Made by a program: the position numbers and the translations under genes. This document shows, piece after piece, positions 1-64,000 of a DNA stretch of 64,000 nt (positions are counted from its first letter, which is position 1; every line of letters begins with the position of its first letter). Origin of the DNA: Prochlorococcus sp. AG-402-G06 (GTDB taxonomy: Bacteria > Cyanobacteriota > Cyanobacteriia > PCC-6307 > Cyanobiaceae); NCBI GenBank assembly GCA_003277985.1, contig QCHR01000005.1, forward strand, positions 17,008 to 81,007. The letters run 5' to 3'. The notes beneath the pieces are model-generated. The model saw only the letters and a program-made list of their open reading frames with translations. It was not told the origin of the DNA and made no database searches.

Positions 1-833
1 AGTTGTTCTCGCTCGGCGTATAGTCTCACGCATGATTCAGCACCTGTGTTGAGAGCTGTTTCGTCTTTACCTTGGTCTGATAACAGGACGAGAGACATTG
101 TGGGGTCTGGACCTTCTTCGAGCGTAAGTTCATAGCTACCCTCTTCAAGTGAAAAAACACCTGTCCACTCAAATGGATATTCTGGTTCAAGAAAAGTTGG
201 ACGACGCTGAAGTACTTGATCTAGATCAAAAGCACTTAGATTTAGCACAGTATCAATTGAGACGTCTGCTTGTTTACTGCGTATGACACGAGCCATACGA
301 TTCATATCACGTAGCCGTGACTCTAAGTTGTCGAGTGATGCATCTGAAACTAAATCAGTTTTATTTAGAATAAGGACGTCAGCGAAGGCAACTTGCTCCG
401 AACTTTCATCACTACGACCAAGTTGTTGTTCTATGTGGGCTGCATCTACAAGTGTGACTATGCCATCAAGTGAAAACTCATCACGGATTTCATCGTCCAT
501 GAAGAATGTCTGAGCGACAGGGCCAGGGTCAGCAAGGCCAGTAGTTTCAACTAATACATAGTCAAATTTGTCTCGCCTCTTCATGAGGTTTCCTAGTACA
601 CGAATTAAATCTCCACGTACGGTGCAGCAGATGCAACCATTAGACATCTCGAAGACCTCTTCATCAGCATTGATTACTAATCCTTGATCAATACCAACTT
701 CTCCATATTCATTTTCAATAACAGCTATTTTTTTACCGTGCTCTTCGCTCAGGATTCGATTAAGTAGAGTAGTTTTGCCAGATCCTAGGAAACCAGTCAA
801 TATGGTCACCGGTACTTTTTCCTTAATGGTCAT
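1..833 (-). CDS. CobW-family GTP-binding protein, probable zinc metallochaperone (3' end outside window)
   Basis: This is the N-terminal 277 residues of a COG0523/CobW GTPase; it starts at the ATG on the minus strand at 833 and runs off the left edge. I translated it by hand because the ORF track omits it. A Walker A motif GFLGSGKTT lies at about residue 14, the family metal-binding motif GCICC at about 65, and the guanine motif NKTD follows. Family members load or traffic zinc and other metals. From about residue 220 comes a segment beginning PFEWTGVFSLEEGSY that is not typical of the usual CobW C-terminal domain but resembles the insertion in the nearby ZnuA. The gene lies 9 bp downstream of a small unknown gene and probably in one operon with znuA. 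The zinc role is inferred from context. Confidence 0.9.
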   Translation of the reverse strand, partial: MTIKEKVPVTILTGFLGSGKTTLLNRILSEEHGKKIAVIENEYGEVGIDQGLVINADEEVFEMSNGCICCTVRGDLIRVLGNLMKRRDKFDYVLVETTGLADPGPVAQTFFMDDEIRDEFSLDGIVTLVDAAHIEQQLGRSDESSEQVAFADVLILNKTDLVSDASLDNLESRLRDMNRMARVIRSKQADVSIDTVLNLSAFDLDQVLQRRPTFLEPEYPFEWTGVFSLEEGSYELTLEEGPDPTMSLVLLSDQGKDETALNTGAESCVRLYAEREQ

Positions 834-842
834 TTCCTTTAA

Positions 843-1160
843 CTAATAATGTGAACAATGAGAGTTATCAAGAGAAATATCAGTTAGCCAATTCTCTTGT
901 ATTCCCAATAAATCTAGTGACTTTGATTCAAAATCATCTAGCTCAAAATAATTGTAAGGAACTTTTAATCTCACTGTATTTTTTCCATTTTCTTTCTTAA
1001 GCGAATGATTTGAAAATTGAAGTTCTTTTAAATTGTCATCGAAGTCAGTTGAGATAGTAAGTTTTAAGATTTTATCTCTATCCCATGGGGCTTTATCCAT
1101 AAAACTAGCCTGATCTTCCCAGTGTTGTCTGTAGGCGTTAAACCCTTTATGTGGATACAT
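843..1160 (-). CDS. Hypothetical protein in zinc operon
   Basis: A 105-residue protein that I do not recognise. It has no signal peptide or membrane segment. It is rich in charged and aromatic residues, starts MYPHKGFNAYRQHW and ends in a His/Cys-containing tail, DNSHCSHY. It starts at ATG and stops 9 bp before the CobW GTPase, so the two are very likely cotranscribed. A spacer of 57 bp with a strong inverted repeat separates it from znuA upstream. The position suggests a role with zinc, but nothing in the sequence proves it. The Cys/His tail could be a weak metal site (inference). Confidence 0.7.
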   Translation of the reverse strand: MYPHKGFNAYRQHWEDQASFMDKAPWDRDKILKLTISTDFDDNLKELQFSNHSLKKENGKNTVRLKVPYNYFELDDFESKSLDLLGIQENWLTDISLDNSHCSHY

Positions 1161-1172
1161 TCTTGTTGCAAT

Positions 1173-1201
1173 CCTGTCTGCATTCTATCAATGTAGACAG
1201 G
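1173..1201. repeat. Inverted repeat (12-bp stem) between znuA and the next gene
   Basis: CCTGTCTGCATT and AATGTAGACAGG form a 12-bp stem with one G-T pair around a 5-nt loop. It lies in the 57-bp spacer between the znuA stop and the next start on the same strand. No T-run follows in the minus direction, so it is not a standard terminator. It may be an intercistronic RNA hairpin that stabilises or separates znuA mRNA from the cobW part, or an operator. Confidence 0.55.
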
Positions 1202-1217
1202 AGTGTATTTGTAAAAG

Positions 1218-2744
1218 TTAAGGGTTAGTTAAATCATTCCATTTACTCTCAAGTTCATCACCCTCTTTCTCGTCACATTCTCCACCAAGCGAATCAACAA
1301 TTGTACATGTGTTGTGTACGGCTACTGAAACAGTATTCCCTTCTAGCATTAGACCATCAACAAAGATCTGATTTCTTGCAATAGGAGTGGAAGTTTGTCT
1401 GCTCAGGTTTTTCAATAGCTTGGAAGGAGGCTTTTGCTCAGCGAATAATACTTTCACGTTTTCTTCTTTCAGCTCAGCTATTACCGTTGAAATAGTCTCT
1501 GGTCTAAGGCTGGAAGAATCACCAACGTAATCTAATAGACTCAAAGTCTTCAAGCCAAATGCATCTCCGTAATATTCCATCGCTTTGTGCTTAGAAACGA
1601 TTGTCCTTCGATCAGTAGGAATTGTGGCAACTTGTTTTTGAGTCCATAAATCGAGATCTTCCAAAATAGAATTAACGGCTTGAGTCCTCTCTTTTAAAAC
1701 TTTTTTTGTTTCTCTGTCAAAGAAGGAAATTTTCTTATTGATATTTTTAGAAATGACATTTCCCATCTTGATAATGTTATGAGGGTCATGCCAGATATGA
1801 GGATCTAGCCCACCATGATCATGGTGATGATGGTGATCGCCTTCATCTGGGACTTGAGCAATCGGTTCAACATCGTCGCCTGAAATATCCTTAAAGAAAT
1901 GTTCGTCGGCTTCAAATTCAAAAGGCATATGCTCAGTAAAGAATGCATATTTACCAGCTTTTTTGATTTCTACAGTAAATGTTGTGATGTCTTTCTTCTC
2001 ATTAAATGAGAGAAGATATGCTTTTTCCTGCGCAACAAGTTTGTCATTATTGCGTTTAGTTTCTGAATTCTGAGACCCTAATAATTCTTTAGCAAGCTCT
2101 TCTGATGCTTCAATATCACCAGAGTTGAGAATAACCATTTTCATTGCAGGATCAGCATAGTCTCCATCGACTTTGGCAAAAGACCATTTGTATGTTCCTG
2201 CTGAAAGATCAAAAACACCAGCCCATTCAAAAGCTCCCTCTCCATGGGCATCGCCATGATCATCGTGGTCGTCATGATCGTCAGGCTTAGCAGCTGAATG
2301 ATCGTCATGATCATCGTGGTCATCATCCTTAGCAGCTGAATGATCATCGTGATCGTCATGATGATCGTCTATTTCTATTGCACTTACGCCTACAACAACA
2401 GTTAAAGGATTATCTAACCATTTTTTCATTGCAGGGGTCATCTCTGAACCAAGAGTAAATACTTGATTTGCACTTTTTAGTGTTTGAGCTTGCCTTGGAG
2501 TGATTTTGACATCATGAACATCTTGTTTTCTATCAATTAAGCAGGTTACAGGTGTTGAAGGTGGTGCAATCGCAGAAACGACATCGCAGACTAATGGCTC
2601 TACGGCAACAATGGGTTTTGAATTTGCCTGTGCACTCTGATTAATTCCAGAAAATAAAAATGCTCCAGCAACAAGAGAACTTTTGAGAACTGTTTTATTG
2701 ATTATGGGTTTAGCCTTTTTGGACTGATTAGAAAAATTCGACAT
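1218..2744 (-). CDS. znuA: Zinc ABC transporter substrate-binding protein ZnuA with large His-rich insertion
   Basis: A periplasmic solute-binding protein of the cluster A-1 zinc/manganese family. It has a signal peptide ending near SAQA (about residue 41), and the metal-binding fold is visible as QDVHDVKITP (His about 78), DPHIWHDPHN (about 315-324) and SKHKAMEYYGDAFGL. At about 508 residues it is some 170 longer than a normal ZnuA. The extra length is a His/Asp-rich stretch at about 127-168 containing DDHDDHSAAK twice, a module at about 171-281 (FEWAGVF to YAFFTEHMPFEFEA), and a second His run, DHHHHHDHGG. The track begins at a TTG; I prefer the ATG one codon in, at 2744. It is divergent from znuC across a Zur-box-like site. 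His-rich loops are known in ZnuA; the 110-residue module is unusual. Confidence 0.93.
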   Translation of the reverse strand: MSNFSNQSKKAKPIINKTVLKSSLVAGAFLFSGINQSAQANSKPIVAVEPLVCDVVSAIAPPSTPVTCLIDRKQDVHDVKITPRQAQTLKSANQVFTLGSEMTPAMKKWLDNPLTVVVGVSAIEIDDHHDDHDDHSAAKDDDHDDHDDHSAAKPDDHDDHDDHGDAHGEGAFEWAGVFDLSAGTYKWSFAKVDGDYADPAMKMVILNSGDIEASEELAKELLGSQNSETKRNNDKLVAQEKAYLLSFNEKKDITTFTVEIKKAGKYAFFTEHMPFEFEADEHFFKDISGDDVEPIAQVPDEGDHHHHHDHGGLDPHIWHDPHNIIKMGNVISKNINKKISFFDRETKKVLKERTQAVNSILEDLDLWTQKQVATIPTDRRTIVSKHKAMEYYGDAFGLKTLSLLDYVGDSSSLRPETISTVIAELKEENVKVLFAEQKPPSKLLKNLSRQTSTPIARNQIFVDGLMLEGNTVSVAVHNTCTIVDSLGGECDEKEGDELESKWNDLTNP

Positions 2745-2768
2745 CAAAAATATTAAGCGTATATAAAA

Positions 2769-2783
2769 CGATAATCATTTTCA
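2769..2783. promoter_or_regulatory. Probable Zur box in znuA/znuC divergent promoter
   Basis: CGATAATCATTTTCA matches the cyanobacterial Zur operator TGATAATNATTATCA (from memory) at all but two positions and is palindromic. It sits alone in the 89-bp spacer between the divergent znuA and znuC starts, where one bound Zur dimer could repress both. A zur gene is three genes away. I found no equally good match before the other genes of the island. Confidence 0.65.
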
Positions 2784-2833
2784 TTTGGTCTTGGCAAGTA
2801 TATTATGTTTCTTGTCAGCAAATCCTCTAATTG

Positions 2834-3529
2834 ATGTCTAGTTTGATTGCTGAAAATGTGACATATTCCTATTCGAGTAATATTAAACCTGCTTTAAGCA
2901 AGGTTTCTCTAAAGCTTGAGCAAGGTACTTTGACTGCTCTTGTTGGTCCGAATGGCGCTGGTAAGTCTACATTATTAAGCTTGCTGCAAGGTAGTAGCAA
3001 GCCGGATCAAGGAGAAATTACTGTTGATGGAAAACCATTGAGAAATAATCGATCTCAAGTGGCTTTAATGCCTCAGAGGGGAAAGCTGAATTGGAATTTT
3101 CCAATTACTGTTGAAGGATTAGTTTCTTTAGGTCGAGTCAATCATTCGAAATCGACTTGTTGTGAATTAGAGGCGGCTCTTCAACGTGTTGGAATATCTC
3201 ATTTAGCAAAAAGGCGACTTGATGCTTTATCTGGTGGTCAGCAACAAAGAGCATTACTCGCAAAAACCTTGATGAATCCTGCTAAAATTTTTCTACTTGA
3301 TGAACCGTGTTCCGCCTTTGATCCCCCTGCAAAAGAAGACTTCCTATTAATCATCCGTCAGTTAGCTGATTCGGGACTGACGGTTTTCGTTAGTAGTCAC
3401 GATTGGGGGACGTCCTTAAATGCTTATGACAAGGTTGTTGTTCTAGATAAGATTATTTTAGCTTCTGGCAACCCAGAAGAGGTTCAGGAAAAACTTAGTT
3501 CAATTAATTATCTAAGATGGAAAATATAG
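2834..3529 (+). CDS. znuC: Zinc ABC transporter ATP-binding protein
   Basis: A 231-residue ABC ATPase. It has Walker A GPNGAGKST at about residue 38, the ABC signature LSGGQQQRA at about 134, Walker B KIFLLDEP and the switch SSHDWG. It powers metal uptake by the ZnuABC importer at the inner membrane. The ORF track starts at a TTG one codon upstream; the ATG at 2834 is preferred. It is divergent from znuA, but its membrane partner znuB is not directly downstream: zur lies between them on the opposite strand. Confidence 0.93.
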   Translation: MSSLIAENVTYSYSSNIKPALSKVSLKLEQGTLTALVGPNGAGKSTLLSLLQGSSKPDQGEITVDGKPLRNNRSQVALMPQRGKLNWNFPITVEGLVSLGRVNHSKSTCCELEAALQRVGISHLAKRRLDALSGGQQQRALLAKTLMNPAKIFLLDEPCSAFDPPAKEDFLLIIRQLADSGLTVFVSSHDWGTSLNAYDKVVVLDKIILASGNPEEVQEKLSSINYLRWKI

Positions 3530-3555
3530 TTCTGATTGATCTTTATGCATTTCAA

Positions 3556-3957
3556 TCAAGCATTCAATTCTTGGGAACAATTTTGGCAGAGGCCAAAGTA
3601 TTCAAGAGTATGAAACAACAGCTCAAATTTTTTAGAGGCTTTTTTGGGTACGTGCATTGTTTTGACGGGGCATCCCTGCAATTGAGTGGTTTCTCCGCAG
3701 CTGACGCAAGTTAAATGATGAATATCTCTTTCAACTGGGGCATAAAGGACCTCGCCGTTCGGGAGGTGCCTCGAGCGTATCAAGCCTTGCTTTACTAACG
3801 CTTGCAAGTTTCTGTATACAGTCGTTAAACCCATTGCCTTTTCACCATTATGAAGTTTTCTATGCAGTTCTTGTCCACTCAACTCATCAGTACATTTTTT
3901 GAGTTCATTGAGAAGCTGTTGCTGTCTCTTAGTGATGTCAGGCTTGCTTGTATTCAT
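3556..3957 (-). CDS. zur: Fur-family zinc uptake regulator Zur
   Basis: About 133 residues, the normal length for the Fur family. It has an N-terminal winged helix with the recognition region GLTTVYRNLQALVKQGLI, then a dimerisation part with HHLTCVSCGETTQL and a C-terminal pair FGLCQNC. Two CxxC pairs form the structural zinc site. The family represses genes when metal-loaded. The location inside the znu genes, and the lack of iron genes nearby, favour Zur over Fur or PerR. An ATG at 3957 is more likely than the upstream TTG used by the track. It is convergent with znuC (26 bp) and divergent from znuB (52 bp), so it probably shares a control region with znuB. Confidence 0.88.
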   Translation of the reverse strand: MNTSKPDITKRQQQLLNELKKCTDELSGQELHRKLHNGEKAMGLTTVYRNLQALVKQGLIRSRHLPNGEVLYAPVERDIHHLTCVSCGETTQLQGCPVKTMHVPKKASKKFELLFHTLEYFGLCQNCSQELNA

Positions 3958-4009
3958 TAGCAAGATCTTAATTTGATCTCTTTACTGAACATACTGAATC
4001 ATTTGCTTA

Positions 4010-4795
4010 ATGTCTTTTATCAATACAAATTGGTGGATAATTCCTCTTCTGATAACTTCCTTTTCAGGAGTGCTTTGCCCTGCCATGGGGACTGTATTGA
4101 TAACTCATAAAAGGCTTCTTCAAGTCAATTTAATTTCACATTGTGTTTTGCCAGGACTTGCCTTGGCTATGGCGCTTGGGATTGACCCATCTATTGGAGG
4201 TGTCTTAAGCGGATTAGTGGGAGCTATTGCAGCAGAGAGTTTGACTAATAAGAAAAATCAAAATTATGAAGCTGTAATGAATACAATTCTTGCTGGTTCG
4301 ATGGGACTTGGAGTTTTGCTTATACCTTTACTTGGAATCAGGATTGATTTAGAGGCTGTTTTGTTTGGAGATTTATTAACTGCAAATTTGAGCGATTTAT
4401 TAAGAACTTTGATTGCGTTCTCGGCATTCATTTGCCTAATGCTTTTTGGGTACGACAAGCTTGTTCATATTGGTTTAGACCCAGAAGGAGCTGCCTCAAG
4501 TGGCGTTAATGTGTCTTTTTTAAATTTAGCTCTGGGATTTACCACTGCACTTGTCATTGTGAGCTCAATGTCAGCAGTCGGGGTCATCCTTGTGATTGCG
4601 TTACTCTCAACTCCAACTTTGTTGGGTTTACAGAAAGCTAGCTCTCTATGGGTTGCGATGGTTCGATCTTCCATATTTGGATTAGTTTTATCGATCATTG
4701 GTTTTTCTTTCGCTATGTTTATGAATTTGCCTCCAGGCCCACTTATTAGTGTTCTTTGTGTAATTTCATTGATCTTGCTTCCAAGGAATAATTAG
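4010..4795 (+). CDS. znuB: Zinc ABC transporter permease
   Basis: A 261-residue integral membrane protein of the ABC-3 family (ZnuB/MntB type) with about eight hydrophobic helices. Characteristic parts include the N-terminal ALMGTVLITHKR-like region (here AMGTVLITHKRL), SHCVLPGLALA and SAVGVILVIALLSTPTLLG. It forms the channel of the zinc importer with ZnuC and ZnuA. It is transcribed on the plus strand from the 52-bp region shared with divergent zur, so it must have its own promoter rather than depend on read-through from znuC. Confidence 0.93.
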   Translation: MSFINTNWWIIPLLITSFSGVLCPAMGTVLITHKRLLQVNLISHCVLPGLALAMALGIDPSIGGVLSGLVGAIAAESLTNKKNQNYEAVMNTILAGSMGLGVLLIPLLGIRIDLEAVLFGDLLTANLSDLLRTLIAFSAFICLMLFGYDKLVHIGLDPEGAASSGVNVSFLNLALGFTTALVIVSSMSAVGVILVIALLSTPTLLGLQKASSLWVAMVRSSIFGLVLSIIGFSFAMFMNLPPGPLISVLCVISLILLPRNN

Positions 4796-4955
4796 AATTG
4801 AATACAAAAAATCTTCATAATTTTTTTGGCTATATTTGATGAGTCTTTAAGAATCTAGGATTAGATCAAGAAATCTGAAAATAACAACGATTTGATTTTA
4901 GTTTGAATAAAATAGAACAAGTTGATTTCTAATTCGTCCTTTTATTGATTGAATC

Positions 4956-5573
4956 ATGAAGAGAACGCAACTTAATGTAAGTATTGATCCAAAACTTTTA
5001 GAAAAGATTAAAGAGAGTGCCAGGATTTCTGGCAAATCATTGGTTGGTTTTGTCTCTGATTGTTTTGTTAATCAAATAGAGAACCTTCCTGTTGAATCGA
5101 TAGATTCTAGATTTCAAAAAATTGAACAAAGGCTTCAATTAATTGAAAATAATCTTCAATTGCCAGCACTTAAAGCTCAAAGAACTCAACCTTTTACATC
5201 TCAAGAATTAGAAAATTTTAATGAATTTATCAAAGCTGTTTTTAGAAAAGAATTACAAAGAAAGGGATATAGATCAATGAAAGAGGCATGGAATGATTTT
5301 ATAAACCATATAAATTGTTTTGAACAATGGGATGAGACATGTTCTTTTAGACTTAAAGAGTCTCTTTTTATTGAACATGCTGATCCTTTAACAAGCGAAG
5401 AAATTAATCACCTCAAAGAAGGAGACGTATGTCCTCAACCAATACGAACAGGGATTATTAATTGGATCAACAATTCAGATAGAGGAGAATGTTGTTGCTC
5501 CGATAAAGAGTTCCCTTCACAGCAGCAAATTTGCGAAAAGGGTTCAATTTTAGTTGAAGAGATATATTCTTAG
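4956..5573 (+). CDS. Unknown protein with N-terminal ribbon-helix-helix-like segment
   Basis: A 205-residue protein I cannot name. Residues 1-40 (KRTQLNVSIDPKLLEKIKESARISGKSL) look like a ribbon-helix-helix DNA-binding unit: a short beta strand then two helices. Residues about 48-70 (RFQKIEQRLQLIENNL) look like a coiled coil. The middle is aromatic and charged, and the C-terminal part holds ECCCSDKEF, a possible metal or thiol site. It starts at ATG, and the 160-bp spacer upstream has no gene. It could be a local transcription factor for the metal island, but there is no direct evidence. Probably lineage-specific. Confidence 0.7.
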   Translation: MKRTQLNVSIDPKLLEKIKESARISGKSLVGFVSDCFVNQIENLPVESIDSRFQKIEQRLQLIENNLQLPALKAQRTQPFTSQELENFNEFIKAVFRKELQRKGYRSMKEAWNDFINHINCFEQWDETCSFRLKESLFIEHADPLTSEEINHLKEGDVCPQPIRTGIINWINNSDRGECCCSDKEFPSQQQICEKGSILVEEIYS

Positions 5574-5708
5574 ATCAATTAAGATCACTGTTCGTAAGTT
5601 AATTCAATCCTAAGTTGTTATAAAAAACTGGGAGGATGAATTGAAGCGTTTGTAGCTATATTGCCAAGAATTTTATACGACTACCTTAGATTCTTCATTA
5701 CTTCAAGA

Positions 5709-6152
5709 TTAGTTAGGGTTGATATGGACTGCACAAGGCATCCATAATTTACCCATCTTATGGACACCATTGCATCCGAGCTTTTTGGCTTCGATCTCTG
5801 CCTGAGCTTTGGTTGGATATGCATATATATTTTTTGAAGACGAAGAATTAGAGCGATTGATTGACTCCTGTATAGCATTGTTTTCTGGACTCCATACCTT
5901 TAGACCCATGGTTGTTATTCCGGCAGAAAATATTCCCATTCCTACTATTGAGGCATTTATTACTCCCATGGCTACAGCACCAATAGAAACGACGCCCATG
6001 GGAACAATTCCAATGCTTACAATCCCCATGGGAACAATTCCAATGGAAATGAATCCAAGTGGTGCTATGCCAAATGCAATTTTTTTTGGTTTGCTTCCAC
6101 AATGCGAAGGCCCTTCGATATCTTTTTGATTTGTACTATTTTTGGTTGTCAT
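5709..6152 (-). CDS. DUF3721 protein with Gly/hydrophobic pentapeptide array
   Basis: 147 residues in three parts. Residues 1-27 are polar. Residues about 28-83 are a run of five-residue units with Gly leading (GIVPM, GIVSI, GVVSI), most regular at a ten-residue period. Residues about 112-140 form a DUF3721 domain ending GCNGVHKMGKLWMPC. The array has no long continuous transmembrane helix and may form a beta-solenoid or a membrane-associated sheet (inference). DUF3721 has no known function, but its conserved Cys, His and Met residues suggest metal binding. It lies 15 bp downstream of a second DUF3721 gene on the same strand, so the two are probably one operon. Confidence 0.75.
   Translation of the reverse strand: MTTKNSTNQKDIEGPSHCGSKPKKIAFGIAPLGFISIGIVPMGIVSIGIVPMGVVSIGAVAMGVINASIVGMGIFSAGITTMGLKVWSPENNAIQESINRSNSSSSKNIYAYPTKAQAEIEAKKLGCNGVHKMGKLWMPCAVHINPN
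5995..6045. repeat. 30-bp tandem repeat inside the pentapeptide-array gene
   Basis: The 21-bp stretch CCCATGGGAACAATTCCAAT(G) occurs at 5995-6015 and again at 6025-6045, a 30-bp period that encodes one ten-residue unit. Flanking sequence continues the pattern with more divergence. This indicates recent internal duplication within the array. Confidence 0.7.
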
Positions 6153-6167
6153 TTATTGTTCGAAAAT

Positions 6168-6425
6168 TTAGTGATGATGGTGATGTTCACTTTTGGACTT
6201 GTTATGTTCATTCTCCTCATGAGCAGAATGACTTTTACAAGGCATCCATTTGTCACCCATTTTATGAGCTCCAGTGCAATTGAAATCCTTGGCTGCTTTT
6301 TCGGCTTCTATTTTTGTCTCAAAAAGAGAGGGAGTACCTTTTGTTTGAGAATTATCTGAACATCCTATTAGTGAAAATGATATTGAAAGAATAATTGTAG
6401 AGAGAATAGGCTTGAATTTGTTCAT
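6168..6425 (-). CDS. Small DUF3721 lipoprotein with C-terminal His tail
   Basis: 85 residues. A signal sequence of about 20 residues ends in a lipobox, SLIGC, with the lipidated Cys at 22, so the product is probably membrane-anchored outside the cytoplasm. Residues about 35-63 form a DUF3721 domain (FETKIEAEKAAKDFNCTGAH, then KMGDKWMPC). The tail HSAHEENEHNKSKSEHHHHH is strongly His-rich. The domain plus tail strongly suggests binding of zinc or another transition metal (inference). It is followed by a second DUF3721 gene, and a porin gene diverges from it across 293 bp. Confidence 0.78.
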   Translation of the reverse strand: MNKFKPILSTIILSISFSLIGCSDNSQTKGTPSLFETKIEAEKAAKDFNCTGAHKMGDKWMPCKSHSAHEENEHNKSKSEHHHHH

Positions 6426-6718
6426 TTATCTATTAGGGCTAGTAAACCTAGTCTGTAGACTAATTCAGCCTAGAGCTTTGTCATTGAATATTTCAAATAA
6501 TCTAGAACAGATAAGTAATTAAATAATCCAACTATTTTTTATCTTTTCTTTTTGAGACTAGATGTTATGGAAATTGGTTCTGAGATTTTTTCCTGACAAA
6601 GGCAAAAAACACGACTTTTGTATCTAAAAGCACATATTCTAGGCCTTTGACAAGCCTGAGAAGCTAAGTTCGTGAGATATGAATAGTTTTACTAGTTTTA
6701 CTAGTCTAAATAAGATCT
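6426..6718. promoter_or_regulatory. Divergent control region between DUF3721 lipoprotein and porin genes
   Basis: 293 bp with no convincing gene. It must hold promoters for both flanking genes. Just before the porin ATG two tandem copies of TTTTACTAG lie at 6687-6704, a possible protein-binding site or spacer. A short palindrome, TTGAATATTTCAA, lies near 6485-6497. Neither matches a Zur box well. Confidence 0.4.
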
Positions 6719-7918
6719 ATGAGGCTCTTTGCTCAATTAATCTCAATCCATGCTGTCTTAGGTTTCATGACTCCAATTGCTGTCCAAGCAGGAGGTGAAA
6801 AGCACATAGGTCATCATGATCACCATGGTAGTCATATGAATATGGGAGATTCATACCCCTCAACTATGTTTATGGGTAAAACGACTTTTGTTTTGGGTGG
6901 AGTAGATGGCGTGAGCGATTCTGGAATGGGTGGAATGGGTGGAATGGGTGGAATGGGTGGAATGCCTACTGCTGACGAAAAGGATGGAACGGTTTTTCAT
7001 TACGATACGAAGTTAATGTTTATGACCAGTTTTACAGGTCAAGACATGCTTAAAACTGCTGTTCGCATTGGCAACTTTGGCATGATGGAACCCTTTGGAA
7101 TGATGGGTGAGGCAAGATTAGATACTGCTTTCAGTAGTAGTGATTCGTTAGAACTTCATAAGGCTTATTATCAGTTCCCTGTTGGAGATGATATTCAAGT
7201 AACTTTTGGGCCCAAGCTCCGCCAAGATGATTTGCTTGGAGTTTGGCCTAGTGCTTACCCAAGCGATGGAGTTTTGTTTGTCTTGAATCAGGCAGGTGCG
7301 AATGATACTTATTCCAAGAAGATGGGTGCGGGCGCTGGAATTACTTGGTCCTATGAAAAATTAGTTGCCTCTGCACTTTTCGTTTCAGAAGACGCGTCAA
7401 ATTCTTCGATTGGCTTCTTAGATGATGAAGGCAAAGACCACACAACCGCTCAATTGGCATGGGTTGACGAGAAATATACGCTAGCAGCTGCATACACACA
7501 GGCTGATAACGGGAATACTGATAACTCTCCTGATATTAACGACTACTCTTCTTTTGGTATTAGTGGTAGCTATCAATTTGGAGACGACTACAGCTTGAGT
7601 GCAGGAATGGGATGGAAAAATCCTGATAACGAGGATAGTCCCGATACTTCAATGAATAAGGTGGAGCATGGCAAGACATGGTCTGTTGGATTCTTGTGGA
7701 ATAATGCGTTGATTGAAGGTAATAAGTTTGGTTTTGTTATTGGAACAGCCGAAACTCATAGAGATGATAGTGGTTATGACGATCCTTTAGCTTGGGAAGC
7801 TTTTTACGATTTTAAAGTGAACGATAGTGTCACAGTCACCCCAGCTATCTTTGTTATCGAGAAAGATGGTAAAGAGGAAGTAAATGGGGCTTTGGTGAAA
7901 ACCACTTTTAATTTCTAG
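6719..7918 (+). CDS. Cyanobacterial outer-membrane porin with His/Met-rich N-terminus
   Basis: 399 residues. It has an N-terminal signal peptide ending near AVQA, then KHIGHHDHHGSHMNMG, then a GMG repeat, then a series of alternating-residue beta strands with aromatic and Gly/Asp-rich loops, ending in a C-terminal Phe (KTTFNF), the usual outer-membrane beta-barrel signal. It resembles the OprB-like/iron-uptake porin group of cyanobacteria but lacks the usual N-terminal SLH domain that anchors larger members to peptidoglycan. The His/Met-rich start and the zinc-gene neighbourhood suggest a metal-related channel, but substrate and regulation are not shown by the sequence. The ATG follows a tandem TTTTACTAG repeat. 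Confidence 0.75.
   Translation: MRLFAQLISIHAVLGFMTPIAVQAGGEKHIGHHDHHGSHMNMGDSYPSTMFMGKTTFVLGGVDGVSDSGMGGMGGMGGMGGMPTADEKDGTVFHYDTKLMFMTSFTGQDMLKTAVRIGNFGMMEPFGMMGEARLDTAFSSSDSLELHKAYYQFPVGDDIQVTFGPKLRQDDLLGVWPSAYPSDGVLFVLNQAGANDTYSKKMGAGAGITWSYEKLVASALFVSEDASNSSIGFLDDEGKDHTTAQLAWVDEKYTLAAAYTQADNGNTDNSPDINDYSSFGISGSYQFGDDYSLSAGMGWKNPDNEDSPDTSMNKVEHGKTWSVGFLWNNALIEGNKFGFVIGTAETHRDDSGYDDPLAWEAFYDFKVNDSVTVTPAIFVIEKDGKEEVNGALVKTTFNF
6923..6964. repeat. 9-bp tandem repeat encoding Gly-Met-Gly units
   Basis: GGAATGGGT is repeated four times exactly (6923-6958), followed by a degenerate partial copy. It encodes the GMGGMGGMGGMG stretch near the porin N-terminus. Exact copies imply recent slippage; copy number probably varies between strains. 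Confidence 0.85.
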
Positions 7919-7981
7919 TTTTAAAGTCTCGTGAGTATTGAGGGTTTGCTTTTATATCAGTTGATAGTTTTTTAAAACTTT

Positions 7982-8728
7982 CTAATAATTTTTACCGAAA
8001 TTGGATTGTTGCTTAACAAGTTCGAAGAATTCCTGCTTCAAGCTTGCATCATGACGAAAATCACCCCTAACAATTGAATTGATCATGCTGGTCTCTGGTT
8101 CTTTTACTCCTCTCCATTTCATACAATAATGTTGAGCTTTAACAAGGATTGCTAGGCCTTTAGGTTCACATAAACGTTCTATTTCATCAGCAAGAATCAT
8201 TACGGCTTCTTCTTGAATATGTGGCCTAGAAAAAACCCAATCAGCTACTCTTGCAAACTTAGAGATTCCAATAACTTTTTCTCCAGGTTTTATTCCTATC
8301 CAGCAATCTCCTAGAATTGGAACAAAGTGATGAGAACATGCAGATCGAACGGTTATTGGACCAAGTGTATAAATCTCATCTAGATTTCTATCATTAGGGA
8401 AATTGGTTACTTTAGGTTGAGGGTGGTATCTGCCTTTGAATACTTCATTGAGATACATTCTCGAAACACGTTCTGCAGTTTCTTGTGTGTTGTGATCATT
8501 ATCAACATCAATCAATAAAGTTTTCAGCAAATCTCTTACTCTGGTTGCAACTTCTCTCTCAAGAGTTTCTAGTTCTCCAGGTTGAATAAAATCAGAAATA
8601 TTATCATTTGCATGGAATCTAGCTCCATTGGCTTTAATACGTTCGCGAATTATTTCTGAGACTAATTTGCAAGAAATTTGATCTTTTAAATTATCCTTAA
8701 CATTCTCGTTAGGAGCAGTAGAAGTCAT
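7982..8728 (-). CDS. folE: GTP cyclohydrolase I
   Basis: 248 residues. It converts GTP to 7,8-dihydroneopterin triphosphate, the first step of folate and pterin synthesis. The zinc ligands are visible in SACSHHFVPI (Cys and His) and AQHYCMKWRG (Cys), with the conserved GISKFARVADWVFSRPHIQE. About 60 N-terminal residues precede the catalytic fold. The enzyme needs zinc, and the gene closes a zinc island, though I see no Zur box before it. It is convergent with the porin gene (63-bp spacer). Confidence 0.95.
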   Translation of the reverse strand: MTSTAPNENVKDNLKDQISCKLVSEIIRERIKANGARFHANDNISDFIQPGELETLEREVATRVRDLLKTLLIDVDNDHNTQETAERVSRMYLNEVFKGRYHPQPKVTNFPNDRNLDEIYTLGPITVRSACSHHFVPILGDCWIGIKPGEKVIGISKFARVADWVFSRPHIQEEAVMILADEIERLCEPKGLAILVKAQHYCMKWRGVKEPETSMINSIVRGDFRHDASLKQEFFELVKQQSNFGKNY

Positions 8729-8914
8729 AACCTTTGTTTGTAAGGGTAAAAACCGATGTCATACATTTACAGCGCTAAGACCCTAACATATCGAGATCAC
8801 TTTCGTTATAAGAGGAATACCTAGGCGTTTTTCTTCGAATCATTAGTCACAGTTATTTGTAAGTGAGAGGTCTTAGTTATGTCATCGGTAAATATAATTT
8901 TAATAAAAGAAAAA

Positions 8915-8977
8915 AATATATAAATAATGGCTTTATTAAGGTCACCTTCTTTTAGGCAAATTTTCTCGAAAGCCATT
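8915..8977 (-). terminator. Possible terminator hairpin downstream of tRNA-Thr
   Basis: In the minus direction, after the tRNA, AATGGCTTT pairs with AAAGCCATT across a 34-nt interior, followed by a T-rich tract (ATTTATATATTTTTTTC). The interior carries an 11-bp palindrome (AAGGTGACCTT) that would add a second helix. The loop is large for a simple terminator, so it may also be a small structured RNA tail. Confidence 0.4.
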
Positions 8978-8988
8978 TGATAACTTTA

Positions 8989-9060
8989 TGCCGATGAGTG
9001 GAATTGAACCACCGACCTACTGGTTACGAATCAGTTGCTCTACCCCTGAGCTACACCGGC
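8989..9060 (-). tRNA. trnT: tRNA-Thr (anticodon CGU)
   Basis: The minus-strand 72-nt sequence folds as a cloverleaf. Acceptor GCCGGTG pairs with CATCGGC (one G-T), the D arm is GCTCAGGGGTAGAGC, the anticodon stem ACTG/CAGT encloses the loop TTCGTAA (anticodon CGT), and the T arm GTGGTTCAATTCCAC follows. The CCA end is not encoded. The closing anticodon-stem pair is A-C, a minor irregularity. Confidence 0.93.
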
Positions 9061-9092
9061 ACTAGAATAAATTATCATCTTTAAATTTTTTT

Positions 9093-9359
9093 TTGAGCAA
9101 CTCTAATAAGCCTGGATCCAATCTAGATCCTAATTTAAGAGATCGTCTTTTGAAGGAGACTAAAAATCCTTATCGTGGCTTGAGAAGAGCTGTTTGGATA
9201 GCGCTATTTGGGTCGGCGGCATTAGGTTTGTTTATTATGCTCACCAATATTATTGCTGGTGATACGGTATCCATAAACGATCTTGCAATCCAAACCTCAG
9301 CATTATTAATACTAGGTTTTTTGTTGTTCAAAGATAGGAGTAAAGAAAAGTCAAACTAA
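9093..9359 (+). CDS. DUF3493 family small membrane protein
   Basis: 88 residues from a TTG start. A polar N-terminal part, LRDRLLKETKNPYRGLRRAV, precedes two hydrophobic helices (ALFGSAALGLFIMLTNIIAG and ALLILGFLLF) and a charged end. This is the DUF3493 pattern, found in cyanobacteria and plastids, with no defined function that I can state. It lies 32 bp beyond the tRNA-Thr 5' end on the opposite strand and is convergent with infB. Confidence 0.8.
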   Translation: MSNSNKPGSNLDPNLRDRLLKETKNPYRGLRRAVWIALFGSAALGLFIMLTNIIAGDTVSINDLAIQTSALLILGFLLFKDRSKEKSN

Positions 9360-9383
9360 TTCTATAACTTTTATTGATTATAT

Positions 9384-9408
9384 TTATTTAGGCTTAAGAG
9401 CTAAATAA
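9384..9408. terminator. Possible bidirectional terminator between DUF3493 gene and infB
   Basis: TTATTTAG and CTAAATAA form a perfect 8-bp inverted repeat with a 9-nt loop, in the 58-bp spacer between two convergent genes. The stem is AT-rich, so it is weak, but it could act on both strands. Confidence 0.4.
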
Positions 9409-9417
9409 TAAGTGTAT

Positions 9418-12400
9418 CTAATTGGTTAATTTTCTTCTTTGGGTTACAAGCTTGAATGCTTCTATCTGATCTCCTTCTTCCCAGTTCGCAAAGCGATCAC
9501 AACCTATTCCGCATTCGAAACCTGTTGATACATCTTTTACGTCATCTTTATTTCTTTTCAGCGAATCTAGATCGCCTTCAAAAACTATTTGTTTCCCACG
9601 TTTGACTCTGGCCCGGCAATTTCTTTGTATCTTTCCATTTGTAACATAACAACCAGCAACGGCACTTTTGCCAATTGAGAATATTGCTCTAACCTCAGCG
9701 ACTCCTAAGGCTTCTTCTATCATTTCTGGTTCTAGAAGACCCTCCATGGCTAATTGGATATCCTCTAAAAGCTTATAAATAACCTCATAATCTCTAACGT
9801 CAACACCATTCGCATCAGCTGCACGTTTTGCGCCCGAAGCCATTGAAGTATTGAATCCAACAATGACTGCACCAGACGCTGCTGCTAAGTCAACATCAGT
9901 CTCGGTGATTTCGCCGGGAGCTGAAAGCAAAACTCTTACTTGTACTTCGTCTTTAGGAAGCTGCTCTAAAGAGCCCAGTATTGCCTCTAAGCTTCCTTGT
10001 ACATCTGCTTTAAGGATAATATTTAATTCTTTAAGTTCACCCTCACTTGCTTGACCAGACATCGAGGAAAGTGATACTCGTCTGGAGGCCATTTGCTGAG
10101 CAAGTCTTGCCGCTCGAGCATCTGTGGCACGTTCTCCGACCACTGCTCTTGCAGCCTTTTCATCTGGGTAAACCTCGAATTCATCACCAGCTGTTGGCAC
10201 TTCACTGAATCCAAGAGCTTCCACGGGACAAGATGGACCTGCCTCTTTAATTCTAGATCCATTCTCATCTACCATGGCCCTGACTTTTCCCAGCACTGGA
10301 CCTGCTGCTACTACATCTCCTGACTTAAGGGTGCCGTTTTGAACCAGTAATGTTGCAACGGGTCCTTTCGCTTTATCTAAGTGTGCCTCGATAACTGTTC
10401 CTTTTGCCAATCTATCTGGGTTCGCTTGTAAATCTTCTACTTCGGTTACGAGCAAAACCATTTCTAAAAGTTTATCTATGTTTTCGCCTTTAATTGCGCT
10501 GACGGGCACCATTACTACGTCTCCACCCCACTCTTCGGACAGTAAATCCTGCTCTGATAACTCTTGTTTTACTCGGTCGGGAGAGGACCCTTCTTTATCT
10601 ATTTTGTTGATTGCTACGACAATGGGAACTTTTGCTGCTCTTGCATGGCTAATAGCCTCAAGAGTTTGAGGCCTAACGCCGTCATCTGCAGCTACAACTA
10701 AGATCGCAACATCCGTAACCCTGGTTCCTCTAGCTCTCATGGCTGTGAAGGCTTCATGCCCAGGAGTGTCAAGAAAAGTTAGTTTCTTAGTTGATCCATC
10801 ATGTTCAGTCTCAATTTGATAAGCACCAATGTGTTGAGTAATACCTCCAGCTTCCCCTGCTGCAACCCTTGCTTTTCTAATGGCATCAAGTAAAGATGTT
10901 TTTCCATGGTCCACGTGTCCCATCACAGTAACGACGGGAGGTCTTCTTATTAAGTGTTTTAAATCTCCTTCCTCAATCATTTCAACTGTTTTCTTCGCAG
11001 CCTCTTCAACATCATCTTGAAGAACAGGCACACCAAATTCCTCAGCAACTGTCTCGATAGTTGCTAGATCTAGTGATTGAGTAACCGTTGCAGTAATTCC
11101 TTTGAAAAATAATGATTTAATGATTTCAGAGCTTTCAACACTCAACATGTCAGCAAGTTCTTGAACTGTGAGATTGTCTTCTGGAACAACAATCATTTCA
11201 GGTCTTACTAATTTTGCCTCTCTAGCTGCCCTTAATTCCATCGCCCGTCTTCGTTGCCTTTGACGAGTTGTTTCTTTCTTACGTTTTTTAAGCGCAGTTA
11301 AGGGCTTCCCATTATTTCTCTTGCCTGATTTAGGCTTCGATGGACGAGCCAAGCTTGCTGAGAGGACGACAGCTTGTTGTTCTCCAGCAAATCCGCTTGT
11401 CTCTGCAGTTAAAGCATCATCATTTTCTCCAATAATGTGAACTTTTTGGCGCTGTTTTTGAGGCGATTTATTTCTTAGAGCATCAAGCTTTGCACTGTCA
11501 TCCCAGTCAGGTCTACCTGCTCTTCTTGGGGCTGTAGCTGTTCCACCAGGTCTATGAGCTGGCTTCTTAGGAGCTGCTGGTGTTGGCCTGTTTACTGGAG
11601 GTCTTGCTCCAGGTGAGTTTTCTCGTTTTGGTCTAGGACTAGTTGGAGAATCAGATTTTCTTTGAGGAGCACTAGGTCTGGCTTGAGGCTTTTGAAGTTG
11701 CATTAATTCACTTGGTGCAACTGGTTTCCTCATGCCAGATGGTACCCCTGGACGACTATTAGAGCGGTTTGCACCTCCTGCTGTTCTAATAGGAACTCCA
11801 TTTCTATTTTGGACCCCTCCTCTATTTGGAGCTCCAGAACGAACTGGTCCTCCAGCTCTATTATTAGATCCTGGAAGATTTTGACCTTGAATTGGTCGGT
11901 TACCACCTCCAGCCCGATTAGAACCTTGCCGATTTGGAGACCCAAGACGACTTGGACCTCCCATATTTGTTCTGTTGTTAGGAACAGATCGGTTTTGACG
12001 AGTTGCAGATATTGGTGGTTTTGGAGCTCCAGGCCTAGATGGCATCAATGGCTTATTTCTTGATTCGTTCGTTTGAGGCTTATTTATTGGCTTTTCTCTT
12101 CGAATGGGCGCACCAACAAGTTCAAGTGTATTTCCTTTAGTTGGAGGCTGAGGTGTTCTTGAAGGCTGATTTTGTTTGTTTTGGCTTTTGATTCTTTGTA
12201 AATTTCCTGGACCAATTTTTTGTGAAGAAATATCGCCCTGATTGATTCTTGTCCTCGGGTTTTGAGTGTTAGGTAATATTTGTTTCTTATTTTGATTAAC
12301 TAAATTTGGTCTACTTGGAGGTGCTAATGGTCTCTTGGGTTCCTGACGATAAGTTAGACGTGACTGATTATTTGTGGGCTTTTTAGGAGATTCAGAGCTT

Positions 12401-12972
12401 TTAGTTTGATTATTTAATTTAGTTTGTTTTTTTTGATCTGCATTGGCAGTGTCACTATCCTTTTGAGTTACAAGCTTTGAAATATTGGGTTTTACGTCTT
12501 CTCTAGGCTTGGGAGGTAGTGGTTTATTTGGTTTAGAAGGTGCTGTTATTTGTTTTTGTTCTGCGGGCGGTTTATTTTTTATAGTTTTATGGCTATTGGG
12601 AGGAGTTTCTTCTTGACTTTTTATAGAAGTCTGAATTGGCTTTACAGGGACATTTAATTTTGGTTGTGAAGGCTCTTTTGGCGAAGAGGAATTTTGCTGG
12701 ATTTCAGGTTTTTGGGCCTTTTGTGTTTTAACAGGATTCCTTTTAACTGAGAGAATTTCTTTATCTAATTTCTTAATGGGTTTACTGGTTGTGTTAACGC
12801 CATTACTTTTTTTTAGAAAATCTTTGATTTGATTCGCTTCTGTACTGCTTATTGAACTGCTATGACTCTTTGCTGCAATAGAAAGTTTGCTAGCAGCATC
12901 TAGCACATCTTTATTGTCAAGGTTTAGGTCCTTGGACAATTCATAAATTCTGATTTTGCCGCTGCTGGTCAT
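9418..12972 (-). CDS. infB: Translation initiation factor IF-2
   Basis: 1184 residues. It is the GTPase that brings initiator fMet-tRNA to the 30S subunit. The N-terminus has a small IF2N-type helical domain ([19 protein letters not shown]), then roughly 500 residues of low-complexity Pro/Asn/Arg/Gly/Lys-rich sequence, a second IF2N domain near 600 ([19 protein letters not shown]), and the G domain with GHVDHGKTS (about 682), DTPGHEAF and NKID (about 790). Domains II to IV follow to the end, VTQRRKLTN. Long IF-2 linkers are usual in cyanobacteria; this one is long even so. It is the last gene of rimP-nusA-ylxR-infB. Confidence 0.98.
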
Positions 12973-13033
12973 TAATGTTGTACTTGAACTTTAGATTTGG
13001 TTTGTTGAGTTAACTTAGTTCTCTTCATTAACA

Positions 13034-13309
13034 TCATGCCTTAGTATCTGAATCAATGCAGGTATTAAGTTGTTTTTGGAGCATATTGAAAACGCTTGAT
13101 TCAATATGACATCTTAAGGCTTTTTGTAATCGTTTTCGCTTTAAAGCCTCATCAAAACATGATTCAGTTGGACAAAGATAGGCTGATCTTCCCATCCCAC
13201 CTGAGAGAACTACTCCATCCTGAAAATCTTTAGTAACTTTTAAAAGAAACTTGCGATCAAGAACTTTTTTACAAGCTACACATCTACGCAGAATGGGACT
13301 TTGACTCAC
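13034..13309 (-). CDS. YlxR (DUF448) family RNA-binding protein
   Basis: 91 residues with the family motifs RRCVACKK, FLLKV and GRSAYLCPTESCF, which place a small RNA-binding-like fold with two Cys pairs. The family is almost always encoded between nusA and infB, as here, and the start overlaps the nusA stop by 4 bp, so translation is probably coupled. Its exact job is not settled; roles in transcription or RNase P activity have been proposed for homologues. Confidence 0.92.
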   Translation of the reverse strand: MSQSPILRRCVACKKVLDRKFLLKVTKDFQDGVVLSGGMGRSAYLCPTESCFDEALKRKRLQKALRCHIESSVFNMLQKQLNTCIDSDTKA

Positions 13310-14745
13310 CGGGTTCCTTCCTCTTCTGTGATTACTTTATTTTCGCCACTTTCAGTATCTTGGTTCGTTTCTTCGATTTCACTTTCAATAGATTCAGTCT
13401 CTGTTTCATCAGTATCCAGATCTGATAAAGGAGCATCTTGAAAATCTTCTTCGTCTTCTGGTAAAGGATAAAGCTCTCTTAATCGTGCATCTTCTTCTGC
13501 TCTAGCTGTTTGCTCAGCTTCTAATCTTTCCTCAGCTTCCCTCTGTAAAGACTCTTCTTCTTCTCTTTGAGAAATTAATTCTGCAACCTCAGAATCTTCA
13601 GTGGCTTGATCATATTCTTGTGAATTTTTTATATCTATTTTCCATCCTGTAAGCCTTGCAGCAAGTCTTACATTTTGTCCTTCTCTACCAATTGCAAGAC
13701 TTAGTTGATCTGGAGGAACTAGAACATGGGCATGCTGACCTTCGGGATCTACAAGTCTTACCACTTCAACTCTTGCAGGACTTAATGAATTACATATGTA
13801 TTGGACAGGATCAGAAGACCAACGGATTACATCTATTTTCTCTCCACGAAGTTCATTAACTACTTGTTGAATTCTAGATCCTCTAGCACCAATACAAGCC
13901 CCAACTGGATCCACTTCTCTTTCAATACTGTCAACAGCTACTTTTGTTCTAGGTCCCACTGCTCTTGAAGGTGGATTTGCTTCACGAGCAACAGCGACAA
14001 TTCTTACGGAACCTTCTTGTATTTCAGGAACTTCATTCTCAAATAAATAAACTACCAGTCCAGCATTTGATCTGCTTACAAAAAGTTGAGGCCCTCGTCT
14101 AGGTGTTTCACTAACTTCTTTAAGGAAAACTTTGAAAGTTGCATTCGCTCGATAATTATCATTTGGTAGTTGATCTCTTCTAGGAAGTTCAGCTTCTACC
14201 TCAGGTCTGCCTAATCCTGAACTGACTGCCATAATTACTGATTGCCTTTCAAATCTTATAACTCTGGCGGTAAGCACAGGATCTTCTAAATCGGCAAATT
14301 CCTCTTGAATCATTCTTCTTTGCTGATCTCTCAGCTTTTGCGCTAAAACTTGCTTGGTTGTAGCTGCAGCCATCCTTCCAAAATCTTCTTTCTCTGGAGT
14401 TACATCGAGGACAACTGTATCTCCAACTTGGGCATCATCAGCAACTTGCATAACCTCAGCAATTGCTATCTGATGGTCATCACTCTCAACATCTTCCACT
14501 ATTATTTTGCTCGCCAAAACTCTATACCCTTCCTCTTCTAAATCCAATCCAACATCAAAGTTACTAAAATAGTCTTCTTCAAAAGGATCTTCGCTAATAC
14601 CTAAGTAAAGAGTTCTTCGATATCTTTCATATCCTTTTAAAAGAGCTTCTCTTAAAGCAGCTTCGACAACTTGTGAAGGAAGTTTTTTTTCCTCACTAAT
14701 GTCTTCAATTAAGTTATTTAAGCCTGGGAGTAGAACAAGAGCCAT
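13306..14745 (-). CDS. nusA: Transcription termination/antitermination factor NusA
   Basis: 479 residues. An N-terminal RNA polymerase-binding domain is followed by an S1 domain and two KH domains: VGACIGARGSRIQQVVNELRGEKIDVI (KH1, about 270-300) and LSLAIGREGQNVRLAARLTGWKIDI (KH2, about 350-375). Like other cyanobacterial NusA proteins it lacks the enterobacterial C-terminal acidic repeats, but it ends in a long Glu-rich tail from about 380. It binds RNA polymerase and nascent RNA. It lies 55 bp after rimP and overlaps ylxR. Confidence 0.97.
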   Translation of the reverse strand: MALVLLPGLNNLIEDISEEKKLPSQVVEAALREALLKGYERYRRTLYLGISEDPFEEDYFSNFDVGLDLEEEGYRVLASKIIVEDVESDDHQIAIAEVMQVADDAQVGDTVVLDVTPEKEDFGRMAAATTKQVLAQKLRDQQRRMIQEEFADLEDPVLTARVIRFERQSVIMAVSSGLGRPEVEAELPRRDQLPNDNYRANATFKVFLKEVSETPRRGPQLFVSRSNAGLVVYLFENEVPEIQEGSVRIVAVAREANPPSRAVGPRTKVAVDSIEREVDPVGACIGARGSRIQQVVNELRGEKIDVIRWSSDPVQYICNSLSPARVEVVRLVDPEGQHAHVLVPPDQLSLAIGREGQNVRLAARLTGWKIDIKNSQEYDQATEDSEVAELISQREEEESLQREAEERLEAEQTARAEEDARLRELYPLPEDEEDFQDAPLSDLDTDETETESIESEIEETNQDTESGENKVITEEEGTR

Positions 14746-14800
14746 CGATGATGGGGTATAGAGATGAAAATGATTGGGTTAGATAGTTTGTATCTAGATT

Positions 14801-15352
14801 TTAACCTGAGGGTGTTGTTAGTCGGACTTGAATAACGTCCTCGACTGGGATTCGTTGAGTTTTCCCCTTTTGATTTATTTGTAGATCATTGCTTGTCCTT
14901 TTTAGAAGCAAACCATTTGTTTGTTGTTCGATTTTTTTTAAATCCTGATAAGTAACTTCAATTGGAAAACCTTTAAAGATTTGAAAATCTTTTTCCTCAG
15001 TTAAGATTTCACCAATACCCTCACTGCTGATTTCTAGAGTAAAAGGTTGGTCTAGGATAGAGGAACTTTGAATAGCATCATTAATATATTCACTCAGGAT
15101 AGAACAATCATCAATAGTTACTTTCTTATGAGGATTTTTGTGTCGGATATTTATTTGAATTGATAAGGGATCTAAATGCGTAAACATCTTAAAATGAGTT
15201 ACATCAAAGCCGTAATTATTTGCTGACTTTGCTGAAAGAACTCTCAATTCTGTATCGGTTTGATTAGACAAAAGGCAGTGTCGAATTCGGGCAGAAAGCC
15301 CGAGCGGTTTAAGTTTTGACACTCCTCTATCTAAAGAGGTACCGTCAGGCAA
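14801..15352 (-). CDS. rimP: Ribosome maturation factor RimP
   Basis: Up to 183 residues; the family is usually about 150-160. The core includes SIQINIRHKNPHKKVTIDDCSILSEYINDAI and LEISSEGIGEILTEEKDFQIFKGFPIEVT, matching the RimP N-domain and start of the SH3-like domain. It assists 30S subunit assembly. The first 26 residues are probably not translated; a TTG codon at residue 27 (LSNQTDTELRV) gives about 157 residues and a better family fit. It is the first gene of the nusA-infB operon and is divergent from htrA (98 bp). Confidence 0.92.
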   Translation of the reverse strand: MPDGTSLDRGVSKLKPLGLSARIRHCLLSNQTDTELRVLSAKSANNYGFDVTHFKMFTHLDPLSIQINIRHKNPHKKVTIDDCSILSEYINDAIQSSSILDQPFTLEISSEGIGEILTEEKDFQIFKGFPIEVTYQDLKKIEQQTNGLLLKRTSNDLQINQKGKTQRIPVEDVIQVRLTTPSG

Positions 15353-15411
15353 ATAAATATTACTAGATAAAGGTTTCGGTTACCTCTAAAATCAGTTTCT
15401 TTTAATTTTAG

Positions 15412-16596
<1,185 letters not shown>

Positions 16597-16632
16597 AAAT
16601 TTTGCTACTGTCACTCGAAAAGGTAAGAACTA

Positions 16633-17343
16633 ATGGATCTCCAAACTCAGATGAAACAAGCAGTCGCTAAAGCTGCTGTAGATCAAATTCAAAACGGGAT
16701 GATTCTTGGTCTTGGCTCTGGCTCCACTGCAGCTTTGATGATTGAATCTCTTGCTGTGAAAATTAAATCGGGAGAAATTAAAGATGTTGTTGGTGTTACT
16801 ACATCTTTTCAGGGTGAAGTGCTTGCCTCTGAATTAGGAATACCACTTAAATCTCTCTCTTCAGTTTCAGAAATTGACCTTGCAATTGATGGTGCAGATG
16901 AAGTTGATCCCAAATTTCAATTAATTAAAGGAGGAGGAGCTTGTCATGTGCAGGAAAAACTTGTTGCTGCTTTGGCTAAAAAATTTATAGTTGTGGTTGA
17001 CTCAACAAAACTTGTTGAAAAATTGAACCTTGATTTCAAATTGCCAGTAGAGGTATTACCATCTGCTTGGAAACAAGTACAAAAAACATTGGAAAATCTT
17101 GGTGGAGAAGGAAATCTAAGAATGGCTCAAAAAAAAGCTGGACCTATAGTTACTGATCAGGGAAACTTGATACTAGATTTAAGTTTTAAGAATGGTATTG
17201 ACCAACCCGAGTTATTAGAAAGTCAAATCAACAATATTCCCGGTGTCCTTGAAAATGGACTTTTTGTAAATCTAACAGACGAAGTTTTAGTCGGAAAAGT
17301 GGATAATGACGTAGTAGGTATTGAATCACTTAACAAGAGTTAG
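16633..17343 (+). CDS. rpiA: Ribose-5-phosphate isomerase A
   Basis: 236 residues. It interconverts ribose-5-phosphate and ribulose-5-phosphate in the Calvin cycle and pentose phosphate pathway. Family motifs are [19 protein letters not shown] (catalytic Asp/Glu region) and [11 protein letters not shown]. The length is normal. The last 14 bp overlap the 3' end of hisD on the opposite strand. Confidence 0.97.
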
Positions 17344-18679
17344 TATCTCTAATTCTTATTGATTCTGCGTGACTATGCAATCCTTCGCTATTTGCTAAAA
17401 GCACTACAGAATTTTTAGTCGCATGAAATGCTTCTTTTGAAAAATCTATAATTGAAGTATTTTTCATGAAAGTTTCAACGCAAAGAGCTCCAGCAAATCT
17501 TGCAGTCCCTGAAGTGGGAAGAGTGTGATTAGGCCCACCAAGATAATCTCCAATAGCCTCTGGGCTCCATGGTCCCATAAATATTGCCCCAGCATTCTTT
17601 ATACTTAGCGCTAATCTTTTTGGGTCCTCTACAAGTAGTTCAAGATGTTCTGGTGCAAAAGTATCACTCAATTTTGCACAAGTTTCTAAATCATCACAAA
17701 GGACTATTAAACCCCAGTTTGAAATTGATTCTTGGCATATTTCTAATCTTGGATGGTTAATTAATTGACGTTCAATTTCGGCTGGTAGTTTTTCTGCTAA
17801 TTTTTTATTAGTAGTGATTAATATCGCAGAGGCCAAAGGATCATGTTCTGATTGAGCTAACATATCTGATGCGACATGTTCCAATTTTGCTGATTGATCA
17901 GCGATTATTAGGATCTCACTTGGTCCAGCCAAAGAATCAATCCCTACTTTTCCATAAACCTTTTTCTTTGCCAAAGTTACATAAATATTTCCTGGCCCAG
18001 TAATTACATCCACTTTTGGTATTGATTCAGTGCCAATAGCAAGCGCTCCAATTGCCTGAGCGCCTCCAATCCGAAAAACTTTGTTGATACCTGTAATATG
18101 TGCTGCGGCTAATACTGTTTGGTTTAACTCACCTTTAGAATTGGCTGGAGAAACCATGATGGTTTGATTGACTCCTGCAACATAAGCAGGAATAGCATTC
18201 ATCAAAACTGTACTTGGATAGGCGGCTCTTCCTCCAGGAATATATATTCCCGCTTTTTCTACAGGACTCCATCTTCGTCCAAGAGATTCACCTTGTTGAC
18301 CAGTATAAGTAATATCTTTTGGCAACTGAAGACTATGAAATTTTTCAATTCTTTGTTTTGCCAATAAAAGTGAATCTTGTAGCCCTTTAGGAGTCTCTTC
18401 CCAAGCTTTAAGTATTAAATCAGATGGGACTTGAAATTTGTCAGATAGAAACCCATCAAATCGCGAAGTGTATTCTTTAAGCGCCTCATCTCCCCTTTTT
18501 TTAATGTTTTCAAGAATGTCATCAACTACCTTTATAGCTTTATCTTGAACGGTTGCAGATGTTCTATCAGTTATTTTCTTAAGCTCAAAAATCGCCTGAT
18601 CAATATTATTAGCTGTTTTTATGCTCAGGTTTTTTGAAGGGTTTTCTTGAACCTCTTTTTTATTAATTATTTGCGTCAT
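17330..18679 (-). CDS. hisD: Histidinol dehydrogenase
   Basis: 449 residues. It oxidises L-histidinol to histidine in two NAD-dependent steps, using zinc. Family sequences visible are [57 protein letters not shown] and the [19 protein letters not shown] region carrying the zinc/catalytic His. Length is normal apart from a short N-terminal extension. It stands apart from other his genes and overlaps rpiA tail-to-tail by 14 bp. Confidence 0.97.
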
Positions 18680-18706
18680 GAACTTTTGGCTATTGGTTCA
18701 ATTTGA

Positions 18707-19093
<387 letters not shown>

Positions 19094-19136
19094 GAATAAA
19101 TAAACTGAGATTTTTTTATTTAAAGAACATTTTATT

Positions 19137-19958
19137 TTGCAGCTGAGCGAATCCAAAAATTCAATAATTGATAGTCATTGTCATATTGTTTTCTCTAACT
19201 TTAATGAAGATAGAGAAAAAGTTGCTGCAAGGTGGAGAGCACAAGGTGTAAAAGCTTTATTACACGCTTGTGTCGAACCCTCTGAAATTCCTGCTATTAA
19301 ATCAATGGCTGATCAATTTCAGGAGATGAGGTATTCAGTTGGAGTTCATCCATTGGATGTTCATCATTGGGGACCTGACACTGTAAATGTTTTAAAAAAT
19401 GCAGCTCTGGATGACAATCGAGTCGTTGCAATAGGGGAATTAGGCCTTGATCTTTTTAAAGCAGAGAACTTGAGTGAGCAGCTTTCAATTCTAATGCCTC
19501 AATTACACTTGGCTTTTGAATTGAATTTACCTGTCATTGTTCATTGTCGAGATGCCGCAAAAGAAATGTTAGAAGTTTTTTCTAAGCTTTCTGAAGCTGG
19601 TAGATGCCCAAAAGGTGTTATGCATTGTTGGAGCGGCAATGTTAAAGAGATGAGAGGGTTCCTTGATCTTGGCTTTTTCATAAGCTTCAGTGGCAATGTG
19701 ACTTTCAAAAACGCTATTGATATCCATGAATGCGCCAAAGAAGTTCCTCACACTAGATTTCTTGTAGAGACTGATAGCCCTTTTCTTTCTCCCGTTCCAC
19801 ATAGAGGGAAAAGAAATGAGCCTTCTTTCGTAAAGCATGTAGTAGATAAAATTTCGGATATTAGAGGTGAAAGCTTTTCTGAAATTGCTCAAAAAAACAA
19901 CTCAAAATGCAAGAGAATTGTTTGCGTTGCCTTAAATATCACCATTGCCTCTAGTTAA
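19137..19958 (+). CDS. tatD: TatD family metal-dependent deoxyribonuclease (apparent frameshift at 3' end)
   Basis: 273 residues from a TTG start. TIM-barrel hydrolase motifs are DSHCHIVF (metal His pair), GELGLDLF, VIVHCRDA, MHCWSGN and LVETDSPFLSP. After EIAQK the reading frame changes: removing one A from the A7 run at 19891-19897 restores TTQNARELFALP and a stop at 19935, the usual TatD ending (NAR-LF). As written, the last 20 or so residues are out of frame. This is probably a sequencing error, because rpoB next door shows the same kind of defect. TatD proteins act as DNA nucleases or quality-control enzymes. Confidence 0.9.
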   Translation: MQLSESKNSIIDSHCHIVFSNFNEDREKVAARWRAQGVKALLHACVEPSEIPAIKSMADQFQEMRYSVGVHPLDVHHWGPDTVNVLKNAALDDNRVVAIGELGLDLFKAENLSEQLSILMPQLHLAFELNLPVIVHCRDAAKEMLEVFSKLSEAGRCPKGVMHCWSGNVKEMRGFLDLGFFISFSGNVTFKNAIDIHECAKEVPHTRFLVETDSPFLSPVPHRGKRNEPSFVKHVVDKISDIRGESFSEIAQKNNSKCKRIVCVALNITIASS

Positions 19959-20077
19959 TTCTCTGATTTGAGTGTAGAGTTATTTATTGTCTTGCCTAGG
20001 CGTGGTATCTGCGCTTAAACCTTTAAGGTTCTACCTTTTGGGTCAGTTTGTTCGTTGATTAAGTTAATTCAATTTCA

Positions 20078-20113
20078 AATCTCGGTCTTCTAGGAGATTG
20101 TTTTTTGTTTTTT
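20078..20113 (+). terminator. Possible rho-independent terminator before rpoB
   Basis: AATCTC and GAGATT form a 6-bp stem around a 10-nt loop, followed by GTTTTTTGTTTTTTC. It lies about 143 bp after the corrected tatD stop and 77 bp before the rpoB start. It would end rpsT-tatD transcription or act as an attenuator in the rpoB leader. Confidence 0.5.
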
Positions 20114-20189
20114 CTTAGTAAAGATCATTTTACGACCTAAAGGACAAGACATAAACCCCGTCCTCTACATATTAAACGCAGGTTCTCGA

Positions 20190-23100
20190 ATGAGCAGAAG
20201 CGCGATTCAGGTAGCCAAAGCAGCTACATATCTGCCTGATCTGGTTGAGGTGCAAAGATCAAGTTTTAAGTGGTTTTTGGAAAAAGGCTTGATCGAAGAA
20301 TTAGACAATTTTTCTCCCATCACTGACTATACCGGTAAGCTTGAACTTCATTTTATAGGGGCAGAATACAAGCTTAAGCGTCCTAGACATGATGTAGAGG
20401 AAGCGAAAAGAAGAGATGCAACATTTGCTTCTCAAATGTATGTCACTTGTCGTTTAGTCAATAAAGAAACCGGTGAGATTAAAGAACAAGAGGTTTTTAT
20501 AGGTGAACTACCCTTAATGACTGAAAGGGGAACTTTTATCATTAACGGCGCTGAGAGAGTCATAGTTAATCAAATCGTTAGAAGTCCAGGAGTTTATTTC
20601 AAAGATGAGCAAGATAAAAATGGAAGAAGAACTTACAATGCAAGCGTTATTCCTAATCGCGGAGCGTGGTTAAAGTTTGAAACTGATAAAAACGATTTGC
20701 TTCATGTTCGTGTAGATAAAACACGAAAAATCAATGCTCATGTCTTAATGAGGGCAATGGGTTTATCAGATAATGATGTAATAGATAAATTACGACATCC
20801 TGAGTTTTATAAAAAGTCAATTGATGCAGCTAATGAAGAAGGAATAAGTTCTGAAGACCAAGCTTTGTTAGAGCTTTATAAAAAGTTAAGGCCAGGCGAG
20901 CCTCCTTCAGTAAGTGGAGGTCAACAACTACTACAAACAAGATTTTTTGATCCAAAACGATATGACCTGGGACGAGTTGGTAGATATAAAATAAATAAGA
21001 AATTACGCTTAACTATTCCTGACAACGTAAGAACACTTACAAACGAAGATGTTCTATCTACTTTAGATTATTTAATCAATTTAGAATTAGATGTGGGTGG
21101 TGCCACCTTGGATGATATTGATCATTTAGGTAATAGAAGAGTTAGATCAGTTGGTGAACTTTTGCAAAATCAAGTTCGAGTTGGGTTGAATAGACTTGAA
21201 AGAATAATTAAAGAGAGGATGACCGTTGGGGAAACAGATTCACTTACACCTGCGCAATTAGTAAATCCCAAACCTTTAGTAGCAGCAATAAAAGAATTTT
21301 TTGGCTCAAGTCAGTTAAGTCAATTTATGGATCAAACCAATCCATTGGCTGAATTAACTCACAAAAGACGTATCTCGGCCTTGGGACCAGGAGGGTTGAC
21401 TCGTGAAAGAGCTGGTTTCGCAGTTAGAGATATTCATCCATCCCATTATGGAAGACTTTGTCCAATTGAAACTCCTGAAGGACCAAATGCAGGTCTAATT
21501 AATTCACTTGCAACTCATGCCCGAGTTAATGAATATGGTTTTATTGAGACACCATTTTGGAAGGTGGAAAATGGACGATTAATTAAAGAGGGAGATCCTA
21601 TTTATCTGTCTGCAGATTTAGAGGATGAATGTAGGGTTGCTCCTGGAGATGTGGCTACGGACGAAGAAGGAAAAATATTGGCAGAACTGGTCCCAGTTCG
21701 GTACAGACAAGATTTTGAAACAGTTTCTCCTGAACAAGTTGATTATGTCCAACTATCACCTGTTCAAGTTATTTCTGTGGCTGCATCTTTAATTCCATTT
21801 TTGGAACACGATGATGCTAATAGAGCATTGATGGGTTCAAACATGCAAAGGCAGGCAGTTCCTCTTTTGCGTCCAGAAAGACCATTAGTCGGAACTGGTC
21901 TCGAGACGCAAGTAGCAAGAGACTCTGGAATGGTACCAATTTCAAAAGTTAATGGAACAGTTACTTATGTTGACGCGAATGCAATTGTCGTGACTGATGA
22001 GGAAGGCAATGACCACACTCATTATTTGCAGAAATATCAGAGATCCAACCAAGATACTTGTTTAAATCATAGGCCTATAGTTTTTAATGGTGACCCAGTA
22101 ATTGTGGGGCAAGTCCTGGCTGATGGTTCTGCATGTGAGGGTGGAGAAATAGCTCTTGGTCAAAATGTATTAATCGCATACATGCCATGGGAAGGTTATA
22201 ACTATGAAGATGCAATTCTCGTTAGTGAAAGGTTAGTTAAAGATGATCTATATACTTCTGTTCATATAGAAAAATATGAAATAGAAGCTCGTCAGACCAA
22301 GTTGGGTCCTGAAGAAATAACAAGAGAGATCCCAAATGTATCAGAAGAAAGTCTTGGTAATCTTGATGAAATGGGAATTATTCGAATAGGAGCTTTTGTT
22401 GAGAGTGGAGACATACTTGTTGGGAAAGTCACCCCTAAAGGAGAATCAGATCAACCGCCTGAGGAAAAACTTTTAAGAGCTATTTTTGGAGAAAAAAGCC
22501 AGAGATGTAAGAGATAACTCTCTTCGAGTCCCCTCAACTGAGAGAGGAAGAGTTGTCGATGTCAGAATCTACACAAGAGAACAAGGTGATGAGCTACCAC
22601 CTGGAGCAAACATGGTTGTCAGAGTTTATGTTGCTCAACGCAGGAAAATTCAAGTTGGAGATAAAATGGCAGGTAGGCATGGTAATAAAGGAATAATAAG
22701 TCGAATACTGCCTAGGGAGGATATGCCTTACCTACCTGATGGCACACCTGTAGATATATGTCTTAACCCATTAGGAGTTCCAAGTCGAATGAATGTAGGG
22801 CAAGTGTTTGAGCTTCTCATGGGTTGGGCTGCCTCAAACTTAGATTGTCGAGTTAAGATTGTCCCTTTTGATGAGATGTATGGCCCAGAAATGTCTAATC
22901 AGACAGTTCAAGCTTATTTAGAAGAAGCAGCAAAGCAGCCAGGTAAATCATGGGTATACAACTCTAAGGACCCTGGGAAGTTGCTGTTTACAGATGGTCG
23001 AACTGGTGAGCCTTTTGATCAACCCGTTGCAGTTGGATATGCCCATTTTCTTAAACTTGTACATTTAGTAGACGATAAAATTCATGCTCGTTCTACTGGT

Positions 23101-23478
23101 CCATATTCTCTGGTTACTCAACAACCTCTTGGCGGAAAGGCCCAGCAAGGTGGACAAAGATTGGGAGAAATGGAAGTATGGGCACTCGAAGCTTATGGAG
23201 CAGCTTACACTTTGCAAGAACTGTTGACTGTCAAGTCTGATGACATGCAAGGACGCAATGAAGCTCTTAACTCTATTGTCAAAGGCAAACCAATTCCTAG
23301 GCCAGGCACCCCAGAGTCTTTCAAGGTTTTAATGAGAGAGCTGCAGTCATTGGGACTAGATATTGGAGTTTATACAGATGATGGGAAAGAGGTTGATCTA
23401 ATGCAAGATGTCAATCCTCGTAGGAGCACGCCAAGTAGACCGACCTATGAATCATTGGGCAAAGAATACGAAGAGTAA
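20190..23478 (+). CDS. rpoB: RNA polymerase beta subunit (broken by one extra base in this sequence)
   Basis: The track shows two ORFs (20190-22517 and 22486-23478). Together they make a full beta subunit of about 1095 residues. Beta-subunit motifs include [16 protein letters not shown], the rifampicin region [20 protein letters not shown], and RHGNKG with [21 protein letters not shown] in the second ORF. The frames part at GEK: an A6 run at 22492-22497 puts the first ORF into SQRCKR-stop, whereas A5 reads [16 protein letters not shown] as in all homologues. An essential gene cannot be lost, so this is most likely a sequencing or assembly error. It is the first gene of rpoB-rpoC1-rpoC2. Confidence 0.96.
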
Positions 23479-23520
23479 TCGACTCAATCGAAACAAATCA
23501 TCTAAACATTTTAATTTCTC

Positions 23521-25428
23521 ATGACTAATAGCAATCTTCGTACGGAAAATCATTTTGATTATGTCAAAATCAAATTAGCTTCACCTGAAAGAGTAATGGA
23601 ATGGGGGCAAAGAACTTTGCCCAATGGCCAAGTTGTAGGGGAGGTGACCAAGCCTGAAACTATAAATTATCGAACATTGAAACCTGAGATGGATGGCTTG
23701 TTTTGTGAAAAGATTTTTGGTCCATCTAAGGATTGGGAATGTCATTGTGGGAAATATAAGAGAGTTAGACATCGTGGAATTGTTTGTGAAAGATGCGGTG
23801 TTGAAGTGACAGAAAGTCGGGTAAGAAGACATAGAATGGGATTTATAAAATTAGCTGCACCCGTATCTCATGTTTGGTATCTAAAAGGCATCCCTAGCTA
23901 TGTTGCTATTTTATTAGACATGCCTCTTAGAGATGTCGAGCAAATTGTTTACTTTAATTGTTATGTCGTTTTAGATATTGGAGATAGTAAGGATCTTAAA
24001 TATAAGCAGCTTTTGACAGAAGATGAATGGCTTGAGATTGAAGACGAGATTTATGCTGAGGATTCAACAATCGAGAATGAACCTATTGTAGGTATAGGTG
24101 CCGAGGCCTTGAAACAATTACTTGAAGATTTAAATTTAAAAGAAGTTGCCGAGCAATTGCGAGAAGAAATAGCAACAAGTAAAGGCCAAAAGAGGGCTAA
24201 ACTTATTAAAAGGCTAAGAGTAATAGATAATTTTATTGCTACCAGTGCAAGTCCAGAGTGGATGGTTTTAGATGCGATACCTGTTATACCTCCTGATTTA
24301 AGACCTATGGTCCAATTAGATGGGGGTAGATTCGCAACCTCAGATTTAAATGACTTATACAGAAGAGTAATCAATAGGAACAACCGTCTTGCTCGTCTTC
24401 AAGAAATCTTGGCTCCAGAGATAATAGTTAGAAATGAAAAAAGGATGCTACAAGAGGCAGTAGATGCACTTATTGATAATGGTAGACGTGGAAGAACTGT
24501 TGTCGGTGCAAATAATCGTCCCTTGAAATCTTTGAGCGATATTATTGAGGGTAAGCAAGGTAGATTTCGACAAAATTTACTTGGAAAAAGAGTTGACTAC
24601 TCTGGTCGTTCAGTAATAGTAGTTGGCCCTAAGTTGAAAATGCATCAATGTGGATTGCCAAAAGAAATGGCCATAGAGCTATTTCAACCTTTTGTAATTC
24701 ACAGATTGATTCGTCAAAATATTGTCAATAATATCAAAGCAGCAAAGAAATTAATTCAGAAAGCTGACGATGAAGTAATGCAGGTATTACAGGAAGTCAT
24801 AGATGGTCATCCTATTCTTCTCAATCGTGCCCCAACTTTGCACCGATTAGGCATTCAAGCTTTCGAACCCAAATTAGTTGCTGGCCGAGCTATTCAGTTA
24901 CATCCATTGGTATGTCCAGCTTTTAACGCTGATTTTGATGGGGATCAAATGGCTGTTCATGTACCTTTAGCGATTGAGGCTCAAACAGAGGCAAGGATGT
25001 TAATGCTAGCTAGTAACAATATTCTTTCTCCGGCGACAGGAGATCCAATTGTTACCCCCTCTCAAGATATGGTTTTAGGCTCCTATTACCTAACGGCAAT
25101 TCAGCCTGAAGCAAATCAGCCTAAGTTCGGAGACCATGCACATACATATGCATCACTTGAAGATGTTTTACAAGCTCTCCAAGATAAAAGAATTAATTTA
25201 CATGATTGGGTTTGGGTTCGATTCTCAGGTGAAATTGAGGATGATGACGAGCTTCAGAAGCCTCGTAAGTCCGAGACCTTGAAAGATGGTACTCGTATTG
25301 AGGAATGGACATACCGAAGAGACCGATTAGATGAAGATGACAGTTTAATAAGCCGTTATATCTTGACTACAGTTGGTCGAGTGGTGATGAATCATACAAT
25401 TATTGATGCTGTAGCAGCCACCTCATAA
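23521..25428 (+). CDS. rpoC1: RNA polymerase gamma subunit (N-terminal part of beta')
   Basis: 635 residues. It carries the N-terminal zinc finger ([20 protein letters not shown], about 75-94) and the catalytic magnesium motif NADFDGDQM (about residue 470). Separation of beta' into rpoC1 and rpoC2 is diagnostic of cyanobacteria and plastids. It lies 42 bp after rpoB and 43 bp before rpoC2 on the same strand, and length is normal. Confidence 0.98.
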
Positions 25429-25462
25429 CGTTTAGAACAAACACCTACTTTTTCTTGAATAG

Positions 25463-29581
<4,119 letters not shown>

Positions 29582-29617
29582 ATGAATTTTTCTACAATAT
29601 TCTTTTAAACTTTCTAA

Positions 29618-30876
<1,259 letters not shown>

Positions 30877-30903
30877 GCATAAAATATAGACTTGTGAGCA
30901 TTT

Positions 30904-32667
30904 ATGACATTTATTGATTGGTTTATTTTATTTGTTTACTTGATCTTTTCCTTGGTATTAGGAATTTATATATCTTTAAAAAATTCTAATGAAGCAGACT
31001 ATTTTGTTGCGGGCCGTCGTCTGAATGGTTTTCTTGCAGGTATGTCTATGGCTGCAACAACGTTCTCGATTGATACACCTCTTTATGTGGCCGGCATTAT
31101 TGGTACTAGAGGATTGGCGGGAAACTGGGAGTGGTGGAGTTTTGGACTTGCACATGTAGCTATGACAGTTGTATTTGCTCCGCTTTGGAGACGTAGTGGA
31201 GTATTAACTGATGCTGCTTTTACTGAATTACGTTATGGGGGTAAGCCAGCAGCTTATTTAAGAGGTATAAAAGCTTTCTTGCTCTCTGTTCCGATAAATT
31301 GTATTGGGATTGGTTATGCATTCTTGGCAATGCGTAAAGTGGCTGAATCATTAGGTGTGGTGGATGGACATATGGTGTTTGGCCCCATTAGTGACACGAT
31401 TCTTTTAATGGTTTTAGTTGCTTTGTTTTTGCTCATTTACACAGTGCTAGGTGGCCTTTGGGCAGTAGTTGTTAATGATTTTGTGCAACTTGTATTGGCT
31501 CTTTTAGGCGCTTTTGCTGTTTGCTTTGTATCGCTTGAGGCTTCAGGTGGTATGACGGATTTGTTAATAAAGTTAGAGGCTTTAGATCGACCTGAGCTCT
31601 TATCTTTATTCCCATGGACATTAAATAAAGATGGTTTCAATTGGTTGAATAGTTCAGGAATAAGTATTACTACTTTTTTCGCTTTTCTTTCTTTGCAATG
31701 GTGGAGCTTTAGACGTAGTGATGGTGGAGGGGAATTTATTCAGCGTTTATTGGCTACTAAAGATGAAAAACAAGCAACCTTGGCAGGGATAGTTTTTTTG
31801 ATTGTTAATTATCTTATTCGAAGTTGGCTTTGGATTTTAGTTGGCTTGGCTGGTTTAGTCCTCTTGCCTCAACAAACTGACTGGGAATTAAGTTATCCAA
31901 ACCTTGCTGTTGCATATTTGCCCCCTGTTGGACTTGGTTTAGTCGTGGTTTCATTGGTTGCTGCATTTATGAGTACCGTGAGTACTTCAATTAATTGGGG
32001 GGCAAGTTATCTTGCCCATGATCTTTATAAAAGATTTGTGAGGCCATCGGCTGGTCCAAGAGAAATGATTCTAATGGGCCAGGTCGCAAGTATTTTTTTG
32101 CTGATAATTGGAGTCGTCACGGCTCTATTTAGCAACAGTATTGGTTCAATGTTTAGACTTGTTATTGCAATAGGTACAGGACCAGGCGCTGTTCTTGTTC
32201 TTCGGTGGTTTTGGTGGCGAGTTAATGCTCTAGCTGAACTATCTGCAATGCTGAGTGGTTTTTTTATAGGCCTAATCACCTCAGTTTCTCCCTATACAAT
32301 TGAAGATTTTGGAAAAAGACTATTATTTACTACTGCATTTACAGCTGTAATTTGGTTGCTGACTTTATTTTTTACTGAGCCAGAGTCTGAAGAGACACTG
32401 AATAAATTTGTAATGAAGGTAAAGCCCCCAGGACCTGGTTGGAAAAAAATTAGGAAAAGTCTGAATATTAATCCGGTTGACAATTTTGCAGTGCTTGGAT
32501 CACGCTTCGTTTTAGGTTCAGGAATTCTTTATGGTGGATTAGTTAGTATTGGAGCCTTCTTATTACATCAAGAGAGGAGCGCTTGGATTGCGCTTTCAAT
32601 TGCTGTTAGTTGTGTATTTTTAATGAAGAAAACAAAATTAATAACTCAAAAAGTTGACCCTCGATAG
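30904..32667 (+). CDS. Sodium:solute symporter family protein
   Basis: 587 residues with about 13-14 hydrophobic helices and the SSS-family opening DWFILFVYLIFSLVLGIYIS, SNEADYFVAGRRLNGFLAGMSMAATTFS. The N-terminal sodium-site region resembles proline or glucose symporters. The substrate cannot be told from sequence; neighbours give no clue. It is 27 bp after rlmN. Transporters of this class are few in streamlined Prochlorococcus genomes, so substrate identity would be informative. Confidence 0.88.
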   Translation: MTFIDWFILFVYLIFSLVLGIYISLKNSNEADYFVAGRRLNGFLAGMSMAATTFSIDTPLYVAGIIGTRGLAGNWEWWSFGLAHVAMTVVFAPLWRRSGVLTDAAFTELRYGGKPAAYLRGIKAFLLSVPINCIGIGYAFLAMRKVAESLGVVDGHMVFGPISDTILLMVLVALFLLIYTVLGGLWAVVVNDFVQLVLALLGAFAVCFVSLEASGGMTDLLIKLEALDRPELLSLFPWTLNKDGFNWLNSSGISITTFFAFLSLQWWSFRRSDGGGEFIQRLLATKDEKQATLAGIVFLIVNYLIRSWLWILVGLAGLVLLPQQTDWELSYPNLAVAYLPPVGLGLVVVSLVAAFMSTVSTSINWGASYLAHDLYKRFVRPSAGPREMILMGQVASIFLLIIGVVTALFSNSIGSMFRLVIAIGTGPGAVLVLRWFWWRVNALAELSAMLSGFFIGLITSVSPYTIEDFGKRLLFTTAFTAVIWLLTLFFTEPESEETLNKFVMKVKPPGPGWKKIRKSLNINPVDNFAVLGSRFVLGSGILYGGLVSIGAFLLHQERSAWIALSIAVSCVFLMKKTKLITQKVDPR

Positions 32668-32718
32668 CCAAATGGTCAAAATTAAGAGCAGAATAGAATT
32701 ATAAATCAGTTTGTAACT

Positions 32719-32844
32719 TTGGGTTTTTTACGAACAACTCTTTTCCCTATTTTAATTGTTGCTCTTTTTGCTATTGCTTTGTTCGCTGTCAGCGCAAGGA
32801 TATGGCTTCCCGGGGATATGCTTGCACCAGCACCAATTAATTAG
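32719..32844 (+). CDS. Small single-helix membrane protein, unknown
   Basis: 41 residues, below the ORF track cut-off, from a TTG start. One hydrophobic helix (TLFPILIVALFAIALFAVSA) is followed by RIWLPGDMLAPAPIN. The reading frame is bounded upstream by a stop at 32683. It sits in the 200-bp gap between the symporter and the HEAT-repeat gene, 23 bp before the latter. The protein-like composition and regular helix argue it is real, and its size is that of small photosynthetic or NDH-1 subunits, but I cannot assign it. Confidence 0.6.
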   Translation: MGFLRTTLFPILIVALFAIALFAVSARIWLPGDMLAPAPIN

Positions 32845-32867
32845 TTTGCTCTTCTTCTGTCAGAGCC

Positions 32868-33677
32868 ATGAATGATGAAAATCAAAAATTAAGTGAAACA
32901 GGGTTGGCCAATTTGGCCATAGACCCGGATCTTTTAGCGAGAGAATTAGCCGCTCAATTGGCAGGAGATCCTTTAGATGAAATTGAATTAGATAAAATTG
33001 AAGAAGATCAAGGGAATTCATCAAAAGAATGTGATCTTGCGTTGAAATGGCTTCAATCTGGGAATAATGAGAGACTTCAAGGCTTAAGAGTCTTTTGTGA
33101 ACATAGAGACCCTAGAGCTCTACCATTCTTATTGCCTTTACTTGACGAACCTTCTCCTGTAGTGAGGATGAGTGCTGTTTATGCGTTAGGAAGAAATCCT
33201 TGTCCAGAGGCAATTGATCTTCTATTGCATCTATTGAGGTTTGATAGTAACGCTTATGTTCGAAAAGCTACTGCATGGAGTCTCGGAAATTACCCTGATG
33301 CCCCAGTTCTAGAACCACTGATTAATGCATTAAAAAAAGATGTCGCTGCGGTGAGATTGTGGGCATCCAGCTCTCTAGCAGAGGTTGGACTAAATTCAGC
33401 AGAGAGCTCTCTCCCGGCCGCAAATCAATTACTTGAAAGTTTGCAAGTGGATATTGAACCAATAGTTCGAAGTAACTGTATTTGGTCCCTAGGCCGCCTT
33501 TTTGGACTTTTGAGTGCAGAAATCCAAATTCAAATTGTAGAGACTTTTATTTCTATTTTATTAAATGATAGAGAGCCTTCTGTTAGGTATGAAGCAAGGA
33601 CAGCTTTGGATCAATTGGATAATCCAGAGGTACAAAAAAAATTAAAATCATTAATTGATGATGGTTTATTGGTTTAA
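32868..33677 (+). CDS. HEAT-repeat protein
   Basis: 269 residues. After about 60 acidic, polar residues come HEAT/PBS-lyase type helical repeats such as DPRALPFLLPLLDEPSPVVRMSAVYALG, KATAWSLGNYPDAPVLEPLINAL and EPSVRYEARTALDQLDN. Cyanobacterial relatives include phycobilin lyases (CpcE/F) and NblB, but similar proteins occur without phycobilisomes and act as protein scaffolds. The gene precedes the DUF2997-ycf35-ferredoxin group on the same strand. Confidence 0.85.
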   Translation: MNDENQKLSETGLANLAIDPDLLARELAAQLAGDPLDEIELDKIEEDQGNSSKECDLALKWLQSGNNERLQGLRVFCEHRDPRALPFLLPLLDEPSPVVRMSAVYALGRNPCPEAIDLLLHLLRFDSNAYVRKATAWSLGNYPDAPVLEPLINALKKDVAAVRLWASSSLAEVGLNSAESSLPAANQLLESLQVDIEPIVRSNCIWSLGRLFGLLSAEIQIQIVETFISILLNDREPSVRYEARTALDQLDNPEVQKKLKSLIDDGLLV

Positions 33678-33766
33678 TTTTTGGTACAAAAACAATTCGT
33701 TGTAATTAATAATTCGCGTTTCTAGAGTTTTTTTCTATATCATGCGTGACTTAGGGCTTCAATTTC

Positions 33767-33970
33767 ATGCCACAACGCACATTGCGCTTTAAAATCCGAC
33801 AAGATGGACGGGTTGAAGAAACCGTTGAAGGTCTTGTTGGTGAGGCATGTATTGATTTAACTGAGAAGCTTGAGGATGCCTTAGGCACCGTTGAAAGGAG
33901 AGAACCAACCTCTGATACCTTTCTTCGCGAAAACGTTCAAAAACAGACTATTCCTGCAGAAATCCACTGA
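33767..33970 (+). CDS. DUF2997 family protein
   Basis: 67 residues: MPQRTLRFKIRQDGRVEETV, then VEGLVGEACIDLTEKLEDALG and a polar tail. This is the short beta-alpha DUF2997 pattern, usually encoded beside ycf35. Its stop overlaps the ycf35 start by one base (TGATG), so translation is likely coupled. Function is not known to me. Confidence 0.85.
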   Translation: MPQRTLRFKIRQDGRVEETVEGLVGEACIDLTEKLEDALGTVERREPTSDTFLRENVQKQTIPAEIH

Positions 33971-34362
33971 TGTCACATTTCAGCACAGTTAAAACTCAAC
34001 TTCGTAAGAAAGAGTTCCTTAAACAAGCTCTAATAGACTTAGGCTATGTCCCCAACGAAGGCGAAAGTCTTGTTAGAGGTTACAGAGGTCAAACTGTAAA
34101 GGCGCAAATGACTGTTGAGATGAGCAAGGGTGCAGACATTGGATTTCGCTGGAACGAAGGCTCAAAATCATATGAACTTGTAACTGATCTCGATCTCTGG
34201 AAACAATCAATACCAATTGAGAGGTTTTTAGCTCAGGTAACTCAACGTTATGCTTTAAACACTGTTCTTAATTCAACTTCTCAAGAAGGATTTCAAGTCT
34301 CTGAGCAAAAGCAAAATTTAGATGGATCAATAGAGTTAGTAGTTACTCGTTGGGATTCCTAA
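33970..34362 (+). CDS. ycf35: Ycf35 (DUF1257) protein
   Basis: 130 residues matching the plastid-encoded Ycf35 / DUF1257 family, with SHFSTVKTQLRKKEFLKQAL at the start and a conserved GADIGFRWN segment. The family is conserved across cyanobacteria and algal plastids, and its function is unknown. It is tightly linked to the DUF2997 gene before it and the ferredoxin 15 bp after it. Confidence 0.9.
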   Translation: MSHFSTVKTQLRKKEFLKQALIDLGYVPNEGESLVRGYRGQTVKAQMTVEMSKGADIGFRWNEGSKSYELVTDLDLWKQSIPIERFLAQVTQRYALNTVLNSTSQEGFQVSEQKQNLDGSIELVVTRWDS

Positions 34363-34377
34363 GGCCTTTTTTGAAAA

Positions 34378-34797
34378 TTGACTTTTGATCCTGGAGCTGC
34401 CTTTGAAACTAGGTCTATTGAATATCATCCCTCAAATGATATTTATGATCCAAATGTTGCATATGAAGCAGCAAATAATGAAGATTTCGAGCTTAGCGGT
34501 AGAGATCCAGTCCTTGGAGGGAAGTTAAGGGAAAAAGCCGTTTGGGTTGATGAGAGAAAATGCATTGGCTGTACATACTGCAGTTCAGTTGCTACTAACA
34601 CTTTTGCAATGGAGCCTGAACAAGGCAGAGCAAGAGCGTTTAGACAAGATGGAGATAGCGACGAATTAATACAAGAAGCCATAGATACCTGCCCTGTTGA
34701 TTGCATAGATTGGGTTTCTTTTGAAGACTTAATTTCATTGGAAGAAGTTTTAAAAAATCATCATTTTAGAAATTTAGGATTACCACCCGTTACTTGA
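34378..34797 (+). CDS. 4Fe-4S ferredoxin
   Basis: 139 residues from a TTG start. About 60 residues of polar lead precede the cluster-binding part CIGCTYC (Cys 62, 65, 68), with the fourth ligand in CPVDC (Cys 105; Cys 109 extra). This pattern binds a single [4Fe-4S] cluster. It belongs to a conserved cyanobacterial/plant type with a long N-terminal segment. It follows ycf35 by 15 bp and precedes an aldo/keto reductase by 15 bp, so it could be an electron partner for it (inference). Confidence 0.88.
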   Translation: MTFDPGAAFETRSIEYHPSNDIYDPNVAYEAANNEDFELSGRDPVLGGKLREKAVWVDERKCIGCTYCSSVATNTFAMEPEQGRARAFRQDGDSDELIQEAIDTCPVDCIDWVSFEDLISLEEVLKNHHFRNLGLPPVT

Positions 34798-34812
34798 TTT
34801 TTAAATATAGAA

Positions 34813-36039
34813 GTGTCAAGAATTAAAGATGGTAAAAACAATTCAATACCTAGAAGAAGATTTGGCCGAACAGAGATTCAGATGCCAGTCTTATCTCTTG
34901 GCGGGATGCGCTTTCAACAAAGCTGGAAGGATTTAGATCCTAAAGAAATTGATAATCAACAACAAGATATCTTACGAAAAACTATTAAGCTTGCGTCTCA
35001 AAAAGGTCTGCATCATATAGAAACTGCTCGTCATTATGGAACATCAGAGCGCCAGATAGGCTGGGCATTCGGTCAAATCGATGACCCAAACAGAATATTG
35101 CAAACGAAAATCCCACCAAATAATGACCCTTCGATATTTGAGCAGGAACTTGAGTTGAGTATGAGTAGATTAGGTTCTAAAAAAATTGATTTATTAGCTA
35201 TTCATGGAATCAATATGCCTGAGCACTTAGATATGACTATTCGTCCTAATGGATGTCTACAGATTGTTCGTCAATGGCAAAAAGATGGTCTTGTTGATCA
35301 TGTTGGCTTCTCAACTCATGCAAACGTTGACCTGATCATAAAAACAATTGAAACAGGACTTTTTGACTATGTTAATTTGCATTGGTATTTTATACGTCAG
35401 GAGAACGAAAGAGCTTTAAAAGCAGCGAATGCTAAAGATATGGGGGTCTTTATTATAAGTCCTACTGATAAGGGAGGTCATTTACATACACCGTCATTGA
35501 AACTTTTAGATTTATGTAATCCTTTGCATCCAATAGAATTTAATGATCTGTTTTGTTTAAGGGATAAAAGAATTCATACATTAAGTGTTGGAGCATCAAA
35601 GCCTGAAGATCTAGATATTCATTTAAGCGCAATCTCTAAAATGGATATAATGCATGGTTTGATTAATACTATAGAGAAAAGATTAGTTAATGCCTCATTT
35701 AAGTCGCTTGGAGAGTCATGGTTGACTACCTGGATGATAGGTTTACCTAGTTGGGACCATACTCCAGGAGAGATTAATATACCTGTTTTGCTATGGTTAA
35801 ATAATTTATTAGAGGCATGGGATATGGAAAGCTTTGCTAAAGACCGTTATGCTCTTTTAGGCAGAGGAGGACATTGGTTCCCAGGCTCAAACGCAGATTG
35901 TTTGGATTGTGAAGTAAGCGAGGATGATTTGAAAAAAGTTTTGATTAATAGCCCGTGGAGCTCTGAAATCCCTTTTATACTTAGAAAATTGAAAGACAGA
36001 TTGGGGGGAGAAAGAAGAGATAGATTATGGGGAATTTAG
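34813..36039 (+). CDS. Aldo/keto reductase family oxidoreductase
   Basis: 408 residues from a GTG start. The TIM-barrel AKR core is visible in RRRFGRTEIQMPVLSLGGMR, HHIETARHYGTSERQIGWAF (Tyr active site) and KIDLLAIHGI. Length exceeds the classical 320 because of an extra C-terminal helical part ending NADCLDCEVSEDD, where longer relatives carry a ferredoxin-like cluster; only two Cys remain here. Substrate is unknown. It is downstream of a ferredoxin gene, and its stop overlaps rsmG tail-to-tail by 4 bp. Confidence 0.88.
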   Translation: MSRIKDGKNNSIPRRRFGRTEIQMPVLSLGGMRFQQSWKDLDPKEIDNQQQDILRKTIKLASQKGLHHIETARHYGTSERQIGWAFGQIDDPNRILQTKIPPNNDPSIFEQELELSMSRLGSKKIDLLAIHGINMPEHLDMTIRPNGCLQIVRQWQKDGLVDHVGFSTHANVDLIIKTIETGLFDYVNLHWYFIRQENERALKAANAKDMGVFIISPTDKGGHLHTPSLKLLDLCNPLHPIEFNDLFCLRDKRIHTLSVGASKPEDLDIHLSAISKMDIMHGLINTIEKRLVNASFKSLGESWLTTWMIGLPSWDHTPGEINIPVLLWLNNLLEAWDMESFAKDRYALLGRGGHWFPGSNADCLDCEVSEDDLKKVLINSPWSSEIPFILRKLKDRLGGERRDRLWGI

Positions 36040-36782
36040 TAACCTAAAGGCTGTTTTTTGGGTTTGCCAATTGATCTTGGAAATTGATTGGGACATTTAT
36101 TAATACAATTAATCCTAATAATATTCCTAATACCGCGATTATTAGGGAGTACGAATTTATGTGTTCGTTGGATCTCTGCATTTAATTCAGTTAAAGCTTT
36201 TTTTAGAATTTGATGCTCTGCTTCACTCCAGCCTCCTTTAAATATGAGCGCTTGACCTGTCGAATTTAAAAAAGGGACGAGATATTCTGCTACTACATTT
36301 GCAGAAGCAACTGCTCTTGCAATGGCATAGTCATAATTACTTCGAAGGATTGGATCCCTTCCTGCTGTCTCAGCTCTTTCAGTTACGACTGTTATACGAG
36401 AATTCAATCCAATTTCTTGAGAAACTTCTTTCAGAAAATTCGTTTTTTTACTTGAAGAATCTAAAAGAGTAATATTTGAATTTGGCATTGCTATAGCGAT
36501 GGCTATACCAGGGAATCCACAGCCAGAACCAATATCTATATATTTATGAGAAAGTTCAGGGTATTGTAGTTCTTCATGCAGTGGCAACAAGCTGTCACAT
36601 ACTTGTGCTGTCCAGAAATCATCTCCATCAACTAAACGAGTCAGGTTTGTCTTCTTATTCCATTCTTTAAGTAATTCTTGCAAATGGATAAATTGAGCTA
36701 ATTGTTTTTTGCTTGGCACCCATTTTAGCTCATTCCATATCATGAGATGATTTGCTTCTTTGTTGTTTTTATAAGTAGGCAT
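36036..36782 (-). CDS. rsmG: 16S rRNA (guanine527-N7)-methyltransferase RsmG
   Basis: 248 residues. The SAM-binding site is IDIGSGCGFPGIAIAIA (about 86-102), and the N-terminal helix LKEWNKKTNLTRLVDGDDFW is typical. It methylates G527 of 16S rRNA. It stands alone on the minus strand, divergent from the J-domain gene by 77 bp. A short basic tail (GKPKKQPLGY) follows the core. Confidence 0.95.
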   Translation of the reverse strand: MPTYKNNKEANHLMIWNELKWVPSKKQLAQFIHLQELLKEWNKKTNLTRLVDGDDFWTAQVCDSLLPLHEELQYPELSHKYIDIGSGCGFPGIAIAIAMPNSNITLLDSSSKKTNFLKEVSQEIGLNSRITVVTERAETAGRDPILRSNYDYAIARAVASANVVAEYLVPFLNSTGQALIFKGGWSEAEHQILKKALTELNAEIQRTHKFVLPNNRGIRNIIRINCINKCPNQFPRSIGKPKKQPLGY

Positions 36783-36859
36783 TTTGAATTGTTTTTTAAA
36801 TAGTCAGTCCTGAGATATTTAGATAAAATCTATACATTATTAGATCATATTTTCTTTAG

Positions 36860-37300
36860 TTGACCTCTTCCTCTAATTGTTACGAACTGCTGGGTGTCTC
36901 TAACTCTGCCAGCAACGCAGAGCTTAGAAAAGCTTTTCGTCAATTAAGTAAGCAACTTCATCCGGATACGACATCTTTGCCAAGTGATGAAGCGACAAGG
37001 CAATTTCAAAATGTTTGTGAGGCTTATGATTTATTAAGTGATCCTGTCTTAAGGGCAAACTATGACTTGTCTATTGAAAAAGAGAATAATCTTATAAGTC
37101 AGAAAAAAGAACCTTATTTAAAGAATATACAACCTGTACAATTTTCTAAGTCGATCGGAGTAAGGCGACCATTATCAGGAGGTGAACTGTTTTCCCTTCT
37201 TCTTTTAATCACCTCTATAATCTTAAGCCTGGCTTTAGGAGTGCTTATTGCTTTTTTAAGAGGCGGAAACTTGAATTTTACTCCAAGTTGGTTGATTTAA
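36860..37300 (+). CDS. J-domain protein with C-terminal membrane helix
   Basis: 146 residues from a TTG start. Residues about 6-68 form a J domain (YELLGVSNSASNAELRKAFR and the signature QLHPD in place of the usual HPD context, here KQLHPDTT). It lacks the Gly-rich and zinc-finger parts of true DnaJ. Near the C-terminus a hydrophobic helix (FSLLLLITSIILSLALGVLIAFL) would anchor it to a membrane. It probably recruits DnaK to the membrane (inference). Confidence 0.9.
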   Translation: MTSSSNCYELLGVSNSASNAELRKAFRQLSKQLHPDTTSLPSDEATRQFQNVCEAYDLLSDPVLRANYDLSIEKENNLISQKKEPYLKNIQPVQFSKSIGVRRPLSGGELFSLLLLITSIILSLALGVLIAFLRGGNLNFTPSWLI

Positions 37301-37363
37301 TCTTAATTTCAGAAATAATTACATTGCTAAGCTAAGTGCTTAGAATCTTGGAAAGAAAAAATT

Positions 37364-38689
37364 CTAGGATAGAGAATTTAAGCCCTCTTGGATTCCAAAA
37401 TAGCATTTTTCTAGTTCTTCATCTGTGATACATAGTGGTGGCATTAGATAAACTACATCTCCTAATGGCCTAATGAAAACACCAACCTTCAATGCACTTT
37501 CTTTCATGATTCTCCCAACGGAACTTAAATACCCTTTTTTACCTTTCACTTTAATATTAAAAGCAGCAATGGATCCTGTAATTCTCGGGCATTCAATTCT
37601 TGGATCTTTAACTATTTTTTGTAGATGAGGTAGATGACGTGACTCGAAATCCAAATATTTTTCAGGGGAGTTCTCTAAAAGATCTAAGCTAGCATTAGCA
37701 GCGGCGCAGCCTAAAGGGTTAGCTGTAAAACTATGACCATGCCAGAAAGTTTGCCTTGGATCTTCACCAAGGAAACCCTCAGAAATTCTTCTGCTAGACA
37801 TAGTGACTCCCATAGGAAGGAATCCGCCGGTTAACCCTTTTGAGAGCGATATAAGGTCTGGCTTTAATCCTGCTCTTTGAAAAGCGAATAGTTCTCCACA
37901 CCTTCCAAAGCCAGTTAAGACTTCATCTGTAATAAGTAAAGAATTAGCCTGGCGAATTCTTTTTTCGACTTCTACTAAAAATTCTGAACGAACCATTCGC
38001 ATACCTCCAGCCCCTTGCACTAATGGCTCAAGAATTACCGCAATAGTTGGTTCCTTTAGGAGGTGGTCAAGAGTTTCTAAAACATCCTTTTCTCGTCTTT
38101 CAAAATCTTCATCGCCCCACCATGTCTCCGGCCAAGGGACTCTGCTAACAGGAAATAGCATTTGATCAAAAGGCTCACTAAATATATTTCGTTCACCTAC
38201 TGCCATTGCCCCAAATGTATCTCCATGGTAGGCACCTTCAAATGCAATGATTTGAGATCTATTATCACCTTTATTTTTCCACCATTGACGAGCCATTTTT
38301 AAAGCTACTTCTACTGCTGTAGAGCCATTATCTGAAAAGAATAACTTTTCTAGACCTGTTAATTTACTCAGTCGATTAGCTAATAGCTCAGCTTGAGGAT
38401 GAGTGAAATCTGCAAAGATAATTTGTTCTAGAAGCTCTGCTTGAGTTGCGATAGCCTTAGCAATATATTCATTTGCATGACCATGAAGAGTGACCCACCA
38501 ACTGCTTATACCATCGATTATTGGAGCTCTGTCTTTAGGAAGTAGAAGGGCGCCTTTTGCTTCTTCAACCAATAATTGAGGCTTAGATGATGTAAGTTGG
38601 GTGAATGGTGGCCATATATGAGGATTCTGAATAGTTTGATTTGAATTTTCTTTCTCATTCATCAAATTTAGTTTTTCCTCTTGTTTCAT
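37364..38689 (-). CDS. bioA: Adenosylmethionine-8-amino-7-oxononanoate aminotransferase
   Basis: 441 residues. A PLP enzyme that converts KAPA to DAPA in biotin synthesis. Motifs include ISSWWVTLHGHA, FFSDNGSTAVEVALKMARQWW, LLITDEVLTGFGR and the PLP-Lys region SLSKGLTGGFLPMG. The first nine residues before LMNEKEN are of uncertain use. It is the last gene of the bioF-bioK-bioC-bioD-bioA run, 51 bp after bioD. bioB is not in the window. Confidence 0.96.
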   Translation of the reverse strand: MKQEEKLNLMNEKENSNQTIQNPHIWPPFTQLTSSKPQLLVEEAKGALLLPKDRAPIIDGISSWWVTLHGHANEYIAKAIATQAELLEQIIFADFTHPQAELLANRLSKLTGLEKLFFSDNGSTAVEVALKMARQWWKNKGDNRSQIIAFEGAYHGDTFGAMAVGERNIFSEPFDQMLFPVSRVPWPETWWGDEDFERREKDVLETLDHLLKEPTIAVILEPLVQGAGGMRMVRSEFLVEVEKRIRQANSLLITDEVLTGFGRCGELFAFQRAGLKPDLISLSKGLTGGFLPMGVTMSSRRISEGFLGEDPRQTFWHGHSFTANPLGCAAANASLDLLENSPEKYLDFESRHLPHLQKIVKDPRIECPRITGSIAAFNIKVKGKKGYLSSVGRIMKESALKVGVFIRPLGDVVYLMPPLCITDEELEKCYFGIQEGLNSLS

Positions 38690-38740
38690 TTAACTAGATT
38701 GACGTCAAAATAATCTTTTGATTAAGAAAAAAATAAAATT

Positions 38741-39391
38741 TTAATTTTGAATGTATTTTTTAAGTTTTTGATCTAAGTGCTGTTTATTCCATTCTTGTAA
38801 AAGTACTTTTGCATTGACTTCGTCAAAGATAGGAAGACTTGCAAGAACTTTAGTATCTCCAAACTGCTCTAGAGTCTTCGGATTGTCTTTGTGTGGAGGG
38901 CCGTTTAATACTATTCCTAATACATTTAAATTTCTGTGTCTCAAGGCTTCTAGACTTAACAAGGTGTGATTGAGAGTGCCAAGACCGCTCCTGGCTACAA
39001 GAATTATTGGCGCTCCCCAAACCTTTAATTGGTCTATTTGTAGCCAATCCCGATTTAAAGGAACCATTAAACCACCTGCAGTCTCGATGATTATTAATTC
39101 ATCAAGGTCAGGTAATTTTAAATTGCTTGGTTCAATAAAACCAGACTCCTGTTCGGCAGCCCAGTGAGGAGAGACAGGAGCCTTGAATTTATATCTTTCA
39201 GAAAGATAGCGGTTAGGTTCAAGATTTAAGAGATTGCAAACAGTTTTGGTATCTGTACCTTCCTCTGTTCCACTTTGAATGGGTTTCCAGTAGATACTTT
39301 TAAGACCTTGGACGAAAAAACTACTAACTATTGTTTTACCTACATCTGTATCTGTACCACAAATAATAATTCTTTTTTTGAAAGCACTCAT
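38741..39391 (-). CDS. bioD: Dethiobiotin synthetase
   Basis: About 216 residues. It closes the ureido ring of dethiobiotin using CO2 and ATP. The P-loop GTDTDVGKT follows MSAFKKRIIIC. The track start at 39421 adds ten residues; the ATG at 39391 is preferred because it overlaps the bioC stop as ATGA and sits right before the conserved start. ETAGGLMVPLNRDWLQID is the second nucleotide-binding region. Confidence 0.95.
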   Translation of the reverse strand: MSAFKKRIIICGTDTDVGKTIVSSFFVQGLKSIYWKPIQSGTEEGTDTKTVCNLLNLEPNRYLSERYKFKAPVSPHWAAEQESGFIEPSNLKLPDLDELIIIETAGGLMVPLNRDWLQIDQLKVWGAPIILVARSGLGTLNHTLLSLEALRHRNLNVLGIVLNGPPHKDNPKTLEQFGDTKVLASLPIFDEVNAKVLLQEWNKQHLDQKLKKYIQN

Positions 39392-40143
39392 CGCTTTATT
39401 AATAAAAACTGAATTGACCAACTAAGGCTTACTTTTTTATCCTCGTTGGAAATTGGCCAAAAAGACAATAGATGTCGCCAATCTGAAACACTTAATTGTT
39501 CCTTCTGACTGCTTTGTGCTCCGACCTTGATCATCGGTCTTAATAAAGAAGTTGCCTTCTTTGCTGTTTGTTTGATAACTTCAATTTTATTATATAAAAT
39601 ACTTTGCTTCGGAACGACTCTCATGAGTGAGTCGTATGATGGTAAATCAAGAGCAGTACATGTTAAATTTGCCTTTTCTGCAGCTTCATACCACTCTGGA
39701 AAACTTCCCTTGATTGGTATTGCTAAAGCAATACATCCATCTAAACTTAGAGAATTCAACCATTCCTTAAGTTTCTTTTGTGGATTATCAAGCCAATGTA
39801 AAACAAAACTTGAAGCTAACAAATTTGGTTTTTCAGACCACTTAGGTAACCCATTATTTAAATCCCAAAGTTGTTTAATACTCTTTTCTGAATGTTGATC
39901 AATCATCTTTTTTGAATTATCCAATCTCACTACATATTGGCTTGGATGTAGATCTTCTAATGATTTAGCGAGTAGTCCAGTGCCAGAGCCAAGGTCAACC
40001 CATAGTCCATGTTTAATTGAATGATGAGAACATATTTTTGCAAGTTTTAAAGCAGTACTTTTTTGAATTGATGCTGATTCGTTATAACTTAATGCAGCTT
40101 CGTTGAAGTTTTTATTAACTTGGCTAGACCATGTTTTTTGCAT
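39388..40143 (-). CDS. bioC: Malonyl-ACP O-methyltransferase BioC
   Basis: About 251 residues. It methylates malonyl-ACP so that fatty acid synthesis can build pimeloyl-ACP methyl ester. The SAM site is LWVDLGSGTGLLAKSLEDL, and the opening VNKNFNEAALSYNESASIQK is typical of BioC. The ATG at 40143 is preferred to the TTG two codons upstream. It overlaps bioK upstream by 20 bp and bioD downstream by 4 bp. Without such an enzyme the pathway has no start, so its presence supports complete biotin synthesis. Confidence 0.92.
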   Translation of the reverse strand: MQKTWSSQVNKNFNEAALSYNESASIQKSTALKLAKICSHHSIKHGLWVDLGSGTGLLAKSLEDLHPSQYVVRLDNSKKMIDQHSEKSIKQLWDLNNGLPKWSEKPNLLASSFVLHWLDNPQKKLKEWLNSLSLDGCIALAIPIKGSFPEWYEAAEKANLTCTALDLPSYDSLMRVVPKQSILYNKIEVIKQTAKKATSLLRPMIKVGAQSSQKEQLSVSDWRHLLSFWPISNEDKKVSLSWSIQFLLIKR

Positions 40144-40852
40144 GATCAAATTCTAGCCAGTGTTTGACTTTTTTGATATTTTTAATTTTTGTGATGGAAT
40201 GCCCGTCGTCTTGCAGGTTGATGATAGTTGGTACGGTCTCTAAGTGGTTTATTAAATCCTCAGCGAGTTTTTTTTTCGTTTTATTATCTAAAATATAGTC
40301 TTGTTCACTGTTAACAATAAGTACTTTGGCAGAATTGCTTAAGCCAATTGGTAGAGAATCAGAATTTATAAGAAGTTTTAAATCATTTTTTAGTCTCAAC
40401 CTTCCTGAATCTGAGATATGCAGGAGATTTGACTTAGATGACTTAATATCTAATTGATTTGGTTTATGAGCTTTTATATGAAATTTTCTTAACATAGCTG
40501 ATTCATCAGGCGTATTAATTACATTCATCATCCTGTTGAGGGCCAGTTTTATAGGACGATTCTCTTTGCTATTTGGAATAAAACGACTAAAACTATTTAT
40601 TAATACAACATGAGTAGCTGAGTGTAAAACTTTTTTATCTATCAAATGTGAACCAAGAGAGTGACATATAGCAACTCTTTTTACTTCGACTTGATTTAAG
40701 TTGTTATTCCATTTGGGTGTATGAGGACTTATATATTTATATCCGCGTTCAGAAGTTTGCCATTCCCAATCACAACTTTTAAATATCTTTTCCCAATTCG
40801 ACCATTGATGACTATCACCAGCCCAGCCATGCATAGCAATTATTTCTTTCAT
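40124..40852 (-). CDS. bioK: Alpha/beta hydrolase, probable pimeloyl-ACP methyl ester esterase (BioK type)
   Basis: 242 residues. Hydrolase features are the oxyanion loop HGWAGDSHQW, the nucleophile elbow CHSLGSH (Ser), an acid in NSEQDY and a catalytic His in DDGHSI. Gene order places it between bioF and bioC, where BioH, BioG or BioK enzymes free pimeloyl-ACP from its methyl ester. BioK is the form described in marine picocyanobacteria. Assignment rests on motif plus context, not on a sequence search. Its start overlaps the bioF stop by 4 bp. Confidence 0.85.
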   Translation of the reverse strand: MKEIIAMHGWAGDSHQWSNWEKIFKSCDWEWQTSERGYKYISPHTPKWNNNLNQVEVKRVAICHSLGSHLIDKKVLHSATHVVLINSFSRFIPNSKENRPIKLALNRMMNVINTPDESAMLRKFHIKAHKPNQLDIKSSKSNLLHISDSGRLRLKNDLKLLINSDSLPIGLSNSAKVLIVNSEQDYILDNKTKKKLAEDLINHLETVPTIINLQDDGHSITKIKNIKKVKHWLEFDHAKNMV

Positions 40853-41991
40853 TTGTTTTTAAGAACTTCGATAAGTTTTTCGAAGGCCTCATCGGGAGTA
40901 TTCCTCCTAATCACTAGCCTGAGTCTAGATTTACCTTCAGGGACAGTTGGTGGACGGATCGCAACAGTAAGAAGGCCTTTTGTCTCAAGGCTCTTTTGAT
41001 AGTCCATGGCTAATTCATCTGAACCAAGGATTATGGAGATTATTGGACCTTCTCCAACAGGGCGTTGCCACCCAACTTGAGACAATTTGTCTCTAATAGC
41101 TATTGATTTTTCTTTCAGTTCGCTACCCCAGTTAGGGTTGCTTTCAATTAGATTTAATGCGGCCAAAGCACTTGCACAAAGTGGAGGGGCTAGAGCAGTT
41201 GTATAGCGAAATGCCCCACAGTTTTGTATTAAATCTTCTCCTGTTATTTTATCTGTTGCTAGAAATGCTCCCCCACTTCCAAATGCTTTTCCAAAGGTCC
41301 CGCTGATAATTGATATTGGTTCTTTCAGTCCAAAAGATTCCCCTCTTCCTCCTGGACCCATAACGCCGAAAGCATGAGCTTCGTCTATCAGTAACTTTGA
41401 ATCATATTTGATGCATAGTTTTGAAATTTCTTTTATGGGTGCTGTTGTACCCTCCATACTAAAAAGGCTTTCAGTAATTACTAAAGGTTGTTTTTGAGGA
41501 TTGCTTTGTCTGGATTTTTTTAAAAGTCTTTCTAGTTCAGATAAATTGTTGTGTTTGAATCTAATAAGCTTTGCTCCACTCGCTTTGACTCCAACGAGCA
41601 GAGAATGGTGTATCAGACGATCACAAATAACAGGTGTTTGACGATCAGTAAGTGCTAAAACTGCAGCCAGATTAGCCTGGAAACCACTCGGGTAAATTAA
41701 AACAATCTCACGATCAAGCCATTGGGCAAGTTTCGTTTCAAGTCTTTGATGAATATTTCTACTACCAGTAATAAATCTTGATCCTCCAGAACCAACTCCA
41801 TCAGTTTCTAGGGTTTTTCTGGCTGCCTGAATTAATAATGGATGTCTTGCTAGGTCTAGATAGTCATTACTCGCTAGGTCAATTAACGTGATTTGATTTT
41901 GATTTTCACCTATACCGATCAATTCTGATGATCTTTTCCCTGGAACCCAAGTCCTAAGTTTACGAATTCTAGAGTTAGGGATTGCAGGCAT
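40849..41991 (-). CDS. bioF: 8-amino-7-oxononanoate synthase
   Basis: 380 residues. A PLP enzyme that joins pimeloyl-ACP and alanine. Motifs are GVGSGGSRFITGSRNIHQRLE, DEAHAFGVMGPGGRG and the PLP-Lys region GTFGKAFGSGGAF. It is the first gene of the biotin operon, so the operon promoter should lie in the 128-bp spacer shared with the divergent helicase gene. Confidence 0.96.
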   Translation of the reverse strand: MPAIPNSRIRKLRTWVPGKRSSELIGIGENQNQITLIDLASNDYLDLARHPLLIQAARKTLETDGVGSGGSRFITGSRNIHQRLETKLAQWLDREIVLIYPSGFQANLAAVLALTDRQTPVICDRLIHHSLLVGVKASGAKLIRFKHNNLSELERLLKKSRQSNPQKQPLVITESLFSMEGTTAPIKEISKLCIKYDSKLLIDEAHAFGVMGPGGRGESFGLKEPISIISGTFGKAFGSGGAFLATDKITGEDLIQNCGAFRYTTALAPPLCASALAALNLIESNPNWGSELKEKSIAIRDKLSQVGWQRPVGEGPIISIILGSDELAMDYQKSLETKGLLTVAIRPPTVPEGKSRLRLVIRRNTPDEAFEKLIEVLKNK

Positions 41992-42119
41992 ATTGTTATT
42001 TTGTTTTCTGTAGTTAAAGATTTGGGTGTTGGCGTAACATTTTTTCTTTATTTCTTGATTTTATTATGTATCCACATCAAAAATCATGTGGTCATAGAAT
42101 ATTCCCCTAGGATTTAGCA

Positions 42120-44897
42120 ATGACTTCATCAGAAAGAGATACGTTAGAGAACGAAATCCTCCCAAACAATTTAAATCCAAAGGAAATCTTTCCTTTTGCA
42201 TTGGATGAGTTTCAACTTAAAGCAATTGACTCACTCAATCAAGGGCATTCTGTAGTTGTTAGTGCTCCTACAGGATCAGGAAAAACCTTAATAGGAGAGT
42301 ATGCAATTTATAGAGCGATTTCTCATGGGAATAAGGTGTTTTATACAACCCCCTTAAAAGCTTTATCTAACCAAAAACTGAGAGACTTTAGGAATCAATT
42401 TGGTTCAAGCAATGTGGGTCTATTGACAGGTGATTTAAGCCTAAATAGAGAGGCTTCGATTCTTGTTATGACTACAGAAATTTTTAGAAATATGCTTTAT
42501 GCAGCAGCAGATAGAAATGATGATCCTCTACTTGATATAGAAACTGTTGTTCTTGATGAATGCCATTATATGAATGATGCTCATAGAGGGACAGTGTGGG
42601 AGGAATCAATTATTCATTGTCCTAAATCCGTTCAGTTCGTTGCTTTATCGGCAACCGTTGCAAATGCAGGTCAATTAACTGATTGGATTGAGCAAGTTCA
42701 CGGACCTACAGATTTGATATCTAGTGATTTAAGACCAGTTCCCCTGGAATTTAATTTTTGTAGTGCTAGAGGACTTCATCCATTACTTAATGAAAAAGGA
42801 ACTGGATTACACCCAAACTGTAAGATTTGGCGCCCAACAAAATCACATAAGAAGAGAGGACGCTTATCCAAGCCTGCTCAGCCTGATTCACCTTCACTGG
42901 GCTTTGTGATATCGAAGTTGGCAGAAAGAAATATGTTACCCGCTATTTATTTCATTTTTAGTCGTCGTGGTTGTGACAAGGCTGTGAAAACTATAGCTAG
43001 CACTTGTTTAGTGAACCAAGAAGAAAGAAAATCAATTCAAGAACGATTTGAAAAATATACAATTTTAAATTCAGAAGGTTTGAGAGATGATTTACATATA
43101 AAAGCTTTATTTAATGGAATAGCATCTCATCATGCAGGAGTTCTTCCTGCCTGGAAGGAGTTGATTGAGGAATTATTTCAAGAGGGATTGATAAAGGTTG
43201 TTTTTGCAACTGAAACTTTAGCTGCAGGAATCAATATGCCGGCTAGAAGCACAATTATATCTACTTTGTCGAAGAGATCAGATAATGGACATCGTCAATT
43301 GATGGGGAGTGAATTCTTGCAAATGGCTGGTAGGGCTGGAAGAAGAGGTCTTGACTCTAGAGGCTATGTTGTCACTGTGCAAACTCGATTCGAAGGGGTT
43401 CGAGAAGCTGGTCAATTAGCTACCAGCCCAGCCGATCCACTGATTAGTCAATTCACACCCAGCTATGGAATGGTATTGAATCTCTTACAACGTTATGACT
43501 TAGACAAAGCAAAAGAATTGATAGAGAGAAGCTTTAGTAGGTACTTGGCGAGCTTAGATTTAGTTGAAGAAGAAGAAGAGTTATCCAAATTAAAAGATGA
43601 GTTTAAAGAGTATAAAACTTTTTCAGAAGACATACCATGGTCTGATTTTGAAAGATATGAGAAAATTAAAAGTCATCTAAAGGAAGAAAGAAGACTATTA
43701 AAAATTCTCCAAAAACAATCAGCAGAAACCTTATCTAATGAACTGATTTTAGCCTTAGAATTTGCAAATAATGGAACCCTCATAAGTCTGAAGACATCAC
43801 AGTTAAGAGAAAAAATTACACCTGCAGTAATTGTTGAAAAAATACAAAAAGGAGATAGACAATCTCAATTGTTATGTTTAACAGATGAAAATGTTTGGAT
43901 ACTTATTGCTTGTAAGGAAGTTGTTAGTCTTTATGCTGAATTGACTTGCTTAGACGTATCACATCTTAAAACTCCTAAAATAAGTAGATTAGGTGAAATA
44001 CATCATGGCGATTTACTAAGTAAAGAAACAGCTTCAATGATTTCGAATTTGGCTCAGAAGAATGATATGAGAACTGCTCAATATGATCTGGCTAGTGAAG
44101 TTTTATCTCAAGCTAAGTTGGTTAAATCCTTAGATGATGAATTATTGATTCAACCAGCTCATCGATGGGGGGATAAGAAAAAATTAAAAAAGTATAGACG
44201 AAGAATGGACGAACTAGGTGTTGAAATACATGAACGTGAGGAGATCCTCTACGACAGGTCTAACCGTCACTGGGAAACTTTCTTATCACTAATTAAAGTA
44301 CTTAACCACTTCGGATGCTTGGACGATTTAAATCCTACTGAAATCGGAAGAGGTATTGGATCTTTAAGAGGTGAAAATGAGTTATGGTTAGGATTGGTTT
44401 TGATAAGTGGACATCTTGATGAACTAAAACCAGTAGAATTAGCTGGTGTTGTTCAGTCAATTGTTACTGAGGTAAATCGTCCTGATTTATGGTCTGGATT
44501 TATCCCAAGTGGAGTTGCAGAAGAAGCGTTTAATGACTTATCAAATATTCGAAGAGAATTGTTTAGTGTTCAAGAACGATTTGGTATAGAAGTCCCAATC
44601 TTATGGAGTTCTGAAGTAATGGGTTTAGTAGAAGCCTGGGCTCGAGGAAGCACGTGGACAGATTTAATTTCAAATACTTCCTTGGATGAGGGAGATGTCG
44701 TGAGAATTTTGAGAAGAACAAATGATTTACTTTCACAGATTCCCTATTGCGAGTCTGTGAGTAGGCAACTTAGAAATAACGCCAAGGCTGCGATGAAACT
44801 AATGGATAGATTTCCAGTTTGCGAAGCTGAAGATATTAATCAAGCAAAAGAAAAAAATCATGAACTTATTAATCCAGCAACTGAAAGAAATAATTGA
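42120..44897 (+). CDS. Ski2/Mtr4-like DEAD-box RNA helicase
   Basis: 925 residues. Helicase core motifs are Walker A APTGSGKT (about 50), TPLKALSNQK, DECH (motif II, about 145), SATVANA and the C-terminal motif VI QMAGRAGRRGLDSRG. The rest matches the Ski2/DOB1 type with a C-terminal DSHCT-like helical domain, LSNIRRELFSVQERFGIEVP. Cyanobacterial members are thought to act on RNA, but their targets are unclear. It is divergent from bioF, and the fumC stop is 19 bp past its own. Confidence 0.93.
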   Translation: MTSSERDTLENEILPNNLNPKEIFPFALDEFQLKAIDSLNQGHSVVVSAPTGSGKTLIGEYAIYRAISHGNKVFYTTPLKALSNQKLRDFRNQFGSSNVGLLTGDLSLNREASILVMTTEIFRNMLYAAADRNDDPLLDIETVVLDECHYMNDAHRGTVWEESIIHCPKSVQFVALSATVANAGQLTDWIEQVHGPTDLISSDLRPVPLEFNFCSARGLHPLLNEKGTGLHPNCKIWRPTKSHKKRGRLSKPAQPDSPSLGFVISKLAERNMLPAIYFIFSRRGCDKAVKTIASTCLVNQEERKSIQERFEKYTILNSEGLRDDLHIKALFNGIASHHAGVLPAWKELIEELFQEGLIKVVFATETLAAGINMPARSTIISTLSKRSDNGHRQLMGSEFLQMAGRAGRRGLDSRGYVVTVQTRFEGVREAGQLATSPADPLISQFTPSYGMVLNLLQRYDLDKAKELIERSFSRYLASLDLVEEEEELSKLKDEFKEYKTFSEDIPWSDFERYEKIKSHLKEERRLLKILQKQSAETLSNELILALEFANNGTLISLKTSQLREKITPAVIVEKIQKGDRQSQLLCLTDENVWILIACKEVVSLYAELTCLDVSHLKTPKISRLGEIHHGDLLSKETASMISNLAQKNDMRTAQYDLASEVLSQAKLVKSLDDELLIQPAHRWGDKKKLKKYRRRMDELGVEIHEREEILYDRSNRHWETFLSLIKVLNHFGCLDDLNPTEIGRGIGSLRGENELWLGLVLISGHLDELKPVELAGVVQSIVTEVNRPDLWSGFIPSGVAEEAFNDLSNIRRELFSVQERFGIEVPILWSSEVMGLVEAWARGSTWTDLISNTSLDEGDVVRILRRTNDLLSQIPYCESVSRQLRNNAKAAMKLMDRFPVCEAEDINQAKEKNHELINPATERNN

Positions 44898-44916
44898 GAT
44901 TGAAAAACCTAATTTT

Positions 44917-46311
44917 TTAATCACCTCCAATCATAGATTTTGGATTAGTGAGATTATCAAATTCTTCTTGATCAATAAAATTTAATTGAATGGAGGCTTG
45001 TCTTAAACTTAGATTTTTTTCATGGGCTAATTGGGCAATTTTACTGGCTTTTTCGTATCCAATTGAGGGTGCCAGTGCAGTTACCAGCATCAGAGAATTG
45101 TCTAAATATTCTTTTATTTTCTCTTTATTGGGTTGCATACCTTCAATCATATGTTCTCTGCAACTCTTACATGCATTTTGAATAAGGTTGATACTTTTTA
45201 AAATGTTGTAGCCAATGAGAGGTTTGTAAACATTCATTTGTAGATGTCCCCCACTCCCTGCAATTGATACAGAGGTGTCCATACCAATTATTTGCGTACA
45301 AACCATTGCCATCGCTTCGCATTGAGTGGGATTGATTTTCCCTGGCATTATTGAGCTTCCAGGTTCATTTGCTGGTAGCTGTAGCTCTGATAAACCAGCT
45401 CTAGGTCCACAAGATAAAAGTCGAAGATCATTTACAATTTTGAGAAAAGTTACTGCTAATAATTTTAGTTGAGACATTATATTTACAAGACCATCATGAC
45501 TAGCCATAATGGCAAATTTATTAGCTGCAGTCTTAAAAGGTAAATTTGTTTTTCTAGAAATATCAAGAGCAATTAACTTATCGAAATTCTTAGGACTATT
45601 AAGCCCGGTCCCAATTGCTGTCCCTCCAAGAGGCAATGGATAAATTTCCTCAAGGTTGATTTCAATACGCACTAAAGCAGTTTCTAATTGATTGGCCCAA
45701 GTGGAGACTTCTTGCCCAAGAGTTAGAGGTACTGCATCTTGAAGATGAGTACGTCCTATTTTTATAATATCTCTCCATTCTTTACTTTTTAGATGGAGTA
45801 CATCAATGAGTTTTTTTAATTCAGGTATTAATGTGTCTTTTAAAGTGACTATTGTGGCTATTTGAATTGCAGATGGGAAAACATCGTTTGTTGATTGAGA
45901 GCAATTGACATGATCATTGGGATGTATTGGATCATGACTACCTAACGGATTATTTAAACGTTTTGAAGCTATATTACAAATCACCTCATTGACGTTCATA
46001 TTGGTTTGAGTACCACTGCCTGTTTGCCAAACCTTTACAGGAAATTGATCATTATGTTTTCCTTCAATGATTTCTAGACTTGCTTCGGTAATGAATTGAG
46101 TAGTTTCTTTATTTATTAGGCCTAGATCATTGTTTACTTGAGCAGCAGAAGCTTTTATTTGGGCAATTGCATGAATAATCTCGAGTGGTATGATCTCCTC
46201 TCCAATAGAGAAATTTAAGATTGATCGTTGAGTCTGAGCTCCCCATAGCACATCCTTTGGAACATCAATAGAACCTAGGCTATCTTTCTCAAGTCGTTTC
46301 ATATTGGACAT
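44917..46311 (-). CDS. fumC: Fumarate hydratase class II
   Basis: 464 residues. It interconverts fumarate and malate. The superfamily signature GSSIMPGKINPTQCEA is present, as are TGSGTQTNMNVNEV and GRTHLQDAVPLTLGQE. It is related to purB, which follows 128 bp before it in the opposite order on the same strand. Cyanobacteria use it to recycle fumarate from purine and arginine synthesis. Confidence 0.97.
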   Translation of the reverse strand: MSNMKRLEKDSLGSIDVPKDVLWGAQTQRSILNFSIGEEIIPLEIIHAIAQIKASAAQVNNDLGLINKETTQFITEASLEIIEGKHNDQFPVKVWQTGSGTQTNMNVNEVICNIASKRLNNPLGSHDPIHPNDHVNCSQSTNDVFPSAIQIATIVTLKDTLIPELKKLIDVLHLKSKEWRDIIKIGRTHLQDAVPLTLGQEVSTWANQLETALVRIEINLEEIYPLPLGGTAIGTGLNSPKNFDKLIALDISRKTNLPFKTAANKFAIMASHDGLVNIMSQLKLLAVTFLKIVNDLRLLSCGPRAGLSELQLPANEPGSSIMPGKINPTQCEAMAMVCTQIIGMDTSVSIAGSGGHLQMNVYKPLIGYNILKSINLIQNACKSCREHMIEGMQPNKEKIKEYLDNSLMLVTALAPSIGYEKASKIAQLAHEKNLSLRQASIQLNFIDQEEFDNLTNPKSMIGGD

Positions 46312-46439
46312 TGATCTTGGGTTGAGAATTTTTAAGTTTCCTAGGGAATAGAAACTTATAACTATGGATTTTAGTTGAATCTAGTTCTAATCCCTTTTGA
46401 GAGTGTATATACTGATCATAATTGATTCAGCTTTTAAAG

Positions 46440-47735
46440 TTATATACCAAGTCTTTCCCACACAACTCTCAAATTGGACTGGTGTAATTCGGTTGAGAAA
46501 CAGTCAGAAAGCTTTTCTTTTGAGAGACTATTCATTACTTCTGGATCATTCTCAAGGTTCTTTTTGAAATCTCCTTCGCTTTGATTCCAGGCTGAATGAG
46601 CATTTTTTTGTACTAGTCGATAAGAATCTTCTCGACTCATTCCATTCTCAACTAAAGCTAAAAGAACTCTTTGACTAAAAACTACTCCTCCATAAATGTT
46701 TAAATTTTTCAACATATTTTTTGGATAAACGCCAAGACCTTTAATTATTGCGGTCATTTCTGTGATCATGAAATGAAGAGTAATAGATGTGTCTGGCAGC
46801 ATTAATCTTTCATTGGAGCTGTGGCTTATATCTCTTTCATGCCATAGAGCTACATTCTCAAGAGCTGCAACTACATAACTTCTTAAAACTCTGGATAGAC
46901 CACTTACTCTTTCACTTCTTATGGGATTTCTTTTATGAGGCATTGCAGAGCTTCCTTTTTGGCCTTTAGCAAAGTTCTCCTCTACTTCAAGAACATCAGT
47001 CCTTTGAAGGTTTCTAATTTCTGTAGAAAAACGATCTAGTGAAGATCCAATCAAAGCAAGAATCTGTACATAATTAGCATGTCTATCTCTTGAGATAACT
47101 TGAGTGCTAGCCGTATCACACTCAAGTCCCAAAAGTTCACAAGTTATTCTCTCTATTTCTGGATCAGTATTAGCATAAGTACCCATGGCCCCGCTAATTT
47201 GGCCAACCGATATGTCTTTCTCAAGATTGGTTAGCCTCTCTTTGTTTCTTATAGTTTCAGCTAGCCACCCCGCTAATTTGAATCCAAAGGTAATAGGTTC
47301 TCCATGAATCGCATGAGAACGACCTATCATTACGGTTTTCTTATGCTGCCTTGCTAGATCTCTAATAGCTTCTTCAAGTAATAAAAGCTCTTTTATTAAA
47401 AGCTTGATTGATGACTTTAATTGAAGTGCAAGGCCCGTATCAAGGACATCGCTACTGGTCATTCCAACGTGAATAAAACGGCCAGCATCCCCAACATATT
47501 CATTTACATTTGTTAGAAATGCAATTACGTCATGGCGAACTTCCTCTTCAATTTCGAGGATGCGTTCAGGTTTGAAACTTGCCTTTGATCGAATGGTTTC
47601 CATTGCGCTTTTAGGGATTTTCCCTAATTTGCAATTAGCCTCACATGCGGCAATTTCAACATCAAGCCATGTTTGGTATTTGGCTTGATCAGACCAAATA
47701 TTTCCCATCTCTGGGTTTGTGTAACGCTCAATCAA
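46440..47735 (-). CDS. purB: Adenylosuccinate lyase
   Basis: 431 residues from a TTG start. It splits SAICAR and adenylosuccinate in purine synthesis, releasing fumarate. The signature SSAMPHKRNPIRSE and the catalytic regions GMTSSDVLDTGL and GRSHAIHGEPITFG are visible. Both purB and fumC belong to the same superfamily; PurB releases fumarate and FumC consumes it, so their adjacency is metabolically sensible. Upstream 43 bp is a small unknown gene on the same strand. Confidence 0.97.
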   Translation of the reverse strand: MIERYTNPEMGNIWSDQAKYQTWLDVEIAACEANCKLGKIPKSAMETIRSKASFKPERILEIEEEVRHDVIAFLTNVNEYVGDAGRFIHVGMTSSDVLDTGLALQLKSSIKLLIKELLLLEEAIRDLARQHKKTVMIGRSHAIHGEPITFGFKLAGWLAETIRNKERLTNLEKDISVGQISGAMGTYANTDPEIERITCELLGLECDTASTQVISRDRHANYVQILALIGSSLDRFSTEIRNLQRTDVLEVEENFAKGQKGSSAMPHKRNPIRSERVSGLSRVLRSYVVAALENVALWHERDISHSSNERLMLPDTSITLHFMITEMTAIIKGLGVYPKNMLKNLNIYGGVVFSQRVLLALVENGMSREDSYRLVQKNAHSAWNQSEGDFKKNLENDPEVMNSLSKEKLSDCFSTELHQSNLRVVWERLGI

Positions 47736-47778
47736 AGTGCTACAAAGTTAAAGGTTACCTTAATTTAGATCGTCAAGG

Positions 47779-48039
47779 TCAAGCTGACTTGAGTCTATTG
47801 TGTTCAACTTCCCAATGAACATATCTTCCCCAAGCTTGCTGTCTTACCCTGCATCTTCCTCCTTTGCAATCAATTACTTGAAAGGGAGGCAAATCATTAG
47901 GTTGATTTGCAAAAATTGCAAAACTTCCTGGAGGTAGAAGTTCAAGTACTTCTCCAGTTTGTTTTTTTGAGGTTATGTGAAAATGACCATGGCTAGATAG
48001 CTCATTTTCATTAGTTGGATGCCTGAGCTTTTTAGACAA
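47779..48039 (-). CDS. Conserved-looking small protein, unknown
   Basis: 86 residues from a TTG start. The C-terminal half, VIDCKGGRCRVRQQAWGRYVHWEVEHNRL, is rich in Arg, Trp and Cys and looks like a small folded beta protein, possibly nucleic-acid or cofactor binding. No signal peptide or helix is seen. It is 43 bp upstream of purB on the same strand and probably cotranscribed. I do not recognise a family. Confidence 0.75.
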   Translation of the reverse strand: MSKKLRHPTNENELSSHGHFHITSKKQTGEVLELLPPGSFAIFANQPNDLPPFQVIDCKGGRCRVRQQAWGRYVHWEVEHNRLKSA

Positions 48040-48134
48040 AACCTTTGGTCAGTTGACTAGATTCTCTATCGAAAAAGAGAATAAGCTCGAGTTCTGCGGT
48101 TTTTGTTCCGTTTCCTGTTTGTTTTTGTAAACAA

Positions 48135-48935
48135 ATGACTAAAAAATCGCGCTTAGATCTTCACTTGCTGACTAAAGGCTTAGTAAAAACTCGTCAAGAA
48201 GCTCAGAAGCTTATCAGAGCAGGCAAAATCAAAACAATCAATGGTCAAATTTTAGATAAGCCAGGTCAAGAAGTTTCAAAAAATCTAGAGATAGAAGTTA
48301 CGCAGCCCTTGAAATATGTATCTAGAGGGGGTGAAAAGTTGGCGGAAGCGTTTAATAAATTTCCTCTAGATATTAAGAATAGGGTTTGTTTAGATGCTGG
48401 GATTTCAACTGGTGGTTTCACAGATTGTCTTTTGCAATTAGGAGCGGCAAAGGTTTATGGCGTTGATGTTGGTTATGGTCAGACTGCATGGAGTATCAGA
48501 AATGATCCAAGAGTAGTTCTTTGGGAGCGTACCAATATTAGGCATTTAACTCCTGAAAAATTGTTTAAGGATGGAGACCCAATACCAGACTTCGCAGTTG
48601 CAGACTTGTCTTTTATCTCTCTTAAAATTGTTTTGCCCAGTCTTAAGTCTCTTCTTCAATCTAACCACTCTGAGTTACTTGTACTAGTGAAACCTCAATT
48701 CGAAGTTGGCAAAGATAAAGTGGGTAAAGGAGGAGTAGTTCGTGATCATTTACTGCATGCAGAGGCTATAGAGGGTGTAGCAATCGAATCTAAAAAACAT
48801 GGATGGTACCCAAGAGGATTGATCGCATCTCCTTTAAAGGGTCCTGCTGGTAATCAAGAATATCTTCTTTGGATGGGTGATGAAGTTGAAGGAAGTATTG
48901 AAATTGAAAAAATGTTAAATGCTTTATTCTTCTAA
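48135..48935 (+). CDS. tlyA: TlyA family rRNA (cytidine-2'-O)-methyltransferase
   Basis: 266 residues. An N-terminal S4 RNA-binding domain (SRLDLHLLTKGLVKTRQEAQ) is joined to an FtsJ-like methyltransferase with DAGISTGGFTDCLLQLGA. TlyA members methylate 16S and/or 23S rRNA or act in related roles. It begins at ATG and ends 10 bp before convergent glnB. Length is normal. Confidence 0.93.
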   Translation: MTKKSRLDLHLLTKGLVKTRQEAQKLIRAGKIKTINGQILDKPGQEVSKNLEIEVTQPLKYVSRGGEKLAEAFNKFPLDIKNRVCLDAGISTGGFTDCLLQLGAAKVYGVDVGYGQTAWSIRNDPRVVLWERTNIRHLTPEKLFKDGDPIPDFAVADLSFISLKIVLPSLKSLLQSNHSELLVLVKPQFEVGKDKVGKGGVVRDHLLHAEAIEGVAIESKKHGWYPRGLIASPLKGPAGNQEYLLWMGDEVEGSIEIEKMLNALFF

Positions 48936-48945
48936 ATTGTTGCGA

Positions 48946-49320
<375 letters not shown>

Positions 49321-49323
49321 TTA

Positions 49324-49551
49324 TCAGATTTTGTCTATTTGACTTAGAGAATTGATGAAATTTATATCTAAACCGGCCTTTTGAGCATCTTCACTAAGCA
49401 TTTCAGCATCATTGGTAGGAATTATTACTAGACCATTACTGATTGATTCCCAATGGTTTGATTCAAAATGAGTTTGTAGCCAAAGGATTCCATGAACACT
49501 TATGGGTTCTATTTGAGTTCCATTTCGTTTATCAGAAAGCCTGATGTCCAT
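49324..49551 (-). CDS. Small unknown protein upstream of glnB
   Basis: 75 residues from ATG, with no membrane helix. The sequence (MDIRLSDKRNGTQIEPISVH, then GILWLQTHFES) looks like a real soluble protein but I do not recognise a family. It lies 39 bp upstream of glnB on the same strand and may be its operon partner. Confidence 0.7.
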   Translation of the reverse strand: MDIRLSDKRNGTQIEPISVHGILWLQTHFESNHWESISNGLVIIPTNDAEMLSEDAQKAGLDINFINSLSQIDKI

Positions 49552-49724
49552 GTAAAAGTTTTAACTATGTCTATTAAGAGGGATAGCGAAGATTAGTTTT
49601 GTACCTAATGATACAAATAAGCTTTTTTGCATCGTTTCGCTAGTTTTTGATTAGAAGAATTTATTTAAAGTTTGAATTTTTAATCAAGCTTTTATGTAGT
49701 GTGAGTTTTAAATGCAACTAAAAT

Positions 49725-50147
49725 GTGATTAGACAAGAAAAAGACATTAAAAAAGAAATTATGTATGGGGAGAGGGAAATAGAGGCTGGGAGCTTAATTT
49801 GTTTTCCAAATCCAAATATTGATAGAGATTATGAAATTTTAATAGATTTCCCTGAATTCACATGTAAGTGCCCTTTTTCTGGATATCCTGATTTTGCAAC
49901 TTTGAGAATTAAATATCAACCAAATACTAAGGTTATAGAATTAAAAGCAATTAAACTTTACTTAAACAGCTTTCGAGAAAAGAAAATATCTCACGAAGAA
50001 GTTGCTAATCAAATAATCGATGACTTTGTTGAAATTTCTGATCCTAAGTGGATGCAATTAGAAGCTGATTTTAACCCTAGGGGTAATGTTCATACAATCA
50101 TAAGAGTCTGTCATGGTAAGAGAAATAATTTAGAACTAATTCACTAA
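49725..50147 (+). CDS. queF: 7-cyano-7-deazaguanine reductase (preQ1 synthase), QueF
   Basis: 140 residues from a GTG start. It reduces preQ0 to preQ1 with NADPH, for queuosine in tRNA. The active-site Cys lies in FTCKCPFSGYPDFAT, and the E-S-K-L-like NADPH motif is represented by IELKAIKLYLNSFR. This is the short, unimodular type I form. The rest of the queuosine pathway is not nearby. The 3' end overlaps the ccs1 3' end by 12 bp on the other strand. Confidence 0.94.
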   Translation: MIRQEKDIKKEIMYGEREIEAGSLICFPNPNIDRDYEILIDFPEFTCKCPFSGYPDFATLRIKYQPNTKVIELKAIKLYLNSFREKKISHEEVANQIIDDFVEISDPKWMQLEADFNPRGNVHTIIRVCHGKRNNLELIH

Positions 50148-51416
50148 TAAACTAATAAAATTTGGAAATTCTTTTGAAAGACCAGAGAGATTTCTATTGC
50201 TTAATCCACCTATATAAATCATAGATTTTTCCTTTTCATATAAGACCCATATTTTCTTAGTTGAAATAATACTAAGTGAACCTCCAATAAGTATTATCGC
50301 AAAACTGGTATATACAAGGGGTACTCCAGGGTCATGCTTTAATAGTAAACCACTACTTGGAATTATATTGATTATCTTTATTGAGGTGTCTTTGACTTTT
50401 GCTTCCTTATTTGTACTTAATGTTGTAAGTGCTGTGCCATCACTATCGTAAATACTTACTGGACCTGTTTCATTATTTACCGTTACTAAAATTGGGTCTT
50501 TACCATCTTTTTTTATAGGTATAACTGTCCCCCAAACTTGTTCACCTAGCTCAGGTATAGGTTCTATTGGAATTTGTAATTTCGGACTATTTTCAATTTG
50601 AAGAGTTATTGCTGCTAATGACCATTCGGCTTGATATAATGTTAGCCCTTTATATCTTAATGGATAATTAACACTAATTTCTTTTAATTGATTACTTCCA
50701 TTAGGTTCAATAATATTGACTACAGATCTATACTGCTCAGCTCTTCCTTGCGGGTCTCTTTCTATTTGAAATTTTTCTAATTTAATAGTTAAACCTCTCT
50801 CTTCATTTTTGTTTAATAAATCTATTGATCTGCCAGGGGCTAGAAATTTTTCTATGGTTTCCCCGTTCAACGACCCATATGTTGCTCCCAACATTAATAG
50901 GATCATTCCTAAATGAATTAATATAGGCCCTAATCTTCCTATTACTCCTTTGCGAGCAGCGATCCTTCCATCTGTTTCTTTGACATTCCAACCTTGTTTT
51001 TTTAAATTTATTTTTATTTTTTCTAGGCCTTTCGAGTAATTATTAGTCACTATAGTTTGAGCAATAGAAAGTTTTGCTATTTGACGAGGTGATTTATAAT
51101 CTATCCAGTTTAATGCTGACTTAAGTATAGGTAATTGTCTTCTAAAACTACAAACTGCAAGAGCTAGGCCAAGCCAAATTAGTAAGAATAAAAACCAAAA
51201 ACTTGTATAGACATGATTGAATTCAAAAAGTACTAATATATTTCCATTGATTATTCCCAGAATAGGATTTGTATTAAAATTTTCGTAATAGAATTGATCT
51301 GATTCTTGTTGTGGTATTAAAGTCCCAGCTGCACATGAAATAGCTATTAATAATAATAGTAATATCGCAATCTTTAAGCTAGAAAGCCAGTTTAAAACTA
51401 GGCTGATTTTTTTCAT
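50136..51416 (-). CDS. ccs1: Cytochrome c biogenesis protein Ccs1/CcsB (ResB type)
   Basis: 426 residues. An N-terminal cluster of hydrophobic helices (LKIAILLLLLIAISCAAGTLIPQQE, then further ones near 80 and 165) precedes a large lumenal domain, with a final helix near 385. With CcsA it forms the system II haem-attachment complex at the thylakoid or plasma membrane. It lies 6 bp after ccdA, its functional partner for reducing apocytochrome thiols. Confidence 0.93.
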   Translation of the reverse strand: MKKISLVLNWLSSLKIAILLLLLIAISCAAGTLIPQQESDQFYYENFNTNPILGIINGNILVLFEFNHVYTSFWFLFLLIWLGLALAVCSFRRQLPILKSALNWIDYKSPRQIAKLSIAQTIVTNNYSKGLEKIKINLKKQGWNVKETDGRIAARKGVIGRLGPILIHLGMILLMLGATYGSLNGETIEKFLAPGRSIDLLNKNEERGLTIKLEKFQIERDPQGRAEQYRSVVNIIEPNGSNQLKEISVNYPLRYKGLTLYQAEWSLAAITLQIENSPKLQIPIEPIPELGEQVWGTVIPIKKDGKDPILVTVNNETGPVSIYDSDGTALTTLSTNKEAKVKDTSIKIINIIPSSGLLLKHDPGVPLVYTSFAIILIGGSLSIISTKKIWVLYEKEKSMIYIGGLSNRNLSGLSKEFPNFISLLVN

Positions 51417-51422
51417 CTATTT

Positions 51423-52163
51423 TTAGATCCAAATAGAAATAAGGCTCATAAGACCTATGGTTAACAAAATGAAGCCACTAATTGCTGGAACCCATTGCCC
51501 AATAGGTCGCAACGATAATAATTTTGGAATACTTGCTGCAAAAGTACCTGCTAAAAATAAAGGAACAATTTGTCCAATCGCAAAACTTCCAAGAAAAATT
51601 GTGCCACTAAGAGGATTTCCTTGTTTCGCAACCCAGGCGAGAAGAACTGCAAGAACTGGAGTAGTACAAGGCGAGGAGGCTAATCCAAAAGCAAAACCTG
51701 CTGAAACTGGAGCGAATGCAGGAGGAACTTGATTTGTCCAAATTTCAGGATCAGGTCCAGACGGAAGTGAGAATTTTACAATCCCAAGAAGATTTAGACC
51801 CATAATTATTGCTAGAGAACTTATGAATATTGAAAAGAAACCCGGTAATTGGCCATAAATTTTTCCTAAAAACCCGCTTAGAGTTCCTAATACAACCAGA
51901 GAAATAACTATGCCGCTACAGAAACTAATCGTTTTTTGTAAAGGGTTTTGATTATTTGTAAATCCAGCTAAATATGCAACTGTTATTGGTAAAAGTGATA
52001 ATGAACAGGGCCCTAAACTAGTCAAAAGTCCTCCCGTGAAAACTATCAAAATTGTCAAAGGGGATGGATGATTCAGCCCATTATTGATTAACTGCTCGCC
52101 AAAACGAGTCAAATCAGAGAAGATTAAACTTATGGAAGAAATGTTCAAAAAGAGATTTGCCAA
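51423..52163 (-). CDS. ccdA: Cytochrome c biogenesis protein CcdA
   Basis: 246 residues from a TTG start, with about six transmembrane helices. The paired Cys residues sit in SLGPCSLSLLPI and SSPCTTPVLAVLLAW, as in the DsbD membrane domain. It carries electrons across the membrane to keep apocytochrome c and other lumenal thiols reduced. It is placed between ftsW (19 bp upstream) and ccs1 (6 bp downstream). Confidence 0.93.
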   Translation of the reverse strand: MANLFLNISSISLIFSDLTRFGEQLINNGLNHPSPLTILIVFTGGLLTSLGPCSLSLLPITVAYLAGFTNNQNPLQKTISFCSGIVISLVVLGTLSGFLGKIYGQLPGFFSIFISSLAIIMGLNLLGIVKFSLPSGPDPEIWTNQVPPAFAPVSAGFAFGLASSPCTTPVLAVLLAWVAKQGNPLSGTIFLGSFAIGQIVPLFLAGTFAASIPKLLSLRPIGQWVPAISGFILLTIGLMSLISIWI

Positions 52164-52182
52164 TCTTAGCTCTTACAACAGA

Positions 52183-53415
52183 TTATCTAGTTAAAAGTCT
52201 ATTTGAGGGATTTTTAATTAATAAATCTGAAGATTCAATGGAGGCTCTTACTAATAAGGCAGCTATTAGTAAGCTTGAAATCAATGAGTTTCCCCCATAA
52301 CTAATCAAAGGGAAGGGTAGACCAGTTGTAGGCATTGCGCCTGATGCAACAGCTATGTGCATGATTGATTGGCCAACAAGAATAGTACCTGCTCCAATAG
52401 AGATTAGTTTAGAATAATTATTTCTACAATTAATAGATATTTTAAAAGTTAAATATGCAACTACAAGTAAAAATGACAAAAGTAAAATAGATCCAAAGAA
52501 TCCAAATTCTTCTGCAAAAACAGCAAATATAAAATCAGTACTTCTGTAAGGTAGATATTGTAGCTTTTGCATAGAAAGGCCATACCCCTCTCCAAACAGA
52601 CCACCCGAACCAATAGCGTAAAGACTCTGAATTAATTGATAGCCACTTTCTTGTGGATCTTTCCATGGGTTAATAAATGACAAAACTCGGCTTTGTTGAT
52701 AAGCATTAAAAAAAATACTTATGGAGCCAATAGTCAATCCTGATAGAGCCGTATTGAAAAGATAGCGGAAATTAATACCAGCTGCCAAGGCAATCATCCA
52801 AAGCAATATTCCTATTAATGCAGCTGTGCTTAAATTTGGCTGTTTTATAATTAATAAAATAATCGATGCAAAAATAGTTAACCAAAAAAGCTTTTTTTCT
52901 GAATTTATTCTTTCCCATTGACCAAAAAGTTTTGCACTTTGGAGAATAATAAAAGGTTTGATTAACTCAGATGGTTGAACTTGTATTGGACCTATAATCA
53001 ACCATCGAGTAGATCCATTTACAGTGCTACCGAAAAAGCTTGTTAAGGCAATAAGAACCATTCCTAATAAAAGGCATGGTCCTGAAAGCCTAAGCCAGCT
53101 TTTTAGATTAATATTGATAGCGAGGTAAAAAATGCTCCAACTAGCTATCAGCCATATTATTTGTCTTTTAATGTAGTAAGAACCTTCTCCCATTTCTCTA
53201 ATAGCTACCCACCAACTAGCTGATCCAAGAATGAAAATTCCTGAGATGCTCCAAAATGCTATTAATCCAATAATTAAACGTCCTTCCTTAGGCCAAAAAG
53301 GCCAAGGTAATGGAAGTATCTTATTGTTTATTAAGTTATCTAGATAATCTTTTGATTCGTGAGCATGTTTTACTTTGGGTTCACGAAGAATTTTTTTATT
53401 AGAAATATTACTCAA
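52183..53415 (-). CDS. ftsW: Cell division protein FtsW (lipid II polymerase/SEDS family)
   Basis: 410 residues from a TTG start. About 50 polar residues precede roughly ten membrane helices. SEDS motifs are STRWLIIGPIQVQPSELIKP and the C-terminal region GLPFPLISYGGNSLI. Either FtsW or RodA is possible from the fold; the long N-terminal lead and QPSEL motif fit FtsW. It synthesises septal peptidoglycan with a partner transpeptidase. It is 19 bp upstream of ccdA. Confidence 0.92.
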   Translation of the reverse strand: MSNISNKKILREPKVKHAHESKDYLDNLINNKILPLPWPFWPKEGRLIIGLIAFWSISGIFILGSASWWVAIREMGEGSYYIKRQIIWLIASWSIFYLAININLKSWLRLSGPCLLLGMVLIALTSFFGSTVNGSTRWLIIGPIQVQPSELIKPFIILQSAKLFGQWERINSEKKLFWLTIFASIILLIIKQPNLSTAALIGILLWMIALAAGINFRYLFNTALSGLTIGSISIFFNAYQQSRVLSFINPWKDPQESGYQLIQSLYAIGSGGLFGEGYGLSMQKLQYLPYRSTDFIFAVFAEEFGFFGSILLLSFLLVVAYLTFKISINCRNNYSKLISIGAGTILVGQSIMHIAVASGAMPTTGLPFPLISYGGNSLISSLLIAALLVRASIESSDLLIKNPSNRLLTR

Positions 53416-53840
53416 AGGGTCTTTTGCTTATATACCATTGAGACGCCTAATTGGCATTTTGCCAAGTCTGTAAAATTTAATTAGTTTACTTTTTATGGAA
53501 TTGAAAAATCTAAGAAGGTTTTTATAAGGTAAATTAATTGTTAGTTTTTAGAGATAAAATTAAAAAAAACAGATCTTTTAGTAATTATTTATTTCATATC
53601 ATTAGGCTTAAATTTTTAAAGAAAATATATATAGATTAATTTTGTACAATTAAAACCTTGCTTCAAATTTTTTGAATTAATTAATAAATTAATTAACTTT
53701 ATAGATTGACTAATAAAAAATTTTTTTGTTTTGATGCAAGTCTCGTGATAGATTCCCCGGGCCTTTGCAGAGAGCTTAGGTGTCTTGTTTGCAAAACAAC
53801 TTCTCAGTACCACTAAGGAGCTTCAGTAGGAGGAATTTTA
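53416..53840. promoter_or_regulatory. 425-bp spacer and ATP synthase operon leader
   Basis: Very AT-rich, with no supported gene; the 65-residue minus ORF here is low-complexity and unlikely to be real. It must hold promoters for divergent ftsW and atp1. Near the atp1 start the leader is less AT-rich. It contains competing short pairings: TTTGCA (53764) with TGCAAA (53790), and CTTAG (53775) with CTAAG (53813). A strong ribosome site AGGAGG lies just before the GTG. Confidence 0.45.
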
Positions 53841-54260
53841 GTGGCATCTGAGATTGTTGAAAATTGCTCAAGTCATGATCCTCTTCTGGATATTGATTCA
53901 TCGGATTCATCGTCCGGAGTCAAAACAGACGAATATCTTGAACTTCAATTTCGAGTATTCCGTCTGACATGTCTATTGACTATTTTTTCTGTTGGCATAG
54001 CAGGTTTCTTTTGGGGGACCCAAGCTAGTGCAAGCCTCCTTGTAGGTGCTTTATCAGGAATTTTTTATTTTCGCTTGCTTGCTCGCGGAGTTGGAAGATT
54101 AGGTACTTCATCAAAAATAGTCGGTAAAGTCCAGTTGTTAGTTCCGGTCCTTTTGGTTTTAGGATCTTCAAGATTTCCTCAACTTGATTTGATTCCGGCG
54201 CTTTTAGGATTTTTGCTTTATAAACCAGCGTTAATTATTCAGTTTCTATCTATGCCATAG
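53841..54260 (+). CDS. atp1: ATP synthase protein I
   Basis: 139 residues from a GTG preceded by AGGAGG. A polar, Ser/Asp-rich N-terminus is followed by four hydrophobic helices, matching the non-structural protein encoded first in most atp operons (often called atpI). It helps assemble the c-ring or handles magnesium in some species; it is not part of the final enzyme. It is the first gene of the ATP synthase operon. Confidence 0.88.
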   Translation: MASEIVENCSSHDPLLDIDSSDSSSGVKTDEYLELQFRVFRLTCLLTIFSVGIAGFFWGTQASASLLVGALSGIFYFRLLARGVGRLGTSSKIVGKVQLLVPVLLVLGSSRFPQLDLIPALLGFLLYKPALIIQFLSMP

Positions 54261-54335
54261 GGCTTATCTAGAAATTAAATTTTTAAGTTTTGTTTGTTTG
54301 GCTTTTATTTTCTACGCAACCTAACTTCCAGATAA

Positions 54336-55061
54336 ATGGGTTTTTTGCCATTTGTTTTTCCTTTTGCTGAATTAGAGGTGGGTCAACATCTCTATTGGCA
54401 AATTGGAAATCTTAGAATTCACGGCCAAGTTTTTATGACTTCATGGCTGCTAATAGGCGCTTTGCTTGCCTTAGTAGTTATTGGAACAAAAAAAATGGAG
54501 CGTGATCCAAAAGGTGTTCAAAATCTTTTGGAATTTCTATGGGATTACATACGTGATCTCGCAAGAACACAAATTGGTGAAAAGGTTTATAGAGATTGGA
54601 TGCCTTTCATCGGAACCCTCTTTCTGTTCATATTTGTGAGCAACTGGGGCGGAGCATTAGTTCCATGGAAGCTGATAGAACTACCAAGTGGTGAACTTGG
54701 TGCTCCTACAGCTGACATAAACACGACTGTTGCTTTAGCACTACTGGTATCTCTCTCCTATTTCTATGCGGGGTTGAGCAATAAAGGTTTGCGTTACTTC
54801 GAGTATTACGTTCACCCAACGCCAATAATGCTCCCATTTAAAATTGTTGAAGACTTTACAAAGCCTCTCTCTCTCTCATTCCGTTTATTTGGAAACATTC
54901 TGGCTGATGAACTGGTTGTAGCGGTACTTGTGTTTCTTGTACCTCTTGTCCTTCCTGTTCCTGTTATGTTTCTAGGCTTGTTTACTAGTGCTATTCAAGC
55001 TTTGATTTTTGCCACTCTTGCTGCTTATTACATCGGGGAAGCAGTTGAAGAGCATCATTAA
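54336..55061 (+). CDS. atpB: ATP synthase F0 subunit a
   Basis: 241 residues. A membrane subunit that forms the proton half-channels; the essential Arg is in [18 protein letters not shown]. Five to six helices are visible. It lies 75 bp after atp1 and 168 bp before the c subunit gene. The cyanobacterial name atpI is also used. Confidence 0.97.
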
Positions 55062-55196
55062 TCATGATTTTTTGCTATTGAATTAACTTTTCAATGGCAT
55101 ATTTCCTGCTTTTAGGTCTGAAATTCTTTCAGTATCATCTCAAGAACTATGAGATGCACCCCTCGCAGGTATAAACTCCCGTTCACAACTCTATAA

Positions 55197-55478
<282 letters not shown>

Positions 55479-55491
55479 ATATTTCAAAAAA

Positions 55492-55533
55492 GGGCTGATT
55501 GAGTAAATTAATCAATTTATTAACTTTCAGCCC
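55492..55533 (+). repeat. Intercistronic hairpin after atpE
   Basis: GGGCTGA and TCAGCCC form a perfect 7-bp stem; inside, TAAATT and AATTTA form a second 6-bp stem. There is no T-run downstream, so full termination is unlikely. The site is 14 bp after the c-subunit stop, where an RNA hairpin could protect the upstream transcript or partly terminate it. Confidence 0.55.
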
Positions 55534-55606
55534 CAAAATTTGAAAATTCTTTCGCAAATTTCAATTGCCGTTATACGGCCCGCTTAAATTCTTGCACCCC
55601 TAGCTA

Positions 55607-56068
55607 ATGCCAACTTTGTTTTTGTTTGGTGCCTCTGAGGGAGGTCTGTTTGATTTCGATGCAACTCTTCCGCTAATGGCGGTTCAAGTTGTATTGCTTA
55701 CTTTCATACTTAATGCTCTTTTCTTCAAACCTGTTGGGAAGGTAGTTGAAGAAAGAGAAGATTATGTCAATACAAGTCGGGCAGAAGCAAAGAAAAAAAT
55801 TGCTGAGGTTGAAAGACTAGAGACTGAACTCAAAGATCAGCTCAAAGAAGCTCGTCTTGAAGCCCAGAAAGTTATTCTTGAGGCTGAGCAGGATTCTGAG
55901 AATCTTTATAAAGAAGCTCTTGCTCTTGCTACTTCAGAGGCAAATGCATCGAGAGAGAAAGCTAGACGTGAGATTGATTCACAAAGAGATGAAGCTCTTA
56001 ATCAACTCAAAGGCGAGGCTGACAATCTTGGTGATTTGATTATTGAAAGACTCTTGGCAAAAAAATGA
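55607..56068 (+). CDS. atpF2: ATP synthase F0 subunit b'
   Basis: 153 residues. One N-terminal helix ([22 protein letters not shown]) is followed by a long charged coiled coil. It pairs with subunit b in the peripheral stalk; b' exists only in photosynthetic bacteria and plastids. It is also called atpG in cyanobacteria. It overlaps subunit b by 4 bp. Confidence 0.96.
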
Positions 56069-56577
56069 CTTCTTTAATTTTCGCTTCCGAAGGCTTTGGC
56101 CTCAATTTAAATATTTTTGAGACCAACATTATCAACTTAGCTGTTGTTGTTTTTGGCCTCTATAAGTTCTTACCTGGCTTTTTAGGAAAGATACTTGAAA
56201 GACGAAGAACTACGATCCTCTCTGACTTGAAAGATGCAGAAGAGCGTTTAATCCAAGCACAAGATTCTCTTTCACAAGCAAAAGACGAACTTGCCTCAGC
56301 AAAGCAAAAAGCAGACAAAATCAGAAATGATTGCAAAGCTAGAGCAGAAGCAATTCGTTTAGAAAGTGAAAAAAGAACTGTTGAAGAAATGGCAAGAATT
56401 AAACAAGGAGCTGCGTCTGACTTAAATGCTGAAGCTACAAGAGTGACTTCTCAATTAAGAAAAGAGGCAGCAGAACTTGCTATTGAAAAAGCATTAGCAA
56501 TGCTTCCTAAAAAGTTAGATTCAAATACTCAAGATAATTTTCTTAAACATTCAATTAAAAATATTGGAGAGAACTAA
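56065..56577 (+). CDS. atpF: ATP synthase F0 subunit b
   Basis: 170 residues. N-terminal helix ([20 protein letters not shown]) then a long coiled coil ([20 protein letters not shown]). It forms the peripheral stalk as a heterodimer with b'. It overlaps the b' gene by 4 bp and the delta gene by 1 bp. Confidence 0.97.
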
Positions 56578-57125
56578 TGCCACTACTTAACACTATTACT
56601 ACTCCATATGCTGAAGCGTTCCTTCAAGTGGCTGAGAGCCGCAACGAGGTAGATGAAGTAGTAACTCAAGCTAAATCTATTTTAGAACTTTGGGATGATT
56701 GCCCTGAATTTAGTGATGCGATGTCATCACCAGTTTTAGAGGTTGATCAGAAGAAAGCAGCTTTAGAAAAGATTTTCTCTGGTCAGCTAACTCCTTCTTT
56801 CTTAAACCTTCTCAAACTTTTGGCAGATCGACAGAGAATTGGATTGTTGAATTCGGTTCTTGAAAGATTATTGGAAATCTATCGAGAACAAAGAAATATT
56901 GCTTTAGCAACAATTACTTCAGCTTCAGCTTTAAATGAAGATCAACAATCTGAGCTACTTAAGAAAGTACAATCTATAGCTGGTACAGATAATTTGGAAA
57001 TCGATCTCAAAGTCGACTCTGAATTGCTGGGTGGCTTTGTGGTCAATGTTGGATCAAAGGTCATTGATGCCAGCATCGCAGGCCAAGTCAGACGACTTGG
57101 TCTTGCTTTGGCCAAGGTCAGCTAA
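56577..57125 (+). CDS. atpH: ATP synthase F1 subunit delta
   Basis: 182 residues. It caps F1 and ties it to the stalk. The conserved start NTITTPYAEAFLQVA and C-terminal LGGFVVNVGSKVIDASIAGQ, typical of the OSCP/delta family, are present. The ATG overlaps the b stop by one base. It is also named atpD in cyanobacteria. Confidence 0.97.
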   Translation: MPLLNTITTPYAEAFLQVAESRNEVDEVVTQAKSILELWDDCPEFSDAMSSPVLEVDQKKAALEKIFSGQLTPSFLNLLKLLADRQRIGLLNSVLERLLEIYREQRNIALATITSASALNEDQQSELLKKVQSIAGTDNLEIDLKVDSELLGGFVVNVGSKVIDASIAGQVRRLGLALAKVS

Positions 57126-57177
57126 TTCTCAACTGACTTTCTTCTCTTCTTCTTCCCTTTAATCTTCTCCAACTTAA

Positions 57178-58701
<1,524 letters not shown>

Positions 58702-58731
58702 ATCAAGGCTACCTAAGAGAGACAATTACCT

Positions 58732-59682
58732 ATGGCTAACCTCAAGGACATAAGAGACAGAATTGTATCTGTCAAAAACACCAGAAAAATCACAGAAGCG
58801 ATGAGACTCGTTGCTGCTGCTAAAGTTCGAAGAGCACAGGATCAGGTCCTACGGAGTAGACCTTTCGCTGATAGATTGGCAAGGGTTTTAGAAAACATAC
58901 AATCAAGAATGCAGTTTGAAGCTGCTGATTCTCCTCTGCTAAATAGGCGTGAAGTTAAGACAATTACTCTCTTAGCCGTTACTGGGGATAGAGGATTATG
59001 TGGAGGTTATAATGCAAATATTATTAAACGTACAGAGAAACGCTATGCCGAATTAAAAGGTCAAGGATTTAGTCCTGACTTGGTCTTAATTGGTAAGAAA
59101 GCAATAGGTTATTTCGAGAATAGATCTAGTCTTTATAATATAAGAGCTACTTTTAAAGAATTAGAACAAGTTCCTACTTCTGAGGATGCTGGCTCTATTA
59201 CGAGTGAAGTATTAGCAGAATTTCTCTCTGAAAGTACTGATCGAGTAGAGGTAATTTTTACTAAGTTTGTAAGCTTGGTTAGTTGTAATCCAACAATACA
59301 AACCCTTTTACCTTTAGATCCTCAAGGAATAGCAGATTCAGAAGATGAAATCTTTAGATTAACTACAAAAGATAGCCAATTAATTATTGAGAAAGAGGCT
59401 GCTCCTTCGAATGAAGAGCCAAAATTACCATCGGATATTGTTTTTGAACAAAGTCCTGACCAACTTTTGAATGCTCTCTTACCTCTTTATTTACAGAATC
59501 AATTGCTACGTGCATTGCAGGAGTCTGCTGCTTCAGAGTTGGCGAGTAGAATGACTGCAATGAATAACGCTAGTGATAATGCAAAGGAATTGGCTAAAAA
59601 CCTTACTATTGACTATAACAAGGCTAGACAAGCAGCAATTACGCAAGAAATTCTAGAAGTTGTAGGTGGCGCAGCAGCGTAG
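58732..59682 (+). CDS. atpG: ATP synthase F1 subunit gamma
   Basis: 316 residues. The central rotor shaft. N-terminal [30 protein letters not shown] and the C-terminal helix are typical. The extra section at about 198-235 ([20 protein letters not shown]) is the cyanobacterial/plastid insertion, and it lacks the Cys pair used for redox control in chloroplasts. Also called atpC. Beta and epsilon are not in the window. Confidence 0.98.
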
Positions 59683-59735
59683 TCTCCTTTTTGTCTTTAA
59701 TTTTGCGAATTCTCAAAGTATAAGTAATTAATAAA

Positions 59736-59963
59736 GTGAATCTTGAATTTTTAGAATTAGACCTTGATTGGCCTGCTGAATTAAGTTTATTTGATTTGAA
59801 AAAATATATTTTGTCTAAGCTAATAGAGTATGGTGAACCACTTAGGTGGGCCATTACTTCAGTAACTACTAATTCTGAAAAAAAAAGCCAGGTAATATCC
59901 GTCGAAGTTGTTTTGATTATTAATCAAGATAAGGGGATAGGTATCAATTCTGAATTGAGTTGA
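59736..59963 (+). CDS. Small unknown protein next to DUF3326 gene
   Basis: 75 residues from a GTG start. A mixed alpha/beta-looking sequence (VNLEFLELDLDWPAELSLFD, then WAITSVTTNSEKKSQVISVE) with no membrane helix. It is on the plus strand, 53 bp after the ATP synthase gamma gene and 12 bp before the DUF3326 gene. I do not recognise a family; position suggests coexpression with DUF3326. Confidence 0.72.
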   Translation: MNLEFLELDLDWPAELSLFDLKKYILSKLIEYGEPLRWAITSVTTNSEKKSQVISVEVVLIINQDKGIGINSELS

Positions 59964-59975
59964 ATTCGTTTCTGT

Positions 59976-61088
59976 ATGACTATTACTGACCCGTTGCCAA
60001 CATTATTGATTATACCTACTGGGATAGGGTGCAGTGTTGGTGGATATGCAGGGGATGCAATCCCTGCAGCAAGATTATTAGCTTCTGCTAGTGAATGTTT
60101 AATAACTCATCCCAATGTTATGAATGGCGGATCTTTGTATTGGCCAGATTCTTGTATCCAATATGTAGAGGGGTATAGTTTAAATCTTTTTGCCGCTGGA
60201 GAAGTGTTTCTTAAACCAGTAAGACAACAAAAAGTAGGTTTATTATTAGATGCTGGCTTAGAGTCTGATTTAAAGAAAAGACATTTACAAGTTGCTGATG
60301 GCTGTGTAGCAAGTTTGGGGTTAAATATTGGCCCAGTAATTACTACTGAAAGAGCGATACAAATCAATCTAAAAAAAGGTTTAAGTGGCTCGAGCTGGGG
60401 AAATATCGAAGAACCAGATGTTCTTTTAAGGGCCGCTGAGAAACTTAAGAAAGCTGGTGCAACTGCAATTGCTGTAGTAACGCGCTTGCCTGATGATAGT
60501 GATGGATTAGAGACTCAACTTTATCGACAAGGGAATGGTGTAGATGTTATTGCGGGGGTCGAAGCTGTAATAAGTCATTTTCTTGTAAAACATTTATTGA
60601 TACCATGTGCACATGCACCGGGCTTACACCCTTTACCAATTGATTATGATCTTGATCCTCGCACCTCAGGAGAGGAGATAGGATATACATTTTTGCAAAG
60701 TGTTTTAGTTGGTCTTAGTCGTGCTCCCGATCTGATTTGTAAGTCAGCATTGAAAACCAAAGAAAATGCTCTTTTACCGGTGAAAAGTATTTTAAGTAAT
60801 AGGGATTTAGGAGCAGTTGTTGTGCCACAGGGCGCATTAGGTGGCGAAGCAGTTTTATCTTGTATCGAGAGATTTATTCCCTTGATAATAGTTTCTAATC
60901 AAGGTGTATTAAATGTAAGCTCAACAAAGATGAGGCTAGATTGCTTAAGTGGCGAAAAATACAATAATATTTTGCATGCTGAAAATTATGTAGAGGCTGC
61001 AGGACTAATAACAGCTTTACGTCACGGAATTAATATTAAGTCTTTGCAAAGACCAATTGATTGCTTAAGGGAATATGATGCTGATTAG
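59976..61088 (+). CDS. DUF3326 family protein
   Basis: 370 residues. The start is a conserved Gly-rich strand (LLIIPTGIGCSVGGYAGDAIPAA), and LITHPNVMNGGSLYWP is another strongly patterned part. It is soluble and appears to be a large single-domain protein with Rossmann-like alternation. DUF3326 is widespread in cyanobacteria and some plants; function unknown to me. It ends 16 bp before convergent nadE. Confidence 0.85.
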   Translation: MTITDPLPTLLIIPTGIGCSVGGYAGDAIPAARLLASASECLITHPNVMNGGSLYWPDSCIQYVEGYSLNLFAAGEVFLKPVRQQKVGLLLDAGLESDLKKRHLQVADGCVASLGLNIGPVITTERAIQINLKKGLSGSSWGNIEEPDVLLRAAEKLKKAGATAIAVVTRLPDDSDGLETQLYRQGNGVDVIAGVEAVISHFLVKHLLIPCAHAPGLHPLPIDYDLDPRTSGEEIGYTFLQSVLVGLSRAPDLICKSALKTKENALLPVKSILSNRDLGAVVVPQGALGGEAVLSCIERFIPLIIVSNQGVLNVSSTKMRLDCLSGEKYNNILHAENYVEAAGLITALRHGINIKSLQRPIDCLREYDAD

Positions 61089-61104
61089 AAGTAAAAGTAA
61101 TGAT

Positions 61105-62805
61105 CTATCTTGAAGCTATTGGCTTTTTCCAACCACTTCCAAAAGCTTGATTACTAATTTTCAATAAAGGCGGTGCTTGATAACGTTTGAATTCAGCGTT
61201 CTTTAATAAGTTGGCTACTTTATGAACAATTTTTTTATCAAAACCTTTTTCTATTAAAACTTCAGTAGGTAAGTGCTGCTCAATCAACCCTTTTAAAATT
61301 GGATCAAGAATGAAATAATCAGGCAAAAAGTCGCTATCTAATTGTTCTGGTCGTAATTCAGCACTGGGAGGCTTTGTTCTTATTTCAGAGCTTATAATTT
61401 CTCCTATTTCAGGCAGAAAGAAATCATTTCTACAACTGGATGACGACTCACTATCTATCCAATCACATAAATCAAAGACACTTGTCTTATAGAGATCTCC
61501 AATAACAGACAAACCCCCATTCATATCTCCGTAAAGGGTGCAATACCCTACGGCGAGTTCTGACTTGTTCCCTGTAGATAAAAGCAAATGCTTTTTTTGA
61601 TTTGCTAGAGCCATCAATATCGTTCCTCGAATACGAGATTGTAGATTTTCAGCTGTAATACCAGTTGGTATGCCCAATGTTGAATCAGATAAAACTTCGT
61701 TAAAACTATTCATTACATTTGAGATCGGAATCTGTTGATGATTTATTCCAAGTCGTTTAGCTAATTTCGTTGCATCTTCTACAGACCCTGCTGAACTCCA
61801 TGGAGATGGCATTAAAATTGCATGAACTTTAGAGAGGCCTAAAGCTGCTACTGCAATAGTTGTTACTAGAGCTGAGTCGATACCCCCACTTAATCCAATA
61901 ACAGCACTGTTGAAATTACATTTTCTTGCGTAGTCTTTAACTCCAAGAACTAATGCTCTGAAAAGGACTTCTTGGGAGGTTTGATCTTTACTAGATTTCA
62001 AAGGTTGTTGCTTGAGAGAAGAGATGTCACAAAGACCAACTGACTCTTTAAAGGCAGGAAGTTCTTGTTGTAAATTTCCTCTTTTATTTAGAGCGAAACT
62101 AGAACCATCAAAGATTAATTCATCATTTCCTCCAACTTGATTGACATAGATCACAGGGCATGCGAGACGAACAGCTGCTTTGGCTGCTATTTGTTGGCGT
62201 AATAAACTCTTCGATTCAATAAATGGTGAAGCTGAAAGATTGATAAGCAAATCTAATTTTTCTTTTTCTAGGGATTTGATTGGATCTTTTCCTAGGATCT
62301 TTTCATTTTGTAGATTTTGCTCAACCCATATATCTTCACAAATAGTTATTCCGATCTTCCAAATTTTTTCTTGAAAATTAAATTTTAAAATACTACTATC
62401 TTCTGCAGAACGAAAATAACGTTTTTCATCAAAAACATCATAAGTGGGTAAGAGTTGCTTCCTCGCAACGATTTTCCAAGTACCTTTTTCTAAAATAACA
62501 ACTGAATTATAGAGTTTAGGGATTTCTGTATCTGTCGTTGGTTCTGCAATACCAATTAGTAGAGATAAGCTTTCACTAAGATTATTTAATTTTTTGCTTA
62601 ATTTATTAAGGACATCTTTTTCTTCTTCAAACAGTCGTGGATTAAATAATAAGTCTTTTGGTGGATAGCCGATTAAAGAAAGCTCTGGTGTTATTACTAG
62701 GTCAACATCCTCGTTTTTGATCTCTTTACACACTTCAAATATTTTCTCCGCATTACCATCGAGATCTCCAATAACTGGATTAAGTTGGGCTAATGCTAAT
62801 TTCAT
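61105..62805 (-). CDS. nadE: Glutamine-dependent NAD+ synthetase
   Basis: 566 residues. N-terminal nitrilase-type glutaminase domain (TPELSLIGYPPKDLL, catalytic Cys in GITICEDIWV) is fused to the ATP pyrophosphatase domain with the P-loop GLSGGIDSALV (about 300). It amidates nicotinate adenine dinucleotide to NAD+. Its start overlaps the nadD stop by one base (TAATG). Confidence 0.97.
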   Translation of the reverse strand: MKLALAQLNPVIGDLDGNAEKIFEVCKEIKNEDVDLVITPELSLIGYPPKDLLFNPRLFEEEKDVLNKLSKKLNNLSESLSLLIGIAEPTTDTEIPKLYNSVVILEKGTWKIVARKQLLPTYDVFDEKRYFRSAEDSSILKFNFQEKIWKIGITICEDIWVEQNLQNEKILGKDPIKSLEKEKLDLLINLSASPFIESKSLLRQQIAAKAAVRLACPVIYVNQVGGNDELIFDGSSFALNKRGNLQQELPAFKESVGLCDISSLKQQPLKSSKDQTSQEVLFRALVLGVKDYARKCNFNSAVIGLSGGIDSALVTTIAVAALGLSKVHAILMPSPWSSAGSVEDATKLAKRLGINHQQIPISNVMNSFNEVLSDSTLGIPTGITAENLQSRIRGTILMALANQKKHLLLSTGNKSELAVGYCTLYGDMNGGLSVIGDLYKTSVFDLCDWIDSESSSSCRNDFFLPEIGEIISSEIRTKPPSAELRPEQLDSDFLPDYFILDPILKGLIEQHLPTEVLIEKGFDKKIVHKVANLLKNAEFKRYQAPPLLKISNQAFGSGWKKPIASR

Positions 62806-63389
62806 TATTTGTTATCTGCTAGACCGTATAGATTTTCCTCAAGTAGTAATGGTACAAGCTCTTGAGGAACGAGAACTTCTTGAGGTCTCTCTCTAAATTT
62901 TGAACTTGATGATTCAGGTATATTAAATGGCAATAAATCAATTTCACCACCAAGTTTTTTAATCTCCTCTAATTGATTATCGCTAATTGGCCATCCATCT
63001 CTCATCGCGATAGCTATGGTCGCTTTATTGAGAATAGACTTAGCATTAAGCCACTTTGGAACTTGAAGAGCTAAATCGCTACCGATTACAAAACTAAAAC
63101 TCGCTTCAGGCCAAAGTTGGTAAGCTTTTTTTAGAGTATGAATTGTTCTAGGGCTACTCAAATCTTGTACCAGCTCTAATTTGGGATGTGAAATTTTTTT
63201 TACCAGAATTCTTAAAAGCTGAGTTCTTTTTAGAAGTGGAATTTGATGCTTTTTATCAGGGTTATCACTTGCCCACGTTATAACTTTTGGGAAGATTTTT
63301 GTTAATTCACTTAACAAGGCCTCGTGACCCAGAGTGGGTGGATCAGCGCTTGTCCCAAATAAAGCTATGGAATTTATTTGGACTTTCAT
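62805..63389 (-). CDS. nadD: Nicotinate-nucleotide adenylyltransferase
   Basis: 194 residues. Nucleotidyltransferase motif FGTSADPPTLGHEALL (with the T-x-G-H active site) and the C-terminal ISSTxxR-like part ESSSSKFRERP. It adenylates nicotinate mononucleotide; NadE does the next step. It overlaps the upstream gene by 4 bp (ATGA). Confidence 0.95.
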   Translation of the reverse strand: MKVQINSIALFGTSADPPTLGHEALLSELTKIFPKVITWASDNPDKKHQIPLLKRTQLLRILVKKISHPKLELVQDLSSPRTIHTLKKAYQLWPEASFSFVIGSDLALQVPKWLNAKSILNKATIAIAMRDGWPISDNQLEEIKKLGGEIDLLPFNIPESSSSKFRERPQEVLVPQELVPLLLEENLYGLADNK

Positions 63390-64000
63390 GGCAATAAATA
63401 ATTTTTATTTTTTCCCTTACTTGATGTAAGAAATTTAAAATCACCAAGCATTATTCTGAAGTCTGAATTTTTTTTGAGAAGATAGTTCAACATGAATCGA
63501 GGTTGTCCATCTTTCTTATTCGTACCATTAAGAAACTTATAAGCTGCGAGACGACCAATGAGTTTTGTTGTATGAATCGCAAGAGCTGCTTGTGCAATAG
63601 CTATCGGAGCAGTAGGTGCAAGGCTTAATCCTCCAGTAAGAGGTGCAGCCAGAATTAGTATTTGCTTGAAAATATTTAAAGTAATTTGTATTCCAATTTG
63701 TGCACCCCCTAGTAATGAATTTTGCAAACTAAGCTTTCTAACTAATTGTCTGGCAGATGGTCCACCTACTTCCAAACCATACAATTTACTTAACTGAATA
63801 ACAAGGGCACTATCAAAGGCAAGGCCAGTAACAAGATCAATCATTAACAAGGGATTAATGGCTACTCCTGAGGCTTTTAGAGTTGCATATTTGCCTATTA
63901 AACTTTGTGCTTGTTCTTTCTTTTTTAGTAGGCGATTCTCCTTAAGTGATTTGTAGAAATGGTCTGCAATTCTTAGAGCATTTATACAAAGAAGTGATTC
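63386..64000 (-). CDS. DUF697 (YcjF-like) membrane protein, probably the C-terminal half of a GTPase (5' end outside window)
   Basis: The ORF track starts at an internal TTG (63850), but the frame is open to the right edge, reading upstream ESLLCINALRIADHFYKSLK. The visible 204 residues carry the DUF697 pattern: NPLLMIDLVTGLAFDSALVIQLSKLYGL, two long hydrophobic parts, and APTAPIAIAQAALAIHTTKLIGR. In cyanobacteria such domains are commonly C-terminal to an Era/YlqF-like GTPase domain; the GTPase part would lie outside the window (inference). It is in the same operon as nadD and nadE. Confidence 0.8.
   Translation of the reverse strand, partial: ESLLCINALRIADHFYKSLKENRLLKKKEQAQSLIGKYATLKASGVAINPLLMIDLVTGLAFDSALVIQLSKLYGLEVGGPSARQLVRKLSLQNSLLGGAQIGIQITLNIFKQILILAAPLTGGLSLAPTAPIAIAQAALAIHTTKLIGRLAAYKFLNGTNKKDGQPRFMLNYLLKKNSDFRIMLGDFKFLTSSKGKNKNYLLP

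Follow-up and report, generated by a model that had tools for sequence, protein, structure and literature searches.

The stretch of DNA analysed here (the window; 64,000 nt from Prochlorococcus sp. AG-402-G06, contig QCHR01000005.1) carries two short neighbouring genes close to a zinc-uptake locus, and the question it raises is what this pair does. Prochlorococcus and Synechococcus live at extremely low trace-metal levels, and the holding of metals in their envelope is poorly known. A first-pass annotation of the window had proposed that the pair is a small device for metal capture or storage. The two open reading frames that it described are present and adjacent, at 5709-6152 (protein A, 147 aa) and 6168-6425 (protein B, 85 aa), both on the minus strand and separated by a 15-nt gap. 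The reading favoured here, at a probability of about 0.5, is that B and A may form a two-gene envelope metal-binding module of the Cyanobiaceae for Zn(II) capture or buffering, repressed together with a porin by a ribbon-helix-helix (RHH) protein in the window's lineage.

Both proteins carry a full DUF3721 domain (Pfam PF12518), as had been reported, with scores far over the cut-off of 27 bits: 63.7 bits (E 1.3e-17) in A, at residues 112-143 (5724..5819, minus strand), and 69.2 bits (E 2.4e-19) in B, at residues 35-67 (6225..6323, minus strand). The family has no assigned function; its metal-site reading, four-ligand motif and paired architecture are new from this analysis. The motif conserved in A and B is CxG[VA]HxMGxxWMPCxxH, with four candidate ligands (C/H/C/H); the shorter version described earlier, C-x-G-x-H-KMG-x-x-WMPC, does occur in both proteins but stops too early and misses the final His, three residues past the last Cys (H+3). 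The candidate ligands are C127, H131, M133, C140 and H143 in A, and C50, H54, M56, C63 and H66 in B. C1, H5 and C14 are invariant in 97/97 distinct A motifs and 59/59 distinct B motifs, H+3 is kept in 96/97 and 58/59, respectively, and the Met within CxGxHxMG is found in all of them. In a third, PepSY-linked DUF3721 subfamily Glu, another usual metal ligand, stands at the H+3 position in 16/16, and Asn takes the place of the Met. His5 is absent from two diverged copies at one locus (L187). The AlphaFold2 model of the domain is a helix followed by a beta-hairpin (pLDDT about 85-90 overall and 85-88 for the domain of A), and no significant PDB relative was found by sequence or fold.

In B a hydrophobic N-terminal segment is followed by the lipobox LIGC at residues 19-22 (Cys22), which marks it as a lipoprotein by a call made by eye from sequence and alignment, not by a signal-peptide program. 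An HHHHH tail ends the protein (6171..6185, minus strand). Both features are specific to lineages: the lipobox is of Prochlorococcus type, and in the alignment Cyanobium-type B proteins have no lipobox, an apparent cleavable signal and a weak tail. The earlier statement that one motif sits on two different carriers is thus correct for the window, where the lipobox and His tail of B stand beside a Gly-led array in A, but for B it extends to certain lineages only.

Protein A begins with an N-terminal HCGSKPKK segment and continues into the array (residues 28-83; 5904..6071, minus strand), with DUF3721 at its C-terminus. The array consists of 11 Gly-led pentads, such that every fifth residue is Gly over 56 residues with no charged residue among them; its 9 Gly pairs at a spacing of five were reached by 0 of 20000 shuffles. 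It is a 5-residue repeat by form, classed under GLTT by its profile match (PF01744, 63.8 bits, E 1e-17, cut-off 21). The name 'pentapeptide array' given to it earlier therefore has to be dropped: the best match to a standard pentapeptide repeat of the Pentapeptide_2 or A(D/N)LXX type, PF01469, was not significant (E 0.14, 12.5 bits against a cut-off of 26.4). The mean Kyte-Doolittle value of the array, approximately 2.2 over 19 residues, is typical of membrane segments, whereas a Hessa-type sum is unfavourable owing to Gly, Pro and Ser. Membrane embedding is accordingly likely, short of certain. In the AlphaFold2 model the array has a pLDDT of about 42 and its fold is unresolved.

A search for DUF3721 pairs elsewhere, and for their neighbours, was suggested with the original description. 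DUF3721 is present in 132 of the 151 Cyanobiaceae genomes sampled, mostly in two or more copies, and the pairs listed lie approximately 0.4-0.5 kb apart; the window's genome has these two copies only. DUF3721 was found in 36 of 292 genomes sampled across the phylum, all of them Cyanobiaceae and none from another cyanobacterial family, and 14 control genomes were negative as well. A comparison of 80 loci and 40 further stretches showed that the order B then A on one strand is shared by Prochlorococcus, Synechococcus and Cyanobium relatives, and recurrent metal-gene neighbours are described below. No copies of B were found in the phage collection. The B-A pair is real and conserved across the Cyanobiaceae. 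DUF3721 and PF12518 are unnamed in the open-access literature searched, which fits the claim that the pair is undescribed.

The chief advance past the first-pass annotation is an array carrier with an exchangeable ligand-rich tail across cyanobacteria. Homologues of the array are present in other cyanobacterial families, without DUF3721. In 20 genomes outside the Cyanobiaceae, several of them related, the array homologue has at least two His in its last 16 residues in 19/20 cases and at least three in 15/20; among 464 other ORFs of the same loci these frequencies are 4.7% and 0.6%, respectively. Some homologues also carry His inside the pentads (GISPHG, GIAAHG). Since homologues without DUF3721 end His-rich, the A-type array appears to carry exchangeable metal-type tails, and a linkage of GLTT arrays to a C-terminal ligand-rich tail, whether His-rich or DUF3721, was not found described. 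Within the Cyanobiaceae the His cluster is on the linker of A in Synechococcus/Cyanobium-type genomes and on the tail of B in Prochlorococcus. The correlation between linker His and tail His (rho -0.21, p 0.05; linker counts too low for L117 and L118) is a weak statistic, as it is essentially one clade-level switch.

Divergent from the pair lies a SomB-like porin gene (6719..7918, plus strand), which scores 97.9 bits against NF033921 (SomB-type iron uptake porin; cut-off 100) over profile positions 137-485 only. The N-terminus of the porin combines a GMG run with a segment rich in His and Met. On the other side, converging with the pair, is a gene for an RHH-type regulator (4956..5573, plus strand). 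This protein has sub-threshold matches to PF19891, PF01402 and NF041551 and an MKRxQLNxxID start that is conserved in homologues; no curated Pfam or NCBIfam domain was found over cut-off. A CPxPIRTGxINW segment is conserved at its C-terminus. The C-terminal CxCS motif is conserved in all homologues shown but the most divergent, and would fit a role in sensing metals or thiols, for which the protein is a candidate; the L172 homologue lacks CxCS, though its genome has the ACTAG operator. NikR is an RHH metal sensor. The protein resembles sensors of that type in its putative RHH-type N-terminus, in a candidate tandem-site operator and in possible C-terminal metal ligands, and differs from them in its CxCS region and in having no NikR or ACT-type ligand domain match in Pfam or NCBIfam.

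The candidate operators are tandem ACTAG-N4 repeats with a 9-bp period, which precede both start codons in the 293 bp that separate B from the porin gene, just upstream of B (6431..6452, minus strand) and of the porin gene (6682..6712, plus strand), and are kept in relatives. Three of the seven ACTAG-N5-CTAG matches in the window's genome fall in this interval, and the other repeat matches examined in that genome are mostly intragenic. Among 114 loci, the exact repeat lies upstream of the pair in 34/36 whose stretch includes a homologue of the RHH or porin gene, and in 1/78 that have neither; the Fisher p-values of such counts were set aside as stand-alone evidence, related loci not being independent. 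The sole exception, L057, belongs to a genome with an RHH gene on another contig, and L098, counted through its porin, has elsewhere only a divergent RHH homologue (34%). A whole-genome RHH search agrees with this co-occurrence, and on the tree of A RHH and operator agree on average in 1.8 of only 2 well-supported independent contrasts. The strict triple repeat stands upstream of the pair in the window's genome and in 5/6 further genomes with RHH read beside the pair (G056, G086, G110, G146 and G117), the sixth, G052, having a doublet; it also occurs there in G017 and G130, where the presence of RHH is unchecked, and in 0/5 genomes without RHH in the stretch read. Elsewhere in the genomes strict tandem repeats occur at about chance frequency. 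We infer from these sequence patterns that the RHH protein may bind the ACTAG repeats and repress the pair and the porin. The genome of L068 contains a decayed RHH remnant with two in-frame stops (G422:C14:12890-13102) and a pair without operator. A 14-bp palindrome, TAGTCTGTAGACTA, at 6449-6462 was rejected as an operator, since relatives keep the ACTAG repeats but not this palindrome. A sigma-70 scan gave no promoter for B, and a -35/-10 reading of ATGACA/TAATCT in relatives was made by eye only.

The zinc genes lie beyond the RHH gene. They comprise znuA with a His/Asp-rich insert (1218..2747, minus strand), the znuC ATPase gene (2831..3529, plus strand), a gene for a Fur-family regulator, probably Zur by profile matches (3556..3963, minus strand), and a znuB-type ABC-3 permease gene (4010..4795, plus strand); the znu assignments are from Pfam. 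In a box scan, a palindrome resembling the Zur box lies at 2769..2783, between znuA and znuC. The znuA insert is unusually long, with repeated DDHDDH units. This layout matches the zinc-uptake locus described for Synechococcus WH8102, where the SynZur regulon includes znuABC and bmtA (PMC9337993). Unlike that regulon, the pair points towards the znu side in convergent orientation, with a candidate operator and a candidate regulator of its own. It also has no Zur box: no site within 5 mismatches of TGATAATNATTATCA was found between 6426 and 6718, and on this ground control by Zur was rejected for the pair. Since the pair converges with the RHH gene, pair and znu genes are not one transcript. 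Of the earlier claim that the pair is cotranscribed next to zinc genes, the neighbourhood thus survives, one gene away, and the common transcript does not.

In the window's clade the gene order is fixed as infB, folE, porin, pair, RHH, znuB, Zur, znuC, znuA. The link to zinc by position is weaker than the first-pass annotation suggested: the order is fixed in that clade only, no Zur box lies at the pair, and the porin and RHH genes are its closer conserved partners. Outside the near clade at least two znu/zur genes occur in the stretch read at 7/81 loci, in varied arrangements, against 0.7 expected for random positions when the relatedness of loci is ignored. Zinc synteny as a general rule was rejected, as it holds in the near clade only, although proximity recurs in these 7/81 loci; in most genomes no recognised metal gene was found within the few kb read around the pair.

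Single DUF3721 genes and one array gene widen the picture. In one Synechococcus genus a single DUF3721 gene lies in the order SBP-ATPase-ABC3-DUF3721-ArsP_1-DUF1980, beside znuC-znuB-Zur box-znuA. At L174:88-9156 this cluster is seen with a second ABC metal system, DUF3721, an ArsP_1 permease, DUF1980 and znuC-znuB-Zur box-znuA all on the same strand. At L184:5741-6325, adjoining the DUF3721 gene of the zinc cluster, a possible zinc-sparing gene has a sub-threshold match to NF047901, metal-independent carbonic anhydrase (170 bits, cut-off 350). Another single type occurs with a PepSY_TM-like 90-aa gene, to which some genomes add DUF305 and a MerR regulator; at L177:4922-5439 and about ten similar loci the DUF3721 gene overlaps or touches this membrane gene, in a recurrent marine Synechococcus unit. 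The MerR protein beside the solo DUF3721 reads GICTCSDLK, with a Cys at the position of ZntR Cys79 when aligned by eye. At the CueR Ser77 position, the choice of Cys or Ser is said to set +2/+1 metal selectivity, with Cys for divalent metals (PMC9909328); by this rule the MerR protein points to a divalent metal, and it lacks the Ser expected of a copper-type (CueR) regulator. Outside the Cyanobiaceae one array gene adjoins a cytochrome c gene, DUF1775 and CopC/CopD. At this locus (L290:1886-4885) the cytochrome c gene, the His-tailed array gene, DUF1775 and a CopC/CopD fusion stand in a row on one strand, possibly a copper operon that includes the array carrier. With zinc-type, MerR/DUF305-type and copper-type contexts, the metal link of DUF3721 and the array is broad.

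In the arrangement that we infer, which covers metal binding, the identity of the metal, the way A sits in the membrane, the repressor role of the RHH protein and the direction of metal flow, C-x3-H-x8-C-x2-H of the DUF3721 helix and beta-hairpin, approximately 33 residues, would form a metal site. B would hold it in the periplasm, lipid-anchored in some lineages and secreted in soluble form in others, and its His tail would add a further surface for binding. A would display it on a hydrophobic Gly-pentad carrier, probably membrane-embedded, which in other cyanobacteria would bear a His tail instead. Together the two proteins would capture or buffer a d-block metal by binding it, Zn(II) being the likeliest, at a stage between the porin of the outer membrane and metal uptake through systems like ZnuABC. 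The RHH protein of the window's lineage would probably repress the pair and the divergent porin through the ACTAG-N4 tandem repeats. The original proposal of a metal capture or storage device is partly supported: beyond the motif itself it gains from the C/H/C/H conservation, the His-tailed homologues of the array carrier, the recurrent metal neighbours and the conserved pairing, and such a device may serve capture or storage, of zinc or of copper. A wider reading is offered only tentatively: that these are undescribed cyanobacterial Gly-pentad membrane carriers with an exchangeable metal tail, most families using a His tail and the Cyanobiaceae a DUF3721 C/H/C/H knuckle, which they also place on a partner periplasmic lipoprotein, and that in part of Prochlorococcus the pair and the His/Met-rich porin may form the regulon of a new Cys-containing RHH metal sensor acting on ACTAG-N4 tandem operators.

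On the sequence comparisons zinc is favoured as the metal of the pair, with copper possible. The same architecture could serve as a periplasmic and membrane copper buffer or detoxification pair, with the porin as its outer-membrane partner, and although this is rather unlikely it would suit the constant Met of the A and B motifs, the His/Met-rich porin N-terminus, the array gene beside CopC/CopD, and the DUF305 genes that adjoin some DUF3721 genes. CopM, a DUF305 protein from Synechocystis to which such a pair would be comparable in role, binds copper and is proposed to sequester metal outside the cytoplasm (PMC4335983). CopM is, like A and B, small, exported and cyanobacterial; the pair, with a putative metal role, has no DUF305, other ligands and other anchors. 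The divalent-type Cys of the MerR protein, the Asn in place of Met in the PepSY-linked subfamily and the two unrelated gene orders that tie DUF3721 to znu/Zur clusters all argue against copper.

The paired Cys conserved in a secreted domain could form a disulfide, and DUF3721 may then be a stabilised mini-domain for protein-protein or envelope attachment, any metal binding being absent or incidental. The two Cys and WxPC are indeed its most constant part, with His5 and H+3 varying in diverged copies, and the model has a weak, non-significant likeness to Cys-stabilised folds such as defensins (best E 1.3). However, the His of A and B match the Cys in constancy, DUF3721 is accompanied or replaced by His-rich tails, and metal genes repeatedly adjoin it; moreover, if the array of A crossed the membrane an even number of times as a hairpin and kept its Lys-rich end inside the cell, the DUF3721 of A would face the reducing cytoplasm. 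This alternative is considered improbable, and still less probable is that two ordinary conserved genes for stress or the envelope ended up near znu by historical accident and share repeats left over from an ancestor. Unrelated neighbours at most loci outside the near clade, and strict tandem repeats at about chance frequency elsewhere, are what such an accident would give, yet the strict triple repeat stands exactly upstream of the pair in the window's genome and in 5/6 others with RHH read beside it, against 0/5 without RHH in the stretch read, and neighbourhood cannot account for the His-tail enrichment of the array carriers. For the metal-binding module, its presence in most of a small-genome family, its four-ligand motif, exchangeable tail and candidate dedicated regulator give an unannotated family a concrete and cheaply testable role.

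Two minor observations were also made. Tail-less, array-only proteins adjoin the DUF3721 pair at L144:6613-6810 and L239:1393-1647. Away from the znu locus, at 19169-19183, the window contains a second Zur-box-like palindrome, TGATAGTCATTGTCA, with 2 mismatches.
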